This document shows, piece by piece, positions 1 through 64,000 of a stretch of DNA of 64,000 bases. The position numbers and the translations under genes were made by a program. Every line of letters starts with the position of its first letter. Position 1 is the stretch's first letter. Source of the stretch: Pseudoxanthomonas spadix (lineage in GTDB: Bacteria; Pseudomonadota; Gammaproteobacteria; Xanthomonadales; Xanthomonadaceae); contig NZ_RDQN01000001.1 of NCBI RefSeq assembly GCF_003703395.1, positions 1 to 64,000 of the forward strand. The letters run 5' to 3'. The notes beneath the pieces were generated by a model that ran no database searches, was not told where the DNA came from, and saw nothing but the letters and a program-made list of their open reading frames with translations.

Positions 1-124
1 GCTTGGAGCGAACCAGTCTCGTCAACTCGGCTCGCTCCTCGTCGCTCAGCACAATCTCAGGGGCAACTCGCACTTGCACTCTCCACTCTTCGTCCTCGTA
101 GAGTGTTGGAACGATGGATTTCAT
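1..124 (-). CDS. IS630-family transposase, N-terminal fragment (cut by window edge)
   Basis: An ATG at 122-124 on the minus strand opens a frame that runs off the window after 41 codons. The peptide includes APEIVLSDEERAELTRLVRS, which resembles the N-terminal helix-turn-helix entry of IS630-type transposases (a conserved 'I.L..eer..L..l.rs' segment). No terminal inverted repeat or target duplication can be seen because the rest lies outside the window. It lies 65 bp from, and divergent to, the toxin-antitoxin pair that follows. The family call rests only on the N-terminal pattern; an unrelated helix-turn-helix protein cannot be excluded. Confidence 0.5.
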   Translation of the reverse strand, partial: MKSIVPTLYEDEEWRVQVRVAPEIVLSDEERAELTRLVRSK

Positions 125-188
125 ATAGGTTCCATCAAGAATAGAACAGTACACTAGAATGCGAGTGATCCCTGATGAGGTGCCCGCC

Positions 189-395
189 ATGTCCGCCGTC
201 AAACAGCAAGCGCACAAGCTGATCGATACGCTGCCCGAGGCGGCCAGCTGGGACGATGTGGTGCGGGTGGTGGACCGAGCCCGGTTCCAGGAGGCGGTGC
301 GGGAAGGCATCGAGGCAGCCGATCGCGGTGACTTCGCCAGCGCCGAGCGGGTGAAGGCGATGTTCGCCAAATGGGGCGTTGATGCTGAGACTTGA
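189..395 (+). CDS. Antitoxin of a ParE/RelE-type toxin-antitoxin pair
   Basis: This 68-residue acidic protein is the likely antitoxin: it precedes and overlaps a ParE/RelE-like toxin gene. The ATG at 189 is preferred over an in-frame ATG at 159 because a GAGG Shine-Dalgarno lies about 9 nt upstream and because the paralogue at 36278 starts at the same place (KQQAHKLIDTLPEAASWDD here, KQQAHQLVDDLPDEASWED there). The KQQAH...LP..ASW.D core is typical of short antitoxins with no recognisable DNA-binding fold. It should bind and neutralise the toxin by direct contact; any autoregulation is inferred. Confidence 0.75.
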   Translation: MSAVKQQAHKLIDTLPEAASWDDVVRVVDRARFQEAVREGIEAADRGDFASAERVKAMFAKWGVDAET

Positions 396-672
396 GTGGA
401 CCACACCCGCTGCCAACCAACTCGAACACGCACAGGATTATTACCAGGCGCTCAATCCGAGAGCGGCCACACGCATGGCACTGCGCGTCATGGAGGGGCG
501 CAGCGGTTGTGCAGGCAGCCGGCGATCGGCCGTCCCGGTGCAGTGGGGGGGGACCCGGGAATGGAGGGTGGCCAGGACTCCGTACCTGCTGGTGTATCGC
601 CAAGGCGTGGATGCGCTGGAAGTGCTGCACGTGTGGCATGAGGCGCAGGACTGGATGTCGCGCACCGAGTGA
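382..672 (+). CDS. ParE/RelE-type toxin with an internal out-of-frame stretch
   Basis: Start ATG 382 lies 14 nt inside the antitoxin gene, the usual coupling. The N-terminus (LEWTTPAANQLEHAQDYYQ) and C-terminus (TREWRVARTPYLLVYR, then VLHVWHEAQDW) are typical of ParE/RelE toxins that poison gyrase or cut mRNA. The middle, about codons 40-57, does not fit the family. Reading that stretch one frame over gives AQRLCRQPAIGRPGAVGG, exactly what the family predicts. The shift lies between a G4 run (495-498, apparently one G short) and a G8 run (545-552, one G too many). The frame stays open end to end, so a 96-residue protein is made but with a scrambled centre. It may be inactive, or the two indels may be sequencing errors. 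Confidence 0.65.
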   Translation: MLRLEWTTPAANQLEHAQDYYQALNPRAATRMALRVMEGRSGCAGSRRSAVPVQWGGTREWRVARTPYLLVYRQGVDALEVLHVWHEAQDWMSRTE

Positions 673-707
673 TTGCGCCCGGATGTCTTGATCCGGGCGG
701 CCAATCA
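672..707 (+). terminator. Hairpin after the toxin gene
   Basis: The inverted repeat GCCCGGAT-N6-ATCCGGGC, extended by an outer GATTG/CAATC pairing, begins at the toxin stop codon. There is no T-run after it, so it is a weak or factor-assisted terminator, or a structure separating this gene from the convergent Mur-ligase operon. Confidence 0.4.
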
Positions 708-735
708 CGCAAGGTTGCAGGGTTTACCTGCGCCG

Positions 736-2544
736 TCAGGCCGCCGGCGGCGCGGCCGGCAGCGGCTGACCCGGGCGCCAGCCATCGGCGGCCATCCGGT
801 CCAGCAGCGCCACCACCCGCGTGCGCGCATCGAGTTCATGCACCGGCAGCACCAGCAGGTCGCCGGGGCGCGCCCAGCACAGTGTGGCGCGGGCCGCTTG
901 GACCTCGTCCAGGCACACGGCGATCGTGGCCGCGGCGATGCCGTCGGCCAGCAGCTGGGCGCGCATGATGCCGGCCACCTCGCCACTGGCGCGGCCACGT
1001 TCGTAACCGGCGATGTCCTTGAGCACCACCAGCTCGGGCCGATACGCCGCCGCGGTGGCGGCCACCGCGCGCAGGTCGGCGTCCTCGCGGTTGCCGGCAT
1101 GGCCCAGCACGATGGCCATGCGGCCCGCACGCTCGCCCGCGCCCACCGCATCGAGCAGCCCGCGCAGGCCGTCGGGGTTGTGCGCGTAATCCAGGACCAC
1201 CTGCACCTGGCCCAGGGCCCAGTGCTGCAGGCGTCCGGGGTTGTCGTGGGGATTGCGGCCAAAGCGCGCCAGCACCGCGGCGATGGTCGGCGCCGGGATG
1301 CCCAGCGCGGCGGCCGCCAGCGCGGCGCCGGCCAGGTTCTCCAGGTTGTAGCGGGCGCGATCGTCCAGGCTCAGCGGCATGGCCGCGGTGGCGCCCAGGT
1401 CATGGTCGATCCCGGCCAGCGACAGCCACAGGTGGCCTTCGCGCACGCCACAGGCCGGCTGGCCGTCGGCGCGCTGGCTGCGCAGCAGCGGATGGTCGAA
1501 GTCCAGCGAGAACCACGCCAGCGGGCACGACAGCGCGCTGGCCTGGGCCCGCAGCAGCGCATCGTCGGCGTTGAGCACCAGCCGTCCGCCCACGCCGATC
1601 GCGCGCGCCACGGTCAGCTTGACCGCGGCCAGGTCGTCCAGGCCGTGCACGCCGTATTCGCCGAAATGATCGGCGGCCACGTTCGTCACTACCGCCACCT
1701 CGGCGCGGCAGGTGGCCAGGCCGCGGCGCAGCATGCCGCCGCGCGCAGTTTCCAGCACGGCGGCCTGGGCCCGGCCCTGGCGCAGCGCGGTGCGCGCACC
1801 GGAGGGGCCGGAGAAATCACCGGTCTCCAGCGCAATGTCCTCGAAGAACACCCCATCGGTGCAGCTGTGCGCGGTGTGCCAGCCGTGCGCCCGGCACAGC
1901 GCGGCCAGCAGGCGCACGGTGGTGGTCTTGCCGTTGGAGCCGGTGACCAGCGCGGTGGGAATGCCGTGCAGGCGCGCCCACGGGACCTCGGCGACCTGCG
2001 GCAGTTCGTCGAGGAACCAGCTGCGCGCACCGTCACCGCTGCCCAGGGTCAGTTCGTCCTCGTCCAGCAGGAACGGCAGGTCGTGCGCGAGGGCTTCTGC
2101 CTGTAGCGTGACCAGCTGTGGAAGCGCCTCGGCGGCGGCCGCCGCGCGCAGCGTGTGCAGGGCCAGGGTTGCATCCCACACCGCCGCATGGCCGGGCGCA
2201 TGGAAGGCCGGCGCATCGCTGCCCGCAGCCTGCCACCAGGCCCACTCGTTTACTTCGGTGGCGGTGTAGAGCTGATCCAGCGGCGCGGCGAAGGCCAGGG
2301 TCACGCCGCTGGCATGCACGCGCTGGTGCACCGCGCCGTCGGCCCAGCCAAGCGCCCGGCGCATCTGCCGCACCAGCCCGCGCCAGCGCCTGGGCGCGAT
2401 GGCGTCGAAGGCCAGGCCGTGCGCCGACTCCAGCGCCACCCCGGGACCGGCGAAGTAGACGTTGCAGCCGGTCAGCCGGCGCGAATCCTGGAAGGGTTCA
2501 GGGCGCATGGGGACGATCGGGGGATTTTCTGCGGGAGACGGCAC
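736..2544 (-). CDS. CphA-like Mur ligase family protein lacking the ATP-grasp domain
   Basis: This 602-residue protein is the last gene of the cyanophycin operon. Its GTG start overlaps the cphA stop by one base (TAGTG), so it is translationally coupled; an ATG 12 codons later is an alternative. Residues about 20-130 resemble the N-terminal domain of cyanophycin synthetase. From about residue 195 a Mur-ligase domain follows, with P-loop GSNGKTTT (202-209), ETARGGM, TNVAADHFG and DYAHNPDGL near 442. The ATP-grasp domain that sits between these parts in CphA is absent. Mur-type ligases join an amino acid to a carboxylate through an acyl phosphate. Without ATP-grasp only one of the two CphA reactions would be possible. 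The substrate is unknown; it may modify or support cyanophycin synthesis. Confidence 0.85.
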   Translation of the reverse strand: MPSPAENPPIVPMRPEPFQDSRRLTGCNVYFAGPGVALESAHGLAFDAIAPRRWRGLVRQMRRALGWADGAVHQRVHASGVTLAFAAPLDQLYTATEVNEWAWWQAAGSDAPAFHAPGHAAVWDATLALHTLRAAAAAEALPQLVTLQAEALAHDLPFLLDEDELTLGSGDGARSWFLDELPQVAEVPWARLHGIPTALVTGSNGKTTTVRLLAALCRAHGWHTAHSCTDGVFFEDIALETGDFSGPSGARTALRQGRAQAAVLETARGGMLRRGLATCRAEVAVVTNVAADHFGEYGVHGLDDLAAVKLTVARAIGVGGRLVLNADDALLRAQASALSCPLAWFSLDFDHPLLRSQRADGQPACGVREGHLWLSLAGIDHDLGATAAMPLSLDDRARYNLENLAGAALAAAALGIPAPTIAAVLARFGRNPHDNPGRLQHWALGQVQVVLDYAHNPDGLRGLLDAVGAGERAGRMAIVLGHAGNREDADLRAVAATAAAYRPELVVLKDIAGYERGRASGEVAGIMRAQLLADGIAAATIAVCLDEVQAARATLCWARPGDLLVLPVHELDARTRVVALLDRMAADGWRPGQPLPAAPPAA

Positions 2545-5342
2545 TAGTCGCCCTGCTCATCCACGCGCTCGAACACCAGCCCGCGCTCGTCGCGGACCAT
2601 GCCCTCCAGCATCGCGGCCAGGGCCGGGCCGGGCGGCTGGCCGAGGGTGACCGGCGCATCGGGCACCGGCGCCGGCTGTGCGGGCTGCCCGGCCGGCCTG
2701 AACTTGGTGATCTGTTTCCAGGTGCGGGCCAGCGCATCGGCGAAGATCACCAGCAGGTCGCCGGGCTGGCCCATGCCCAGCGCCGCGTCCACGGCCTGCT
2801 GCTCGTCGGGAATCATGCTGATCGCCTCGCTGCCGATGCCGGCCTGGCGCAGCGCGCCGGCGATGATCCGCGGCACCTCATCGCCATCGCGGCCGCGCAG
2901 TGCATCGTCGCGACGCACGATGTAATGATCGAAGCGCCCGGCCACCGCACCGGCGATTTCCACCAGGTCCTGGTCGCGACGATCGCCCGGGCCGGTCAGC
3001 ACCACGATGCGCCGGCCGGACACATCCATGCGCTGGGCCAGCTCGGCCATCACGCCCACCGCGTGCGCGTTGTGGGCGTAGTCCATCAGTACCTTGAACG
3101 GATGCTCGGAAAACAGGTTCATCCGCCCCGGCGCCTGGAAGAAGGTGGTGTCGAAGGTGCGCAGGCCCTGGCGGATCGCTTCCAGCTTCAGGCCCAGCGA
3201 AAACGCCATCGCCGCGGCGAACATCGCGTTCTGCACGTTGTGCAGGGCGCGGCCTTCCAGGGTGGCCGGGATCAGGTGCGTCCACAGCAGCGGGATGTGA
3301 CTGCCCTTGTCGTAGAGGGTGATCATCTGGCCGTTGACGCCAGCCTCCAGCGCGCATGCGCGGCCGCCGGCGCGGATGTGTTCGCGCACCAGCGGATGCG
3401 AGGGGTTGGTGGTGACGTAGCAGATGGTGCGCGCATCGGTGTAGGCGGACATCTTGATCACGTTGGGATCGTCGGCATTGAGCACCGCGCAGTCGCGCGC
3501 CACCTCGACCACGATGCGCTTGACCTGCGCCAGCTGCTCCAGGGTGTCGATGCCCTTCAGGCCAAGGTGGTCGGAGGCGACGTTGAGCACCGCGCCCACA
3601 TTGACCTCCGGCACACCCATGCCGGCGCGCAGCAGGCCGCCGCGCGCGGTTTCCAGGATCGCGATGTCGATCTGCGGGTCGCCCAGCACCATCCGCGCCG
3701 AGACCGGCCCGGTCATGTCGCCTTCCACGGTGCGCTGGCCGTCGATGTAGACCCCGTCGGTGGTGGTCAGGCCCGGCGTGTGGCCGGCCATCTTGGTGAT
3801 GTGGGACAGCATGCGCGCGGTGGTGGTCTTGCCGTTGGTGCCGGTGACCGCGGCGATCGGCACGCGCGCCGGCGTGCCCGGCGGGAACAGCATGTCGATC
3901 ACCGGGCCGGCCGCATCGCGCGCGGTGCCCTCGCTGGGCGCCACGTGCATACGCAAGCCGGGCGCGGCGTTGACCTCGCAGATCGCCCCGCCGATGGCCT
4001 TGTAGCTTTCGGCGATGTTGGGGCTGATGAAGTCCACGCCGGCCACGTCCAGGCCGATCGCGCGCACCGCACGCACGGCCATGTCACGGTTGTCCGGATG
4101 GATGATGTCGGTGACATCGGTGGCGGTGCCGCCGGTGGACAGGTTGGCGGTGGAGCGCAGGAACACCACCTCGCCTGGCGCCGGCACCGAGAAATGGTCG
4201 TAGCCGACGCGGCCGAGCATCAGATCGGCCTGTTCGTCCAGCTCCAGCTGGGTCAGCACCTTCTCGTGGCCGATGCCGCGGCGCGGATCGGCGTTGACCC
4301 GGTCGACCAGCTCTGCGATGTCGGCGATGCCGTCGCCGACCACGTGGCCGGGCGTGCGTCGGGTGGCGGCGATCAGCTCGCCATTGACCACCAGCAGGCG
4401 ATGGTCGTCGCCGGCGATGTAGGTTTCCACGATCACCGAACGCGCATGCTCGCGCGCGGCTTGAAAGCCTGCGCGCACGTCATCGTCGCTGGAGATGTTG
4501 ATGGTGATGCCGCGGCCGTGGTTGCCGTTGTACGGCTTGGTCACCACCGCCCCGCCCAGCCGCCTGGCCGCGCGCACTGCACCGGCCGCATCGCTGGCCA
4601 GCATCTGGCGCGGCACCGGCAGGCCCAGGCCGCCCAGGATGTTGTTGGTTTCTTCCTTGTCGCTGGCCAGCTCCACGGCGATGTGCGAGGTCTTGCCGGT
4701 GACCGTGGCCTGGATGCGCTGCTGGTACTTGCCGTGGCCGAACTGGACCAGCGACTGGTTGTTGAGGCGGAACCACGGAATCCGGCGATCCTCGGCCGCC
4801 TTGACCAGCGCGGCGGTGGACGGGCCCAGCGCACGCCGCTGCGCGTAGCGGATGAACTCCACCCGCGCGGTGTCCCAGTCCCAGTCCTCGGGAAGTTTTT
4901 CACTGCCGCGCAGCTCGGCCGGCAGCAGCGAAGTCAGCAGCCGCAGCGCCAGCTCGCCGGCGGCGATGCCTTCCTCGCGCTGGGCGTATTCGTAGATCAC
5001 CTCGTAGACCCCGTGGCGCCGGTCGCCCACGCCGCGGGTCTTGCCGAAGGTGACATCCTCGCCGGCGATGTTCTGCAGCTCGATGGCCACATGTTCCAGC
5101 ACATGGCCCAGCCAGGTGCCTTCGCCCTCGTGCATGCGCCGGAGCAGGCCACCGGGCTGGCGATACGAGCAGCCGTGTTCGGCCAGGCCGGGCAGGGCCG
5201 CGACCAGGCCATCGACGAATGCGCTGCCCAGCCTGCCGGTAGGCCAGTCTTCCAGCGCCTCCAGGTCCAGCTCGAGCTTGATGACCGGGAAGTGCGCGTA
5301 CAGCGAAGGACCGACGTAGACCGAACGCTCAAGGATGCGCAT
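2544..5342 (-). CDS. cphA: Cyanophycin synthetase
   Basis: CphA polymerises aspartate and arginine into multi-L-arginyl-poly-L-aspartate, a cytoplasmic nitrogen and carbon reserve, using two ATP per repeat. The 932-residue product has the expected three parts. The N-terminal domain carries the HVLEHVAIELQ helix (80-90). An ATP-grasp domain of about 225-475 contains VTKPYNGNHGRG (267-278) and adds Asp. A C-terminal Mur-ligase domain has P-loop GTNGKTTT (501-508), LETARGGLLRAGMG and DYAHNAHAV, and adds Arg. It is slightly longer than the usual 870-900 residues because of a C-terminal tail. It starts 8 nt after the cphB stop and overlaps the next gene, so the three form one operon. Confidence 0.95.
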   Translation of the reverse strand: MRILERSVYVGPSLYAHFPVIKLELDLEALEDWPTGRLGSAFVDGLVAALPGLAEHGCSYRQPGGLLRRMHEGEGTWLGHVLEHVAIELQNIAGEDVTFGKTRGVGDRRHGVYEVIYEYAQREEGIAAGELALRLLTSLLPAELRGSEKLPEDWDWDTARVEFIRYAQRRALGPSTAALVKAAEDRRIPWFRLNNQSLVQFGHGKYQQRIQATVTGKTSHIAVELASDKEETNNILGGLGLPVPRQMLASDAAGAVRAARRLGGAVVTKPYNGNHGRGITINISSDDDVRAGFQAAREHARSVIVETYIAGDDHRLLVVNGELIAATRRTPGHVVGDGIADIAELVDRVNADPRRGIGHEKVLTQLELDEQADLMLGRVGYDHFSVPAPGEVVFLRSTANLSTGGTATDVTDIIHPDNRDMAVRAVRAIGLDVAGVDFISPNIAESYKAIGGAICEVNAAPGLRMHVAPSEGTARDAAGPVIDMLFPPGTPARVPIAAVTGTNGKTTTARMLSHITKMAGHTPGLTTTDGVYIDGQRTVEGDMTGPVSARMVLGDPQIDIAILETARGGLLRAGMGVPEVNVGAVLNVASDHLGLKGIDTLEQLAQVKRIVVEVARDCAVLNADDPNVIKMSAYTDARTICYVTTNPSHPLVREHIRAGGRACALEAGVNGQMITLYDKGSHIPLLWTHLIPATLEGRALHNVQNAMFAAAMAFSLGLKLEAIRQGLRTFDTTFFQAPGRMNLFSEHPFKVLMDYAHNAHAVGVMAELAQRMDVSGRRIVVLTGPGDRRDQDLVEIAGAVAGRFDHYIVRRDDALRGRDGDEVPRIIAGALRQAGIGSEAISMIPDEQQAVDAALGMGQPGDLLVIFADALARTWKQITKFRPAGQPAQPAPVPDAPVTLGQPPGPALAAMLEGMVRDERGLVFERVDEQGD

Positions 5343-5350
5343 GCACTACC

Positions 5351-6193
5351 TCATGTCTTGGAAGGGGCCAGGGTGCCGGCCGAGGCCTTGCGGGTGGCCA
5401 GGTTGAAGGTCGCCCCGGCCAGCAGGATGTGCACGGTCAGGCCCAGCATGCACACCGGCTGGTCCTCGCTGGCATCGGCCATCGAGGAAAAGTCCAGGTT
5501 GCCGGCATCGACCACGCTGACCGAGCCGGAGCCTTCCACTTCCAGCGTGTTGTCCGGGCCGATGAAGGCCGCGGTGTCCTCGTCCAGGCCGATGCCGATG
5601 GCAAACGGGTTGTAGGCCAGCGCCGCGAGCAGGCGACCCAGCCGATCGCGCTGGCGGAAATGCTGGTCGATCACGAAGCGGTTGGTCAGGCCCAGCCCGG
5701 GCGCCAGGCGCACCGAGTCGGCCCGCGGCGAGGAGCCTTCCTTGCCGAAGGCGATCATGTGTTCGGACAGGATGCTGGCCCCGGCGCTGGTGCCGCCCAC
5801 GGTCACCCCGGCGGCATTGCAGGCGCGGATCATCTGCGCCGCCGGCGTGCCGCCCAGGATCGTGGACAGGCGCAGCTGGTTGCCGCCGGTGAAGAAGATC
5901 GCACTGGCCCGTTCGATCCGGTCCAGGCGGCCGGATTCGGTGCAGTCGCCGCGGCTGTCGAAATCGACCACCTCCACCTTGCGCGCGCCCAGCTCGCCGA
6001 ACAGGCGCTGGTAGCGCGGCCCGGTATCGCGCAGCTGGCTGGCGGTGGGGATCACCACGATCTCGGCCGTGCTGCCGCCGGCAACGGCCAGGAATCGCTT
6101 GAGGATGCGTGGGTTCTCGTCCTTGTTCTCGGCACCGCCGATGGGAACGATCCAGCCTCTTTGGTCACCCTCGGCGACCTTGCTCGGACACAT
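5351..6193 (-). CDS. cphB: Cyanophycinase (peptidase S51 family)
   Basis: CphB hydrolyses cyanophycin to beta-Asp-Arg dipeptides, the first step of reserve mobilisation. The 280-residue protein shows the S51 serine-peptidase signature GGTSAGAS with the nucleophile at Ser136, preceded by FFTGGNQLRL, a segment typical of the family. The frame is open far upstream, but the ATG at 6193 is chosen because homologous sequence begins there (about 10 residues before the conserved GWIVPIGGAE) and an AGGAG lies about 13 nt upstream. As the first gene of the operon it places degradation and synthesis under one promoter, which suggests reserve turnover is balanced after transcription. Confidence 0.93.
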   Translation of the reverse strand: MCPSKVAEGDQRGWIVPIGGAENKDENPRILKRFLAVAGGSTAEIVVIPTASQLRDTGPRYQRLFGELGARKVEVVDFDSRGDCTESGRLDRIERASAIFFTGGNQLRLSTILGGTPAAQMIRACNAAGVTVGGTSAGASILSEHMIAFGKEGSSPRADSVRLAPGLGLTNRFVIDQHFRQRDRLGRLLAALAYNPFAIGIGLDEDTAAFIGPDNTLEVEGSGSVSVVDAGNLDFSSMADASEDQPVCMLGLTVHILLAGATFNLATRKASAGTLAPSKT

Positions 6194-6501
6194 GACGGGG
6201 CTCTGGCTCCTGCGGGAAACGGGTTGAATGACGCGGAAAGCCTTCGCCGCGAGGCGGCCATCAGGCAAGCGGCCCGGTGCCGCGATTTCCCCCGATCCAC
6301 CCCCCAAGGCCGGGCCTGGACCCGACCGCGGCCACGGTAGCACGCGCCGCAGCGGCGGGCCTCTGCCCACGACGGGGACGCCTGCTAACCCGTGGCCGGC
6401 GCCCGTCCGGGCCAAGCCCTCATGGCCGCGGCCAGCGCCGGCGGCCGTGGCCACCGGACGGGCCGGCGGTGGCAACTGCGGCTACAATGGCCCCCGCGCT
6501 T

Positions 6502-6578
6502 GGCCCCGTAGCTCAGCTGGATAGAGCGTCCCCCTCCTAAGGGGAAGGTCAGTGGTTCGAATCCACTCGGGGTCACCA
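6502..6578 (+). tRNA. tRNA-Arg (anticodon CCT)
   Basis: A 77-nt cloverleaf with encoded CCA end. The acceptor stem pairs GGCCCCG with CGGGGTC, the D-arm has GCTCAGCTGGATAGAGC, the anticodon stem TCCCC/GGGGA frames the loop CTCCTAA (anticodon CCT, reading the rare AGG codon), and the T-arm contains GGTTCGAATCC. A TACAAT hexamer at 6483-6488 is a good -10 box for it. tRNA genes are common integration sites, but nothing integrated is visible beside this one. Confidence 0.97.
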
Positions 6579-6652
6579 GTCCCACGCAAGGCCGCCCCTG
6601 AGGCAGCACGGGCCGGCAGGTGGAGGCCGCCGGGCAGGAGCGACGGCACGGT

Positions 6653-7513
6653 TCAGAACAGCAGCGAGGACATCCGGCGACGGTACTTGCCGACCAGGTC
6701 CTGGTCTTCGATCACGCGGAAGGCATCGATCAGCGACTTTCTGGCCAGGCCGTCTTCCCAGGCGCGGTCGCGGCGCAGCAGTTCGATGAACTGCTCCAGC
6801 GCGCCCTCGGCGTCGCCGGCGACCAGCTTGTGCACGCCCAGCAGGTGGCGGGCGCGCAGGTCGTTCTCGTCCCTGGCCAGCGCGGCCTCCAGTGCCTGCG
6901 GGGCCGGCGCGTCCTTGAGCAGGGCGGCGAAGCCCAGGCGGGCGCGGGCCTTGACCGCGCGCTCGTCGGTGGCCAGGTTGGCGGGCAGGGCGTCGAGCAG
7001 GGCTTCGGCTTCGGTCGCATCACCGGTGGCCAGCAGGGCCAGGGCCAGGTCGAGCTTCAGCTCGTCCCTGTCCGGCTCGGCGGCGATGGCCTGGCGCAGC
7101 GCGGCGACCTGTTCGGCCGGGCTGAGCGCGGTCAACGCTTCGGGCTCATCATTGGCGGCCGCCTCGGCCGGCTCCACGCCATGCTGCTGCAGGAAGGCGC
7201 GCAGCTGGCCCTCCGGCAACGCGCCGGGAAAGCCGTCCACGATCTGCCCGTCGCGGACCAGGAACACGGTCGGCACCGAGCGGATCTGAAAGGCCGCGGC
7301 GATCTGCTGCTCGGCATCGACATCGACCTTGGCCAGCTCGAAGGCGCCGTTGTACTCGCCGGCCAGCTTTTCCAGGATCGGGCCCAGGGTCTTGCAGGGG
7401 CCGCACCAGGTTGCCCAGAAATCCACCAGCACCGGGGTGGTCATGGATTTTTGCAGCACCTCGGTTTCGAAGGTGTCGGTGGTGGCATTGAAGACGTGGG
7501 GCAGCGGGCTCAT
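6653..7513 (-). CDS. Thioredoxin-TPR protein, CnoX/YbbN-like
   Basis: This 286-residue protein has an N-terminal thioredoxin fold (about 5-110) and a C-terminal TPR-like helical half, the architecture of CnoX (YbbN), a redox holdase that passes substrates to GroEL and DnaK. Unlike E. coli CnoX, whose active-site motif is degenerate, it keeps a full WCGPC motif (Cys37, Cys40), so it should also be a thiol oxidoreductase. The start at 7513 is where thioredoxin homology begins; 27 upstream in-frame codons look like non-coding sequence. It is transcribed toward tRNA-Arg and stands alone. Confidence 0.85.
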   Translation of the reverse strand: MSPLPHVFNATTDTFETEVLQKSMTTPVLVDFWATWCGPCKTLGPILEKLAGEYNGAFELAKVDVDAEQQIAAAFQIRSVPTVFLVRDGQIVDGFPGALPEGQLRAFLQQHGVEPAEAAANDEPEALTALSPAEQVAALRQAIAAEPDRDELKLDLALALLATGDATEAEALLDALPANLATDERAVKARARLGFAALLKDAPAPQALEAALARDENDLRARHLLGVHKLVAGDAEGALEQFIELLRRDRAWEDGLARKSLIDAFRVIEDQDLVGKYRRRMSSLLF

Positions 7514-7652
7514 GGGCGGTCTGGTCCTTGCAACGGCGATGGCAGGCAGATGGTGCCGGGGCGGCGAGGATACAAGCCGGGTGGCGGCGGTCATTGACTC
7601 CGGCGGCGGTGCCGGTAGCCTGCCCGCGCATGGAATCCCCCCGCTCGATCCA

Positions 7653-8321
7653 ATGCGCGCGCGGCCACGCGCGCAACGCCACGGCCCGTCGGTGAAGCTG
7701 GCGAGCCTGCGCTGGTGGCGCGTGTGCAGTCCGCTGGCCGCCTTGCTCTGCCTGGGTGCGGCGCTGGGGTTCGGCGCGGCGCTGCCGGGGTACTCGCCCT
7801 GGGATCATCCGCTGGCGGTGCTGGGCGCGCAGGGCGTTCCGAATGCGCGGTGGTTCAACCTGCTGGGCTTCATCCTGCCCGGCGCGCTGTGCGCGATGGT
7901 CGGATTGGGCCTGCGCCTGCGGATCCCGCTCAGGGCGGCCTGGCCGCAGCGGATCGGGGCACAGCTGATGTTCCTCTCGGCGCTGGGGCTGGTGGCGATG
8001 GGCCTGTTCCAGCTCCAGCCGCAGCAGCTGCGCGGTACCCAGACCCAGCTGCACGCCACTGCCTGGGGCCTGTGGTGGGCCACCGGCCTGGCCTCGGCGC
8101 TGCTGCTGGCACTGGGCCTGCGCAGGCAGGCGCACTGGCGCGGACTGGTCCTGGGCGGGCCGGTCCTGGCCCTGGGCGTGGTCGCGTTCGCCCTGGTGCT
8201 TCCAGCGGTGCTGCCGCAGGGCCTGTCACAGCGGATCGCGCTGCTGCTGTGGTTCGGATGGTGTGCGCTGGCGGGCTTGAGCGGTCCTTCGCGGTCCCTG
8301 GCGGGCAGCTTGCAAGGCTGA
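7653..8321 (+). CDS. DUF998-type integral membrane protein
   Basis: The predicted 222-residue protein has six or so hydrophobic helices separated by short basic loops (for example [20 protein letters not shown] and the [16 protein letters not shown] segment). The pattern, and the [15 protein letters not shown] loop after the first helix, fit the DUF998 family, whose function is not known. The ATG at 7653 and a GTG at 7692 are both possible starts; the later one would begin just before the first helix. The frame is open further upstream over the divergent thioredoxin gene, but that part is its antisense shadow. Confidence 0.75.
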
Positions 8322-8415
8322 AGCGGGCCTGCGCACCGGCACAGCGCGCGGGTGCAGCCGGTGGTGCGCTGCGGTACGCTTTGCGGCTTTGCAGCCGCCT
8401 TCGCAGCCCCTACCC

Positions 8416-11049
8416 ATGTCCGCCGTTCCCGAAACCCACGCCTACGACCCCAAGCAGGTCGAAACCTCCGCGCAGCAGTTCTGGAACGCCAGCAAGGCCT
8501 TCGAGGTCAGCGAGACCTCGGACAAGCCCAAGTACTACTGCCTGTCGATGCTGCCCTACCCGTCCGGTGCGCTGCACATGGGCCACGTGCGCAACTACAC
8601 CATCTCCGACGTCATCGCCCGCTACAAGCGCATGACCGGGCACAACGTGCTGCAGCCGATGGGCTGGGACGCCTTCGGCCTGCCGGCCGAGAACGCCGCG
8701 ATCAAGAACAGGACCGCGCCGGCCCAGTGGACCTACGCCAACATCGAGCACATGCGCAGCCAGCTCAAGGCGCTGGGTTACGCGATCGACTGGACCCGCG
8801 AGTTCGCCACCTGCAGCCCCGAGTACTACGTGCACGAGCAGCGCATGTTCACCCGGCTGCTGCGCAAGGGCATCGCCTACCGCAAGGCCTCGGTGGTGAA
8901 CTGGGACCCGGTGGACCAGACCGTGCTGGCCAACGAGCAGGTCATCGACGGCCGCGGCTGGCGCTCGGGCGCGCTGGTGGAAAAGCGCGAGATCCCGCAG
9001 TGGTTCCTGCGCATCACCGACTACGCCCAGGAGCTGCTGGACGGCCTTGATACGTTGCAAGGCTGGCCCGAGTCGGTCAAGACCATGCAGCGCAACTGGA
9101 TCGGCCGCTCCGAAGGCCTGGAAATCCAGTTCAACGTCGAAGGCGGCCATGAGCCGTTGATGGTGTTCACCACCCGCCCGGACACGCTGATGGGCGTGAC
9201 CTTCGTGTCGATCGCCGGCGAGCATCCGCTGGCCCTGAAGGCCGCTGCGTCCAACCCGGAACTGGCCGCCTTCCTGGAGCAACTCAAACTGGGCGGGGTG
9301 TCCGAAGCCGAGCTGGAGACCCAGGAAAAACGCGGCATGGACACCGGCCTGAAGGCCGTGCACCCGATCAGCGGCGAGAGCGTGCCGGTGTGGGTGGCCA
9401 ACTTCGTGCTGATGGGCTATGGCACCGGCGCGGTGATGGCCGTGCCGGGCCACGACCAGCGCGATTTCGAGTTCGCGACCAAGTACGCGCTGCCGATCGT
9501 GCAGGTGATCCAGCTCAAGGAGCCGCGCAACGAGGCCGAACGCAACTACGACAGCAGCCAATGGCAGGACTGGTATGCGGACAAGACCCGCGAATTCGAG
9601 CTGATCAATTCGGCCGAGTTTGACGGACTGGATTTCCACGAAGCCTTCGAGGCGCTGGCCGAGCGCTTCGAACGCAAGGGCCAGGGCCAGCGCCGGGTGA
9701 ACTATCGCCTGCGCGACTGGGGCGTGAGCCGCCAGCGCTACTGGGGCTGCCCGATCCCGGTGATCCACTGCCCCAGGTGCGGTGCGGTGCCGGTGCCGGA
9801 CGACCAGCTGCCGGTGCTGCTGCCGGAGAAGGTGACCCTGGACGGGTTGAAGTCGCCGCTGAAGGCCGATCCGACGTGGCGCGTGACCCCCTGTCCGGAG
9901 TGCGGCGGCGCGGCCGAGCGCGAGACCGACACCTTCGACACCTTCATGGAATCGAGCTGGTACGTGGCCCGTTACACCAGCCCGGGCGCGGCGACGATGG
10001 TCGACAAGCGCGCCAACTACTGGATGCCGGCGGACATGTATGTCGGCGGGATCGAGCACGCGATCCTGCACCTGATGTATTTCCGCTTCTACCACAAGCT
10101 CATGCGCGATGCGCGGATGGTGGACAGCGATGAGCCGGCCACCAACCTGCTGACCCAGGGCATGGTGATCGCCGAGACCTATTACCGCCTCAACGCCGAC
10201 GGTTCCAGGGACTGGATCAACCCGGCGCAGGTCCAGGTGCAGCGCGACGAGCGCGGCCGCATCGTCGGTGCGGTGCTGGCCAGCGACGGCCAGCCGGTGC
10301 AGATCGGTGGCGTGGAGAAGATGTCCAAGTCCAAGAACAACGGCGTGGATCCGCAATCGATGGTGGACAAGTTCGGTGCCGACACGGTGCGGCTGTTTTC
10401 CATGTTCGCCGCGCCGCCCGAGCAGTCGCTGGAATGGAACGAAGCCGGGGTGGAAGGCATGTCGCGGTTCCTGCGCCGGCTGTGGACCCAGGCCCAGCGC
10501 CATGCCGCCGGCGGCGCCGCCCCGGAACTGGACGTGGCGGCGTTGAATACCGAGCAGAAGGCCCTGCGCCGCAAGACCCACGAAACCATCGCCAAGGTCG
10601 GCGACGATTATGGCAAGCGCCACGGCTTCAACACCGCCATCGCCGCGGTGATGGAGCTGTCCAACGCGCTGGCCAGGTTCGATGACCTCAGCGAGCCCGG
10701 CCGCGCCGTACGCCAGGAGGCGCTGGAAGCGGCGGTGCTGCTGCTCAACCCGATCACCCCGCACTCCAGTCACGCGCTGTGGCAGCTGCTGGGTCATGCC
10801 CAGACGCTGCTGGAGGACCTGCCGTTCCCGCAGGCCGACCCGGCGGCGATGGTGCGCGACTCGGTGACCCTGGCCGTGCAGGTCAACGGCAAGCTGCGCG
10901 GCACGATCGAGGTCGCGGCCGATGCACCCAGGGATCTGATCGAATCGCTGGCCAGGGCCGAGCCCAACACGGCCAGGTTCCTGGAAGGCAGCACGATCCG
11001 CAAGGTGATCCTGGTGCCGGGCAAGATCGTCAACCTGGTCGCAGCGTGA
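8416..11049 (+). CDS. leuS: Leucyl-tRNA synthetase
   Basis: LeuS charges tRNA-Leu with leucine in the cytoplasm. The 877-residue product is the normal length for a bacterial class Ia enzyme. It carries the HIGH-type signature as HMGH (54-57, in [14 protein letters not shown]), the KMSKS loop (635-639), the CP1 editing domain with its threonine-rich TTRPDTLMG motif, and the C-terminal anticodon-binding region. The start ATG is set by the [14 protein letters not shown]-terminus typical of xanthomonads. It heads the leuS-lptE-holA-nadD-rsfS-rlmH block. Confidence 0.98.
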
Positions 11050-11153
11050 GCTCTCAAGCCGCGTTCACGCTGGATCAGGCAGGCTCGCCCGTCGCTCAAC
11101 TGCCGTCCCTGCCACCCTTGCCGCGCCTGCCGGCCTCGTCCAGACTCCCCGCC

Positions 11154-11690
11154 ATGAAACCGACCCCGATGCTGCGGCTGCTGGCCGTCACCCTGCTTGC
11201 TGTCTCCCTGTCGGCCTGTGGCTTTCACCTGCGCAGCAAGATCGCGCTGCCGGGGGATCTGGGCCCGGTCAAGGTCTTGGCCACCGATCCGTACAGCCCG
11301 TTGGCGCGTGATGTGGCGATGGGCCTGAAAGCCGCCGGCGCCATCCCGGCCGAAGACGCCAACGCCAAGGCCGCCACCCTGGAGATCCTGTCCGAGCAAT
11401 GGGGCGATCGCCCGATCGCGCTGGACGAGCAGGGCCGCGCGCTGGAATACAGCCTGCGCTATGCGGTGGTGTTCCGCTTCGTGCGCGCCGATGGCAGCGA
11501 GCTGGTCCCGCAGCAAGTGGTCGAACTCTCGCGCGATTATGTGGCCGAAGCGACCGACCTGACCGGTACCACCTCCGAGCGCGAAATCCTGTCCGAAGAA
11601 CTGCGCCGCGACATGTCCGCCTCGATCCTGCGTCGCGTCGACGGTGTGGTGCGTGGCGTGGGCCGGGTGCCGCCACCTCACGCGCAGTAG
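11154..11690 (+). CDS. lptE: LPS assembly lipoprotein LptE
   Basis: LptE plugs the LptD beta-barrel in the outer membrane and is needed to insert lipopolysaccharide into the outer leaflet. The 178-residue precursor starts with a basic n-region and hydrophobic core, ends in the lipobox LSAC followed by GFHLRS, the family's typical post-cysteine sequence, and continues with the RYAVVFRFV strand region and LTGTTSEREIL. It follows leuS by about 100 bp and its stop lies 2 nt before the holA start, so leuS-lptE-holA is probably one transcript. Essential in E. coli; probably also here. Confidence 0.94.
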   Translation: MKPTPMLRLLAVTLLAVSLSACGFHLRSKIALPGDLGPVKVLATDPYSPLARDVAMGLKAAGAIPAEDANAKAATLEILSEQWGDRPIALDEQGRALEYSLRYAVVFRFVRADGSELVPQQVVELSRDYVAEATDLTGTTSEREILSEELRRDMSASILRRVDGVVRGVGRVPPPHAQ

Positions 11691-11692
11691 CG

Positions 11693-12736
11693 ATGGAACT
11701 GGCCCCCGACCGGCTGGCCGCGCAGGTCGCCGATGCGGCGCTGGCGCCGGCCTACCTGATCGCCGGGCCGGAACCGCTGCTGGTGCTGGAGGCCGCCGAT
11801 GCGGTCCGCGCGCGCGGGCGCGCGCTGGGCATCGCCGAGCGCGAAATCTTCGACCTGGAGGGCCGCGACATCGACTGGGCCGGGCTGCAGGCCAGCTTCG
11901 ATGCGCCCAGCCTGTTCAGTGCCCGCCGCATCGTCGAGGTCCGCCTGCCCACCGGCAAGCCGGGCAAGGAGGGGGCCGAGGTCATCAGTGCCTTCTGCGC
12001 GCGCCCGCCGCAGGACGTGGTGCTGCTGGTCACCGCCGGCGAATGGAGCAAGGCCCATCGCGGCAAGTGGGCCGATGCGATCGAGCGCATCGGCGTGCTC
12101 TCGGTGGCCTGGGCGATCAAGCCGCACGAACTCTCCGGCTGGGTCCAGGCACGATTGCGTGCGCGCGGCCTGCGCGCCGAGCGCGATGCGATCGCGCTGC
12201 TGGTCGAGCGGGTGGAAGGCAACCTGCTGGCCGCCGCCCAGGAAATCGACAAGCTGGTCCTGCTGGCCGATGGCCGGACCCTGGACCTGGCGACGATGCA
12301 GTCGCTGGTGGCCGATGCGGCGCGCTTTGACGTGTTCGGTCTGATCGAGACCACCCTGTCGGGCCATGCCGGCCAGGCCGCGCGCATGCTCGCCGGACTG
12401 CGCGCCGAAGGCGAGGCGGTCGCCGGGCTGATGCCGATGGTGGTGCGCAACCTGCTCAGCACCGCGCACCTTGCGCGCGTGGCCGGGCAGGGCGGCAACT
12501 CCGGATCCGGTCTGGCCGCCGCGATGAAGGGGCAGGGCATCTGGGAAAGCCGGCAGGCGCCGTTCAAGCGCGCGCTGCAGCGCCATGCCAGCCCGGCCCG
12601 CTGGGACCGTTTCGTCGCCGAGGCCGGACACATCGATCGCATCGCCAAGGGCCGCGCCGAAGGCGATGCCTGGGTCGCCCTGGAACGGCTGCTGCTGGCG
12701 ATCGCCGATGCCAAGGCGGTGGAGCTGCTGGTGTGA
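11693..12736 (+). CDS. holA: DNA polymerase III subunit delta
   Basis: Delta is the wrench of the clamp loader: it opens the beta clamp during DNA replication. The 347-residue product matches the family length, with the N-terminal AYLIAGPEPLLVLEAADAVR segment, FDAPSLFSARRIVEVRLPTGK and a C-terminal helical domain ending in LLLAIADAKAVELLV. The ATG lies 2 nt after the lptE stop. Its TGA overlaps a GTG (GTGA, 12733-12736) that opens a frame reaching all the way into nadD. In related genomes nadD follows immediately; here a repeat array intervenes. Confidence 0.94.
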   Translation: MELAPDRLAAQVADAALAPAYLIAGPEPLLVLEAADAVRARGRALGIAEREIFDLEGRDIDWAGLQASFDAPSLFSARRIVEVRLPTGKPGKEGAEVISAFCARPPQDVVLLVTAGEWSKAHRGKWADAIERIGVLSVAWAIKPHELSGWVQARLRARGLRAERDAIALLVERVEGNLLAAAQEIDKLVLLADGRTLDLATMQSLVADAARFDVFGLIETTLSGHAGQAARMLAGLRAEGEAVAGLMPMVVRNLLSTAHLARVAGQGGNSGSGLAAAMKGQGIWESRQAPFKRALQRHASPARWDRFVAEAGHIDRIAKGRAEGDAWVALERLLLAIADAKAVELLV

Positions 12737-12744
12737 GGGACGGG

Positions 12745-13572
12745 GGGCTGGAAGCCGGGACTCGGGACCTAAAAGCCGGGACCCGGGACCCGGGACTCGG
12801 GACCCGGGACCTAAAGGCCGGGACCCGGGACTCGGGACCCGGGACCCGGGACCTAAAAGCCGGGACTCGGGACCTAGAAGCCGGGACTCGGGACTCGGGA
12901 CCCGGGACCCGGGAACAGCAACAACAACAACAACCGGGGGCTGTGCTGGCTTCTGGCGCTTCCGGGTCCCGTGAACAACACCACCCCGGGCCTGGGCTGG
13001 CTTCTGGCTCTTCCGGGTCCCGGGTCCCGGGTCCCGGGTCCCGCAAGCAACGGCACCCCGGGCCGGTGCTGGCTTCTGGCGCTTCCGGGTCCCGGGTCCC
13101 GGGTCCCGGGTCCCGTAAACAGCGCCAACCCGGGCCGGTGCTGGCTTCTGGCGCTTCCGGGTCCCGGGTCCCGGGTCCCGGGTCCCGTAAACAGCACCAC
13201 CCGGGGGCTGTGCTGGCTTCTGGCGCTTCCGGGTCCCGGGTCCCGGGTCCCGTGTCCCGTAAACAGCGCCAACCCGGGCCGGTGCTGGCTTCTGGCTCTT
13301 TCGGGTCCCGGGTCCCGGGTCCCGGGTCCCGTGGACAGCACCACCCCGGGCCTGTGCTGGCTTCTGGCGCTTCCGGGTCCCGGGTCCCGAGTCCCGAGTC
13401 CCGTGAACAGCACCACCCGGGGCCTGTGCTGGCTTCTGGCGCTTCCGGGTCCCGGGTCCCGGGCCCCGGGTCCCGTAAACAGCACCACCCGGGGCCTGTG
13501 CTGGCTTCTGGCTCTTCCGGGTCCCGGGTCCCGGGTCCCGAGTCCCGGCTTGCACGCCCCGAGTCCCGGCCC
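12745..13572 (+). repeat. Heptamer and 72-bp tandem repeat array between holA and nadD
   Basis: Two nested repeats fill the gap. The left part (12745-12920) is a run of the heptamer CGGGACC with C/T variants, interrupted by short CTAAAAGC-like pieces. The right part carries the reverse complement, (CGGGTCC)3, alternating with a spacer of about 50 bp containing CTGGCTTCTGG. That marker starts at 12946, 12997, 13069, 13141, 13213, 13285, 13357, 13429 and 13501: after the first interval the period is exactly 72 bp. Spacers differ by a few bases per copy. Because 72 is a multiple of three, long frames stay open on both strands. GGGACCCGGGACCC palindromes would form strong hairpins. The same heptamer recurs at 24738-25040, 30482-30525 and 30770-30785. 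Confidence 0.97.
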
Positions 13573-14211
13573 CATCTCATCTACGGCGGGACCTTCGATC
13601 CCTTCCACAACGGGCACCTGGCCATTGCCCGCCTGGCAGGGCAGACCCTGCAGGTCCCGGTGACCCTGGTGCCCGCGGCTGATCCGCCGCATCGCCCGCC
13701 GCCCGGTGCCAACGCCGGGCAACGGCTGGCGATGCTGGAAGCGGCCGTCGCAGGCGACCCGGGCCTGCGCGTGGACCGGCGCGAGCTGGATCGCCCGGGA
13801 CCTTCCTACACGGTCGATACCTTGCGCGAATTGCGCGCCGAGCTTGGCCCCCAGGCACCGCTGGCCTTGCTGATCGGCGCCGACAGCTTCTTGGGCCTGC
13901 CGGACTGGCACCAATGGCAAGCGCTGTTCGGCCTGGCACATCTGGTCGTGGCCGAGCGCGCTGACACCATGCTCGAGCAGCTGCCGGCAGTGCTGGCCGA
14001 GGCGGTGGCGGCACGTTGGACCAGCGCGCCTGCCGACCTGCAGTCTGCCCCCGCGGGCCGGGTCCTGCGCCTGCACCAGCCGCTGCAGGCCGAATCGGCC
14101 AGCGACGTGCGTGCGCGCATCGCCGCCGGCCAGTCCTGGCAGGCGCTGGTGCCGCCTGCAGTGGCGGCATTCATCATGGCCCACGGCCTGTACGGAGCGG
14201 CGGCGCTATAA
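13498..14211 (+). CDS. nadD: Nicotinate-nucleotide adenylyltransferase, start inside the repeat array
   Basis: NadD makes nicotinate adenine dinucleotide from nicotinate mononucleotide and ATP, an essential step of NAD synthesis. The catalytic part begins at HLIYGGTFDPFHNGHL (13573; nucleotidyl-transferase GGTFDP.H.GH signature), followed by GPSYTVDTLREL and the C-terminal SASDVRARI region. No ATG, GTG or TTG lies in frame between the conserved domain and the array. The nearest start is GTG 13498 inside the last 72-bp unit, giving 25 repeat-encoded residues. The other extreme is GTG 12733, overlapping the holA stop, giving a 492-residue protein with a 280-residue Gly-Pro-Arg-Ser-rich leader. 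Which start is used cannot be told from sequence. Confidence 0.85.
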   Translation: MLASGSSGSRVPGPESRLARPESRPHLIYGGTFDPFHNGHLAIARLAGQTLQVPVTLVPAADPPHRPPPGANAGQRLAMLEAAVAGDPGLRVDRRELDRPGPSYTVDTLRELRAELGPQAPLALLIGADSFLGLPDWHQWQALFGLAHLVVAERADTMLEQLPAVLAEAVAARWTSAPADLQSAPAGRVLRLHQPLQAESASDVRARIAAGQSWQALVPPAVAAFIMAHGLYGAAAL

Positions 14212-14242
14212 TCGCGGCTGGTCCGTCCACCAAGTCGCTCTT

Positions 14243-14656
14243 TTGTCCAGCCAAGCCCACGTCATCAAGACCCGCCTGCCCAGCCCGCCCCCGTCCGTCC
14301 CGGACCTGCTTGCCAGCGTGCATGCCGCGGTGGGTGAGCTCAAGGCCAAGGAAGTCATCGAGATCGACGTGCGCGGCAAATCCAGCGTCGCCGATTTCCT
14401 GGTGATCGCCTCGGGCACCTCGACCCGCCACGTGAAGTCCATCGCCGACGAAGTGGTGAAGTTCGCCAAGAAGCTGGACGTCATGCCGCTGGGCGTGGAA
14501 GGCGAGCGCGAAGCCGAATGGGTGCTGGTCGACCTGGGCGATGTGATCGTCCACGTCATGCTGCCGCGCGTGCGCGAGTTCTACGCACTGGAGCGCCTGT
14601 GGACGGTGGGCGACCAGCCGCCGGAAGACGACGGCGAAGCAGACGGCCGTCGCTGA
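14243..14656 (+). CDS. rsfS: Ribosome silencing factor RsfS
   Basis: RsfS binds ribosomal protein L14 and blocks joining of the 50S and 30S subunits when nutrients are scarce. The 137-residue product has the DUF143 core: KEVIEIDVRGKSSVADF, VIASGTSTRHVKSIADEV and EREAEWVLVDLGDVIVHVM. The TTG at 14243 is chosen because the SSQAHVIKTRLP sequence directly after it matches the xanthomonad N-terminus; the frame upstream belongs to the nadD 3' end in another register. It lies 31 bp after nadD and 15 bp before rlmH. Confidence 0.93.
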   Translation: MSSQAHVIKTRLPSPPPSVPDLLASVHAAVGELKAKEVIEIDVRGKSSVADFLVIASGTSTRHVKSIADEVVKFAKKLDVMPLGVEGEREAEWVLVDLGDVIVHVMLPRVREFYALERLWTVGDQPPEDDGEADGRR

Positions 14657-14671
14657 CGGTTGCGCCGGGCG

Positions 14672-15142
14672 ATGAAGGCCCGCCTGATCGCCACCGGTGA
14701 GCGCGCCCCCGGCTGGGTCGCGCAGGGGTTTGCCGAATACCAGAAGCGGCTCTCGCACTGGCTGCCGCTTGAACTGGTGGAAGTGACGCCGGGCCTGCGT
14801 GGCAGGAACCGCGATGCCCAGCGCGCGATCGAGGACGAAGGCCAGCGCGTGCTCGCCGCACTGCCCAGGAACGCACACATCGTCGCCCTGGAAGTCACCG
14901 GCAAGCAGCATTCTTCCGAACAGCTGGCCCAGCGCCTGGAACATTGGCGCGGGCAGGGCCGCGACCTGGCATTGCTGATCGGCGGGCCGGAAGGGCACGC
15001 GCCAGCGGTCCTGGCCGCCGCGCACGAGACCTGGTCGCTCGGCCCGTTGACCCTGCCGCACATGCTGGCGCGCCTGGTGGTGGCCGAACAGCTCTATCGC
15101 GCCGCGGCGATGCTGGCCAATCATCCCTACCATCGCGGCTGA
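14672..15142 (+). CDS. rlmH: 23S rRNA (pseudouridine1915-N3)-methyltransferase RlmH
   Basis: RlmH methylates pseudouridine 1915 in helix 69 of 23S rRNA on assembled 70S ribosomes. The 156-residue SPOUT-fold protein shows the knot and S-adenosylmethionine-binding sequence LALLIGGPEGH and the C-terminal LTLPHMLARLVVAEQLYRA with the expected final HPYHRG. The ATG at 14672 matches the family start (MKARLIATGERAPGWV); an ATG-like codon four residues earlier is not supported. It closes the rsfS-rlmH pair, which is almost universal in proteobacteria. Confidence 0.96.
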   Translation: MKARLIATGERAPGWVAQGFAEYQKRLSHWLPLELVEVTPGLRGRNRDAQRAIEDEGQRVLAALPRNAHIVALEVTGKQHSSEQLAQRLEHWRGQGRDLALLIGGPEGHAPAVLAAAHETWSLGPLTLPHMLARLVVAEQLYRAAAMLANHPYHRG

Positions 15143-15246
15143 TCACCGCCACCGGCCGCGCCACGGACCGCAGCGATGAAACGCAAGACGCCCGAGCTGC
15201 CCCGTAAACCGCCCGGCGACCAGGGCGATGCCGATGGCTGGACGGC

Positions 15247-16815
15247 TCAATCCGGGCGGCGCAACGCCTGGATCAAGGGCGCCAGGTGCTTGGCGTAGGG
15301 CGCCCATTTCGGCACGTCCCTGGCCTGGATGCCGCCACGGACCTGGACCGCGCTGGCGGTCACCACCCCCCGCTGCCGGCCTGCGAGCTCCAGCATCGCC
15401 GGATCGAAGTCCAGTCCGCAGAAGGCACACACCTGGCGCAGCACGGCTTCGGGCTCGCGCACCAGGCGTGCATATTCCACGTCCAGGATGCGGCCGGGGA
15501 AGCGCCGGTGCCAATGGGCCATGAGCGCGCGGTACTGGCGGTAGTACGCCGCCAGCTCCTGCAGGTCATAGCTATAGGGATTGGCCTCGGAAAACAGCTC
15601 GCGCAGGTTGGAGAAGCAGGTTTCCACCGGGTCGCGGACCAGGTGCAGGATCCTGGCCTGCGGCAATGCCGCGGCGATGAATCCGATGTTGAGGAAGTTC
15701 GAAGGCAGCTTGTCGGTAAAGAACGCCTCGCCCTGCAGGCGCCACGCAATTCCGTCCAGATAGCGCTGCCCGGCAGCAGCCAGGTCCGCGCGTTGCGCAC
15801 GCTCCACGATCGTGGTGTCGATCACTCCGCGGCAGTGGTGGTCGGTGGCGTGGCGCATGGCGCTGGTGAAGTCATAGAGCTCGCCAATGCCCCTGACATG
15901 CGGCGATCCGTCCATCATCTGCTCGAGCAGGGTGGTGCCCGAGCGGTGCATTCCGACGATGAAGATGGGCGTGGCACCGGCATTGCCCGTGGCAGGCGTC
16001 GGCGGCGGGGTGAATGCGGCCAGCGCCTGCATCAACCGGTAGGACGCGCCAGTTTCGTATTGCAGGGTCGAACGCTTCGCGCGGCAGCCCAGCATCAGCG
16101 CCTGCCAGGCGCCCTGGGTGTCTCCCAGGTCGTCCAGTTCCTTGTGCAGCGCGAAACCCAGCAGGGCGACATCGGCGGCACTGCGGCCCGGCCGCTGCAA
16201 CTGCGCCTTGATGGCGTCGACGTGGTGCGAGGTCGGCTGCTGCCTGCGCAGCGCGGCCTGCAGCCACCAGCCCTGCGCAATCTCCGGTGCCCGCTTGAGC
16301 GCCCGCGCCACGTCCTGCTCGGCTTCCCTGAAACGCCCCAGATAAGTCAGCACCTGGGTCCTTGCCAGCAGGGTCGTTGGATAATCGGGGTCCGCGCGCC
16401 GGGCTTCGTCCAGCAGGACGATGGCCTGATCGGGCAGGTTGACGTAGCTCAATTGCGCCGCGGCCCGGATCAGGGCCGGAATGGACATGCGCGAAGCCGG
16501 CAGCATGCGCTTGATGCACTCCAGCAAGGCCGGGATCTCGTTGAATGTCCGCAGCCTGGGGAGCAGCTCGTCCAGGACCTTTGGCGAGCTGGTCCCGGTC
16601 GCATGGGCCTGCATCGCACAGGCGAGCGCCTTGCGGTATTGCCCGCGCAGGGAATGCATGTAGGACAACTGGACCAGGACGTAGGGGTCTGCCGGCTTCT
16701 GCACGAGCGCTGCGCCATACAGGGCGATGGCCTGGTCGATGTCCCGCCGCGCCGCGCAGGCTTCGGCGCGTTCGAGCAGGGCGCCATATCCGGGCGCGGG
16801 AACGGCAGGGCTCAT
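15247..16815 (-). CDS. TPR-containing sulfotransferase (second of a tandem pair)
   Basis: This 522-residue protein has an N-terminal TPR superhelix (about 1-275, with ALLERAEACAARRDIDQAIALYG-type repeats) and a C-terminal PAPS-dependent sulfotransferase domain. The 5'-phosphosulfate loop is GMHRSGTTLLEQMM, and the 3'-phosphate-binding region lies around RILHLVRDPVETCFSNL. Sulfotransferases move sulfuryl from PAPS to hydroxyls; the TPR part suggests a protein or peptide target, as in tyrosylprotein sulfotransferases, but that is inference. Its ATG overlaps the stop of the upstream paralogue (ATGA), so the two are translated together. Both have exactly 522 residues but are well diverged. Confidence 0.88.
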   Translation of the reverse strand: MSPAVPAPGYGALLERAEACAARRDIDQAIALYGAALVQKPADPYVLVQLSYMHSLRGQYRKALACAMQAHATGTSSPKVLDELLPRLRTFNEIPALLECIKRMLPASRMSIPALIRAAAQLSYVNLPDQAIVLLDEARRADPDYPTTLLARTQVLTYLGRFREAEQDVARALKRAPEIAQGWWLQAALRRQQPTSHHVDAIKAQLQRPGRSAADVALLGFALHKELDDLGDTQGAWQALMLGCRAKRSTLQYETGASYRLMQALAAFTPPPTPATGNAGATPIFIVGMHRSGTTLLEQMMDGSPHVRGIGELYDFTSAMRHATDHHCRGVIDTTIVERAQRADLAAAGQRYLDGIAWRLQGEAFFTDKLPSNFLNIGFIAAALPQARILHLVRDPVETCFSNLRELFSEANPYSYDLQELAAYYRQYRALMAHWHRRFPGRILDVEYARLVREPEAVLRQVCAFCGLDFDPAMLELAGRQRGVVTASAVQVRGGIQARDVPKWAPYAKHLAPLIQALRRPD

Positions 16816-18380
16816 GCCGCGGGCGCCTCCAGCAGGATCCGCAGCGGTTCCAGTTCGTCGGCGTACCGTTTCCAGGCGCCGACGCCCCGGCTGTTGATCG
16901 GTTCGCGGACCTGGGCGCTGCTGGCGGTGGCAACCGGCGCCGGGTTGCCGGTGATGTCGGCCAGGCCAGGCCAGGCCGGAAGGCCGGCGAAATCCAGCAC
17001 CTCGGCGATCACCCGCGGCGAATCCTCCACCAGTGCCTCGTAGGACACCACCTTCACCGCCTGCGGCGCCATGCGCTGCCAGCGCGCCATCAGCTTCTCG
17101 ACGCCGCGAACACGCGTGGCCAGCGACTTGAAGTCGTAGCTGTAGGGGTACGCGCTGCCCTGGAACAGCTCCTTCAGGTTGGAGAACGCCGCATCCATTG
17201 GCTGCCGCTGCATCACCAGGATCCTGGCGTGGGGCAGCGCCTGCACGATCAGCGGGATGTTGAAGAAATTCTGCGGGTTCTTGTCGATGGCAAAGGCGGT
17301 GGCCGAGGCATGGCGACGCAGGCGCTGCATGTACAGATGCCCCACCGCACGATGGTCCAGGTGCATGAAGTCCGCGGGTCGATGCGCTTCCAGCAGGGTG
17401 CTGAAGAACCGGTCGGAGACTTCGCTGACCGCCACCGCGAAGTCGTTGCGCTCGCCCACCGAGCTGACCCATCCGTGGTTGCCCAGGATCCGGTCCAGGA
17501 GCGTGGTCCCGGTGCGCGGAAGTCCCACGATGAACAGCGGCGTGGGTTGCTCGGCCTTGGTGTCCGTTCGGGTGCCAGGCGACCAGTCCAGCGCATGCAG
17601 TGCCTCGAGCCTGGCCTGGTCCTGCGCCGGGTCGTGGTGCAGCCGCTGCTGCATGATGCCGGCGCCCGATGCCAGTGCCTGCCAGGCGCGCGGATCGCGG
17701 CCCCGGTCGTACTCATGGAAGAGCGAGTACAGCAGGTGCGCCTGCTCGATGCCGTCGGCGGGATGCGCCTGGCGCGCGGCTTCCAGTCGGGCCAGGCGGT
17801 GGCCCTGCATGCCATCGCGCGCCTGGGTCGCGATCGCCCAGTGTGCGTCGACCAGGGCCGGGTCCAGCGCCAGGCTGCGCTCATGGAGCACGGCGGCCTC
17901 CTGGAGGCGGCCGAGATAGCGCAACACGTTGGCGCGCGTGAACACCAGCAGCGCATTGGGAGCCAGCCGAGGCTGGACGCCATCGAGGAAACGCAGGGCA
18001 TCGTCATAGCGTCCGGCCAGCCAGAGATGCTGGGCCAGTGCCGGCGATTGCCGCAGGACGTCAGGGTCGCTCCAGTCGGCAGAAAGGATGACCGAAGCCA
18101 CTTCCGCGTCTTCGGCAAAGTCCAGCAGCCGCAGGGTCACATAGCCAAGATGGCGCGCGCTCGCCCCCAGTCGGACCGCATCGGCGGCCTGGAGCGCGTG
18201 CTGGCGGGCCTGGCGGTAGCGCCCGTTGAATTGCGCGAACCGCGACAGGCGCAGTCGGGCCGGGATGTGGCGCGCGTCGAGCCGCAGCAGTGCTTCATAT
18301 TCTTTGCGTGCCGACTGCAGGTCGCGCTGCGCCTCGAATTCCTGCCCTCGGGCCCAGTGGGCGTTCAATGGTGGCTGCAT
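16812..18380 (-). CDS. TPR-containing sulfotransferase (first of a tandem pair)
   Basis: The same architecture as its downstream partner: TPR helices in the first 270 residues (RYRQARQHALQAADAV and similar), then a sulfotransferase domain with the PAPS 5'-loop GLPRTGTTLLDRIL and a 3'-phosphate region around ARILVMQRQPMDAAFSNLKE. The conserved NPQNFFNIPLI and PYSYDF segments are shared with the partner (LPSNFLNIGFI and PYSYDL). It begins 78 bp beyond the terminator that ends the TonB-receptor gene, so it probably has its own promoter although it points the same way. Substrate unknown. Confidence 0.88.
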   Translation of the reverse strand: MQPPLNAHWARGQEFEAQRDLQSARKEYEALLRLDARHIPARLRLSRFAQFNGRYRQARQHALQAADAVRLGASARHLGYVTLRLLDFAEDAEVASVILSADWSDPDVLRQSPALAQHLWLAGRYDDALRFLDGVQPRLAPNALLVFTRANVLRYLGRLQEAAVLHERSLALDPALVDAHWAIATQARDGMQGHRLARLEAARQAHPADGIEQAHLLYSLFHEYDRGRDPRAWQALASGAGIMQQRLHHDPAQDQARLEALHALDWSPGTRTDTKAEQPTPLFIVGLPRTGTTLLDRILGNHGWVSSVGERNDFAVAVSEVSDRFFSTLLEAHRPADFMHLDHRAVGHLYMQRLRRHASATAFAIDKNPQNFFNIPLIVQALPHARILVMQRQPMDAAFSNLKELFQGSAYPYSYDFKSLATRVRGVEKLMARWQRMAPQAVKVVSYEALVEDSPRVIAEVLDFAGLPAWPGLADITGNPAPVATASSAQVREPINSRGVGAWKRYADELEPLRILLEAPAA

Positions 18381-18457
18381 TTGGCGTGGTCTTGGAAGGT
18401 CTGTGCGGGTGCAAGGATAGCGGTCGTCCTGCCCCGTCGGGCAGGGCGTGGCAGATA

Positions 18458-18492
18458 AAGAAAGGGCCGCCTTGCGGCGGCCCCTCTTTGAC
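18458..18492 (-). terminator. Intrinsic terminator of the TonB-receptor gene
   Basis: Read on the minus strand: an 8-bp GC stem, GGGCCGCC with GGCGGCCC around a four-base loop (18464-18483), followed by CTTTCTTT. It lies 20-55 bp after the receptor stop codon and would separate that transcript from the sulfotransferase genes. Confidence 0.85.
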
Positions 18493-18512
18493 GATCGTGA
18501 TGCAGGCTTCGA

Positions 18513-21500
18513 TCAGAAGTCGTACTGCGCCATGAAGCGGAAATAGCGCGGCGTCTGGTACGAGTCCGGCAGCAGGTAGGTCGGCGAAGGCTGACCGGTG
18601 GGGTTGATTTCCGCCGTCTCGTTGATGGCGGTCACCTTCTGCCTGTTGAAGACGTTGAACACGTCGACCTTGAACTGCCAGCCTTCCATGGCGGAGGGTT
18701 TGTAGGCGACGTTCAGGTCCAGGTTGTTGGTCCATGGCAGGCGTCCTGCCTTGCCACGTGGGACCGCCACGACCGTTGCATCGTCCACGCCACCATCGGT
18801 CGTCGTGCCGCAACGCATGAAGGACGAGCCGTACGGGTGGGGCGCGAAGTTGGTCTGGATGATCTTGCCGGTGGGGTCGCGCACCGGCGGCGCGTCGTTC
18901 AGATCCAGCATGCCCATGCAGTTCTTCGGACGTCCGGATTGCACGATGAAGTTGCCGCCCACCGACCATTCCTCGTTGAACTGGTAGTTGCCGAACAACT
19001 TGATCGTATGGCGCCGGTCATTGGGCAGGTAGCCGTAGGTATCGACCGTCAGTTCCTTGTAGTCGAAGTCCTGGGTGACATTGGTGTCGTCCTGGCCGAT
19101 GTCGGATTTCACGCCACCTTCGGTGTTGCCCTTGCTGTAGGCCAGCGTGTAGTTGGCCTGGAAGAAGAACTTGTCGTAGTTGCCGTCCAGGGTGAAGTCC
19201 AGTGCCCTGTAGGTGCGCTTGGCCTGCGGGCTGAGCAGGTCCGCGTCCACTTCGGTGGTGATGTAGTTGCCGTCGCCCAGCAGATCGGTGATGTAGACCG
19301 CGTCCTCGCCCGGGTTGAACATGCGGCAGTACGGGAAGCCACCGTTGGGAAGGATGTAGTCCAGCCCGGCCTCCTCGGCCGCATGGGCGATCGGCGTGTA
19401 ATCGCAGTTGTCGTCGATGGCGGCCTTGAGCTTGCGATAGGTGCCCTTGACGCCGAAGCTCAGGTGCTCGGTCAATGCCTGCTGGAAGCCCAGGATATAT
19501 TCGTCCTGGTACATCGGGTCGAGGTTGGTCGAGGCGATCGTCTTGGGATCCTTGGAACCACCGAACTCGCCGTTGATGTACTGGATCGGGCTGATCGGAA
19601 CGGCACCCAGCGGCGCGCCGGTGACCGGATCGACGCCGGTGTAGCTGTAGAACTGCCGCGAAAACACCGATGCGCTGGCGCCGCGGATGGCCACGCTGGA
19701 GGTCAGCGGCAGCGCATAACGGCCGGCGTTACCATAGATCTTCAGCGACGAATCGCCGTTGACATCCCACGAAAAGCCAAGCCGGGGGCCAAACTGGTTC
19801 TCGATCTCGACGTAGGCATCGCCGTCGCCGTTGAGGTTCTCGAACGAATCCCAGCGCAGGCCCACATAGGCCAGGAAGTTGTCGGTGATGTTCCAGTTGT
19901 CCTCGATGTAGAAGGCCTCCTGGTTCACCTCGACGGTGGCGCCCTGGTTGACGATCTGCTCACGCACGCGATTGACGCCGGCGGCGGTGGTGCTGTACTG
20001 CCAAATGCGGCCGCCCTCGTAGGAGGCGCCCGCCACAGACTCGTAGTCGTCGCGGTCGTAGCCAAAGCGGATCAGGTGGTCGCCCAGTGCCCACTCAGCG
20101 TCGATGCGGTACTGGTCGCGGGTGTCCTCGCCGTTCTCGGCGTCGATGGTCGTGCCGGTGATGTTGCAGGTGCTGCGGTACTGGCCGGTCAGCTGCCGCT
20201 GCGCCAACGGACGCGAATCCTGGATGATGGGGCAACCGGTAGCCGGGTTGTTGAGGTCGCCGCCGTAGGATGCCTTGCTGCCGTCGGGATAGCGCAGATA
20301 CTGTTCGCGCGAGAACTCGCTGTGGCCATACAGGGCCGAGAGGGTGAATGTATCGGTGAGGTAACCGGTGTAGCGGCCGATATAGTTCTCGCCGCCCTGC
20401 TCACTGAAGAAGCTACCGATCTTGTCTCCGCGATCGGTCTCTCCGGGCGTGTTGGCGTAGGCGACCTGCTTGGTCTTCTCCTTGTCGGAGAACGCGGTGA
20501 ACTCCAAGGTGTGGCGGTCGCTGATGTTCCAGTCCAGCTTGACCAGCCAGGTCGGATCGCGTTGGTCCTCATTGAGGTTCTGGTTGGACAGGACCGAGCC
20601 CCATTCGTCACTCTCGGTCTTCCCGTACTGGATCAGGCCGTAGGCAAACAACTTGTCCTGGATCAGCGCGCCGCTGGCCCAGGCCGAGGTGACCCAGCTC
20701 TCGCTTTCATCTTCGGAGTTGTCCGAGCGCAGCGTGCCGTATTCGCCGGTCAGCGGATTGGCATAGAGCGTGTCGCGGGTATGGGCCTGCAGTGCCTTGG
20801 GCTCGAAGAACACGTTGCCGCCGGCATGGAATTCATTGGTACCGCGCTTGGTGACCTGGCTGACCACGCCACCGAGCGAACGGCCGAATTCGGCGCCATA
20901 ACCGCCGGTCTTGATCTGCTGCTCGGCGATCGCCTCAAACGGGACCTGGGCAAAGTTGAGGCCGCGGAACGAGTTGGTGATGTTGAAGCCGTTGACGTAA
21001 TACTGGTTCTCGGCCACCGAGGCGCCACCGAACGAGGCGAGGTTGCCGAACGCGGAGTCGCCGCGCACGGTGCCCGGCGCCAGCAGGGCGACTGAGGTGG
21101 TGTCGCGCGCAACCGGGATGCGCGCGATCTGCTCGGCGGTCAGGATGGTGGTGGACTCTACCGAAGACACGTCGATCGGGTTGAGCATGGCGGTTCCGCG
21201 GACCTGCACCGTGCCCAGGGTCGAGGCGGCGCCTTCAGCAGTGACGAAATTGACGGTCGAGCCACTGCCGACCAGGACGCGCACGCCCTCGCGGACTTCG
21301 GTGGTCCCGTCGGCGCCCTGCTTGGTCAGGGTATAGGTGCCGGTGGGCAGCGTGGAGAAGCGATAGCTTCCGTCTGCGCCCGCCGTCACGGAGCGGGAAA
21401 AACCCGTATCCGGGTTGGTGATCTGCAGGGTCGAGCCTGCCGGTGCCTGACCGGAAATGGAGCCGGTCGATTGCTGCGCGAACGCGACGGTGCTGAAACA

Positions 21501-21563
21501 CATGCCAAGGGCAACGCTGAGTGCGGTGCGCTGCATCGCTTGTTTGGTGCGGTTGACTGCCAC
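18513..21563 (-). CDS. Oar-like TonB-dependent outer-membrane receptor
   Basis: This 1016-residue outer-membrane protein starts at GTG 21563, supported by AGGAGAG 6 nt upstream and by the MNRTKQAM-type N-terminus that leads a signal peptide cleaved after VAFA. The mature N-terminus is a carboxypeptidase-regulatory-like domain (GSISGQAPAGSTLQITNPDTG...GSYRFSTLPTGTYTL). Next comes a plug domain with GGYGAEFGRSLGGVVSQVTK, then a beta-barrel ending in ...RYFRFMAQYDF with the terminal phenylalanine needed for BAM assembly. These features mark the Oar-like class, whose ligands may be proteins or peptides and are mostly unknown. An upstream in-frame ATG at 21629 lacks a ribosome-binding site. Confidence 0.93.
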   Translation of the reverse strand: MAVNRTKQAMQRTALSVALGMCFSTVAFAQQSTGSISGQAPAGSTLQITNPDTGFSRSVTAGADGSYRFSTLPTGTYTLTKQGADGTTEVREGVRVLVGSGSTVNFVTAEGAASTLGTVQVRGTAMLNPIDVSSVESTTILTAEQIARIPVARDTTSVALLAPGTVRGDSAFGNLASFGGASVAENQYYVNGFNITNSFRGLNFAQVPFEAIAEQQIKTGGYGAEFGRSLGGVVSQVTKRGTNEFHAGGNVFFEPKALQAHTRDTLYANPLTGEYGTLRSDNSEDESESWVTSAWASGALIQDKLFAYGLIQYGKTESDEWGSVLSNQNLNEDQRDPTWLVKLDWNISDRHTLEFTAFSDKEKTKQVAYANTPGETDRGDKIGSFFSEQGGENYIGRYTGYLTDTFTLSALYGHSEFSREQYLRYPDGSKASYGGDLNNPATGCPIIQDSRPLAQRQLTGQYRSTCNITGTTIDAENGEDTRDQYRIDAEWALGDHLIRFGYDRDDYESVAGASYEGGRIWQYSTTAAGVNRVREQIVNQGATVEVNQEAFYIEDNWNITDNFLAYVGLRWDSFENLNGDGDAYVEIENQFGPRLGFSWDVNGDSSLKIYGNAGRYALPLTSSVAIRGASASVFSRQFYSYTGVDPVTGAPLGAVPISPIQYINGEFGGSKDPKTIASTNLDPMYQDEYILGFQQALTEHLSFGVKGTYRKLKAAIDDNCDYTPIAHAAEEAGLDYILPNGGFPYCRMFNPGEDAVYITDLLGDGNYITTEVDADLLSPQAKRTYRALDFTLDGNYDKFFFQANYTLAYSKGNTEGGVKSDIGQDDTNVTQDFDYKELTVDTYGYLPNDRRHTIKLFGNYQFNEEWSVGGNFIVQSGRPKNCMGMLDLNDAPPVRDPTGKIIQTNFAPHPYGSSFMRCGTTTDGGVDDATVVAVPRGKAGRLPWTNNLDLNVAYKPSAMEGWQFKVDVFNVFNRQKVTAINETAEINPTGQPSPTYLLPDSYQTPRYFRFMAQYDF

Positions 21564-21806
21564 AGTCTCTCTCCTGACTACGGTATGAATTGAAGGATCC
21601 CGTGTGTCATCTCTGGCAAGCCGTGACAACGGTTAACCGGAATTTAGCGGTCTTCGCCGCACAAGTCACGAAAAATTAATGAAGTGCCGGTCCGAAGGCG
21701 GATTTCCCGACGTGAGTCAAATTCAGTCATGTGAAGTTGCCTGGTTGCGGTCACCCGCAGAGACGGTCGGCTGCGCGCCTTGGCCGAAGGCTGGCTCGCG
21801 TCGCGG

Positions 21807-22538
21807 TCAACGCCCCAGCTCAAACACCACATCGATGCTCACCGAGAGCGTGGCTTCACCCGGCGAGACCGGGGTGCTGTCGGCCACCTTGGCGCGCGCG
21901 GTCATCATCACCGGGCTCGGGCCGCCGCCGCTGGCGCCTTCGGAAATGCTGACGATGCGCCGGACCTTGAGGCCCAGGCCGCTGGCGTAGGTTTCGGCGC
22001 GGGCCTGGGCCTGCTTGAGGGCAGACAGGCGGGCCTGGTCGTAGAGCGGTTCGGGCTGCTCGATCTCGAAGGTCGGGCCGTTGATCTGGTTGGCGCCCTG
22101 GGCGGCGAGGGCATCGAGCACCTGACCCAGCTCGGCGAGCCTGCGGACCCTGAGGTTGACGGTATTGGTGGCCTGGTAGCCGGTGATCTTCGGGGCCTGG
22201 TTGTCGCGGTAGTCGTATTGCGGGCTGAGCATCACCCCGCTGGTCTGGATGTCCTTCTCGGCGATGCCGGCCTTCCTGATCGCCGCCATGAGCTGGGTCA
22301 TCTGGGCGGCGTTCTGGGCGATGGCGGTGTTGCCGTCCACGGCCTGGGTGACCACGCCGGCGGAGAGGGTGGCGATGTCCGGCGCGCGGCTGGCTTGTGC
22401 CTGGGAGGACACTGACAGCAGCGTGCCGTCGGCCGGCAGGGTGTAGCCGGAGGCGGTCTGGGCTGAAGCGGGCATGGCGGCGCCTCCAAGGGCGAGGACG
22501 AGGGCGATCAGCAGCGGGCGAAGACGGGGGTTGCGCAT
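21807..22538 (-). CDS. SIMPL (DUF541) domain periplasmic protein
   Basis: A 243-residue protein with a clear Sec signal peptide (basic n-region, [15 protein letters not shown] core, cleavage after ASA). The mature part is a SIMPL/DUF541 domain: [27 protein letters not shown] opening, [14 protein letters not shown] in the middle, and the closing [16 protein letters not shown] strand. Family members such as E. coli YggE and mouse SIMPL reduce oxidative stress or act in signalling; no enzymatic function is established. It is transcribed divergently from maf, with which it shares a 135-bp promoter region. Confidence 0.88.
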
Positions 22539-22673
22539 GGCGGTGTCCTGTTCCAGGGCGGTGGCGGGAGGGTATCCCACGCCATGAACGGGCGGTCGGC
22601 CAAGTCGGGGTTGCGGCGGGCGCGCGCGCGCCGGGTCATCGTTGCGCCAGGCGCCGCGGAGTATCCTGCACCC

Positions 22674-23240
22674 ATGCTGTTTCTTGCCTCCCAATCCCCC
22701 CGGCGCGCCGAGCTGCTGGCCCGTCTCGGGGTGCGCTTCGATGTGTTGACCCTGGACATCCCCGAGCAGCGCCAGCCTGGCGAGGCGGCGCTGGACTACG
22801 TGCGCCGGGTGGCGCAGGAGAAGGCGCAGGCCGGCCTGGCACGGCTGCCCGAGCAGCCGGGCGCGGTGGTGCTTGGTGCGGACACCGAAGTGATCCTGGA
22901 CGATGTCGTGTTCGGCAAGCCGGCCGACCAGGCCGATGCGGCGGCCATGCTGCAGCGCCTGTCCGGGCGCACGCACGCGGTGGCCAGCGCGGTGTCGGTG
23001 GTCGCGGCCGGGCGCCAGGCGCAGCTGCTCAACGTGTCGGAGGTGACCTTCGCGGAGCTGACCGGGCAGGCCATTGCCCGCTACGTGGCCACCGGCGAAT
23101 CGATGGGCAAGGCCGGCGCCTACGCCATCCAGGGCCGTGGCGAGGCGCTGATCACCCACCTTTCCGGCAGCTATTCCGGTGTAATGGGTCTTCCGCTGCA
23201 CGACGCAGCGCGCCTGCTTGCGCAATTCGGAGTGCTTTGA
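22674..23240 (+). CDS. maf: Maf-family nucleotide pyrophosphatase (YhdE type)
   Basis: Maf proteins hydrolyse dTTP, UTP and modified pyrimidine triphosphates to monophosphates and are linked to septum inhibition. The 188-residue protein has the family hallmarks: [12 protein letters not shown] with Ser and Arg residues that bind phosphate, [10 protein letters not shown] with the catalytic Asp, and [12 protein letters not shown]. The ATG at 22674 is where homology begins. The stop overlaps the next gene by one base (TGATG), so maf and rng are coupled, the same pair seen in E. coli (yhdE-rng). Confidence 0.94.
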
Positions 23241-24736
23241 TGTCCGAGGAGATCCTGGTCAACGTCACCCCGCGGGAGACCCGGGTGGCGGTGGTGGAAA
23301 ACGGCATGCTGCAGGAACTGCACATCGAGCGCGGCTGGCGCCGCGGCATCGTCGGCAACATCTACAAGGGTCAGGTGCAGCGGGTGATGCCCGGGATGCA
23401 GGCGGCTTTCGTGGAGATCGGCCATGACCGGGCCGCCTTCCTGCACGCCAGCGACATCGTCCGCGCCGGGCCACCGTCGAACGTGGCTGCCGGCGAGGAA
23501 GTGCCGCTGCCGCCGGCACCCATCGCGCCGGCGTCCATTTTGGAGCTGGTGCGCGACGGCCAGGACGTGGTGGTGCAGGTGGTCAAGGACCCGATCGGTT
23601 CCAAGGGCGCGCGCCTGACCACCCAGATCAGCATTCCCTCGCGCTATCTGGTGCTGCTGCCGCAGTCCAGGGTGATCGGGGTGTCGGCGCGGATCGAGGA
23701 CGAGGCCGAGCGCGCCCGGCTCAGGCGTCTGATCACCGAGCTGTCTTCGCAGCACGGCAGCATGGGCTACATCGTGCGCACCAATGCCGAAGGCCAGCCG
23801 GCCGAGGCGCTGGCCGAGGACGTGGCCTATCTGTCGCGGGTGTGGAACGTGATCAACCGGCGCGCCGGCGAGATGGCCCCGCGCGCGCTGCTCTACGAGG
23901 ACCTGAGCCTGCCGCTGCGCGCGGTCCGCGACCTGATCCGCAAGGACGTGGAGAAGGTCAAGGTCGATTCGCGCGAAACCTACGAGCGCCTGCAGGCCTT
24001 CGTCGCCAAGTACATGCCGCCGCTGGCCGAGCGCATCGAGCTGTATGGCGGCGATCGGCCGATCTTCGACCTGTACGGGGTCGAGGACGAGATCGGCCGC
24101 GCCCTGGACAAGCAGGTGCCGCTGAAGTCCGGAGGCTACCTGGTGATCGACCAGACCGAGGCGATGACCACCATCGACGTCAACACCGGTTCGTTCCTGG
24201 GCCAGCGCAACCTGGAGGAAACGGTCTACCGAACCAACCTGGAAGCGGCGCAGGCGGTGGCCCGGCAGCTGCGGCTGCGCAACCTGGGCGGGATCATCAT
24301 CATCGACTTCATCGACATGTCCGATGCCGAGCACAAGCGCCAGGTGCTGCGCACGCTGGAAAAGGGTCTGGCGCGCGACCATGCCCGCACCACGGTCTAC
24401 GACTTCTCGCCGCTGGGGCTGGTGGAGATGACCCGCAAGCGCACCGTGGAAAGCCTGGAACGCCAGCTGTCCGAGCCCTGCAGCGCCTGCGGCGGGCGGG
24501 GCATGGTCAAGACCGCCGAGACGGTGACCTACGAGATCTTCCGCGAGATCACCCGCGCCACCCGCCAGTTCGAAGCCGCGCGCCTGCTGGTGATCGCCTC
24601 GCCGCAGGTGGTGGCGCGGATCACCGACGAGGAGTCGCAGGCGGTGGCCGAGCTGGAGGAGTTCCTGGGCAAGTCGATCCGCTTCCAGGCCGATGGGCAG
24701 TACCTGCAGGAACAGTTTGATGTCGTGCTGCTTTGA
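23240..24736 (+). CDS. rng: Ribonuclease G
   Basis: RNase G trims the 5' end of 16S rRNA and takes part in mRNA decay. The 498-residue length, without the long C-terminal scaffold, separates it from RNase E. It has the N-terminal S1 domain split by the catalytic core (GNIYKGQVQRVMPGMQAAFVEIG), the DNase I-like catalytic sequence TTIDVNTGSFLG with IIIIDFIDMSDAEHK (two Mg-binding Asp), and the Zn-link CSACGGRG. The start overlaps the maf stop. Its stop is followed at once by a heptamer repeat region instead of yhdP. Confidence 0.95.
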   Translation: MSEEILVNVTPRETRVAVVENGMLQELHIERGWRRGIVGNIYKGQVQRVMPGMQAAFVEIGHDRAAFLHASDIVRAGPPSNVAAGEEVPLPPAPIAPASILELVRDGQDVVVQVVKDPIGSKGARLTTQISIPSRYLVLLPQSRVIGVSARIEDEAERARLRRLITELSSQHGSMGYIVRTNAEGQPAEALAEDVAYLSRVWNVINRRAGEMAPRALLYEDLSLPLRAVRDLIRKDVEKVKVDSRETYERLQAFVAKYMPPLAERIELYGGDRPIFDLYGVEDEIGRALDKQVPLKSGGYLVIDQTEAMTTIDVNTGSFLGQRNLEETVYRTNLEAAQAVARQLRLRNLGGIIIIDFIDMSDAEHKRQVLRTLEKGLARDHARTTVYDFSPLGLVEMTRKRTVESLERQLSEPCSACGGRGMVKTAETVTYEIFREITRATRQFEAARLLVIASPQVVARITDEESQAVAELEEFLGKSIRFQADGQYLQEQFDVVLL

Positions 24737-24737
24737 G

Positions 24738-25040
24738 GCCGGGGCCGGGGCCGGGGACCCGGGACCCGGGACCCGGCAAAGCGGGATTTCGGCGTGTCCG
24801 TTGCCGCTTTCGCCGTTTCAGGGGCGAGATCCAACACTCCGGCGACAGCGTGAGGCCGTCGGTCCAACTTTTGCCGTTGCTTCCCCGGGTCCCGGGTCCC
24901 GGGAAAGCGGGATTTCGGCGTGTCCGTTGCCGCTTTCGCCGTTTCACGGGCGAGATCCAACACTCCGGCGACAGCGTGAGGCTGTCGGTCCAGCGTTTGC
25001 CGTTGCTTCCCCGGGTCCCGGGTCCCGGGCCCCGGGTCCC
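24738..25040 (+). repeat. Heptamer repeats with a 126-bp tandem duplication between rng and yhdP
   Basis: The gap opens with GGGACCC heptamers (about 24756-24775), then holds two nearly identical 126-bp units. The sequence AAAGCGGGATTTCGGCGTGT starts at 24778 and again at 24904. Each unit ends in GGGTCCC heptamers, and a third, variant heptamer block with GGGCCCC closes the region. The two copies differ at only a few positions. The heptamer is the same as in the holA-nadD array but the unit between heptamers is unrelated, so the heptamer is the mobile or expanding part and the spacer is local. No gene or convincing RNA is visible in this stretch. Confidence 0.95.
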
Positions 25041-25066
25041 GGCTCCCCGGCCCCGGCCATCGCTTG

Positions 25067-28000
25067 ATGCCCATTGCCTTCCACCACCGCCTGCGCGTGC
25101 TGCGCCGCGTGGCCTGGTATGCGCTGGCCGTGGCGCTGGTCTGCGTGGCCCTGGTGCTGGGCGTGGTCAGCCAGCTGCTGCCGCTGGCCGAGCGCCACCC
25201 GGACAGGGTCGCGGCCTGGCTGAGCCAGCGCGCCGGGCGGCCAGTGACCTTCCGCACGCTCAAGACCGAATGGACCCGGCGCGGCCCGCTGCTGCGGCTC
25301 GATGGCCTGCAGGTCGGCGGCAGTGGCGCCGGGCAGGGCGTGCAGATCGGCCAGGGCGAAGTGTTGGTGGCGCTGTATTCGGGCCTGCTGCCGGGCCGGG
25401 CCTTCACCGAGCTGCGCCTGCGCAACATCGCCCTGGAAGCGGTGCGTGCCGAGGATGGCAGCTGGACGATCCGTGGATTTCCCGGCCAGCACAGGCCCGA
25501 TCCGCTGCAGTCGCTCGATGGCCTGGGCGAACTGCAGGTGGTCGACGGCCGCCTGCGCGTGCTGGCGCCCTCGCAGGGCTGGGACCTGCAGCTGCCCAGC
25601 ATCGACCTGCGCCTGCGCGTGCAGGGGCCGCAGGTGCGGGCCGGCGCACGCCTGCGCGGCAGCCGCCAGGGCGGCAAACCGATCGGGATCGCCGCCCGGT
25701 TCGACCGCCACAGCGGCGACGGGCGCGCCTACCTGCAGGGCGAGGGCATCACCCTGGCCCACTGGCAGGCCCTGTCCGGACTGGCCGGGATGCAGCTGCG
25801 CGGCGGCCGTGGTGATGTGCATGCCTGGGTGCAGCTGAAGGCCCATCGCGTCCAGCAGGTGCAGGCCGAGCTGGCGCTGAAACAGGTGCAGCTGGCCACC
25901 CGCGACGGCAGCGGCACGGCGACCTTCGCGGAGATCAGCGGGCGGGGGCGTTTCCAGAAGCAGCCCGACCAGTGGCGCCTGGACGTGCCTCGGCTGCGGC
26001 TGGGGCCGAAGGGCGGCAGCGGCGGTGTCGATGGAGTGAGCCTGATCGGCGGCGCGCGCTCGGCGTTGGTGGCGGACCGGATCGAGGTCGCGCCGCTGCT
26101 GCAGGCGCTGGCGATGAGCGACCAGCTCAAGCCGGGCCTGCGCACCTGGCTGCAGCAGGCCAGGCCGCAGGCGGTGTTGCGCCAAGTGCAGGTGGCCGGC
26201 TCGGTGCGGGGACCGCTGCGGCTGGCGGCGCAGGTCCAGGACGCCGGGTTTGCCCCGGTGGGCCAGGCCCCGGGCCTGAGCGGCCTGGCCGGCCGCCTGA
26301 CCGGCGACACGCAGGGCGTGGCGCTGGTGCTGGATGAGGCGGCGCCGTTCAGGTTCGACTGGCCGGCCGGCTTCGGCGTGGTCCACGCCGCGTCGCTGCG
26401 CGGCACCCTGGCCGGCTGGCGCGAAGGCGCCGGGTGGAAGTTCGGCACGCCGGCGCTGCGGGTGGTCGGCCCGGATTTCGGGCTGGACGTGCGCGGCGAT
26501 GTGTGGTTCCAGAACGATTCCAGCCGACCCTGGCTCAACCTGGCCGCCGAGGTGCACGACACGCCACTGGCGGCCGCACGCGGGTTCTGGGTGCGCCACC
26601 GCATGTCCAGGGCGGCGCTGGGCTGGCTGAACATGGCCCTGCAGGGCGGCACGCTGCGCAACGGCACCGGGCTGGTCGCCGGTGACCTGGACCACTGGCC
26701 GTTCCTGCACAACCAGGGGTTGTTTGATGCCAGTGCTGACATCGAAGGCGGACGCATCCGCTTCCAGGCCGACTGGCCGGACATGCAGGGCGTGGATGCG
26801 CACGTGCGCTTTGTCAACAACGGCTTCCAGCTCAGCGGCAAGGGCCAGCTGGGGCAGGTGCCGGTCAGTCGCATCGAGGCCGGCATCGCCGATTGGCACC
26901 AGACCGTGCTCAAGGTGGACGCGGCCGGCGGCGACGATGCCGGCGGGCTGCTGTCGCTGGTGCGCAGCAGCCCGCTGCAGCAGCGCTACGGCAGCGCGAT
27001 CAAAGGCCTGAGCGCGTCTGGTCCGGCCAGGGTCGACTACCGGATGCAGCTGCCACTGCGCGCCGGTTCGGGGGTGGAACGGCAGATCGGCGGCCAGGTG
27101 GCGCTGGACGGCGCGCGCCTGACCGACCGCACCTGGGACCTGGATTTCAGCCAGGTGCGCGGTGCGGCCAGCTTCAGCGATGGCGGCTTCCAGGCGCCCT
27201 TGCTCAGCGTCAACACCGGCGGCCAGCCGGGCCAGCTGGCCCTGCGCGCGGGCACCTCGACGCAGGATCCGGCGCATGTCTTCGAAGCCCAGCTGCAGGC
27301 GCCACTGACCAGCGATGAACTGCTGCAGCGGGTGCCGGAAATCGGCTGGCTCAAGGCCTATCTGCACGGGCGTTCACCGTGGACGGTCAAGGTCGGAGTG
27401 GGGGCGCCGGCGCAGGCCGGGGCCGATCCGCCGGTCAGGATCAGCGCCGCTTCCAACCTGGTCGGCACCACCCTGAGTCTGCCCGCGCCGCTGGCGAAAT
27501 CCGCCAGCCAGGCGCTGCCTGCCAGCGTGGACGTGCAGCTGCCGTTGGATAGGGGCCAGGTGGATGTGGGCTTCGGCAAGCTAATGGCACTGCGCATGCA
27601 GCAGCGTGGCGGCAACACCGGTGTGCGCGTGGAAATGGGCCGCAGCAGCATCGCCCAGCCGGTGCCGGACAGCGGCCTCAGCGCCGGCGGCACGGCGACC
27701 TCGCTGGATGCAGCCGGCTGGATCGCGGTGGCGCGCGCCTCTGGCAGCGCACCGGCCGATACTCCCCTGGTCAAGGCGGCCGCCGCAGCCGCCGCGCTGA
27801 CCAATCCGCAGGCCGTGGTCGATCCTGTTCCGGCCGCCGCCAGCCAGCCGCTCAAGCTGCGTGGCATCGACATCACCGCGCAGAAGCTGCTGCTGATTGG
27901 CGGCGCCTTTCCGGCCACCCGGGTGCAAGTGGTGCTGGCGCCCCAAGCCCTGGAGGTGAAGCTGGACGGCGCGGCGCTCTCAGGCAGCGTGCATGTGCCG

Positions 28001-28990
28001 GAGGATGAAAACGCGCCGGTGCGCGGCCGGCTGGCGCGGCTGCACTGGGTGTCGGCCGCGCCGCCGCCGACGGCTGATACCGGCTCGACACCGGCCGCAG
28101 ACGACCTGGACCCGTCCGCGCTGCCCTCGCTGGCGCTGGACGTGGACGACCTGCGCTTCGGCCAGGCCCGGCTGGGCCAGACCACCCTGCGCACGCGCAA
28201 GCTGCCCTCCGGCCTGCGCGTGGAAGCCCTCAGGATGCGCTCGCCGCAGCAGAAGCTGGACATCAACGGTGACTGGACCGGGCGCGGCCGCAGCGCGCGT
28301 ACCCACCTGGTGGCCAAGGTCGACAGCCAGGACCTGGGCGCGTTGATGGACGGCCTGGGCTTCACCGGGCGGGTGCGCGGCGGCACCGGCAAGGTCGAGC
28401 TGGACCTGGCCTGGCCGTCGAGTCCGGCGGACTTCTCGCTGGGCGGGCTGGACGGCAGCGCCAGGTTGAGCGCGCACAACGGTGCGCTGCTGGAAGTCGA
28501 ACCGGGCGCCGGCCGCGTGCTCGGCCTGTTCAGCCTGACCCAGCTGCCGCGCCGGCTGATGCTGGATTTCCGTGACTTCTTCTCCAAGGGCTTTGCCTTC
28601 AACCGGATCGAGGGCGATGTGGCCTTCAACGATGGCCGCGCCCGCACCGACAACACCGTGATCGAAGGTCCAGCGGCGCAGATCCTCATTGGTGGCAGCA
28701 CCGACCTGGGCAAGCAGACCTTCGACCAGACCATCCACGTCCTGCCGCGCTCGGGCAACCTGCTGACCATGGTCGGGGCCTTCACCGGCGGCCCGGTCGG
28801 CGCGGCGGTCGGCGCGGCCGCCAACGCGATGCTGGGCAAGCCACTGGGAGAGATCGGCGCCAAGACCTACCACGTGACCGGTCCGTGGAAGGACCCCAAG
28901 GTGGATGTGACCGAACACGAAGGCCCGGCCACACCTGCGACCAAGCCAGTCCAGATGCCTGCACCTGTCACGCCCGCACAGCCGCGCTGA
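25067..28990 (+). CDS. yhdP: YhdP-family AsmA-like phospholipid transport protein
   Basis: YhdP, with TamB and YdbH, forms inner-membrane-anchored bridges that carry phospholipids across the periplasm. The 1307-residue product has one N-terminal membrane helix (AWYALAVALVCVALVLGVV) followed by a long, repetitive beta-strand region: the DUF3971 domain and an AsmA-like C-terminus (GRVLGLFSLTQLPRRL, then GPAAQILIGGSTDLGKQTFD). The ATG at 25067 is preceded by an in-frame TTG. It ends 45 bp before tldD, giving the conserved rng-yhdP-tldD order apart from the inserted repeats. The Pro-rich tail is not conserved. Confidence 0.9.
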   Translation: MPIAFHHRLRVLRRVAWYALAVALVCVALVLGVVSQLLPLAERHPDRVAAWLSQRAGRPVTFRTLKTEWTRRGPLLRLDGLQVGGSGAGQGVQIGQGEVLVALYSGLLPGRAFTELRLRNIALEAVRAEDGSWTIRGFPGQHRPDPLQSLDGLGELQVVDGRLRVLAPSQGWDLQLPSIDLRLRVQGPQVRAGARLRGSRQGGKPIGIAARFDRHSGDGRAYLQGEGITLAHWQALSGLAGMQLRGGRGDVHAWVQLKAHRVQQVQAELALKQVQLATRDGSGTATFAEISGRGRFQKQPDQWRLDVPRLRLGPKGGSGGVDGVSLIGGARSALVADRIEVAPLLQALAMSDQLKPGLRTWLQQARPQAVLRQVQVAGSVRGPLRLAAQVQDAGFAPVGQAPGLSGLAGRLTGDTQGVALVLDEAAPFRFDWPAGFGVVHAASLRGTLAGWREGAGWKFGTPALRVVGPDFGLDVRGDVWFQNDSSRPWLNLAAEVHDTPLAAARGFWVRHRMSRAALGWLNMALQGGTLRNGTGLVAGDLDHWPFLHNQGLFDASADIEGGRIRFQADWPDMQGVDAHVRFVNNGFQLSGKGQLGQVPVSRIEAGIADWHQTVLKVDAAGGDDAGGLLSLVRSSPLQQRYGSAIKGLSASGPARVDYRMQLPLRAGSGVERQIGGQVALDGARLTDRTWDLDFSQVRGAASFSDGGFQAPLLSVNTGGQPGQLALRAGTSTQDPAHVFEAQLQAPLTSDELLQRVPEIGWLKAYLHGRSPWTVKVGVGAPAQAGADPPVRISAASNLVGTTLSLPAPLAKSASQALPASVDVQLPLDRGQVDVGFGKLMALRMQQRGGNTGVRVEMGRSSIAQPVPDSGLSAGGTATSLDAAGWIAVARASGSAPADTPLVKAAAAAAALTNPQAVVDPVPAAASQPLKLRGIDITAQKLLLIGGAFPATRVQVVLAPQALEVKLDGAALSGSVHVPEDENAPVRGRLARLHWVSAAPPPTADTGSTPAADDLDPSALPSLALDVDDLRFGQARLGQTTLRTRKLPSGLRVEALRMRSPQQKLDINGDWTGRGRSARTHLVAKVDSQDLGALMDGLGFTGRVRGGTGKVELDLAWPSSPADFSLGGLDGSARLSAHNGALLEVEPGAGRVLGLFSLTQLPRRLMLDFRDFFSKGFAFNRIEGDVAFNDGRARTDNTVIEGPAAQILIGGSTDLGKQTFDQTIHVLPRSGNLLTMVGAFTGGPVGAAVGAAANAMLGKPLGEIGAKTYHVTGPWKDPKVDVTEHEGPATPATKPVQMPAPVTPAQPR

Positions 28991-29035
28991 GCGCGCGCGG
29001 CTTGCATTCCCCCTTCAGGACCCGATCATTACCCC

Positions 29036-30481
29036 ATGAGCACATCCGCACTCGCACTTGCCCAATCCCGCCTGCTGGTTCCCGCTGGCCTTGACCAGAC
29101 CGGTCTGGAGCGTGCCTTCGGCGCGCTGCTGGGGCCGGGCATCGACTTTGGTGACCTGTATTTCCAGCATGCGCGCCGCGAGAGCTGGACGGTGGAGGAC
29201 GGCATCGTCAAGGACGGCGCGCATTCGATCGAACAGGGCGTGGGCGTGCGCGCGATCTCCGGCGAGAAGACCGGCTTTGCCTACTCGGACGACATCAACG
29301 CGGCTGCGCTGCTGAGCGCGGCCGGTTCGGCCCGGGCGATCGCGCGCGATGGCGCCAGCCACGCTGCGCGCACCCTGGTGCGCGGCCAGGGCCGGGCGCT
29401 GTATGCGCCGGAAGATCCGGTCGATGCGATGGACAACGACGACAAGGTCGCCGCACTGCGCGCGGTGGACAAATTCCTGCGCGCGGCCGATCCGCGCGTG
29501 CAGCAGGTCACCGTCAGCCTGTCCGGCGGCGTGGACACGGTGCTGGTGGCGCGCAGCGACGGGGTGCTGGCCTCGGACGTGCGCCCGCTGGTGCGTCTGA
29601 ACATCCAGGTGATCGTCGAACAGAACGGCCGCCGCGAATCCGGCTACGCCGGCTACGGCGGGCGCTATTCCTACGCCGAACTGCTCGGCACCGGCCGCCC
29701 CGAGGAATTCGCCCGCGAGGCCCTGCGCCAGGCGCTGGTGAACCTGGAAGCGGTCGACGCGCCGGCCGGGGTGATGCCGGTGGTGCTGGCCTCCGGCTGG
29801 CCCGGCGTGCTGCTGCACGAAGCGGTCGGCCACGGCCTGGAAGGCGACTTCAACCGCAAGGGCACCAGCGTCTACGCCGACCGCATCGGCCAGCGCGTGG
29901 CCGCCAAGGGCGTGACCATCGTCGATGACGGCACCCTGGAAGGCCGCCGCGGCTCGCTCAACGTCGATGACGAAGGCCAGCGCACCCAATGCACCACGCT
30001 GATCGAGGACGGCGTCCTGGTCGGCTACATGCAGGACAGCCTCAACGCGCGCCTGATGGGCATGGCGCCGACCGGCAACGGCCGCCGCGAATCCTTTGCC
30101 CACCTGCCGATGCCGCGCATGACCAACACCTACATGCTGGCCGGCCAGCACGATCCGCAGGAGATGATCCGTTCGGTCAAAAAGGGCCTGTACGCGGTCA
30201 ACTTCGGCGGTGGCCAGGTCGACATCACCAGCGGCAAGTACGTGTTCTCCGCCACCGAGGCCTACCTGATCGAGGACGGCAAGGTCACCGCGCCGGTCAA
30301 GGGCGCCACCCTGATCGGCAACGGCCCGGAGACCATGCAGAAGGTGCGCATGATCGGCAACGACCTGGCCCTGGATGCCGGCGTGGGCGTGTGCGGCAAG
30401 GACGGGCAGAGCGTGCCGGTTGGCGTGGGCCAGCCGTCGCTGCTGATCGACGGGCTGACCGTGGGCGGCACCAGGGCGTGA
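29036..30481 (+). CDS. tldD: Metalloprotease TldD
   Basis: TldD pairs with PmbA (TldE) as a heterodimeric metalloprotease that trims unfolded peptides, matures microcin-type peptides and degrades the CcdA antitoxin. The 481-residue product carries the zinc-binding signature [12 protein letters not shown] (starting near His261), where the HExxxH histidines bind zinc. It also has the C-terminal [23 protein letters not shown] and [17 protein letters not shown] sequences typical of TldD. The partner gene pmbA lies 0.9 kb downstream with darP between them on the opposite strand, a conserved arrangement. TldD/E might act on the toxin-antitoxin proteins in this window; that is speculation. Confidence 0.97.
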
Positions 30482-30525
30482 GCAGCGCCGGGACTCTGGG
30501 CCCGGGACCCGGGGCCCGGGCAAAA
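30482..30525 (+). repeat. Short heptamer cluster after tldD
   Basis: Immediately after the tldD stop are imperfect GGGACTC, GGGCCCG and GGGACCC units, the same heptamer family as in the larger arrays. A small mate (CCCGGGGCCCGG) lies at 30770-30785 at the other side of the tldD-darP gap. Confidence 0.8.
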
Positions 30526-30555
30526 CGCAGTCGCGCAGGAGCAACGGCCTGCTCG

Positions 30556-30757
30556 GCATGCCCCTTCTCCCCCGCTTGCGGGGGAGAAGATGACCGCAGG
30601 GTAGATGAGGGGGGTTTTCCGCTGCTGGCGCATCACGATGTCGTTGGCTTCGGCACCTGCGCAGACAATCGGCCGGTTCTGGTCTTCGGCAACCCCCTCA
30701 CCCCCTCAGTCGCTCGCCGCGACTTCGAGCTCTCCCCCACAAGTGGGGGAGAGGGGG
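30556..30757. repeat. MITE-like intergenic element with two CCCCC/GGGGG hairpins
   Basis: Two perfect palindromes mark the ends: CTTCTCCCCCGC-TT-GCGGGGGAGAAG at 30564-30589 and CTCTCCCCCAC-AA-GTGGGGGAGAG at 30730-30753. Inside are ATGAGGGGG near 30605 and CCCCCTCA near 30695-30705, an inner inverted pair, so the whole 200 bp could fold as one large palindrome. Elements of this general form (CTCTCCC...GGGAGAG hairpins flanking GGTGAGGG boxes) are scattered between genes in many proteobacteria. There is no coding sequence inside. It sits between the convergent tldD and darP genes. Confidence 0.75.
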
Positions 30758-30768
30758 CCGATCCGCTG

Positions 30769-31302
30769 TTACCCGGGGCCCGGTTCTGCCGCCGTCAGCA
30801 CCTGGCGCAGGACCCGGAACAGCTCGCGGTAGGAGGCCGGCGGCTTGTTGCGCTTGCGTTCTTCGGCCACGTTGCGGATCAGCTGGCGCAGGCGCTGGCG
30901 GTCGGCGTGCGGATATTCGTCCAGCAGTTGGGTCAGCGCTTCGGGGTCGTCGAGCAGGCGCTCGCGCCAGCTTTCGGCCTGGTGCATCAGGCCGGTCTCG
31001 ATGCGCGCCGCATCGCCGCTGGTGTCCAGCGCGTCGCGGATTGCCTCCAGGGTGTCGTCGTCTTCCTTGCGCATCTGCTTGGCCAGGAACTGCAGCTGGC
31101 GCTTGTGCGCGATGTGCGAGGTGACCCGGCGCGTTTCATCCACATGTCCGGCCAGTTCCTCGCTCAGCGGCAGGCGCGCCAGCTGCGCCGGGCTCAGCGC
31201 CACCAGCTGTTCGGCCAGCGCACGCACTTCCAGCGCGCCCTGGCGCTGCTGGGTCCGGCTGGGGCCGCGAAATTCGCCGGTTTCAGGATCGCGTCCGCGC
31301 AT
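30769..31302 (-). CDS. darP: DarP (YjgA) 50S ribosome assembly factor
   Basis: DarP/YjgA binds late 50S subunit precursors and helps their maturation. The 177-residue, charged helical protein shows the family features [31 protein letters not shown] and [27 protein letters not shown]. The last codons (AAEPGPG) and the TAA stop are encoded by a GGGCCCCGGGT-type heptamer remnant, so repeat DNA appears to have replaced the native 3' end. It lies between tldD and pmbA on the opposite strand, with its start 76 bp from the divergent pmbA. Confidence 0.92.
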
Positions 31303-31378
31303 TCAGCACACCTTCCTCAAGGGCACGCAGGATCGAGCGCGCGCCAAGTCAATCGAATAGAGCCACTAGGATAAGCCA

Positions 31379-32740
31379 TTGAACGCACTCACTTCCCCCG
31401 CCCGCGACGACAGCGCCCAGCGCCTTGATCACCTGGCCGAGCTGTCCGAGCGCCTGCTGGCCATGGCCCGCAGCCGCGGCGCCAGCCAGGCCGAGGTCAG
31501 CTGCAGCGAGGATTTCGGCCTGAGCGTCAACGTGCGCATGGGCGAGGTGGAAACGGTCGAATCCACCCAGGACCGCGCGATCGGCGTGACCGTCTACTTC
31601 GGCCAGCGCAAGGGCAGCGCCAGCACCGGCGACCTGCGCGAGGAAAGCCTGGCCGCCACGGTCGAACAGGCCTGCGCCATCGCCCGCTATACCGAGGACG
31701 ACCCAGCGGCCGGCCTGGCCGACCCGCAGCGCATGGCGCGCGACTTTCCGGACCTGGGCGGCTGGCACCCCTGGCAGCTCGATGCCGATGCGGCCGTGGA
31801 CCTGGCCCTGGCCTGCGAAGCGGCCGGGCGCGACGCCGATGCGCGAGTGCGCAATTCCGACGGCGCCTCGGTCAGCAGCAGCCATGGCCTGTCGGTCTAT
31901 GCCAACTCGCATGGCTTCGTCGGCCGCGAGCGCGGCACCCACCATTCGATCAGCTGCGCGCTGATCGCCGGTACCGGTGAAGGCATGCAACGCGACGGCT
32001 GGTATTCGACCGCGCTGGCGCGCGAGCGGCTGGAAGCGCCCGAGGCCATCGGCCGCCGCGCCGCGCAGCGCACCGTGGCCCGGCTGGCGCCGCGTGAGCT
32101 GGCCACCGGCCAGTACCCGGTGCTGTACAGCGCCGAGGTCGCCCGCTCGCTGATCGGCCACCTGCTGGGCGCGGTCAGTGGCGGGGCGCTGTACCGCAAG
32201 GCCAGCTTCCTGCTGGACCACGCCGGCAGGCAGATCTTCCCGGACTGGTTCTCCATCGAGGAACGGCCGCTGCTGCGCGAGGGCCTGCGTTCGGGCGCAT
32301 TCGATGCCGAAGGCGTGGCCACGGCCGATTCGGCGCTGGTGTCCCATGGCGTCCTCCAGCGCTACGTGCTGGGCAGCTATTCGGCGCGCAAGCTGGGCCT
32401 GTCCAGCACCGGCAATGCCGGCGGTATCCACAACCTGGAGATCGCCGCCAATGCCGGCGACCTGGCGACGATGCTCAAGGACATGGGCACCGGCCTGCTG
32501 GTGACCGAATTGATGGGCCAGGGGGTCAATCCGGTGACCGGCGACTACTCGCGCGGCGCCGGTGGCTTCTGGATCGAAAATGGCCAGATCGCCTATCCGG
32601 TGGACAACGTCACCGTGGCCGGCAATCTCAAGGACATCTTCGCCGCGATCGAAGCGGTGGGCAGCGACGTGGATCGGCGCTCGCACATCGGCATCGGCTC
32701 GGTCCTGGTCGGGCGCATGACCGTTGCCGGTGGGCAATGA
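31379..32740 (+). CDS. pmbA: Metalloprotease PmbA (TldE)
   Basis: PmbA is the catalytically silent partner of TldD in the TldD/E protease. The 453-residue product has FGLSVNVRMGEVETVE, the DRAIGVTVYFGQRKGSAST region, ARYTEDDPAAGLAD and LVTELMGQGVNPVTGDYSRGA at the C-terminus, and it lacks the HExxxH zinc motif, as expected for TldE. The start is a TTG at 31379 with AGGA about 8 nt upstream; no ATG is available near the conserved N-terminus. It is divergent from darP across a 76-bp gap. Confidence 0.95.
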   Translation: MNALTSPARDDSAQRLDHLAELSERLLAMARSRGASQAEVSCSEDFGLSVNVRMGEVETVESTQDRAIGVTVYFGQRKGSASTGDLREESLAATVEQACAIARYTEDDPAAGLADPQRMARDFPDLGGWHPWQLDADAAVDLALACEAAGRDADARVRNSDGASVSSSHGLSVYANSHGFVGRERGTHHSISCALIAGTGEGMQRDGWYSTALARERLEAPEAIGRRAAQRTVARLAPRELATGQYPVLYSAEVARSLIGHLLGAVSGGALYRKASFLLDHAGRQIFPDWFSIEERPLLREGLRSGAFDAEGVATADSALVSHGVLQRYVLGSYSARKLGLSSTGNAGGIHNLEIAANAGDLATMLKDMGTGLLVTELMGQGVNPVTGDYSRGAGGFWIENGQIAYPVDNVTVAGNLKDIFAAIEAVGSDVDRRSHIGIGSVLVGRMTVAGGQ

Positions 32741-32860
32741 CGTCTTGCCTGATGCCTGCCGTGCAGGGGGATTGACGCGCGCCGCGCCGGCCACGACAGT
32801 GGCCGCGGCCAGCCCACGGCCGGATGCGTTCCACCACCCCACTTCAGGAACCGCAAGCGC

Positions 32861-33238
32861 ATGAACGAATTCGAGAACGTCACCGCTCCGCCGCCGCCGC
32901 CCACAGGCGTGGCCCCGCAGGAAGACCGCACCGTCGCCCTGATCGTGCACCTGACCGGCATCGTGGCCAGTTTTGTCGTGCCACTGATCCTGTGGCTGGT
33001 GAACAAGGACAATCCGGCCAAGGCCTGGCTCACTGACCAGTCCAAGGAAGCGCTGAACTTCCAGATCACCGTGTTCATCGCCTATCTCGTCTGCAGCGTG
33101 CTGGGTGTGATCGGGATCGGTTTCCTGCTGATGCCGCTGGTCTGGGTCGCCAACCTGGTGCTGTGCATCCTGGCCGGCGTCAAGGCCAACGAAGGCGTCA
33201 GCTACCGCTATCCGTTCGCGCTGCGCCTGATCAAGTAG
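32861..33238 (+). CDS. DUF4870 (Tic20-like) membrane protein
   Basis: A 125-residue protein with a proline-rich N-terminal tail (TAPPPPPTGV) and about three hydrophobic helices: VALIVHLTGIVASFVVPLIL, FQITVFIAYLVCSVLGVIGI and LLMPLVWVANLVLCILAGV. The KDNPAKAWLTDQSKEALNFQIT loop between helices one and two is the DUF4870 hallmark. The function is unknown; the family is distantly related to the Tic20 translocon component. It has its own terminator just downstream and appears monocistronic. Confidence 0.88.
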   Translation: MNEFENVTAPPPPPTGVAPQEDRTVALIVHLTGIVASFVVPLILWLVNKDNPAKAWLTDQSKEALNFQITVFIAYLVCSVLGVIGIGFLLMPLVWVANLVLCILAGVKANEGVSYRYPFALRLIK

Positions 33239-33258
33239 CCGGCGGACTGGCAGCAAAC

Positions 33259-33283
33259 AGGCCCGGCATCGCCGGGCCTTTCG
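33259..33283 (+). terminator. Intrinsic terminator after the DUF4870 gene
   Basis: The stem GGCCCGGC/GCCGGGCC (33260-33278) with a three-base loop is followed by TTTCG. It lies about 20 bp after the stop codon. The next 200 bp, to 33489, hold no gene I can support, only the upstream region of the DUF1800 gene. Confidence 0.8.
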
Positions 33284-33489
33284 CATGGGCGCCGCGGTGC
33301 TTGCCGGCAAGGACCTGCCTGAGCCAGCTTTCCGCCGCACCTGCATCTTACCGGGTCTGACCCAGGCGTTGACGCTGGCCGCATCGCAATGCGCTCGCGC
33401 CATGAACCTCACTGAACACGTTCCGGCGCAGGTCAACCCGATGCGCGGTGGGGCGTTTGCATGTGCAGTGTTTCTTCGCAGCAGGTGCC

Positions 33490-34890
33490 ATGCGCATGAC
33501 CCGCCAGACCGCCGTCAGCGCCACCAATCGCTTTGGCCTGGGCGCGCGCCCGGGCGAACTGGCCGGGCTGGCCGGGCTGGCCGACCCGCAGGGCTGGCTG
33601 CTTGCGCAGCTGCATCCCGGCGCGCCGCCCGCGGCGTTGGCGGGCCTGCCGACCAGCCTGGAGGTCCTGCAGCAGGACATCGCCCTGCAGCAGGCACGGC
33701 GCGAAGCCAGGCAGAACGGCGGTGACAAGCCCACCGGGCTGGTCAAGGCATTGCGCCAGGGCCAGGTGCGCGAACTGGCCCTGCGCCACCAAGTCGCCGT
33801 CGAGAGCCAGGCGAGCTTTGTCGAGCGCATGGTGCGGTTCTGGTCGAACCACTTCGCCGTGTCGCTGGACAAGCCGGTGGCCGCACCTTACGCCGCGCCA
33901 ATGGAGCGCGAAGCGATCCGCCCACACGTCATCGGCCGCTTTGGCGAGCTGCTGCTGGCGGTGGAAACGCACCCGGCGATGCTGCGCTTCCTGGACAACG
34001 CGCGCTCGGTCGGCGCCGACTCGATGGTGGCCATGCGCGCGCGCCGGCGCAATCCGGACAAGGCCCCGGGGCTCAACGAAAACCTCGCCCGCGAGATCCT
34101 GGAGCTGCACACCGTCGGCGCCAACGGCGGCTATACCCAGGCCGATGTCACCGAGCTGGCCAAGGCCATCACCGGCTGGGGCGTGCCGATGCCGCAGGAC
34201 TTCAAGCGTGGCCAGGTCCACAGCGCCTTCGTGTTCCGCGCCAACGCCCATGAAGGCGGCGCGCGCACGGTCATGGGCAAGCGCTACCCGCAGGCCGGCA
34301 TGGACCAGGGCAAGGCCGTGCTGGCGCAGCTGGCCGTGCATCCGGCCACCGCGCGGCATGTTTCGAGCAAGATCGCCCGGCACCTGATCAGCGATGCGCC
34401 GCCGCCGGGCGTGGTCGAGGCCATGACCCGCGCGTGGCTGAAAACCGATGGCGATCTGGCCAGCGTCTACGCCACGCTGATCCGCCACCCGGCCGCGTGG
34501 GGCGCGCAGGCGCGCAAGTTCAAGACGCCCGACGATTTCGTGGTGTCCGCGCTGCGCGCCGGCGGCCGGCCCGACGACCGGCGCCCGCAGGCGCTGGCCA
34601 CGCTGCTCAACCGCATGGGCCAGCCGACCTTGACCCCGCGCTCGCCGGCCGGCTTCGAAGACGACGCCGCGCAGTGGAGCGGGCCCGACGCGCTGTGGAA
34701 GCGGGTGCAGAGTGCGCAGGCGCTGGCCGAAGCGGTGCCCGAGGCTCTGCTCGATCCGCTGGGCACCGCGCAGGCGGTGTTCGCCGACACCCTCGACGCC
34801 GACACCCTGACCGCGCTCAGGCGTGCCGAATCGCCGCGCGATGGCCTGGCGCTGTTGTTCGCCAGCCCCGCGTTCCAGTGGAGGACCTGA
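33490..34890 (+). CDS. DUF1800 family protein
   Basis: A 466-residue protein with the DUF1800 signature: HFAVSLDK after FWSNHF, LNENLAREILELHTVG, YTQADVTELAKAITGWG and DGDLASVYATLIRHP. DUF1800 genes almost always precede a DUF1501 gene, as here (one-base gap to the next ATG). The pair is thought to act outside the cytoplasm, but no biochemical role is known. The start ATG 33490 is the one before TRQTAVSATNRFGLGARPG, where family homology begins; an in-frame ATG six bases upstream of it is not excluded. No clear signal peptide is visible. Confidence 0.9.
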   Translation: MRMTRQTAVSATNRFGLGARPGELAGLAGLADPQGWLLAQLHPGAPPAALAGLPTSLEVLQQDIALQQARREARQNGGDKPTGLVKALRQGQVRELALRHQVAVESQASFVERMVRFWSNHFAVSLDKPVAAPYAAPMEREAIRPHVIGRFGELLLAVETHPAMLRFLDNARSVGADSMVAMRARRRNPDKAPGLNENLAREILELHTVGANGGYTQADVTELAKAITGWGVPMPQDFKRGQVHSAFVFRANAHEGGARTVMGKRYPQAGMDQGKAVLAQLAVHPATARHVSSKIARHLISDAPPPGVVEAMTRAWLKTDGDLASVYATLIRHPAAWGAQARKFKTPDDFVVSALRAGGRPDDRRPQALATLLNRMGQPTLTPRSPAGFEDDAAQWSGPDALWKRVQSAQALAEAVPEALLDPLGTAQAVFADTLDADTLTALRRAESPRDGLALLFASPAFQWRT

Positions 34891-34891
34891 A

Positions 34892-36034
34892 ATGCCATTG
34901 ACCCGACGCGCCTTCCTCGGCGCCGCTGGCGCGATGACCACCCTGACGCTGTGGCCCTCGCTCGGCCTGGCCGCGCTGCACGGCAACGACACGCGCCTGC
35001 TGGTCGTGCTGCTGCGCGGCGGCCTGGATGGCCTGCACACCCTGATCCCGATCGACGACCCCAACTACCGCAGCCTGCGTGGCGAGCTGGCACCGGACGA
35101 CGCGCTCAAGCTGGACGCCGACTTCGCGCTGCATCCCTCGCTGGCCTTCGCCCATGCGCTGTATGGCAAGAAGCAGCTGCTGCCGGTGGTGGCGATCGCC
35201 CCGCCGTACCAGCAGCGCTCGCACTTCGAGGCACAGGACTGCCTGGAAAACGGCAGCGCCCGCCCCGGCGGCGCCAACACCGGCTGGCTCAACCGCTGCG
35301 CTGGCGCGATGGCCGGCACCCAGGCGCTGTCGATCACCACGGTGATGCCGCTGATCATGCGCGGCCCCGGCGATGCCTCCACCTGGTCGCCGCCGCTGCC
35401 CAGGCAGGTCAACCCGATCCTGCTGCAGCGCCTGCAGGACTTGTACGCGCACGACAGCGCGCTGGCCGAAAACTTCCAGCGGGCGGTGGCCAACCAGGGC
35501 ATGGCCGCGGTGCAGGGCGCCGGCGGCAAGGGCCGGATGGCGGCGGCAACCGCTGCGGCGGCGACCTTCATGTCCCAACCCGACGGCCCGCGCATCGCCT
35601 TCGTCGAGGATTCCGGCTGGGACACGCACGCCGGCCAGGCGGCGATCCTGAAGAACAAACTGACCCAGCTGGACAACGGCCTGCGCGCCTTCCACGACGG
35701 CGCGCAAAGCCTCTGGGACAAGACCGTGGTCGTGGTGGTCACCGAGTTCGGCCGCACCGCCAGGGCCAACGGCACCGGCGGCACCGATCACGGCACCGGC
35801 GGCCTGGCCCTGCTGGCAGGTGGCGCCGTGCGCGGCGGCCGCATCGCCGGCCACTGGCCCGGCCTGTCGCAGGCCGCCCTCAACGACGGTCGCGATCTGC
35901 GCGTGACCACCGACATGCGCGCGCTGTTCAAGGCCGTGCTGGCCGGCCACCTGCGCGTGGACCAGGGCCGGCTGGAAAAGACGGTGTTTCCCGAAAGCGG
36001 CAAGGTGCGGGCGATGGATGGCCTGCTGGGGTGA
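34892..36034 (+). CDS. DUF1501 family protein with Tat signal
   Basis: This 380-residue protein begins with a twin-arginine signal (TRRAFLGAAGAMTTLTLWPS), so it should be exported folded. The body is the sulfatase-like DUF1501 domain: LLVVLLRGGLDGLHTLIP, GYDTHA-type motif as SGWDTHAGQ, VVVVVTEFGRT and GTDHGTGG, residues which in the alkaline-phosphatase superfamily bind metals. It forms an operon with the DUF1800 gene one base upstream. Role unknown; a secreted hydrolase or surface-assembly function is possible. Confidence 0.92.
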   Translation: MPLTRRAFLGAAGAMTTLTLWPSLGLAALHGNDTRLLVVLLRGGLDGLHTLIPIDDPNYRSLRGELAPDDALKLDADFALHPSLAFAHALYGKKQLLPVVAIAPPYQQRSHFEAQDCLENGSARPGGANTGWLNRCAGAMAGTQALSITTVMPLIMRGPGDASTWSPPLPRQVNPILLQRLQDLYAHDSALAENFQRAVANQGMAAVQGAGGKGRMAAATAAAATFMSQPDGPRIAFVEDSGWDTHAGQAAILKNKLTQLDNGLRAFHDGAQSLWDKTVVVVVTEFGRTARANGTGGTDHGTGGLALLAGGAVRGGRIAGHWPGLSQAALNDGRDLRVTTDMRALFKAVLAGHLRVDQGRLEKTVFPESGKVRAMDGLLG

Positions 36035-36071
36035 CACGGTGATGCCTCGCTGACGCCCAGGAGGGGCCGGC

Positions 36072-36243
36072 GTGGAGAAGTGCACCTTGCACACCGACTA
36101 CGGCGACCTGGTGCTCTACAACCGGGAGGCGACGCAGGTGGCGGCGGGTGGTCGAACGGCTGCTGCGGGTGCACTGGCGGCGTCTGCAGCACGCTGAACG
36201 CCTGCCCGGGGACGATGGGGACAGCCAGGTCGGCCGGGGCTAA
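36072..36243 (+). pseudogene. Possible remnant of a small gene
   Basis: A GTG at 36072 with AGGAGGGG about 9 nt upstream opens a short frame (EKCTLHTDYGDLVLYNRE...) that turns into low-complexity Ala-Gly sequence and stops after 42 codons. Moving one frame at about 36130-36145 gives VVERLLRVHWRRLQHAERLP and ends in TAA at 36241-36243, which looks more coding. This suggests a frameshifted hypothetical gene just upstream of the second toxin-antitoxin pair. I do not recognise the family, and chance cannot be excluded. Confidence 0.3.
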
Positions 36244-36277
36244 GATGATCAGGACATCCCTTGCGAGAGAACAGCCC

Positions 36278-36463
36278 ATGGCCGCCGCGTTCAAACAGCA
36301 GGCCCATCAGCTAGTGGACGACCTGCCCGACGAGGCCAGTTGGGAGGACCTGATCTATCAGGCCGCCTTGCACCGGGCGATCGAAAAGGGCATCGAGCAG
36401 GCCGATGCCGGGCAGCTCATTGCCGCCGAGGACGTGCTTCGGCAACTCGAACTGGCCGCATGA
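36278..36463 (+). CDS. Antitoxin, paralogue of the antitoxin at 189-395
   Basis: This 61-residue acidic protein (FKQQAHQLVDDLPDEASWED core) is homologous to the antitoxin at the left end of the window. ATG 36278 is set by that alignment; the frame upstream contains Gly-Cys-rich junk. Its stop overlaps the toxin's ATG (GCATGA at 36459-36464). Since the toxin gene is frameshifted, this antitoxin may now be free of selection, or may protect against other related toxins. Confidence 0.75.
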   Translation: MAAAFKQQAHQLVDDLPDEASWEDLIYQAALHRAIEKGIEQADAGQLIAAEDVLRQLELAA

Positions 36464-36767
36464 GGGTCTGCTGGACGCCAGGCGCCCAGGCCCGGCCGCT
36501 GGAGATCCAGACCAGACCTACCTGAAAGCGCACGCCCCGGACGTTGCGGCGTCGGTGACGCTCCAGCTGGCGCGCCGCGCACTGGAACTGGGCGAGTTGC
36601 CAGCGATGGGCAAGCGGCTGGAACGCTATCGGCCTGCGGACGTGCGGGAGCTGCTGGAGCGGCCCTATCGCTTGATCTACCGCGTGACGCAGACGCAGGT
36701 GGAGATTCTGACGGTGCTGCACTATCGGCAGCTGATGCCGGCCGATCTGGCCGATCTGCACGACTGA
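36460..36767 (+). pseudogene. ParE/RelE-type toxin broken by a 5-bp tandem duplication
   Basis: The frame from ATG 36460 reads MRVCWTPGAQARPLEIQT and then hits TGA at 36522. The rest of the toxin (YLKAHAPDVAASV..., MGKRLERYRPADVRELLERP, YRLIYRVTQTQVEILTVLHYRQLMP) continues in another frame to 36767. The junction is a perfect tandem duplication, CAGAC CAGAC (36508-36517). Removing one copy restores LEIQTYLKAHAPD and a full ParE-type toxin of about 100 residues. So the lesion is young and probably inactivates the toxin, though slippage could revert it. Confidence 0.8.
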
Positions 36768-36777
36768 CTACGGCGCG

Positions 36778-36820
36778 GCCTAACGGCTGCGCCGTTCAAG
36801 CCGACGCCGAATCGCGACAC
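36778..36820 (+). repeat. attC-like half site after the toxin-antitoxin pair
   Basis: The sequence GCCTAAC followed by GTTCAAGCCGACGCCG resembles the first half of an integron attC site of the aadA type (TCTAACAATTCGTTCAAGCCGACGCCG). The matching second half (GCGTTAGGC) is not found nearby and no integron integrase is in the window. It lies just after the toxin stop, where a cassette's attC would be. Confidence 0.4.
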
Positions 36821-36896
36821 CAAGGGAAACAGGGGGAATGCACTTACCGTAAGTTGAAGGTCCGCACCCACGTCAGGTTGCGAAGATCTTGTGGTC

Positions 36897-36994
36897 TGAT
36901 GCGGACTCGATGCCCGCGCCCTGACTGCCAATTCACGTGGCACCGCCGACGCATCCGACAAGGGTGCCAGCAGTTCGTGCATCTGCACTGCCAG
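36897..36994 (-). pseudogene. Decayed copy of the ispA 3' end
   Basis: Read on the minus strand this encodes [25 protein letters not shown], matching the IspA C-terminus ([27 protein letters not shown]). The DNA matches the end of intact ispA at 38317-38423 with many substitutions and small gaps. The rest of the gap between the toxin gene and the dehydrogenase (36768-37187) holds only the attC-like half site and a T8 run at 37024-37031. Confidence 0.7.
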
Positions 36995-37187
36995 AAAAAG
37001 AGAGCAGAGTGACCCTGCCTGCCTTTTTTTTTCGGTTTTCTACCCGTCCTCGTTTTGCTCTTCCAGGGTCGGCTCGTTGCACGGTTCTCATCGCGACTGC
37101 CTGCGTTGCCATGGCCAGGTGCTGCAGGTGGTGTTTGGGTGGCTCCTAGCCCGCGCCGGGCCAGCAAGGCAGCCCGTGGCCCAGTAT

Positions 37188-38165
37188 CTAAAGATATTCT
37201 TCCCTCCTGAAAACCCCCTTTACCTTTCCTCCCGTCATGTAGTGCTTGATGTTTTCCGCAGCCTCTTTTGTTGCTTGCGCCATGGCCTCGGGCACCATGC
37301 CGGAATTGTGTGGCGAGCCCAGGACGTTGGGCAGATCGAGGAAAGGATAATGCACCTCAAACCTTCCATGCCTGAAGGGCTCGACCCACCAGGCGTCGAT
37401 GCCTGCCTTGAAAGCCGGATGCGACTTCAGATGTTCGTAAAAGGCGCCTTCATCGATGATCTCCCCTCTTGCCACGTTCACCAGGATGGCATCGGGCTTC
37501 ATCCATGTCAGCTCGCGCGCGCCGATGAGCCCTTTTGTCGAGCGCGACAAGGGCATTGAGACGACCACGATGTCGGCGCGGCCCAGGACATCCTCCAGAT
37601 CTTTTGTCGTGCCGATGAAGTCGACGTCTTCGTCGGTCCTGCCGCTGGTATTGACCGCAAGTATCTTGACCCCAAAGGCCTTCATGAGCTGGGCGGTGGC
37701 CTTGCCGATCCCGCCAAAACCAAGGATGGCGCATGTGGAGCCACGAAGAAATCTGTTCATGCCAAACTGATCGAACTGCCCAGCGACAAGCTTCCTGTGA
37801 CCTTCCCTGAGGTTCTTGGACAGGGCCAGGGTCATGGCCATGACATGCTCAGCCATGGGTCCTGCGTATGCACCCGCGTTCCCGGCGACGACCAGCGTCT
37901 CGGGGAATAGCCTGAAGGGAACATGGTCGGCACCGGCAGACAACAGCTGCATGAATCGCGCCTTGTTCATTCGCCGATACTCATCCTCCGAGAACTCCCG
38001 GGAAGGGTTCCAGGAAAGAAGCACATCTGCATGCCCAATGGCTTGGTTTCGGCCCTCCTCCGGGCCGAGATACGTGACATTGGCAACATCGCGCAGATGG
38101 TCGTCGATGATTGTTTTCAGATTCTCATCGAGCCTGGCGGTCACAAGCACATTCACTGGTTGCAT
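37188..38165 (-). CDS. D-2-hydroxyacid dehydrogenase family protein
   Basis: A 325-residue NAD(P)-dependent dehydrogenase of the D-isomer 2-hydroxyacid family. It shows the nucleotide-binding LGFGGIGKATAQLMKAFG motif, the catalytic Arg within LVNVARGEIIDEGAF, and a catalytic His in LGSPHNSGM. The substrate is not evident. The coding sequence has more A/T at third positions than its neighbours (many AAA, TTT, ATT codons), which suggests recent acquisition. It stands between two copies of the ispA 3' end, in the same orientation as ispA and 162 bp downstream of it. Confidence 0.88.
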   Translation of the reverse strand: MQPVNVLVTARLDENLKTIIDDHLRDVANVTYLGPEEGRNQAIGHADVLLSWNPSREFSEDEYRRMNKARFMQLLSAGADHVPFRLFPETLVVAGNAGAYAGPMAEHVMAMTLALSKNLREGHRKLVAGQFDQFGMNRFLRGSTCAILGFGGIGKATAQLMKAFGVKILAVNTSGRTDEDVDFIGTTKDLEDVLGRADIVVVSMPLSRSTKGLIGARELTWMKPDAILVNVARGEIIDEGAFYEHLKSHPAFKAGIDAWWVEPFRHGRFEVHYPFLDLPNVLGSPHNSGMVPEAMAQATKEAAENIKHYMTGGKVKGVFRREEYL

Positions 38166-38327
38166 GACAACGCTCCTTTGCCTTGTGTCGGCGGAGGGCT
38201 GGTAAATCGGCGTCCTCCACCGACATGCCGTGGTTTCCTGCGTGCGAGACAGGGGTCGCGATTGACTTCGTTCGAAGTTCCGCGCCTGGCACACAATAGC
38301 GCAGCGATTTTGCCATTTGATGCGAAC

Positions 38328-39206
38328 TCAACGCTCGCGCTTGACCGCCAGCTCACTCAACGCCGCCAATGCATCTGCGCGTTCCCCAAACGGCGCCAGC
38401 AACTCGTGCATCTGCGCCGCCAGCGCGTCGAGCTTCGCCTTCGCACCGTCGATGCCGAGCAGCGCAGGATAGGTGGACTTGGACTGGGCGGCATCCTTGC
38501 CGGCGGTCTTGCCGAGGGTTTCGGAGCTGGCTTCGATGTCGAGGATGTCGTCGCGGACCTGGAAGGCCAGGCCCAGGGCCTGAGCGAAGGCATCCAGGCG
38601 TTGCAAAGTGGCTTCTTCCACGCCGCCGGCCAGGGCGCCCAGGCGCACGCTGGCGCGGATCAGGGCGCCGGTCTTGAGCGCGTGCATGTGCTGCAGCGCC
38701 TGTAGCGATTGCAGTTGTCCGGTGGCATCGATGTCCAGGGCCTGGCCGCCGCACATGCCGGCCACGCCGCTGGCCTGGGCCAGGGTCTGCAGCCAGGCCA
38801 CGCGCAGCACGGCGCCGGCATCGCTGCCGGCCAGCACCTCGAAGGCCAGGGTCTGCAGCGCGTCTCCGGCGAGGACGGCGGTGGCCTCGTCGAAGGCGAT
38901 GTGCACGGTGGGCTGGCCACGGCGCAGGGCGTCATCGTCCATTGCCGGCAGGTCGTCGTGGACCAGCGAGTAGGCGTGGATCAGTTCGACCGCGGTGGCC
39001 GGCGCATCCAGCACGCCTTCATCGGCGCCGGTCATCGTGCCGGCGGCGTAGACCAGCAGCGGACGCATGCGCTTGCCACCGCCCAAGGCTGCGTGGCGCA
39101 TGGCCGCGTGCAGGCGCTGCGGGGCGCGGACCGGGTCGGGAAGGGCAGCGTCCAGCGAAGCCTCCACGCGCTGGGCCCAGCGCGTGAATACGGCTTCACT
39201 CGCCAT
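38328..39206 (-). CDS. ispA: Polyprenyl synthetase (farnesyl diphosphate synthase type)
   Basis: IspA condenses isopentenyl and dimethylallyl diphosphates to geranyl and farnesyl diphosphate for quinones, undecaprenol and haem. The 292-residue protein carries the first Asp-rich motif DDLPAMDDD (84-92), the second DDILD near 225, and [15 protein letters not shown]. It overlaps xseB by 11 nt, the usual xseB-ispA coupling. Its last 100 bp are duplicated in degraded form at 36897-36994. Confidence 0.95.
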
Positions 39207-39456
39207 CGGGCAGCGGGGCGAAGGGTTCGGCGGTGTCGGGGCGGTCCGGGTCGCTGAGCAGGCGCACGCGCAGTTCGGCCTGCTCCAGCGCGGTGCGGCA
39301 GCTGCGGTAGAGGCCGACGCCGCGTTCGTAGGCGGCCAGCGATTCTTCCAGGCTCAGTTCGCCCAGTTCCATGCGCCCGACCAGCCGTTCCAGCTCGTCC
39401 AGCGAGGTTTCGAAATGCGCCACCGGCGAAGTCTCTGTTGCGGGTTTCTTGGCCAT
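39196..39456 (-). CDS. xseB: Exodeoxyribonuclease VII small subunit
   Basis: XseB is the small subunit of exonuclease VII, which degrades single-stranded DNA together with XseA. The 86-residue helical protein has [38 protein letters not shown] and the C-terminal [12 protein letters not shown], all standard. The [11 protein letters not shown] start is preferred to an ATG seven codons upstream. It lies 35 bp after tilS and overlaps ispA, forming a tilS-xseB-ispA run on the minus strand. Confidence 0.94.
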
Positions 39457-39491
39457 GGGCAAAGTGTGTGCGCGCATGGGTGATGGGTCAA

Positions 39492-40796
39492 TCACGCGCC
39501 CGGCGGTGTCCAGCGCAGGCTGGCTGCACGTGCCTGCAGCCATGCGGCGAAATCGGCGGAGTGGATGCGATCGCCAGCGGCCAGCACCTGGCCGGCCTGG
39601 TCGCGCAGCAGCGGCAGGTGCCTGCGCTGCCAGGGCGGCAGGTCGAGCGCCTGCAGCACGTGCTTGAGTGCGTGCGAATGGCTGCGCCCGGGCAGGTGGA
39701 TGCGTTCGCCACCGTGGCGCGCGGTGACCCGCAGCGCTGGATCGAACACCGCATGACCCACAAGCTGCAGGCCGCCGCCATCGGCAAGCAGCAACGGCGC
39801 GCGACCATCCCAGCGCACCTCCCAGTCCGCCGGCAGCGGCGGCGTCAACGGGCCGGCGTGCAGCTGGTCGCGCCAGCGGCGCAGGCAGACGCCATTCCAG
39901 TCGAACTGCGCCTGGGCGTCGGCTCGCGCGGTGAGCAGGGTGTCTTCCAGCCGGGCCAGGCCGCGGGCTGGCAAGGGCGGCAGGCCGCGGGCCTGGACCC
40001 AGGATCGCACCACACGTGCCCGCAGCGCGGGCGGCAGCGCCTGCAGGGCCGGCACCGACAGCACGGCCGGATCGGCGGTGCGGGCCTGTTCCAGCGCGGC
40101 CTGGTCCTGGATTTGCAGCAGTGCGCTGGCCTGCGCGCTCAGCCCGGCGCTGCGTGCCAGGGCGGTGGCCGCGTGCGGCCAGCGCGCCTGCAGCAGCGGC
40201 AGCACCTGGTGGCGCAGGAAATTGCGGTCCAGCGTGGTGTCGGCGTTGCTGGCGTCCTCGATCCAGTGCAGGGCGTGTTCGCGCGCGTAGGCGGCGATCG
40301 CACTGCGCGGCAGCGCCAGCCACGGCCGCCACAGCCAGCCGCTGGCGAAGGCGCGCCACGGCCGCATCGCCGCCAGTCCGTCCGGCCCGGACGCGCGCAG
40401 TGCCCGCAGCAGGAAGGTTTCGGCCTGGTCGTCCTGGTGGTGCGCGGTCACCAGCACCTGGCCGGCCTGCATGACTTGGGCAAACGCCGCATGGCGGGCG
40501 TGGCGGGCGGCCGCTTCCAGGCCTGCACCACGGCTGCGGTCCACCTGCACGCGCACGATCTCCAGCGGCACCTGCAGCTGCGCGCAGAGCCTGGCGCAAT
40601 GTGCGGCCCAGTCATCGGCCTGGGCCTGCAGGCCGTGGTGGACGTGGATCGCGCGCAGCTGCCGTGTGCCCCGCCAGCGCTGGGCCATGGCGTGCAGCAG
40701 CGCGGTCGAATCCAGGCCGCCGCTCAACGCCACCCACAGCTGCGCCTGGGCAGGTGCGGCCGGTGGAAGCCAGAGCAGCGCGAGCGGTTGGGACAT
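39492..40796 (-). CDS. tilS: tRNA(Ile)-lysidine synthetase
   Basis: TilS converts cytidine 34 of the CAU-anticodon tRNA-Ile to lysidine, changing codon recognition from AUG to AUA; it is essential. The 434-residue product has the PP-loop SGGLDS (25-30) in the N-type ATP pyrophosphatase domain, then [34 protein letters not shown] and [12 protein letters not shown], and the C-terminal tRNA-binding domain. The ATG at 40796 starts just before the ATP-binding domain; upstream sequence in frame is antisense to nothing known and not conserved in character. Confidence 0.95.
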
Positions 40797-40827
40797 GCGC
40801 AGATGGTGCCACGCACCTGCGCGGCTC

Positions 40828-41802
40828 CTAAAACTGGATCGCGTTGCCGTCCTCGTCCTGGCTGCGCTGGCGTTGGCGCATGCGCCAGGTCGGTGGCGGC
40901 GGCGGGCGATCGACGTTGTGCAGCAGCAGCCAGGCCTGGCAGGCCTGCTGCCAGTCACGCTGGTGCGCGGGCACCTGCGCATAGAAGACGTCCTCGACCA
41001 CCGGCATGCGGCCTTCGTTGGAGTCTGCGGTATCGGCCAGGCGCGAATCGGGAAGGTCGCGCATGATTCGGGTCGGGTCGCCGCCGTGTTCCAGCAGCCA
41101 GTACAGGCGGTCGAAGCGGCCGATCCTGGAATACCAGCTCAGCACCGTGTCGTAGCCGTCCTCGGTGTACAGCGTGGTGTCCAGGTTGGCACCGGACATG
41201 ACCAGCGCCTTCACGTTGTCCCAATGGCCGTTGATGAAGGCCACGTACAGCAGCGGCTGGCCGGCGGCGTTGCGCCCGTTCGGGTCGCCGCCACGCAGCA
41301 GCAGCTCGGTCAGGTAGCGCGAATCGGCCATCGCCGCGGCCTGCACCAGCGCCGTCTCCGCTGCCGCGCCCACGCCGATGCCGGTCGACTGCATGCGGAT
41401 GTCAGGCGTGGCGCCGACGTTGAGCAGCAGGTGCAGGCCCATCGGGTTGCGCGTGGCCAGTGGCCAGGCCAGCAGCGGCCGGCCGTGCACGTCGAAGATC
41501 GTGTCCGGATCGATCCCGCGCTGGTAGACCAGCCTGTCCAGCGCGGGCCAGTCGTTGCGGTCCACCGCGCGGGCCATCTCCAGGCCCGGGCCGGTGAAAT
41601 AGTCGGCCGGATCCAGTGGCGCCTGTGGCGCAGGCGTCGTGTCCAGCGGCAGGAGCAGGTAGACGCATCCTGCCAGGGTCGCCAGCGCCAGCGTCGCGCG
41701 CAGCACGCGCCCCAGCACAGGCTGCAGGTTCCAGGTCGGACGGGTGGCGCGGGGGAGGCTGGCCAAGTGCGCGGGCTTCGATGCGTCGGCCTTTGTTACC
41801 AC
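40828..41802 (-). CDS. Ankyrin-repeat protein with one membrane anchor
   Basis: A 324-residue protein with a short cytoplasmic tail, one hydrophobic helix (LALATLAGCVYLLLPL, about residues 40-58) and then ankyrin-type repeats: NPMGLHLLLNVGATPDIR, DSRYLTELLLRGGDPNGRN, HWDNVKALVMSGANLDTT and FDRLYWLLEHGGDPTRI. It is probably an inner-membrane protein with periplasmic repeats that bind a partner. The GTG at 41802 has GGCAGG about 8 nt upstream and no better start exists. It is divergent from radA across 90 bp. Function unknown. Confidence 0.78.
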   Translation of the reverse strand: MVTKADASKPAHLASLPRATRPTWNLQPVLGRVLRATLALATLAGCVYLLLPLDTTPAPQAPLDPADYFTGPGLEMARAVDRNDWPALDRLVYQRGIDPDTIFDVHGRPLLAWPLATRNPMGLHLLLNVGATPDIRMQSTGIGVGAAAETALVQAAAMADSRYLTELLLRGGDPNGRNAAGQPLLYVAFINGHWDNVKALVMSGANLDTTLYTEDGYDTVLSWYSRIGRFDRLYWLLEHGGDPTRIMRDLPDSRLADTADSNEGRMPVVEDVFYAQVPAHQRDWQQACQAWLLLHNVDRPPPPPTWRMRQRQRSQDEDGNAIQF

Positions 41803-41892
41803 GGCAGAACCTGCCCGCAGCGGTCGCCCCGGTCTCGCGCCGGGAGACGCCGCGCCGCTACAGTGATCCCCGGATTTCCAGTGGGATGCTTC

Positions 41893-43284
<1,392 letters not shown>

Positions 43285-43328
43285 GGGCGCTGGGTTGAGT
43301 GGGATAAGGGTTGAGTGGGATAAGACCG

Positions 43329-43354
43329 GTGGGAGCCGCCACGGCGGCGATGCC
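43329..43354 (+). repeat. REP element, left of the RAYT gene
   Basis: GTGGGAGCCGCCACGGCGGC followed by GATGCC: a GTGGGAGC head and an imperfect GCCGCC/GGCGGC palindrome, the form of REP sequences in this family. It is the inverted mate of the REP at 43976-44002. Confidence 0.85.
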
Positions 43355-43422
43355 TTCCTTACCGGCGCGTTGGAATCACCTTGGGTACTGGAAGGTCCGC
43401 GCCGCTTCCACGCCTGGCAGCT

Positions 43423-43878
43423 TCAGAGCCAGATCGCATTCCAATAAGGATAGTCGCCGACCCGGCGGACCAGTCCTGCGCGAACGGGGTTGGCCACGAT
43501 GTAACGCGCCATGTGCAGGACGTCCTCGTCCTTGCGGACTGCGCGGTCGTGGAATCCGCGCCCCCACAGCACGTGTTGGCAATCCAACGCCTTGTGCCAC
43601 TGGCGGGTTGCCAGCGCTTTGGCGCGGCCGATGCTGCGATCAAGGGATTCGGTGCCCAGCTCAAGCAGGCCATGCCAGTGATCTGGCATCAGGGTCCAGC
43701 AAAGCAGTCTTCCATGGGGCCAGGCTTGCGGGCTGTTCAGGCAGCGCGCGACAACAGCTGCATGAGGGTGTTCAGAGAAGTAGGGCGTGCGCCGGTGGGT
43801 CGCGAAGGTGATCAGGTAAATCCTTCCGGATTCGGAAAATCGGTGCTTCCGGAGAAGGTGAGATCGGGGGAGCGGCAT
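43423..43878 (-). CDS. REP-associated tyrosine transposase (RAYT)
   Basis: RAYTs are single-copy Y1 transposases thought to mobilise REP elements through single-strand cleavage. The 151-residue protein has the HUH metal-binding motif in MPDHWHGLLEL (His67 and His69) and the catalytic tyrosine in MARYIVANPVRAGLV (Tyr126), plus GRIYLITFATHRR at the N-terminus and GDYPYWNAIWL at the C-terminus. ATG 43878 is chosen over 43920 because family similarity starts with the basic region after it. The gene lies between two inverted REPs, a typical REPtron. Confidence 0.93.
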   Translation of the reverse strand: MPLPRSHLLRKHRFSESGRIYLITFATHRRTPYFSEHPHAAVVARCLNSPQAWPHGRLLCWTLMPDHWHGLLELGTESLDRSIGRAKALATRQWHKALDCQHVLWGRGFHDRAVRKDEDVLHMARYIVANPVRAGLVRRVGDYPYWNAIWL

Positions 43879-43975
43879 GCGGTCAGCATGGTCTGGCGAT
43901 GGAGCTGCTGCAATCAGCATGGGGCGTGATGGTCTGTCGGAAATGTCTGGTTTTGCGGCGGCGGTGTCGGCAGAG

Positions 43976-44002
43976 GCGCATCGCCGCCATGGCGGCTCCC
44001 AC
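43976..44002 (-). repeat. REP element, right of the RAYT gene
   Basis: The plus strand reads GCATCGCCGCCATGGCGGCT followed by CCCAC, the inverse of the REP at 43329. Together they bracket the RAYT gene. It directly precedes the tsf terminator. Confidence 0.85.
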
Positions 44003-44012
44003 GGGCTGGAAC

Positions 44013-44050
44013 AACAAAAAAGCCGCGGTTTCCCGCGGCTTTTTTGTTGC
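44013..44050 (-). terminator. Strong intrinsic terminator of the rpsB-tsf operon
   Basis: A perfect 16-bp stem, AACAAAAAAGCCGCGG with its complement around a TTTC loop, gives CCGCGGC followed by TTTTTTGTT on the minus strand. The A/T half of the stem makes it work in both directions. It begins 18 bp after the tsf stop. Confidence 0.95.
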
Positions 44051-44067
44051 CGACCAGTCGGCGCGGA

Positions 44068-44946
44068 TCAGGCCAGGCCGGCCTGCTTCATCACTTCGGC
44101 GGCGTAGTCTTCCACCACCTTCTCGATGCCTTCGCCCACGGCCAGCCGCTTGAAGCCCACGACCTCGGCGCCGGCCGCCTTGAGCACCTGCTCCACGCTC
44201 TGGTTGGTGTCCAGCACGTAGGGCTGTCCGTACAGGGTCACTTCGTTGACGATCTTGGCGATCTTGCCGCTGATGATCTTCTCCAGGATGTCGGCCGGCT
44301 TGGACTTGTCCTTCTCGGACATCTTGGCCAGCTCGATTTCCTTTTCCTTGGCCACGAACTCGGCCGGCACGTCGCTGGCCTTGTTGTACGGCGGGTTCAT
44401 CGCGGCCACGTGCATGGCCAGGCCACGGGCCAGCTCGGCGTCACCGCCGGCCACTTCGACCAGCACCCCGATGCGGCCGCCGTGGACGTAGGCGGCCACG
44501 TTGTTGGTGCTGTTGATGGCGACCATGCGACGCACCTGCACGTTCTCGCCGACCTTGGCGATGACGGCGGCGCGGGTTTCCTCGATGGTTTGGCCGGAGG
44601 GCAGCCTGGCCGACTTCAGCGCCTGGACATCGGTCGCGCCGGAGGCCAGGGCGGCCTGGGCGACGGCGTCGGCGAAGGTCAGGAAGTTGCTGTCCTTGGC
44701 GACGAAGTCGGTCTCGGAGTTGATCTCGACCAGCACGGCCTTGCCGCCGTCCTGGGCCGAGGCGATCTTGCCTTCGGCGGCGACCCGATCAGCCTTCTTG
44801 TCGGCCTTGGCCAGGCCGGACTTGCGCAGCCACTCGGCGGCGGCGTCGATGTTGCCCGCGTTCTCGGTGAGTGCCTTCTTGCACTCCATCATGCCGGCGC
44901 CGGTGCGCTCGCGCAGTTCCTTGACCAGGGAAGCAGTGATTTCCAC
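44068..44946 (-). CDS. tsf: Translation elongation factor Ts
   Basis: EF-Ts exchanges GDP for GTP on EF-Tu. The 292-residue product is the usual xanthomonad length. It has the N-terminal UBA-like domain with [16 protein letters not shown], the EF-Tu contact motif [12 protein letters not shown], and the dimerisation region with [15 protein letters not shown]. The start is GTG 44946, giving [16 protein letters not shown], preceded by GAGGTCACC; the frame upstream is open but carries nothing conserved. It lies 135 bp after rpsB in the same operon. Confidence 0.97.
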
Positions 44947-45081
44947 GGTGGTGACCTCGGTTTTTTGGGTATTGGTTGGGAAGGCGCATGGCGCCATTCC
45001 AAGCGACAACGGCCGGACGCATGCCTGCCGCTGGGGCCGACGCGCGACCATGGCGCGCCGGCGTTGCGCGGCGATGACGCC

Positions 45082-45864
45082 TCAGGCGGAGGCTTCGTCG
45101 CTCTTGCGGCCACGACGGGCCGGCTTGGCCTCGGCGCTGCCTTCGCTGAACTCTTCCTCGCGCACGACGGCGTTGTTGGGCGAAGCGGCCTTGCCTTCCA
45201 GCACCGCGTCGGCGGCGGCGCGGGCGTACAGCTGCACGGCGCGGATGGCGTCGTCGTTGCCCGGGATCGGGTAGTCGACCAGGGCCGGATCGTAGTTGGA
45301 GTCGACCACGGCCACCACCGGGATGCCGAGCTTCTTGGCTTCCTTGATGGCGATGTCCTCGTGGCCGATGTCGATCACGAACAGCGCGTCGGGCAGGCGG
45401 TTCATTTCCTTGATGCCGCCCAGCGAGGCCAGCAGCTTGTCGCGCTCGCGGCGCAGGCCCAGCACTTCGTGCTTGACCAGCTTTTCGAAGGTGCCGTCGG
45501 TTTCGGCGGCTTCAAGTTCCTTCAGGCGGGCCACGGACTTCTTCACCGTGGCGAAGTTGGTCAGGGTGCCGCCCAGCCAGCGCTGGGTCATGTACGGCAT
45601 GTTGCAGCGCTCGGCTTCTTCCTTGATGGAATCGCGGGCGCTGCGCTTGGTGCCGATGAACAGGATGGTGCCGCGCTTCTGGGCAATGGCGCTGATGAAG
45701 TTCATCGCATCGACGAACAACGGCAGGGTCTTTTCCAGGTTGATGATGTGGATCTTGCCGCGGGCGCCGAAGATGTACGGAGCCATCTTCGGGTTCCAGT
45801 AGCGGGTCTGGTGGCCGAAATGGACGCCGGCTTCCAGCATCTGGCGCATGGTGATCTGGGACAT
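45082..45864 (-). CDS. rpsB: 30S ribosomal protein S2
   Basis: S2 binds late to the 30S subunit near S1 and the neck. The 260-residue product opens with [20 protein letters not shown] and contains [31 protein letters not shown] and [19 protein letters not shown]. The Ala-Arg-Lys-rich tail ([11 protein letters not shown]) is typical of this family of bacteria. It is expressed with tsf from the promoter at 46070-46099. In E. coli S2 represses its own operon through the rpsB leader. Confidence 0.98.
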
Positions 45865-46063
45865 TGCAAAAACTCCAGGGCAGTGGAACCGGCCGCTCGG
45901 TGGGATGCGGTACTGACGGTTCCGGGGTTGGGCCTCCCTGCGGCATCCGTGTCCGAACCTTCCTCTTGGAAAGGCACCCCGGCACGGGCTGTGGCAGCAG
46001 GTGTGTATTCGCCGGTGACGCCCGGCGTGGGCGGTTCATGCGGGCCGGCAGGCCTCGCAGAGC
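45865..46063 (-). promoter_or_regulatory. rpsB-tsf mRNA leader (about 200 nt)
   Basis: If transcription starts about 7 nt after the -10 box (near 46063), the mRNA has a 200-nt leader with no supported ORF. Leaders of this operon bind S2 for feedback in enterobacteria; the length fits such a role but I could not confirm a matching fold by eye. Confidence 0.4.
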
Positions 46064-46069
46064 CGGCGG

Positions 46070-46099
46070 ATTATAGCCGCGCGGCGGACGCTGGCGCAA
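46070..46099 (-). promoter_or_regulatory. Sigma-70 promoter of rpsB-tsf
   Basis: On the minus strand TTGCGC (46094-46099) is followed after 18 bp by a perfect TATAAT (46070-46075). This is one of the clearest promoters in the window and fits a highly expressed ribosomal operon. Confidence 0.8.
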
Positions 46100-46121
46100 A
46101 TCGCGCAGGCGTCGGGGTGTT

Positions 46122-46193
46122 TCAGGCAAACAGCGGCGCGGCGGCCATCAGGATGACGAGCAGCAGCAGGCGGCGCGAGGCGGTCAGACGCAT
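46122..46193 (-). CDS. Possible 23-residue hydrophobic peptide
   Basis: A short frame reads MRLTASRRLLLLVILMAAAP and three more residues to TGA. It has the shape of a signal peptide or one-helix membrane peptide: three Arg residues and then a hydrophobic run. It ends just upstream of the rpsB promoter and has no clear Shine-Dalgarno. It may be a decayed gene start or chance. Confidence 0.25.
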   Translation of the reverse strand: MRLTASRRLLLLVILMAAAPLFA

Positions 46194-46442
46194 GGCATGG
46201 GTTTTCCGGCGGAGTGGCCGCAGCGGGATGCGTCGGCCTTGGGGAGATGGTGTAAGCATGGGCCGTGCCAACCGGCCCTCGTGAGGCTAAAACCCTGTAC
46301 AGACAATAGGTTGCGTGGTGGCAGATACCGGCACTGCGGCCGCGTTGTCGTGCATCCACGCGTCACATTTGGCCGCCGGCGATCACCTGCTTCGCCCGCT
46401 GTTGGTCATCTGGGGACTCCCGCCGGGCTTGGCAAGCGGCAA

Positions 46443-46474
46443 GCCGCGCGCTGTTTGCCGCTGCGCGGTTTTTC
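46443..46474 (+). terminator. Possible intrinsic terminator upstream of map
   Basis: CCGCGC (46444-46449) pairs with GCGCGG (46463-46468), with a further GCGGCAA/TTTGCCGC option overlapping it, followed by TTTTT (46469-46473). No gene precedes it on this strand, so it could end an unrecognised small RNA transcribed from the 46194-46440 region. In that stretch of about 350 bp before map I see no supported ORF. Confidence 0.35.
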
Positions 46475-46529
46475 GCCCCCCTTGCCGGGCTGCGCGCCCC
46501 GGTTCCGTTCAGGCACGGCCCGAATCGGC

Positions 46530-46543
46530 GATAATGGTGATCA
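46530..46543 (+). promoter_or_regulatory. -10 box placing map transcription at its start codon
   Basis: GATAAT at 46530-46535 is the only good -10 hexamer here and the map ATG follows 7 nt later. No Shine-Dalgarno lies between them. The map mRNA therefore looks leaderless. Confidence 0.45.
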
Positions 46544-47319
46544 TGAGCATCCAACTGAAATCCGCCGCCGACCTGGAAAAAATGCGCGTGGCCGGCCGCC
46601 TGGCCGCCGAGGTGCTGCAGGTCGTCGCCCCGCACGTGAAGCCCGGCGTGACCACCGCCGAGCTGGACCGCATCTGCCACGACCACATCGTCAAGGTGCA
46701 GGACGCCATTCCGGCCAACGTCGGCTACCGTGGCTTCCCCGCCGCGGTGTGTACCTCGGTCAACAACGTGATCTGCCACGGCATCCCCAATGAATCCAAG
46801 GTGTTGAAGGACGGCGACATCGTCAACATCGATGTCACCGTGATCAAGGATGGCTGGCATGGCGATACCAGCCGCATGTACATCGTCGGCACCCCGTCGG
46901 TGATGGCCAGGCGCCTGGTCGAGGTCACCCGCGAGGCGATGTTCCGCGGCATCCGTGCGGTCAAGCCGGGCGCGACGCTGGGCGATGTCGGTCATGCGAT
47001 CCAGCAGTACGCCGAATCCGAGCGTTTCAGCGTGGTGCGCGAGTACTGCGGCCACGGCATCGGCACGGTGTACCACGACGAGCCGCAGGTGCTGCACTAC
47101 GGGCGTCCGGGCGAAGGGGTCGTGCTCAAGCCGGGCATGACCTTCACCATCGAACCGATGATCAACGAGGGCACCCGCTACACCAGGACCCTGCCGGACG
47201 GCTGGACCGTGGTGACCAAGGACCGCAGGCTCTCGGCGCAGTGGGAACACACCGTGGCGGTGACCGAGGACGGGGTGGAGATCCTGACCCGGCTGCCGGG
47301 CGACGACAACGACCTGTGA
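46543..47319 (+). CDS. map: Methionine aminopeptidase, type I
   Basis: Map removes the initiator methionine from nascent proteins; it is essential. The 258-residue enzyme has SVNNVICHGIP with the substrate-binding His, the metal ligands in VNIDVTVIKDGWHGDTSRM, YCGHGIGTVYHDEP and FTIEPMINEG. ATG 46543 (SIQLKSAADLEKMRVAG) is preferred over an in-frame ATG three codons upstream. It is divergent from rpsB as in E. coli, and its stop overlaps the glnD start by 4 nt (GTGA). Confidence 0.97.
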   Translation: MSIQLKSAADLEKMRVAGRLAAEVLQVVAPHVKPGVTTAELDRICHDHIVKVQDAIPANVGYRGFPAAVCTSVNNVICHGIPNESKVLKDGDIVNIDVTVIKDGWHGDTSRMYIVGTPSVMARRLVEVTREAMFRGIRAVKPGATLGDVGHAIQQYAESERFSVVREYCGHGIGTVYHDEPQVLHYGRPGEGVVLKPGMTFTIEPMINEGTRYTRTLPDGWTVVTKDRRLSAQWEHTVAVTEDGVEILTRLPGDDNDL

Positions 47320-49943
47320 GGACCCCGGCGGCCGCCAGCGACGCCTTGCCGCGCCCGCTCTTGAGCGCCTTGGCCTGCGACAGCGCCTGGTCGCAGCAGG
47401 CGCGTGCGGCCCTGGCCGCCACCGACGAGAAACTCTCGCGCCGGTTTGATGATGTCGAACGCATCGACCATGTGCTGGCGCTGCGCGCGCGCGCGGTCGA
47501 CCAGCTGCTGCGCGAGGCTTGGCGGCGCTGCATGGCCCAGGACGTGGGCCTGTCGCTGTTTGCGGTGGGCGGGTACGGGCGCGGCGAGCTGTTTCCGCAT
47601 TCGGACGTGGACGTGCTGGTGCTGGGCGATCCGCAGGCGCAGCAGCGCGGGCACGAAGCCCTGGCGCGCTGTCTGGCGCTGGTCTGGGATGTCGGCCTCA
47701 AGCTCAGCCATGCGGTGCGCTCGCCGCAGGAGTGCACCGAGGCGGCCGCCGACCAGACCGTGCTCACCGCGTTGATCGAAGCGCGCCCGCTGATGGCCAG
47801 CGAGGTGGCCCGCAAGGCGCTGGCCGCTGCGGTCTCGCCGGACAAGGTGTGGCCGCCGCGCGAGTTTTTCGCGATCAAGCGCGAGGAGATGGCGCTGCGC
47901 CACGCGCGCTTCGGCGATACCTCCGACAACCTGGAGCCGGACATCAAGGATGGTCCCGGCGGGCTGCGCGACCTGCATACCCTGGGCTGGATGGCGCTGC
48001 GCACATTTGGTGTGCGCGACCTGGAGCCGCTGGTCGGCATCGGCCAGCTGGGCCCGGACGAGGCCATCGCCCTGGCGCGCGAGCGCCGCGCGCTGGGACG
48101 GCTGCGCTACGGCCTGCACCTGATGGCGGGCCGGCCGGAAGAGCGCCTGCGTTTCGATTATCAGAAGACCCTGGCCGCGCGCCTGGGCTATGTCGATGCG
48201 CCGGGCAGCCTGGCGGTCGAGCAGATGATGCAGGGGTTCTACCGCAGCGCGGCGGTCGTGCGCCAGATCAGTGACCGGCTCCTGCAGCGCTTCGAGGAAC
48301 AGTTCGAAGGCGAGCCGGTGCCGCGCGCGCTGGACCAGGCCTTCGAGCTGCGCCGCAACTACCTGGCCGCCAGCAGCCCGCAGTGGCCGCGCGACATCGG
48401 CGATGTCTTCGCGCTGTTCGCCACCTGGGCCGGGCAGCCGAAGATCAGCGGGCTGCATTCGCAGACCGCGCGGGCATTGGCCGAGGCACTGCCCCGCCTG
48501 AAGCCCTACACCGATGCCAGTGCCCAACAGCGCGCGCAGTTCATGGCCTTGATGCGCGCACCGCGCGCGGTGGACACGCTGACGCGGATGGCGCGGCTGG
48601 GCGTGCTGGGGCAGTGGCTGCCGGCGTTCGCGCTGGTGTCCGGGCGCATGCAGTTCGACCTGTTCCACGTGTACACGGTCGACCAGCACACCTTGATGGT
48701 GCTGCGCAACCTGGCGGTGTTTTCCAGCGGCCGCGCCGACGAGCGGTTTTCCATCGCCCACGAAGTCTGGCCGCGCCTGCGCAAGCCGGAGCTGCTGCTG
48801 CTGGCCGGGCTGTTCCATGACATCGCCAAGGGCCGTGGCGGTGACCATTCCGAACTGGGCGCGAGCGATGCGCGCGCGTTCTGTGAAGCGCACGGGCTCA
48901 AGGCTTCGGACACCAGTCTGGTGACCTGGCTGGTCGAGCAGCACCTGCGCATGTCGGTCACCGCGCAGAAGCAGGACATCGCCGATCCGGAGGTGATCCA
49001 TCGCTTCGCCACCGTGATCGGTGACCGCGAACACCTGGATTACCTGTACCTGCTGACCTGTGCCGACATCGCCGGCACCAGCCCCAAGTTGTGGAACGCA
49101 TGGAAGGACCGGCTGCTGGCCGACCTGTACTTTGCCACGCGCCGGGTGCTGCGCGAGGGTCTGGAGCAGCCGATGGCGGTGGAGCAGCGCGTGGCCGAGG
49201 GCCGCGAGGCGACCTGCGCGCTGATGCTGCAGCAGGGTTTCGACGTGGACACCATCGCGCGCCAGTTCGCCGAAATGCCGGACGAGGGCTTCATGCGTTT
49301 CCGTCCCGAGCAGCTGGCCTGGCAGGCCGCCGCGCTGGTGGATGTGCGGCACGGGCAGACCCTGGTCAAGGTGCGCCACATCGACGGGGAGGCGCGGGCG
49401 ATGGAAGTGTTCGTCCATTCGCCGGACCGCGACGGCCTGTTCGCCGCGATCCTGGCCACGCTGGACCGGCTGGGGTTCGGCATCCACCAGGCGCGCGTGC
49501 TGATGGGGCCGCATGGCACGGTGTTCGATACCTTCGAGATCCTGCCCGCCGATACCTACGCCAGCGCCGACACCGCCACCGTGGCCGAAACCCTGCGCCG
49601 CGCGCTGGCCGGCCCGCTGGACCAGGTGCGCGTTTCCCAGCGCACGGTGCCGCGCCAGCTGCGGCATTTCCGTTTTCCGCCGCGCTTTGAATTCGGCACC
49701 ACGCTCGATGGCCGCCATACGGTGCTGGAGCTGGTCGCACCCGATCGCCCGGGCCTGCTGGCACAGGTGGCCCAGGTGCTGCGCGGCCAGCGCCTGCGCG
49801 TGCACGAGGCGCGCATCGCCACCTTCGGCGAGCGTGCCGAGGATGTGTTCCATCTCAGCGACGAGGCCGACAGGCCGCTGAGCGGCCAGGCGCGCGAGGC
49901 CCTGCGCGATGCGCTGCGCGCGCAGCTCGAAACGGCCGCCTGA
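47316..49943 (+). CDS. glnD: Bifunctional PII uridylyltransferase/uridylyl-removing enzyme
   Basis: GlnD senses glutamine and adds or removes UMP on PII proteins, controlling nitrogen assimilation. The 875-residue protein has the nucleotidyltransferase motif [19 protein letters not shown] (85-103), the HD hydrolase motif in [18 protein letters not shown], and two C-terminal ACT domains ([17 protein letters not shown] and [17 protein letters not shown]) that bind glutamine. The GTG start overlaps the map stop. In this window it links logically to cyanophycin and asparagine synthesis, both nitrogen-storing routes. Confidence 0.97.
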
Positions 49944-49977
49944 TTCCTTCCCCCCACTTCCAGGAACGCTTCGCGCC

Positions 49978-50823
49978 ATGTCCGCAGTTGCCATCGAGTC
50001 CCTCAAGTCCACCCTGGAAAGCGCGTTCGATCGCCGCGCCGAGCTCACCGCCGAGCAGATCAACGACCAGGTGCGCCCGGCCGTGTACGCGGCCATCGAC
50101 GGGCTGGAAACCGGCGCCCTGCGCGTGGCCGAACCCACGGCCGAGGGCGGCTGGCAGGTCAACCAGTGGCTGAAGAAGGCGGTGCTGCTGTATTTCCGCG
50201 TCAACGACATGGCCGTGATCCCGGCGCAGCCGGCACCGTTCTGGGACAAGGTCGAGGCGCGCTTTGCCGGCTACGATGCGGCCAGGTTCCGCGCCGCAGG
50301 CGTGCGCGTGGTCCCGGGCGCGGTGGCCCGTCGCGGCACCTATTTCGGCAAGGACGTGGTGCTGATGCCCAGCTTCACCAACATCGGCGCCTACGTGGGC
50401 GAGGGCACGATGGTCGATACCTGGGCCACGGTCGGCTCCTGCGCGCAGATCGGCAGGCACTGCCACCTGTCCGGCGGCGCCGGCATCGGCGGGGTGCTGG
50501 AGCCGCTGCAGGCCGCGCCGACCATCATCGAGGACCACTGCTTCATCGGCGCGCGTTCGGAAGTGGTCGAAGGCGTGGTCGTTGGCCACCACAGCGTGAT
50601 CGGCATGGGCGTGTTCCTGGGCCAGTCCACCCGCATCTACAACCGCGCCAGCGGCGAGATTTCCTACGGCTACGTGCCGCCGGGCAGCGTGGTGGTGGCA
50701 GGTTCGCTGCCGGCAAGCGACGGCTCGCATTCGCTGTACGCGGCGGTCATCGTCAAGCAGGTCGACGAGAAGACCCGCAGCAAGACCTCGGTGAACGACC
50801 TGCTGCGCGGGCTGGCGGACTGA
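49978..50823 (+). CDS. dapD: 2,3,4,5-tetrahydropyridine-2,6-dicarboxylate N-succinyltransferase
   Basis: DapD succinylates tetrahydrodipicolinate in the diaminopimelate-lysine pathway. The 281-residue protein has a helical N-domain and a left-handed beta-helix of hexapeptide repeats, with [47 protein letters not shown] and [16 protein letters not shown]. It follows glnD by 34 bp. It belongs with dapE 1.2 kb downstream, separated by yffB and a lipoprotein gene. Confidence 0.97.
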
Positions 50824-50989
50824 AACACAGGAACGAGGGCAGAGCAGTGAGGAACAAGCAATCGCGCGCAACCGCGGCTCCGTTCGGCCTTTGCCCGCTG
50901 TCGTGTTCGTTTCTGGAGCTTCATGGATTCGTTCTCCGCGGCTCCCGCCTTCCCTCGTTTCTCACACCGCTCCCCTCGTCTCTCGCCCC

Positions 50990-51346
50990 ATGACCACGCT
51001 TTACGGACTCAACAACTGCGACACCTGCAAGAAGGCCTGCAAGTGGCTGGACCGGTTCGGCCTGGCCTACACCTTCATCGACTATCGCGATCACAAACCC
51101 ACGCCAGAGATGCTGGTGGACTGGGCGGGCAGGGCCGGTGGGTTCCAGGCGCTGGTCAACAAGTCCTCCACCACCTGGCGCCAGCTGCCAGAAAACCGCA
51201 AGACCCCCGGCAGCGAGGCTGAATGGAAGCTGTTGCTGCGCGAGCATCCGCAGCTGATCCGCAGGCCGGTGGTGATCACGCAGGACGGTCGTTTCAGCCA
51301 GGGCTTCTCCGACAACGGCTTCAAGCGGTTGTTTGGCATCGGGTGA
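50990..51346 (+). CDS. yffB: ArsC/Spx-family reductase YffB
   Basis: A 118-residue thioredoxin-fold protein of the ArsC family. It has YGLNNCDTCKKACKWL with Cys10 and Cys13, TFIDYRDHKP, the region LVNKSSTTWRQLPE, and LIRRPVVITQDGRFSQGFS; the Arg triad of true arsenate reductases is not complete, so a glutathione-dependent thiol reductase role is more likely. It sits between dapD and dapE, as in E. coli, where yffB precedes dapE. The 166 bp before it hold short GAGG/CCTC-rich repeats and no gene. Confidence 0.9.
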   Translation: MTTLYGLNNCDTCKKACKWLDRFGLAYTFIDYRDHKPTPEMLVDWAGRAGGFQALVNKSSTTWRQLPENRKTPGSEAEWKLLLREHPQLIRRPVVITQDGRFSQGFSDNGFKRLFGIG

Positions 51347-51437
51347 GTGACACGGCGGTGCGCGCAGCAGGGGGATCATGCGAGGATGCTGCGCGTGCGG
51401 TGATGCGTGCACGCTTTCCTCCCACGGAGTCCATGCC

Positions 51438-52031
51438 ATGAACGCAGTGCAAGACCGGGTCATCCGTTGTCTTTTTGTCAGTTGTCTGCTGCTGCTGGCC
51501 GCCTGCGCCACCGGCCCCAAGATCAGCAGCGTGGCCGATCCCCAGGCCGACTTCTCGCGCTATCGCAGCTTCGCCTTCTATGCGCCGCTGGCGATCGAGA
51601 GCAAGGGTTACGCCACCGCCACCAGCGAGGCGATCAAGGCAGCAGCGCGTCGGGAGATGGAAGCGCGCGGCTATCGCTACGATCCGGTCGCGCCGGACCT
51701 GTGGGTCAACCTGGGCGCCTACCTGCAGGAGAAGATACAGGTCTCCTCGATCCCGGACGTGGGCTACGACGCCTATTACAGCTATCGCGCCGGCGGCTAT
51801 TTCGTCTCGCCCTACTGGCATGAACACACCACGGTGCGCACCTACACCGAGGGCACGCTCAACGTGGACCTGGTCGATGTGGCGCAGCGGCGGCTGGTAT
51901 GGGAAGGCGTGGCGGTGGGCACCGTGCACAAGCTGACCCCGGCCGAACGTGCGGCCAAGATCGATTCGGCGATGGCGGGGATCTTCGCCCAGTTTCCGTA
52001 TCGCGCCGGCCAGGGCACGCCATCGCCATGA
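51438..52031 (+). CDS. DUF4136 lipoprotein
   Basis: The 197-residue precursor has a type II signal peptide ([16 protein letters not shown]) with lipobox LAAC, so it is a lipoprotein of the cell envelope. The mature part is a DUF4136 domain: [50 protein letters not shown] and a final GIFAQFPY helix. The function is unknown. The ATG at 51438 is the only start just before the signal peptide. It ends 16 bp before dapE. Confidence 0.9.
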
Positions 52032-52043
52032 CCGCCGGGGTGT

Positions 52044-52076
52044 GCCGATGAAGGCCGCCAGCGGCTCCCACGATGG
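52044..52076 (-). repeat. REP-like element embedded in the 5' end of dapE
   Basis: The plus strand here reads GCCGCCAGCGGCTCCCAC (52054-52071), matching the GCCGCCATGGCGGCTCCCAC core of the REP at 43976-44002 with two bases missing. It covers the ATG region and first codons of dapE. Confidence 0.65.
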
Positions 52077-53235
52077 CGGCGCGCGCGCGCCTACCGATAC
52101 TGCGCACACCGAGCCGGTCCTGGCGCTGGCCTGCGAACTGATCGCCCGGCCTTCGGTCACGCCCGAGGACGCCGGCTGTCAGGCGCTGATCGGCTCGCGC
52201 CTGCAGGCGGCCGGTTTCACCTGCGAGCAGCTGCGCTTTGGCCGGGTCGACAACCTGTGGGCCACGCACGGCAGCGGCGCACCGGTGCTGGTGCTGCTGG
52301 GCCATACCGACGTGGTGCCGACCGGGCCGGTCGAAGCCTGGGCCAGTGACCCGTTCAAGCCGCAGGTGCGCGAGGGCAACCTCTACGGCCGCGGCAGCGC
52401 CGACATGAAGGGCAGCGTGGCTGCGTTCGTGGTCGCCGCCGAGCAATACGTGGCCGCCCATCCGGACCATGCCGGCACGCTGGCGGTGCTGCTCACCAGC
52501 GACGAGGAAGGCGATGCCATCGATGGCGTGCGCCGGGTCGCCAGGGTGTTGGCCGAGCGCGGTCAGGGCATCGACTGGTGCATCACCGGCGAGCCGTCCT
52601 CAACCCAGACCCTGGGCGATCTGCTGCGTGTGGGCCGTCGCGGCAGCCTGACCGGCACCTTGACGGTCAAAGGCGTGCAGGGCCACGTGGCCTATCCGCA
52701 CAAGGCCCGCAATCCGATCCACCAGGCCGCCCCCGCCCTGGCCGAGCTGACCTCGCGCCAGTGGGACGACGGCTATGAAAGCTTCCCGCCGACCAGCCTG
52801 CAGGTGTCCAACATCCATGCCGGCACCGGCGCCAGCAACGTGATCCCGGGCCAGCTGCAGGTGCTGTTCAACCTGCGCTACAACCCGCACTGGGATGCGC
52901 CGAAGCTGGAGGCCGAAGTCGCCGCACTGCTGGAGCGCCACGGCCTGGAATACACGCTGCAATGGCATCGCAGCGGCGAGCCGTTCTACACGCCCGAAGG
53001 CACGCTGCGCTGCGTGGCCCGTCAGGTGCTGGGCGAGTTTGCCGGAGCGCCGCCGCAGGAAAGCACCGGCGGCGGCACCTCGGACGCGCGCTTCGTCGCG
53101 CCACTGGGCGCGCAGTGCATCGAGGTCGGGCCGGTCAACGCCAGCATCCACCAGATCGACGAGCACGTGCGCGTGGCCGACCTGGAGCGGCTGCCGGACC
53201 TGTATCGCACGTTGATCGAACGGTTGCTGGCGTAA
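52048..53235 (+). CDS. dapE: Succinyl-diaminopimelate desuccinylase
   Basis: DapE releases succinate from N-succinyl-LL-diaminopimelate, a zinc-dependent step of lysine and peptidoglycan synthesis. The 395-residue product shows the M20 metallopeptidase signatures [13 protein letters not shown] (zinc His and Asp), [28 protein letters not shown] with the catalytic Glu, and GGGTSDARF. The conserved domain begins at [18 protein letters not shown], but the first 21 residues ([16 protein letters not shown]...) are extra and partly encoded by a REP. No other ATG, GTG or TTG lies between, so ATG 52048 (or GTG 52042) must be used. Confidence 0.95.
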
Positions 53236-53238
53236 CAG

Positions 53239-53274
53239 TTGCGTTGCAGCAAACGCCCGGGTTAAGTTGCGCCC
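53239..53274 (+). promoter_or_regulatory. Weak promoter candidate for the asnB leader
   Basis: TTGCGT (53239-53244) is followed after 17 bp by TTAAGT (53262-53267). The -10 match is poor. If used, transcription would start at or next to the leader-peptide ATG, which has no Shine-Dalgarno, making the leader leaderless. Confidence 0.3.
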
Positions 53275-53367
53275 ATGCCGTCCAGCCGCGCCACCGTCGT
53301 GAACAACACCAACCGCAATGCCCTGCGTGCGAACAATCGCGCGCGGCCGATGCGGGTCTGCGACTAG
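53275..53367 (+). CDS. Asparagine-rich leader peptide of asnB
   Basis: A 30-codon ORF, ATG to TAG, lies 40 bp after dapE and 113 bp before asnB. Codons 10, 11, 13, 15, 20 and 21 are Asn (AAC, AAC, AAC, AAT, AAC, AAT; 53302-53337), so half of residues 10-21 are asparagine. Such clustering is the mark of an attenuator leader whose translation rate reports charged tRNA-Asn. A hairpin GCGTGCG-AACAAT-CGCGCGC (53325-53344) carries the last Asn pair in its loop. Codons 25-28 contain the antiterminator strand, CGATGCGGGT (53348-53357). No Shine-Dalgarno is visible. The peptide itself is probably not functional. Confidence 0.8.
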   Translation: MPSSRATVVNNTNRNALRANNRARPMRVCD

Positions 53368-53431
53368 GCACAGAACGGAACAGCCAGGAAACCAGAAAAC
53401 CCGCATCGCAAGATGCGGGTTTTTTCTTTTT
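53348..53431 (+). promoter_or_regulatory. Asn attenuator: antiterminator and intrinsic terminator before asnB
   Basis: The terminator is a 12-bp stem, AAAACCCGCATC (53396-53407), loop GCAA, GATGCGGGTTTT (53412-53423), continued by TT, C and TTTTT. Its 5' arm, ACCCGCATCG (53399-53408), is a perfect 10-bp complement of CGATGCGGGT (53348-53357) inside the leader ORF. A ribosome stalled at the Asn codons leaves 53348-53357 free to pair with that arm and blocks the terminator. A ribosome reaching the stop codon at 53365 covers it, and the terminator forms. asnB would thus be on when Asn-tRNA is scarce. The elements are seen directly; the mechanism is inferred from known his/trp/leu attenuators. 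Confidence 0.82.
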
Positions 53432-53480
53432 GGACCGCCCTGAACCCTTTCCCACGTCATGTTTCCCCAGGAGTTTTCCC

Positions 53481-55169
53481 ATGTGTTCGATCTTCGGCAT
53501 CTTCGGCCTGCAATCCGGCGATGATCTTGGCGCGCTGCGCCGTCAGGCGCTGGAGTGCTCGCAGCGCCAGCGCCATCGCGGCCCGGACTGGAGCGGGGTG
53601 TACGTGGACGAGGGCGCGATCCTGGTGCACGAGCGCCTGGCCATCGTCGATCCGGCCGGCGGTTCGCAGCCGCTGCTGAGCCAGGACGGCGCGCTGGCGC
53701 TGGCGGTCAACGGCGAGATCTACAACCACGCCGAATTGAAGGCCGAGCTGACCCAGCCCTACGCGTTCCAGACCGGCTCGGACTGCGAGGTGATCAACGC
53801 CCTGTATCGCGAGGATGCGCCGGAATCGTTCCTCAACCGCCTCAACGGCATCTTCGCCTTCGCGCTGTGGGACAGGCAGACCGGCCGCGCCCTCATCGCC
53901 CGCGACCCCATCGGGGTGTGCCCGCTGTACTGGGGCCACGACCGCGAAGGCCGCCTGCGCGTGGCCTCGGAAATGAAGTCGCTGTGCGAGCATTGCGCCG
54001 ATGTGGCCCAGTTCCCGCCCGGCCACTGGTACGACACCGCCACCGGCAAGTTGACCCAGTACTACAGGCGCCCATGGCGTGACTACGAGGCGGTCAAGGG
54101 GGTCCAGGTGAGCCCGACCGAGTTGCGCGAGGCCTTCGAGGCCGCCGTGCATCGCCAGTTGATGACCGATGTGCCCTACGGGGTGCTGTTGTCCGGCGGC
54201 CTGGATTCGTCGCTGGTGGCCGCGGTGGCCGCGCGCTATGCGCGCCATCGCGTCGAGGACGGCGACAGGACCGAGGCCTGGTGGCCGCGCCTGCATTCAT
54301 TCGCCATCGGCTTGAAGGGCTCGCCCGACCTGGCCGCGGCCAGGATCGCTGCCGACGCGTTGGGCACGGTGCACCACGGCTTCGAATACACCTTCGAGGA
54401 AGGCCTGGATGCGCTGCCGGAGGTCATCAGGCACATCGAGACCTACGATGTGACCACCATCCGCGCCTCCACCCCGATGTTCCTGCTGGCGCGCCGGATC
54501 AAGGCGATGGGCGTGAAGATGGTGCTCAGCGGCGAAGGCTCCGACGAGATCTTCGGCGGCTACCTGTACTTCCACAAGGCGCCGAACGCGCGCGAATTCC
54601 ACGAGGAGCTGATCCGCAAGCTGGACGCGCTGCACAACTACGACTGCCTGCGCGCCAACAAGTCGATGATGGCCTGGGGCGTGGAGCCGCGCGTGCCGTT
54701 CCTGGACCGCGAGTTCCTGGATGTGGCCATGCGCATGGATGCTTCGCACAAGATGATCACGGTCGGTGCCGATGGCAAGAAGCGGATCGAGAAAGCGGTG
54801 CTGCGCGAGGCCTTCGAAGGTTACCTGCCCGATTCGATCCTGTGGCGGCAGAAGGAGCAGTTCAGCGACGGCGTCGGCTACGGCTGGATCGACGGGCTCA
54901 AGGCCCACGCCGAGGCCCAGGTCAGCGACCGCGAGCTGGCCGCAGCCGACAAGCGCTTCCCGTTCAACCCGCCGCTGACCAAGGAGGCGTACTTCTATCG
55001 CGCGCTGTTCGAGCAGGCGTTCCCGACGCCGGCCGCGGCCGAGACGGTGCCGGGCGGCAAGTCGATCGCCTGCTCCTCGCCGGCGGCGATCGCCTGGGAC
55101 GCGAGCTTCGCCGCCGCGGCAGATCCGTCCGGCCGTGCCATTGCCGGGGTGCACGCGCAGGCGCTGTAG
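53481..55169 (+). CDS. asnB: Asparagine synthase B, glutamine-hydrolysing
   Basis: AsnB makes asparagine from aspartate, glutamine and ATP. The 562-residue enzyme has the N-terminal glutaminase domain with nucleophile Cys2 (CSIFGIFG), RHRGPDWSGV, VNGEIYNHAEL and GSDCEVI. The C-terminal synthase domain has the PP-loop LSGGLDSSLVA, GEGSDEIFGGY and RVPFLDREFL. AGGAG lies 8 nt before the ATG. It appears to be controlled by the attenuator just upstream. Asparagine supply ties to aspartate use, which also feeds cyanophycin. Confidence 0.97.
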   Translation: MCSIFGIFGLQSGDDLGALRRQALECSQRQRHRGPDWSGVYVDEGAILVHERLAIVDPAGGSQPLLSQDGALALAVNGEIYNHAELKAELTQPYAFQTGSDCEVINALYREDAPESFLNRLNGIFAFALWDRQTGRALIARDPIGVCPLYWGHDREGRLRVASEMKSLCEHCADVAQFPPGHWYDTATGKLTQYYRRPWRDYEAVKGVQVSPTELREAFEAAVHRQLMTDVPYGVLLSGGLDSSLVAAVAARYARHRVEDGDRTEAWWPRLHSFAIGLKGSPDLAAARIAADALGTVHHGFEYTFEEGLDALPEVIRHIETYDVTTIRASTPMFLLARRIKAMGVKMVLSGEGSDEIFGGYLYFHKAPNAREFHEELIRKLDALHNYDCLRANKSMMAWGVEPRVPFLDREFLDVAMRMDASHKMITVGADGKKRIEKAVLREAFEGYLPDSILWRQKEQFSDGVGYGWIDGLKAHAEAQVSDRELAAADKRFPFNPPLTKEAYFYRALFEQAFPTPAAAETVPGGKSIACSSPAAIAWDASFAAAADPSGRAIAGVHAQAL

Positions 55170-55300
55170 GGCGGGTCTCGACCCGCCGGCCGTTGTGGGC
55201 ATTGCGATGGCGGGTCAAGACCCGCCCTACCGGGGTCGCGATGGCGGGTCAAGACCCGCCCTACCGGCATCGCGATGGCGGGTCGAGACCCGCCCTACGG
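55168..55300. repeat. Palindromic GGCGGGTC/GACCCGCC repeats, 34-bp tandem
   Basis: Four palindromes of the type GGCGGGTC-NN-GACCCGCC lie between the convergent asnB and beta-helix genes. The last three form a tandem with a 34-bp period (GCGATGG starts at 55204, 55238 and 55272). The first palindrome touches the asnB stop. They look like a REP family different from the GTGGGAGC type and may end transcription from both sides. Confidence 0.9.
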
Positions 55301-56359
55301 TTCATGGCGCACGCAATAGCCGTAGCGCTGCGGTTCGATGTCCACGCCCGAAGCGCTGGCCCGGTTGCTGGCCTTCCACACGTTGGGCCTGAAGCCGGCG
55401 CTCTTGCAGTTGGCCGCCTTGTCCACGCCGATGGTGTAGGTGAACGGGTCCTTGTCGAAGTGGTTGTTCTCGAACACGTTGTCCTGGCTCATGCTGTTGT
55501 CCCAGCACTGGGTACTGCCGTCGGCGTTGCGGAAACGGATCGCGCAGGTCAGGAACACCCCGGCGCCGCGGTTGCCGGTGAAGGTGTTGCCGATGAACAG
55601 GTTGCGCGCCGAATCGGACAGGTAGACGCCCTGGCTGCCGTTATTGGCCAGCACGTTGTTGCGGATCTGGCTGTCGGTGAGGTGCTCGGCGGTGATTCCG
55701 GCGGCGACGTTGTCGTGCACGTGGTTGTCGAACATCACCACGTTGGAGGTGCTGTTGAAGGACACCCCGTCCCAGACCGCGCCGAAGACGTCGTTGTGGT
55801 CGATGGTGATCGCATCGCTGTGCTGTTCGGTCAGCAGGCAGGCGCTGCGGCAGCCGCTGGCCTTGAGCCGGGTCAGGCGCACCCGATAGCCCTTGCGCAC
55901 GACCACGCCGCTGTTGCTCAGGTACGGACGTTCGGGCATGAACTCATTGTCGGCCTGGCCACCGACCAGGGACAGGTCGGAGATGGTGACGTTGGTGATG
56001 GTGCGGTCCGGCACCTGGTTGAGGTAATCACCCACCACCAGCAGCGGCTGCTGCACACCATCGCGCATGTGCAGCGCGGTCCTGGGGCCGACCCCGCGCA
56101 CGGTGGTGTTGTCACGCAGGATCCACAGCAGGCCCTGCAGCTGGTAATCGCCGGCGGCCAGGCACAGCACCGCGTGCGAACCGTCGGCGGGCAGGGCATT
56201 GATGACGCCCTGCAGGTTGTCCTTGGGGCCGGCCCTGGCGGTGCAGGCCGCAGGCTGGTCGTCGGCCAGGGCCGCGCGCGCGCTCGGGCTGAAGAAGGGC
56301 AGGGCCAGCAGCAGCGGCGCCATCAGGGCGAGGGGGGAAGACCAGCGTCGATGACTCAT
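55295..56359 (-). CDS. Right-handed parallel beta-helix secreted protein
   Basis: A 354-residue protein with a Sec signal peptide (SPLALMAPLLLALPFFSPSARA). The mature part is a series of short strands typical of a pectate-lyase-like parallel beta-helix: VRGVGPRTALHMRDG, ITNVTISDLSLVGG, DAITIDHNDVFGAVWDGVSF, NVVMFDNHVHDNVAAGI, SQIRNNVLANNGSQGVYLS and NLFIGNTFTGNRGAGVFL. The asparagine ladder suggests a NosD/DUF1565-like fold. The substrate may be a polysaccharide, but the catalytic residues cannot be assigned. Start ATG 56359 is directly before the signal peptide. Confidence 0.82.
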   Translation of the reverse strand: MSHRRWSSPLALMAPLLLALPFFSPSARAALADDQPAACTARAGPKDNLQGVINALPADGSHAVLCLAAGDYQLQGLLWILRDNTTVRGVGPRTALHMRDGVQQPLLVVGDYLNQVPDRTITNVTISDLSLVGGQADNEFMPERPYLSNSGVVVRKGYRVRLTRLKASGCRSACLLTEQHSDAITIDHNDVFGAVWDGVSFNSTSNVVMFDNHVHDNVAAGITAEHLTDSQIRNNVLANNGSQGVYLSDSARNLFIGNTFTGNRGAGVFLTCAIRFRNADGSTQCWDNSMSQDNVFENNHFDKDPFTYTIGVDKAANCKSAGFRPNVWKASNRASASGVDIEPQRYGYCVRHEP

Positions 56360-56590
56360 CCGGAACCTGTGAACCTGTGAAAAAACGGGGAATGGCGCCG
56401 CATGAACCTGCTGCGGCGCCGCAGCATTGTCCCGGACCGGCGTAAGGGCGGCGTGCAGTGCCCACCCTGGCGCCACGATCGGGCTCGGGCGCAGCGCGGC
56501 GGCGCAAAAAAAACACGCGGTCTTGTCGCAGGCCGCGCCATAGTCCGGGCCGGTCCCGGCCGGGGTCCGCATCATCTGGTGAGGAATCGC

Positions 56591-56959
56591 ATGTCCAAGC
56601 GCCTGCGCGTGCTGATGGTCGATGACAACCCTGAACTGCTGCGCGTGCTGCAGGAAGGGCTGTCGATGTATGACGTGGAGGTCGTCACCGCCCTGGATGC
56701 GACCGCGGCGCTGGATATCCTGATCCGCGACCAGGGTTTCGACGTGCTGATGAGCGACGTGCTGATGCCGCGCGGCCTGTCCGGGGTGCAGCTGGTGGAC
56801 ATGGTCACGCGCGAATACCCGCAGATCGCCGTGGTCCTGACCTCCGGCTATCCGCGCACGCAACTGCCGGAACTGCCGCGCGGCGTGCGCTTCCTGCCCA
56901 AGCCCTACCAGTTCGGCGGGCTGATGTCGGCCCTGACCGAGGAAGCCAGCCTGCTCTGA
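56591..56959 (+). CDS. Single-domain response regulator
   Basis: A 122-residue CheY-like receiver with no output domain. The acidic pocket is Asp11 and Asp12 (VLMVDDNPELL), the phospho-acceptor is Asp56 (VLMSDVLMPRG), Ser86 is in LTSGYP and Lys106 in LPKPYQ. No histidine kinase is adjacent, so its partner must be encoded elsewhere; such stand-alone receivers often serve hybrid kinases or phosphorelays. The gap before it (56360-56590) contains an 8-bp GGCGCCGC hairpin near 56393 and an A8 run, but no gene. Confidence 0.92.
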   Translation: MSKRLRVLMVDDNPELLRVLQEGLSMYDVEVVTALDATAALDILIRDQGFDVLMSDVLMPRGLSGVQLVDMVTREYPQIAVVLTSGYPRTQLPELPRGVRFLPKPYQFGGLMSALTEEASLL

Positions 56960-56978
56960 AGCGCGCCGCCAGCCCAGC

Positions 56979-59402
56979 TCAGCGCGGCTGCAGGGTCAGC
57001 GTGTGCCGGGCCGGTCCGGGCAGGAACGGCGTGGGCCGGCCGTGCACCCAGTCCGCATGGCCCGCGCCCCAGTACGGCGAAAGCGGATGGCCACTCTGGC
57101 CACCAGGCATGTGGATGAAGCCATCGGCTTCGTGGCCGGGCGAGACCACCATGCGTTCGGACGCGCCGAAGTCCGGCGCCTGCACGCGTGGCATGTCGGC
57201 GGCACCGGGCAATGGATCGGCCGGCATGCACAGCAGGCGCCCGGCGGGCCCGGGCAGCGCGGCGGCCAGCGGATGGCAGATCTTCGCGGTGTTGTGTTCA
57301 CCCCAGGTGCGGCGCTCCAGCGGTGCATCGGCGGAGAGGTCATCGCGGACTGCGGCGGCGGCCGCTTCGAGCAGGCGCTGCCAGCCCTGTGCATCGTCGC
57401 AGTTGGCCGGCGCTGGATGCAGCGCCGCGCAGCTGTGCGCGCGCGGCAGCAGGTGCACCGGTCGCTGCTGCAGCAGGGCCCACAGCGTGCCTTCGAACTG
57501 CGGCAGCGCCGGCATGCGCAAGTCGCTGCCCAGCGCGGCGCGCGCCGGTGCGGTCAGGCCGTCTTCGACCCGCCTCAGCACCGCCAGGCGCCACGCACGC
57601 ACCAGCCGGAAGCTCACCGAGTCCACGCTGGCCGAGCCGTCCCACTGATGCGCCGCGCTTGCCAGCGCGCGCAGCGCCGAGCCGGCCGGCGCCTGCCTGG
57701 CCTGGTCCTGCAGCAACGCCCACCAGCGCTGCAGGAACACCGCGCGCGCGTCCAGCTGCACCGCCAGCAGGGCCGATTCGTCGAAGCGGTCGCGGCGGCG
57801 CAGGGCGTCACGGATCTGTTGTGCCCGCGCGCCCAGCTGATAGCCACCATCGCCCAGCGTGGCCAGCAGCGGGCCATCGGCGAGGCGGTTGTTGGCGCTC
57901 CACAGCCGGCCATCGGCCGGATCGGCCAGCGCGGCAACTTCGGTGGTGGAGATGGACCACGGCACGCAGGCGGTGGCGGCAGGGCGGGCGCCCGAGGCGC
58001 CGGGCAGGACGTGATGTTCGGCGCCGCAGCCGGGCGTGCGCCGTGGCAGCGGGCCCAGCACGCGCCAGGCGATGCGGCCGCCGGCATCGGCGATGACCAG
58101 GTTCTGCGCCGGCAGCGCGATGGTTTCGGCCATGCCCAGCGCGGCATCCAGATCGCCTGCGCGGGCGAAGTCAGACAGGCCCAGGTTGAGCGCGCCGGGC
58201 AGGTGGCCGACCCAGCGCAGCGCCAGCGCCTGGCCGCCGGGCAGGTCGCGCACCAGGGGGCCGGCCTGGGTTTGGCGCACCTCCAGCAGGTCATCGGCTG
58301 CGCCCGCCACCGCGATGCGCTCGTGCTGCACGGTCAGCGCCGCGCAGCCTGGCGCGGGCCCGGCGGCACAGGGCGTGACCCGGAACAGGTCGGCGGTGTC
58401 GGCATAGCTGTTGGTGAATCCCCAGGCGACATGGGTGTTGCTGCCGACGATCACCGCCGGCAGGCCGGGCAGGCTGAAGCCGGTCACATCGACCTTGCCG
58501 CCGGCCGCCCGTGGATCGGCATAGCGCAGGCGCACCCGGAACCACAGGTTGGGCACGCGCAGGGCCAGGTGCATGTCGTCGGCCACGATCGCCCGACCGT
58601 CACCGGTCAGGCGGCCGGCCACGGCGAAGTTGTTGCTGCCCAGCGCCTTGGCTTCGTCCCGGGCGGGCGTGCCCTGGCCGGGCGCCGGCAGGCGGCGCAG
58701 GTCGACCGTGGCCGCATCGGGCAAGGTCGGGGCCGGCCGCGCGGCCCCCAGCAGCGGCGCGTCCCAGTCGGTGCCATCGGCCGTGAGCAGGGCGAACAGC
58801 GCCGGCGGCAGGTGCTGCCCCAGCTGCCACAGTGCCAGCCCGCGCGCGTCGTCGGCGTCCTGCAGGTCGAAGTACATCGCATCGCCGGCCAGGACCACGT
58901 CGGCCACGGTCCACGGCTGCGGTTTCTGGCGCAGCAGCAGGTACGGCCAGGGCCGCACCGGGAGCGCGTCCAGGCCGGCATTGACGCCGGCGGTGTAGGC
59001 CTGCAGCTCGGCGCGATGGGTCCCGGCGAAATCGGCCAGGCCGGCTTCGGCGCGTGCGCGCATGCGATGCAGGCGACGCTGGCGGTCCAGCGGCAGCGCC
59101 CGCGCGCCGAACAGCGCCGCCAGCTCGCCGGCCGAACTGCGCCGCATCAGGTCCATCTCGAAATACCGTTCCTGCGCATGCACGAACCCCAGGGCGCGCG
59201 CCGCGTCGGTGGGATTGGCCGCATCGATGGTGACCACGCCGCGGTCATCGCGGGCCATGCCGACCGGTGCGGACAGGCCGGGCAGGCGGACCTGGCCTTC
59301 CAGCGTCGGCAGGCTGCCGCGCAGCAGCCACCAGCCCAGGCCGGCAGCGATGATGCCCAGCGTCAGCAGCAGCAAGAGCGAACGTCGGATCCAGCGGGTC
59401 AT
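56979..59402 (-). CDS. Penicillin acylase family protein
   Basis: This 807-residue Ntn-hydrolase precursor has an N-terminal membrane anchor or signal (RRSLLLLLTLGIIAAGLGWWLL) and should act in the periplasm. After an alpha part with DAARALGFVHAQERYFEMDLMRR comes the self-cleavage site LGSNNFAV. Ser256 becomes the N-terminal nucleophile of the beta chain, which continues with NLWFRVRLRY, GSNTHVAWGFTNSYAD and LWSANNRL. Family members cleave N-acyl bonds in beta-lactams or quorum-sensing acyl-homoserine lactones; which applies here is unknown. Confidence 0.92.
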   Translation of the reverse strand: MTRWIRRSLLLLLTLGIIAAGLGWWLLRGSLPTLEGQVRLPGLSAPVGMARDDRGVVTIDAANPTDAARALGFVHAQERYFEMDLMRRSSAGELAALFGARALPLDRQRRLHRMRARAEAGLADFAGTHRAELQAYTAGVNAGLDALPVRPWPYLLLRQKPQPWTVADVVLAGDAMYFDLQDADDARGLALWQLGQHLPPALFALLTADGTDWDAPLLGAARPAPTLPDAATVDLRRLPAPGQGTPARDEAKALGSNNFAVAGRLTGDGRAIVADDMHLALRVPNLWFRVRLRYADPRAAGGKVDVTGFSLPGLPAVIVGSNTHVAWGFTNSYADTADLFRVTPCAAGPAPGCAALTVQHERIAVAGAADDLLEVRQTQAGPLVRDLPGGQALALRWVGHLPGALNLGLSDFARAGDLDAALGMAETIALPAQNLVIADAGGRIAWRVLGPLPRRTPGCGAEHHVLPGASGARPAATACVPWSISTTEVAALADPADGRLWSANNRLADGPLLATLGDGGYQLGARAQQIRDALRRRDRFDESALLAVQLDARAVFLQRWWALLQDQARQAPAGSALRALASAAHQWDGSASVDSVSFRLVRAWRLAVLRRVEDGLTAPARAALGSDLRMPALPQFEGTLWALLQQRPVHLLPRAHSCAALHPAPANCDDAQGWQRLLEAAAAAVRDDLSADAPLERRTWGEHNTAKICHPLAAALPGPAGRLLCMPADPLPGAADMPRVQAPDFGASERMVVSPGHEADGFIHMPGGQSGHPLSPYWGAGHADWVHGRPTPFLPGPARHTLTLQPR

Positions 59403-59469
59403 GCGGGAGCTCGCTCCGCGAAGCGACGGGACAGCGTGCACGGCTTCAACCCGGAAGCCAGGGCGGCCA

Positions 59470-60126
59470 TCATCGGTGCGCCAACCGATACACCCTGGTC
59501 TGCAATGCTGTCACGCCCTCGGCCACGAACCCCGGCTCATACGGCAGGATGTCCCGATGCTCGAGCTCCTCCAGCCCCCATTGCGGGGCGAACAGCGCGT
59601 GCACCTCGGCCGGCTCGACCGAGAACGGCGGCCCTTCCTTTTGCGCCTGCGGGTACTCCAGCGTGATCAGCAGGCCCCGGCACTGCGCCGGCAGCCGTGC
59701 ATAAAGCTCGGCCAGGTAACGGCGGCGCATGGGCTCGGGCAGGGCGATCAACGCAGCGCGGTCGTAGACGCCAACACAGTCGGCCAGGACTTGGGCATCC
59801 AGATCAAAGGCATCGCCGCAGATCAGTTCGATGTCACCGGCCAGGTAATGCACGCCATGAGCGGTTCCACGGATCTGCGGGGTCAGATCATGTTCGGCGA
59901 AGAACTGCTGCACGGCCAGCGGTGAGAGCTCCACACCGAGCACGCGATGGCCCTGCGCCGCCAGCCAGGCCATGTCCAGCGACTTGCCGGCCAGCGGCAC
60001 GAACACCTGGCTGCCGGTGGGCAATCCCAGTGATGGCCAGTGCTTCTGCAGCAGCGGCATCACCTTGTTCTGGTGGAAGCCGATGCGTTGCGACTGCCAG
60101 CGTTCGTGCCAGAACTCCGGTTGCAT
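59470..60126 (-). CDS. tpm: Thiopurine S-methyltransferase
   Basis: A 218-residue SAM-dependent methyltransferase of the TPMT family, which methylates thiols and also selenium and tellurium compounds in bacteria. It begins [19 protein letters not shown], and contains [20 protein letters not shown] (SAM loop), [30 protein letters not shown] and LLITLEYPQ, all very close to the Pseudomonas enzyme. ATG 60126 is preceded by an in-frame TTG. It lies 83 bp after parC and 67 bp before the penicillin acylase gene, all on the minus strand. Confidence 0.94.
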
Positions 60127-60209
60127 CAATGCGTCTCCCGATCAAGGCGGCCCCGCGCTCGGTGCCGGCAAAAGGCACAGTGCTTCAACGCGCTGCGCTG
60201 GATGTGAGC

Positions 60210-62456
60210 TTACTGGACTTCCAGCCCGTCCACTTTCTGCCAGCCACGTGGCAGCAGCGCGCCGCGCGTGGCGCGGGTGCCGGTGTACAGGTCCAGGTCC
60301 TTGAACGAGAGGGTCATCGTGCGCGCGCCGCTGTGCACGTGCAGGGTGCCACCGGGCGAGATCGCGGCGATGGCGACCACCCGTTCGGTGGACAGCTTGG
60401 CCTTGGGGATGTCGATGATCTTGTTGCCTTTGCCCTTGTCCAGCTCGGGCAGGTCGCTGGCGGCGATGGCCAGCAGGTTGCCGGCGCTGGTCACGGCCAC
60501 GATCCGGTCGCTGGCAGTGTCGGCCAGCAGCGCCGGCTGCAGCACCCTGGCGTTGGGCGTCAGGTTGAGCATCGCCTTGCCGGCCTTGTTGCGGCTGGTG
60601 AGGTTTTCAAACCGGGTGACAAAGCCGTAGCCGTGACTGGAGGCCAGCACCAGGCGGGTCTCGTTCTCGCCCGAGGCCAGCGCCTGGAACGATGCGCCCG
60701 CGGTCGGCGAGAACCGCCCGGTCAGCGGCTCGCCGTTGCCACGCGCCGAGGGCAGGGTGTGCACGGCGGTGGAATAGCTGCGCCCGGTCGAATCCAGGAA
60801 CGCGACCTGGTGGTTGCTGCGCGTGCGCACGGCAGCCAGCAGGCTGTCGCCATCGCGATAGCCGAGCTTGGCGATGTCGATGTCATGGCCCTTGGCTGCG
60901 CGCACCCAGCCCTTTTCGGACATGATCACGGTCATCGGTTCGCTGGCGACCAGCTCGGTCTGGTCCAGGGCCTGGGCGGCCTGGCGCGAGACCAGCGGCG
61001 AGCGGCGCGCGTCGCCGAACTTGCTCGCATCGGCCAGCAGTTCATCCTTGACCAGCTTTTTGAGCTTGGCGTTGGAGCCCAGCGTGGCGGTCAGACGCTC
61101 GCGTTCGCTGGCCAGCGCGTCCTGCTCGCCGCGGATCTTCATCTCCTCCAGCCGCGCCAGCTGGCGCAGGCGCGTCTCCAGGATGTAATCGGCCTGCTCT
61201 TCGCTCAGGGCGAAGCGCGCAATCAAGGCCGGCTTGGGTTCGTCCTGGCTGCGGATGATGCCGATCACTTCATCCAGGTTGAGGAAGGCAGTCAGCAGGC
61301 CTTCCAGCAGGTGCAGGCGGCGCTCGACCTTTTCCAGGCGATGCTTCAGGCGACGGGTGACCGTGTCGTAGCGGAAGCCCAGCCATTCGCTCAGGAAGGT
61401 GCGCAGGTTCTTGACCTGCGGGCGCCCGTCCAGGCCGATGATGTTGAGGTTGACCCGATAGCTCTTTTCCAGATCGGTGGTGGCGAACAGGTGCCCCATC
61501 AGCTGCTCGGCATCGACCCGGTTCGAGCGCGGGATCATGACCACGCGGACCGGGTTCTGGTGGTCCGATTCGTCGCGGATGTCCTCCAGCCAGGGCAGCT
61601 TCTTGGCGCGCATCTGCGTGGCGATCTGTTCGATCACCTTGGACGGGGACACCTGGTAGGGCAGCGCGGTCACCACGATGTTGGCGTTTTCCCTGCTGAA
61701 GGTCGCCCGTGCGCGCACGCTGCCGTGGCCGGTCTGGTACATCGCCTGCAGGTCGGCAGGCGAGGTGATGATCTCGGCGGCGGTCGGGTAGTCCGGGCCG
61801 CGCACGTGTTCGCACAGGTCGGCCACGCTGGCCTCGGGGTCGTCGATCAGGCGGATCAGCGCGCTGACGATCTCGCCCAGGTTGTGCGGCGGCACGTCGG
61901 TGGCCATGCCCACCGCGATCCCGGTGGTGCCGTTGAGCAGCAGGTGCGGCAGGCGTGCCGGCAGCCAGCTCGGTTCCTCCAGGGTGCCGTCGAAGTTGGG
62001 CACCCAGTCCACCGTGCCCTGGGTCAGCTCGCCCAGCAGCACCTCGGCGATCGGGGTGAGCTTGGATTCGGTGTAGCGCATGGCCGCAAACGACTTGGGA
62101 TCGTCCGGCGAACCGAAGTTGCCCTGGCCGTCGATCAACGGATAGCGGTAGGAGAACGGCTGGGCCATCAGCACCAGCGCCTCGTAGCAGGCACTGTCAC
62201 CGTGCGGGTGGAACTTGCCGATCACATCGCCGACGGTGCGCGCGGATTTCTTCGGCTTGGACGCGGCGCCCAGGCCCAGTTCGCTCATCGAGTAGATGAT
62301 CCGCCGCTGGACCGGCTTGAGCCCATCGCCGATGAAGGGCAGGGCGCGGTCCAGGACCACGTACATCGAATAATCCAGGTAGGCACGCTCGGCGTACTCG
62401 CGCAGCGGGATCTGTTCGAAGCCGTGGAAGGTGGGGCGGACGGTCGGGTCGGTCAT
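60210..62456 (-). CDS. parC: DNA topoisomerase IV subunit A
   Basis: ParC cuts and rejoins DNA in topoisomerase IV, which unlinks daughter chromosomes. The 748-residue product has the catalytic Tyr128 in [10 protein letters not shown] and the quinolone-resistance region [20 protein letters not shown], with Ser88 and Glu92 at the positions equivalent to E. coli Ser80 and Glu84. Both are the wild-type, quinolone-sensitive residues. The C-terminal six-bladed pinwheel follows ([31 protein letters not shown]). The 200 bp upstream, to 62656, hold nothing I can name. Confidence 0.97.
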
Positions 62457-62656
62457 GCGGGCACTGCGCTGGGAGTGAACCTGAGGAGTTTAGCCGCGCG
62501 CCCGTCGCAGCGCCCGCGACCGGTGCAACGCGCCGCGCATCGGCCCCGCGCGCCGGCGCTGCAGAACGTGCAGGGCAGACGCCCTGGTACGTACCTTCCT
62601 CGAGCCCGCGCCCACCGGCCGGCCGCGGCGCCGATGCCGCCCTGCCCACGCGCCCA

Positions 62657-64000
62657 TCAAGCGCCGGCGCCGAACGGCAGCAGCGGGCCGCCCATCCACA
62701 GCCAGCGCGCCATCCACGCCGTGGCCAGGGCGATCAGCATCGTCAGCGGCACGCCCACGCGCAGGAAGTCGCCGAAGGTGTACTGGCCCGGATTGAGGAT
62801 CAGCAGGTTGCCGTGGTGGCCGATCGGGGTCAGGAACGAGGCCACCGCACCCACCGCGATGCACATGACGAATGGGGTCGGCGACTGGCCCAGCGTTGTA
62901 GCCATGGCCAGGGCGATCGGGGTCAGCAGCACGGTGGTGGCTGCATCTGACAGGATCTGGGTCAGCAGCGCGGCGCTGGCGAACATCACCAGCAGCAGGG
63001 TCAGCGCGCTCCAGCCCTGCGCGTGCGCACTCAGGATGTCGGCAAACCAGGCTGCCGTGCCGGTCTTCTCCATCGCCAGTCCCAACGGGATCACCCCGGC
63101 GATCATCACGAAGATGCGCACATCGATTTCCTGGTAGGCGCGCTCGATGCCGACGCAGCGGCTGATCACCATCGCCACCGCGCCGGCCAGGAAGGCGATC
63201 TGCGGACTCAGCCAGCCGCTGGCGGCGGCGACCACCGAGGCGACCATGATCGCCAAGGCCAGCGGGGCGCGCTTGCGGGTGCGCTTCTGCGCCTGAAACG
63301 GCATCAGCATCAGGAAGCCGTGATGCTGGGCGAGCTTGCCGAAGGTCTGCTGGCGGCCCCACAGCACCAGCAGGTCGCCTTCCTCCAGCTTCAGCTCGGA
63401 CAGCTCGCCATGCAGCCAGCCTTCCTTGCGCCACAGGCCCACGACCACCACGCCCAGGGTGTGCAGGAAGTCGATGCTGGACACGCTGCGGCCGATGAAC
63501 TCGGAGTTCGGCGCGACCACCGCCTGGACCAGCTGCTCCTCGCCCAGCAGTTCGGTCTGGCGGCCATCGCCTTCCTTGGGCTGCTCGCCGTACTTGACCA
63601 CTGCGTGCAGCGACAGGCCGGGCTCGTCCTTGATCGAGGCGATCTCGTCGGGCGAGGCACGCACCAGCAGGACATCACCCTGTCGCAGCGGGCTGTCGGC
63701 CTGCTGGTTGCGCCGGCGCATGCCGTAGCGCAGCCAGTCCACCACCTGCAGGCGCTCGTCGAAGTGCTCGCGGAACTGGCCGTAGGTCTTGCCGATCCAC
63801 GGCGAGCCTTCGTCCACCACCAGCTCGGTGTAGTAGCGCTCCAGGCGCATGTAGCTTTCGCTGCCGGCTTCGCCCGAACGCTTGGGCACCAGCCAGCGGC
63901 CCAGCAGCATGTAGGCGGTGCCGATCAACACCAGCACCGCGCCGATCGGGGTGATGGTGAAAAACCCCAGGCCTTGGCTGCCGGTGCGCTTGAGCAGGTC
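62657..64000 (-). CDS. SLC13-family permease with TrkA-C domains (5' end outside window)
   Basis: The last 447 codons of a membrane transporter; the frame is still open at 64000. The visible part has a hydrophobic segment (ITPIGAVLVLIGTAYMLLG), two cytoplasmic TrkA-C (RCK_C) domains (RQGDVLLVRASPDEIASI and LEEGDLLVLWGRQQTFGKL), then about seven helices including FVMIAGVIPLGLAMEKTG and the signature TPIGHHGNLLILNPGQYTFGDFLRVG. This layout is that of the SLC13/CitT-related permeases with inserted TrkA-C pairs. The substrate, possibly sulfate or a dicarboxylate, cannot be deduced. Confidence 0.9.
   Translation of the reverse strand, partial: DLLKRTGSQGLGFFTITPIGAVLVLIGTAYMLLGRWLVPKRSGEAGSESYMRLERYYTELVVDEGSPWIGKTYGQFREHFDERLQVVDWLRYGMRRRNQQADSPLRQGDVLLVRASPDEIASIKDEPGLSLHAVVKYGEQPKEGDGRQTELLGEEQLVQAVVAPNSEFIGRSVSSIDFLHTLGVVVVGLWRKEGWLHGELSELKLEEGDLLVLWGRQQTFGKLAQHHGFLMLMPFQAQKRTRKRAPLALAIMVASVVAAASGWLSPQIAFLAGAVAMVISRCVGIERAYQEIDVRIFVMIAGVIPLGLAMEKTGTAAWFADILSAHAQGWSALTLLLVMFASAALLTQILSDAATTVLLTPIALAMATTLGQSPTPFVMCIAVGAVASFLTPIGHHGNLLILNPGQYTFGDFLRVGVPLTMLIALATAWMARWLWMGGPLLPFGAGA

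Follow-up and report, generated by a model that had tools for sequence, protein, structure and literature searches.

A probable ribosome-mediated attenuator with an asparagine-rich leader upstream of asnB in Pseudoxanthomonas spadix and its relatives

In classical attenuators, an antiterminator competes with the terminator, and a ribosome that has reached the leader stop codon hides its 5' arm. The T-boxes of asparagine genes in Firmicutes sense the charging of the cognate tRNA and control termination, and they bind the tRNA directly and have no leader ORF. In mycobacteria, polycysteine leaderless short ORFs, in work attributed to Canestrari et al. in 2020, are said to attenuate a biosynthetic operon. 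The his, trp, thr, leu, ilv, and phe attenuators (PMC1183508) have a short ORF rich in codons for the amino acid that the operon produces and a terminator before the structural gene, as does the locus described here. For trpL of S. meliloti, PMC7298713 places the 5' end of the RNA at the ATG of the leader ORF. The mycobacterial cys leaders were described as being without conserved terminator hairpins in an actinobacterial survey (PMC1262725), whose main text does not mention asparagine. The main text of a genome-wide terminator survey cites Xanthomonas once, for rpsL, and asparagine never (PMC2965389). A full-text literature search on Asn attenuators and on attenuation in this bacterial group, covering the main texts of freely readable articles, found none for Asn among the matches listed.

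Here, we analyzed a 64-kb stretch of P. spadix DNA, referred to as the window, in which a preliminary description had proposed an attenuator upstream of asnB. The region is best read, at a probability of roughly 90%, as a ribosome-mediated transcription attenuator of asnB that would sense charged tRNA-Asn. At the gathering level, Rfam reported one tRNA only in the whole window. In positions 53200–53500, a search at E ≤ 5 yielded only sub-threshold matches, some of them on the other strand, including Thr_leader (23.5, gathering 55) and Leu_leader (18.6, gathering 50). No T-box appeared in either search. Pfam and NCBIfam searches with four leader peptides gave no match.

Anatomy and predicted folding of the asnB leader

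The predicted controlled gene, asnB (53481–55169, forward strand, as are all features below), encodes a glutamine-hydrolysing asparagine synthetase B of 562 amino acids. Its product matches the NCBIfam model NF006949 (asparagine synthase B) with 875.5 bits against a cut-off of 499, and its top PDB match, and thus the nearest solved structure, is 1ct9, asparagine synthetase B, which bears out the earlier assignment of this gene to asparagine synthesis. An AGGAG Shine-Dalgarno sequence precedes it (53469–53473), and no site this strong is present at the leader. The dapE gene lies upstream of the leader in the same direction and ends 39 nt before it. Directly after asnB, at 55169–55299, a palindromic GGCGGGTC..GACCCGCC unit is present in similar copies, which perhaps belong to an extragenic repeat family.

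The leader ORF (53275–53367, MPSSRATVVNNTNRNALRANNRARPMRVCD), which is probably leaderless, has 30 codons and a TAG stop codon. Direct reading of the sequence agreed with the preliminary description on its six Asn codons, at positions 10, 11, 13, 15, 20, and 21 (AAC at 53302, 53305, and 53311, AAT at 53317, AAC at 53332, and AAT at 53335). These codons delimit a control region (53302–53337) where ribosomes are predicted to stall when Asn-tRNA is short, and its Asn columns are kept within the genus. A density of at least 6 Asn in 14 codons, as seen in the window, was reached in none of 5000 dinucleotide shuffles of 53236–53480, whose maximum was 5 (observed twice), and no second ORF with this density was found in the six frames of the 64-kb window. 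A chance origin of the Asn-rich leader is excluded.

The intrinsic terminator announced in the preliminary description was found at 53400–53425, with an 8-bp core stem, a GCAA loop, and six T (CCCGCATC-GCAA-GATGCGGG followed by T6; core at 53400–53419, T6 at 53420–53425) and with weaker pairs extending from 53394. Strand A (53348–53357, CGATGCGGGT), the putative 5' arm of the antiterminator, is contained in the final codons of the leader ORF and is a perfect 10-nt complement of strand B (53399–53408, ACCCGCATCG), again as had been described. Strand B is predicted to be a shared arm, pairing either with A or with the 3' arm of the terminator. Counted from the first base of Asn codon 21, the last one, strand A starts 13 nt on, so that exactly 10 nt intervene (about 10 had been stated), and its 3' end falls 10 nt short of the last base of the stop codon. 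With the usual ribosome footprint, A would be exposed by a ribosome at the Asn codons and covered by one at the stop codon.

The predicted energies were −18.0 kcal/mol for the A:B duplex and −21.1 kcal/mol for the terminator hairpin. When a ribosome was placed on Asn21 and the RNA extended to 53412, A:B formed (9 bp plus 4, −23.3 kcal/mol), and with the ribosome at the stop codon A was masked and the terminator formed (−22.0 kcal/mol). In the full leader, the terminator was still the minimum-energy state with the ribosome on Asn21 (−28.4 kcal/mol), and antitermination would therefore have to be kinetic, with A:B forming first. The RNA to 53412 folded without a ribosome likewise formed A:B (−47.7 kcal/mol); this prediction for an untranslated leader counts against a clear default without translation. 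In the full-length fold without a ribosome, A paired partly or weakly with CCGCA of the Asn-Arg-Asn codons.

Conservation of the leader and covariation of the alternative pairing

Relatives of asnB were collected from named genomes (the best 80 of at least 587), from the genus (37 of 38 genomes, including our own), from the order (218 of 299), and from family f7 (36 of 39). The sole genome of the genus without an asnB match at E ≤ 1e-50, G025, measures 2.0 Mb and is 94% complete. The upstream regions of 226 loci were scored, namely 147 clade loci, 76 controls, and three oddly labelled loci. The clade consists of families f1 (that of the window), f2, and f12 together with 39 named loci; the named records place f1 and f12 in Xanthomonadaceae/Lysobacteraceae and Rhodanobacteraceae, and f2 is a third family. 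The controls comprise 38 loci of other bacteria (L043–L080), eight of f9, and 30 of f7; families f3–f6, f8, f10, and f11, some of which have no asnB, were left out of the upstream comparison. Sixty regions were hand-picked for genus spread from among the listed asnB genomes of the order (218 with asnB).

The Asn enrichment and conserved pairing that the preliminary description would expect in related genomes were both found. The maximum number of Asn in 14 codons was at least 3 in 145 of 147 clade loci, at least 5 in 128, and at least 6 in 104, versus 18, 1, and 0 of the 76 controls, respectively. No such leader was found in f7 and f9 of the order or in L043–L080, and the top control, a Photobacterium, has 5 Asn. 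The two clade loci with fewer than 3 Asn (L160 and L161, genus g15 of the window's family) kept asnB at 80% identity with no Asn leader upstream, probably through natural loss, and seven further clade loci reach only 3 Asn. In named records the leader occurs in Xanthomonas, Stenotrophomonas, Lysobacter, Luteimonas, Thermomonas, Pseudoxanthomonas, Rhodanobacter, Dyella, and Arenimonas, and in all it spans more than 30 genus labels, which gives a natural attenuator alignment of unusual depth.

A dapE match was detected in the upstream stretch of up to 2.5 kb in 42 of the 72 loci tested, eight of which have it at a distance of over 1 kb from asnB. The leader is present in 27 of the 30 loci without such a match, and it tracks asnB even with a different upstream gene. 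It is absent from the remaining three, L016, L024, and L041, labelled Holophagales MAG, Rhodococcus sp. RD6.2, and Deltaproteobacteria MAG. Their asnB genes are 74–83% identical to that of the window, which suggests transfer, misbinning, or contamination, and they were counted apart from the clade.

After exclusion of L160 and L161, 145 leaders with at least 3 Asn remained. A script detected a terminator in 142 of them (the match in L168 is probably wrong), and in the other three (L022, L038, and L178) a hairpin is visible by eye in the sequence. These three were excluded from the pairing, codon, folding, promoter, and pause-hairpin counts. Some clade loci represented one genome twice, and removal of 22 entries with duplicate A and B sequences left 120 distinct leader-terminator pairs of the 142. 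L168, which has no CCCGC anchor, was also excluded from the column covariation and from the pause-hairpin and fold tests, leaving 119 leaders.

The longest Watson-Crick A:B helix measured 7.75 nt on average, versus 4.98 nt with shuffled A and 6.25 nt when A and B came from different loci, and it reached at least 8 nt in 58 of 120 leaders versus 2.2% of shuffles. The longest perfect helix is only about 5 nt in many Rhodanobacteraceae. The two arms differ between lineages in a concerted way. In place of the window's CGATGCGGGT/ACCCGCATCG, the pair is CGCGGGC/GCCCGCG in several Lysobacter, GGCGGGCC/GGCCCGCC in several Rhodanobacter, and GGGCGGGCC/GGCCCGCCC in two f2 loci. Column +5 was paired in 101 of 119 leaders (T-A 51, G-C 37, C-G 8) versus 50.5 ± 5.0 after reshuffling (maximum 66 in 500), and columns −1, 6, 7, 8, and 9 also exceeded the maximum of 500 reshuffles; the registers and the anchor were chosen for maximal pairing and the loci share ancestry, so that these figures lean towards structure. 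Columns −4, −3, and −2 showed no covariation above the 500-reshuffle maximum, and columns 0–4 are near invariant and uninformative. Among the 93 loci whose core is fully paired, the core of A stops 11 nt short of the last base of the stop codon in 73, and the stretch from A to B has a mean folding z-score of −3.3 over 119 loci, with 94% below −1. As would be expected of an attenuator, the locus has a predicted antiterminator that is mutually exclusive with the terminator, and its arms covary.

The preliminary description had called the attenuator complete. The leader, the terminator, and the antiterminator stood, and the word was slightly too strong for the pause hairpin, which found no statistical support: over 119 leaders, the longest complement of strand 1 averaged 4.72 nt versus 4.69 nt in shuffles and reached at least 6 nt in 9% versus 17% of shuffles. 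Since strand 1 was not enriched over shuffles, the pause hairpin was left out of the anatomy that we claim.

Leader start, codon choice, and asparagine supply

A −35-like TTGCGT (53239–53244) and a −10-like TAAGTT (53263–53268), separated by an 18-nt spacer, form the predicted promoter of the leader, a sigma-70-like pair of hexamers. The −10-like element lies 6 nt before the leader ATG, with the A of the ATG as the predicted transcription start, and this register is conserved. A TTG-N16-19-nnnnnT pair ending 5–8 nt before the leader start was found in 117 of 120 distinct leaders (6 nt in 77, 7 nt in 36), compared with 0.3–0.6 loci per distance and about 1.8 overall expected from shuffles, a count in which the best-scoring in-frame start was taken, favouring the pattern, and in which single bases were shuffled. 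The −35 element starts with TTGC in 116 of the 117, and the −10 element varies (TACGGT, CAGGAT, TCTAGT, TTTAGT, and TAGTTT among others), indicating that the register is held while the sequence drifts. A stricter consensus promoter scan reported no promoter-like site, and TAAGTT is a weak match to TATAAT.

The anti-Shine-Dalgarno energy in the window is −3.2 for the leader and −6.9 for asnB. Over the 120 loci it averages −2.5 for the leaders, weaker than their own shuffles (−3.4), versus −6.5 for asnB, and −4 is reached by 34 of 120 leaders versus 117 of 120 asnB genes. The conserved promoter register and the weak Shine-Dalgarno pairing together suggest that the leader mRNA is probably leaderless, with transcription predicted to begin at the leader ATG.

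Asn is the commonest residue (19.5%) in the 120 distinct leaders. In the 28 distinct leaders of the same genus, several columns hold Asn while AAC and AAT exchange; column −11, for instance, is Asn in all 28, as 17 AAC and 11 AAT. AAT makes up 45% of the Asn codons of the leaders (339 of 759) versus 13.9% in asnB of the same loci (100 of 719; Fisher p ~1e-39), a comparison in which the asnB stretch is only about 60 bases for many loci and the sequences are related rather than independent events. Of the 23 Asn codons in the window's dapD, dapE, and asnB, one is AAT. How sensitive an attenuator is depends, as is known, on which regulatory codons it uses, although the theory deals with isoacceptors (PMC1183508).

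A search of the P. spadix genome for other leaders with the pattern NNxNxN gave five matches, as did the reversed-pattern control. The matches other than the asnB leader were rejected as leaders, being simple stretches coding for Asn, Ser, Gly, and Asp, none of them leader-shaped. Such simple repeats are located at G000:C20:402387-402994 and G000:C1:163606, and those on C20 adjoin an element reading PLPRSRGRGG or SPRERGRGG.

The same genome encodes an asparaginyl-tRNA synthetase (TIGR00457, 629.8 bits, cut-off 342.6) and no GatB detectable at E ≤ 0.001. Asn-tRNA should therefore depend on free asparagine, and the signal read by the switch would be asparagine supply. One strong asparagine synthetase match (PF00733) was found in this genome, together with three others of 23–30 bits (cut-off 21). 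Among 299 genomes of the order, at the thresholds used, 218 have asnB, 55 have gatB, none has both, and 26 have neither; AsnRS was found in 270. This exclusion suggests that the switch is connected to the pathway by which Asn-tRNA is synthesised. Families f7 and f9, which have asnB without gatB, are also without the leader, showing that absence of GatCAB is insufficient for the switch.

Proposed mechanism, alternatives, and relation to known attenuators

In the mechanism that we propose, transcription would begin at the leader ATG and yield a leaderless mRNA for translation of the leader. With ample asparagine, the ribosome would reach the stop codon and cover A, so that B would pair with the 3' arm of the terminator and transcription would end before asnB. 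If Asn-tRNA runs short, stalling of the ribosome on the Asn codons would leave A free to pair with B while the polymerase is making B; formation of the terminator would then be prevented and asnB would be transcribed. What comparison of sequences establishes is an Asn-rich leader, a terminator, a strand A predicted to be able to replace the terminator's 3' arm on B, kept spacing, and covariation, in three families. The attenuator reading of the preliminary description is thus supported by conservation and covariation, and from it we infer the response to asparagine.

The position of the hairpin downstream of dapE could mean that it is a plain terminator of the dap operon and that the ORF is a chance frame. 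This is scarcely credible, because the Asn density was absent from all shuffles, a leader with at least 3 Asn accompanies nearly every clade locus, including those with no dapE match upstream, and the leader has its own promoter register; moreover, loss of the Asn codons and of the pairing would be predicted in relatives, and the opposite was found. It is also very improbable that leader translation controls asnB otherwise, through termination by Rho or by masking the ribosome-binding site of asnB, with the hairpin being secondary. Leader ORFs of mycobacterial cys operons without obvious terminators are described in PMC1262725, yet here a T-tailed hairpin was detected by script for 142 of 145 leaders, and the final leader codons covary with its arm.

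Two further alternatives would leave the attenuator in place. The leader may be attenuating but not leaderless, with a promoter farther upstream, within or before dapE, and a weak or unusual ribosome site. The co-directional dapE close by, the weak −10 element, the failure of the consensus scan to report a promoter, and an anti-Shine-Dalgarno energy in the window that is not zero all speak for this, but the promoter-like pair ending 5–8 nt from the start in 117 of 120 leaders speaks against it, and we give it a small, though appreciable, chance. The leader might additionally act in trans, through its terminated RNA or its peptide, as is reported for the trp leader of S. meliloti (PMC7298713). 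A discrete RNA of about 150 nt and a peptide tail conserved in the genus (RARPMRVCD type) would indeed be released, but the RNA pairing encoded by the tail accounts for it, and the tail differs where the terminator arms of the lineages differ, making such an action quite unlikely.

For the attenuator as a whole, a broader interpretation is tentative, and we consider it possible rather than probable. The locus may represent a minimal class of attenuator in which a leaderless +1 start loads the ribosome as the 5' end emerges, synchronising it with the polymerase in place of a pause hairpin, with Asn sensed through codons enriched in AAT, the less used of the two, and with a single origin in the ancestor of Xanthomonadaceae and Rhodanobacteraceae, in which the absence of GatCAB ties Asn-tRNA to free asparagine. 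If the leader is leaderless and has no pause hairpin, synchronisation of ribosome and polymerase without a hairpin becomes testable.

Compared with classical attenuators, the asnB leader would differ in sensing Asn, in being probably leaderless, and in having a strand 1 and pause hairpin without statistical support. The mycobacterial polycysteine ORFs are reported to be leaderless, as the asnB leader probably is, and resemble it in carrying codons of the product amino acid, which in their case is cysteine. The S. meliloti trpL is a published precedent for a leaderless attenuator leader in a proteobacterium (PMC7298713); it differs in its Trp codons, in preceding trpE(G), and in belonging to an alphaproteobacterium, and its 5' end was reported, whereas that of the asnB leader is predicted. 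Ribosome-mediated transcription attenuation would extend to the sensing of asparagine, in a bacterial group that is widespread. The asnB leader is probably a known kind of switch applied to a new amino acid, with the probable leaderless start as its distinctive trait.
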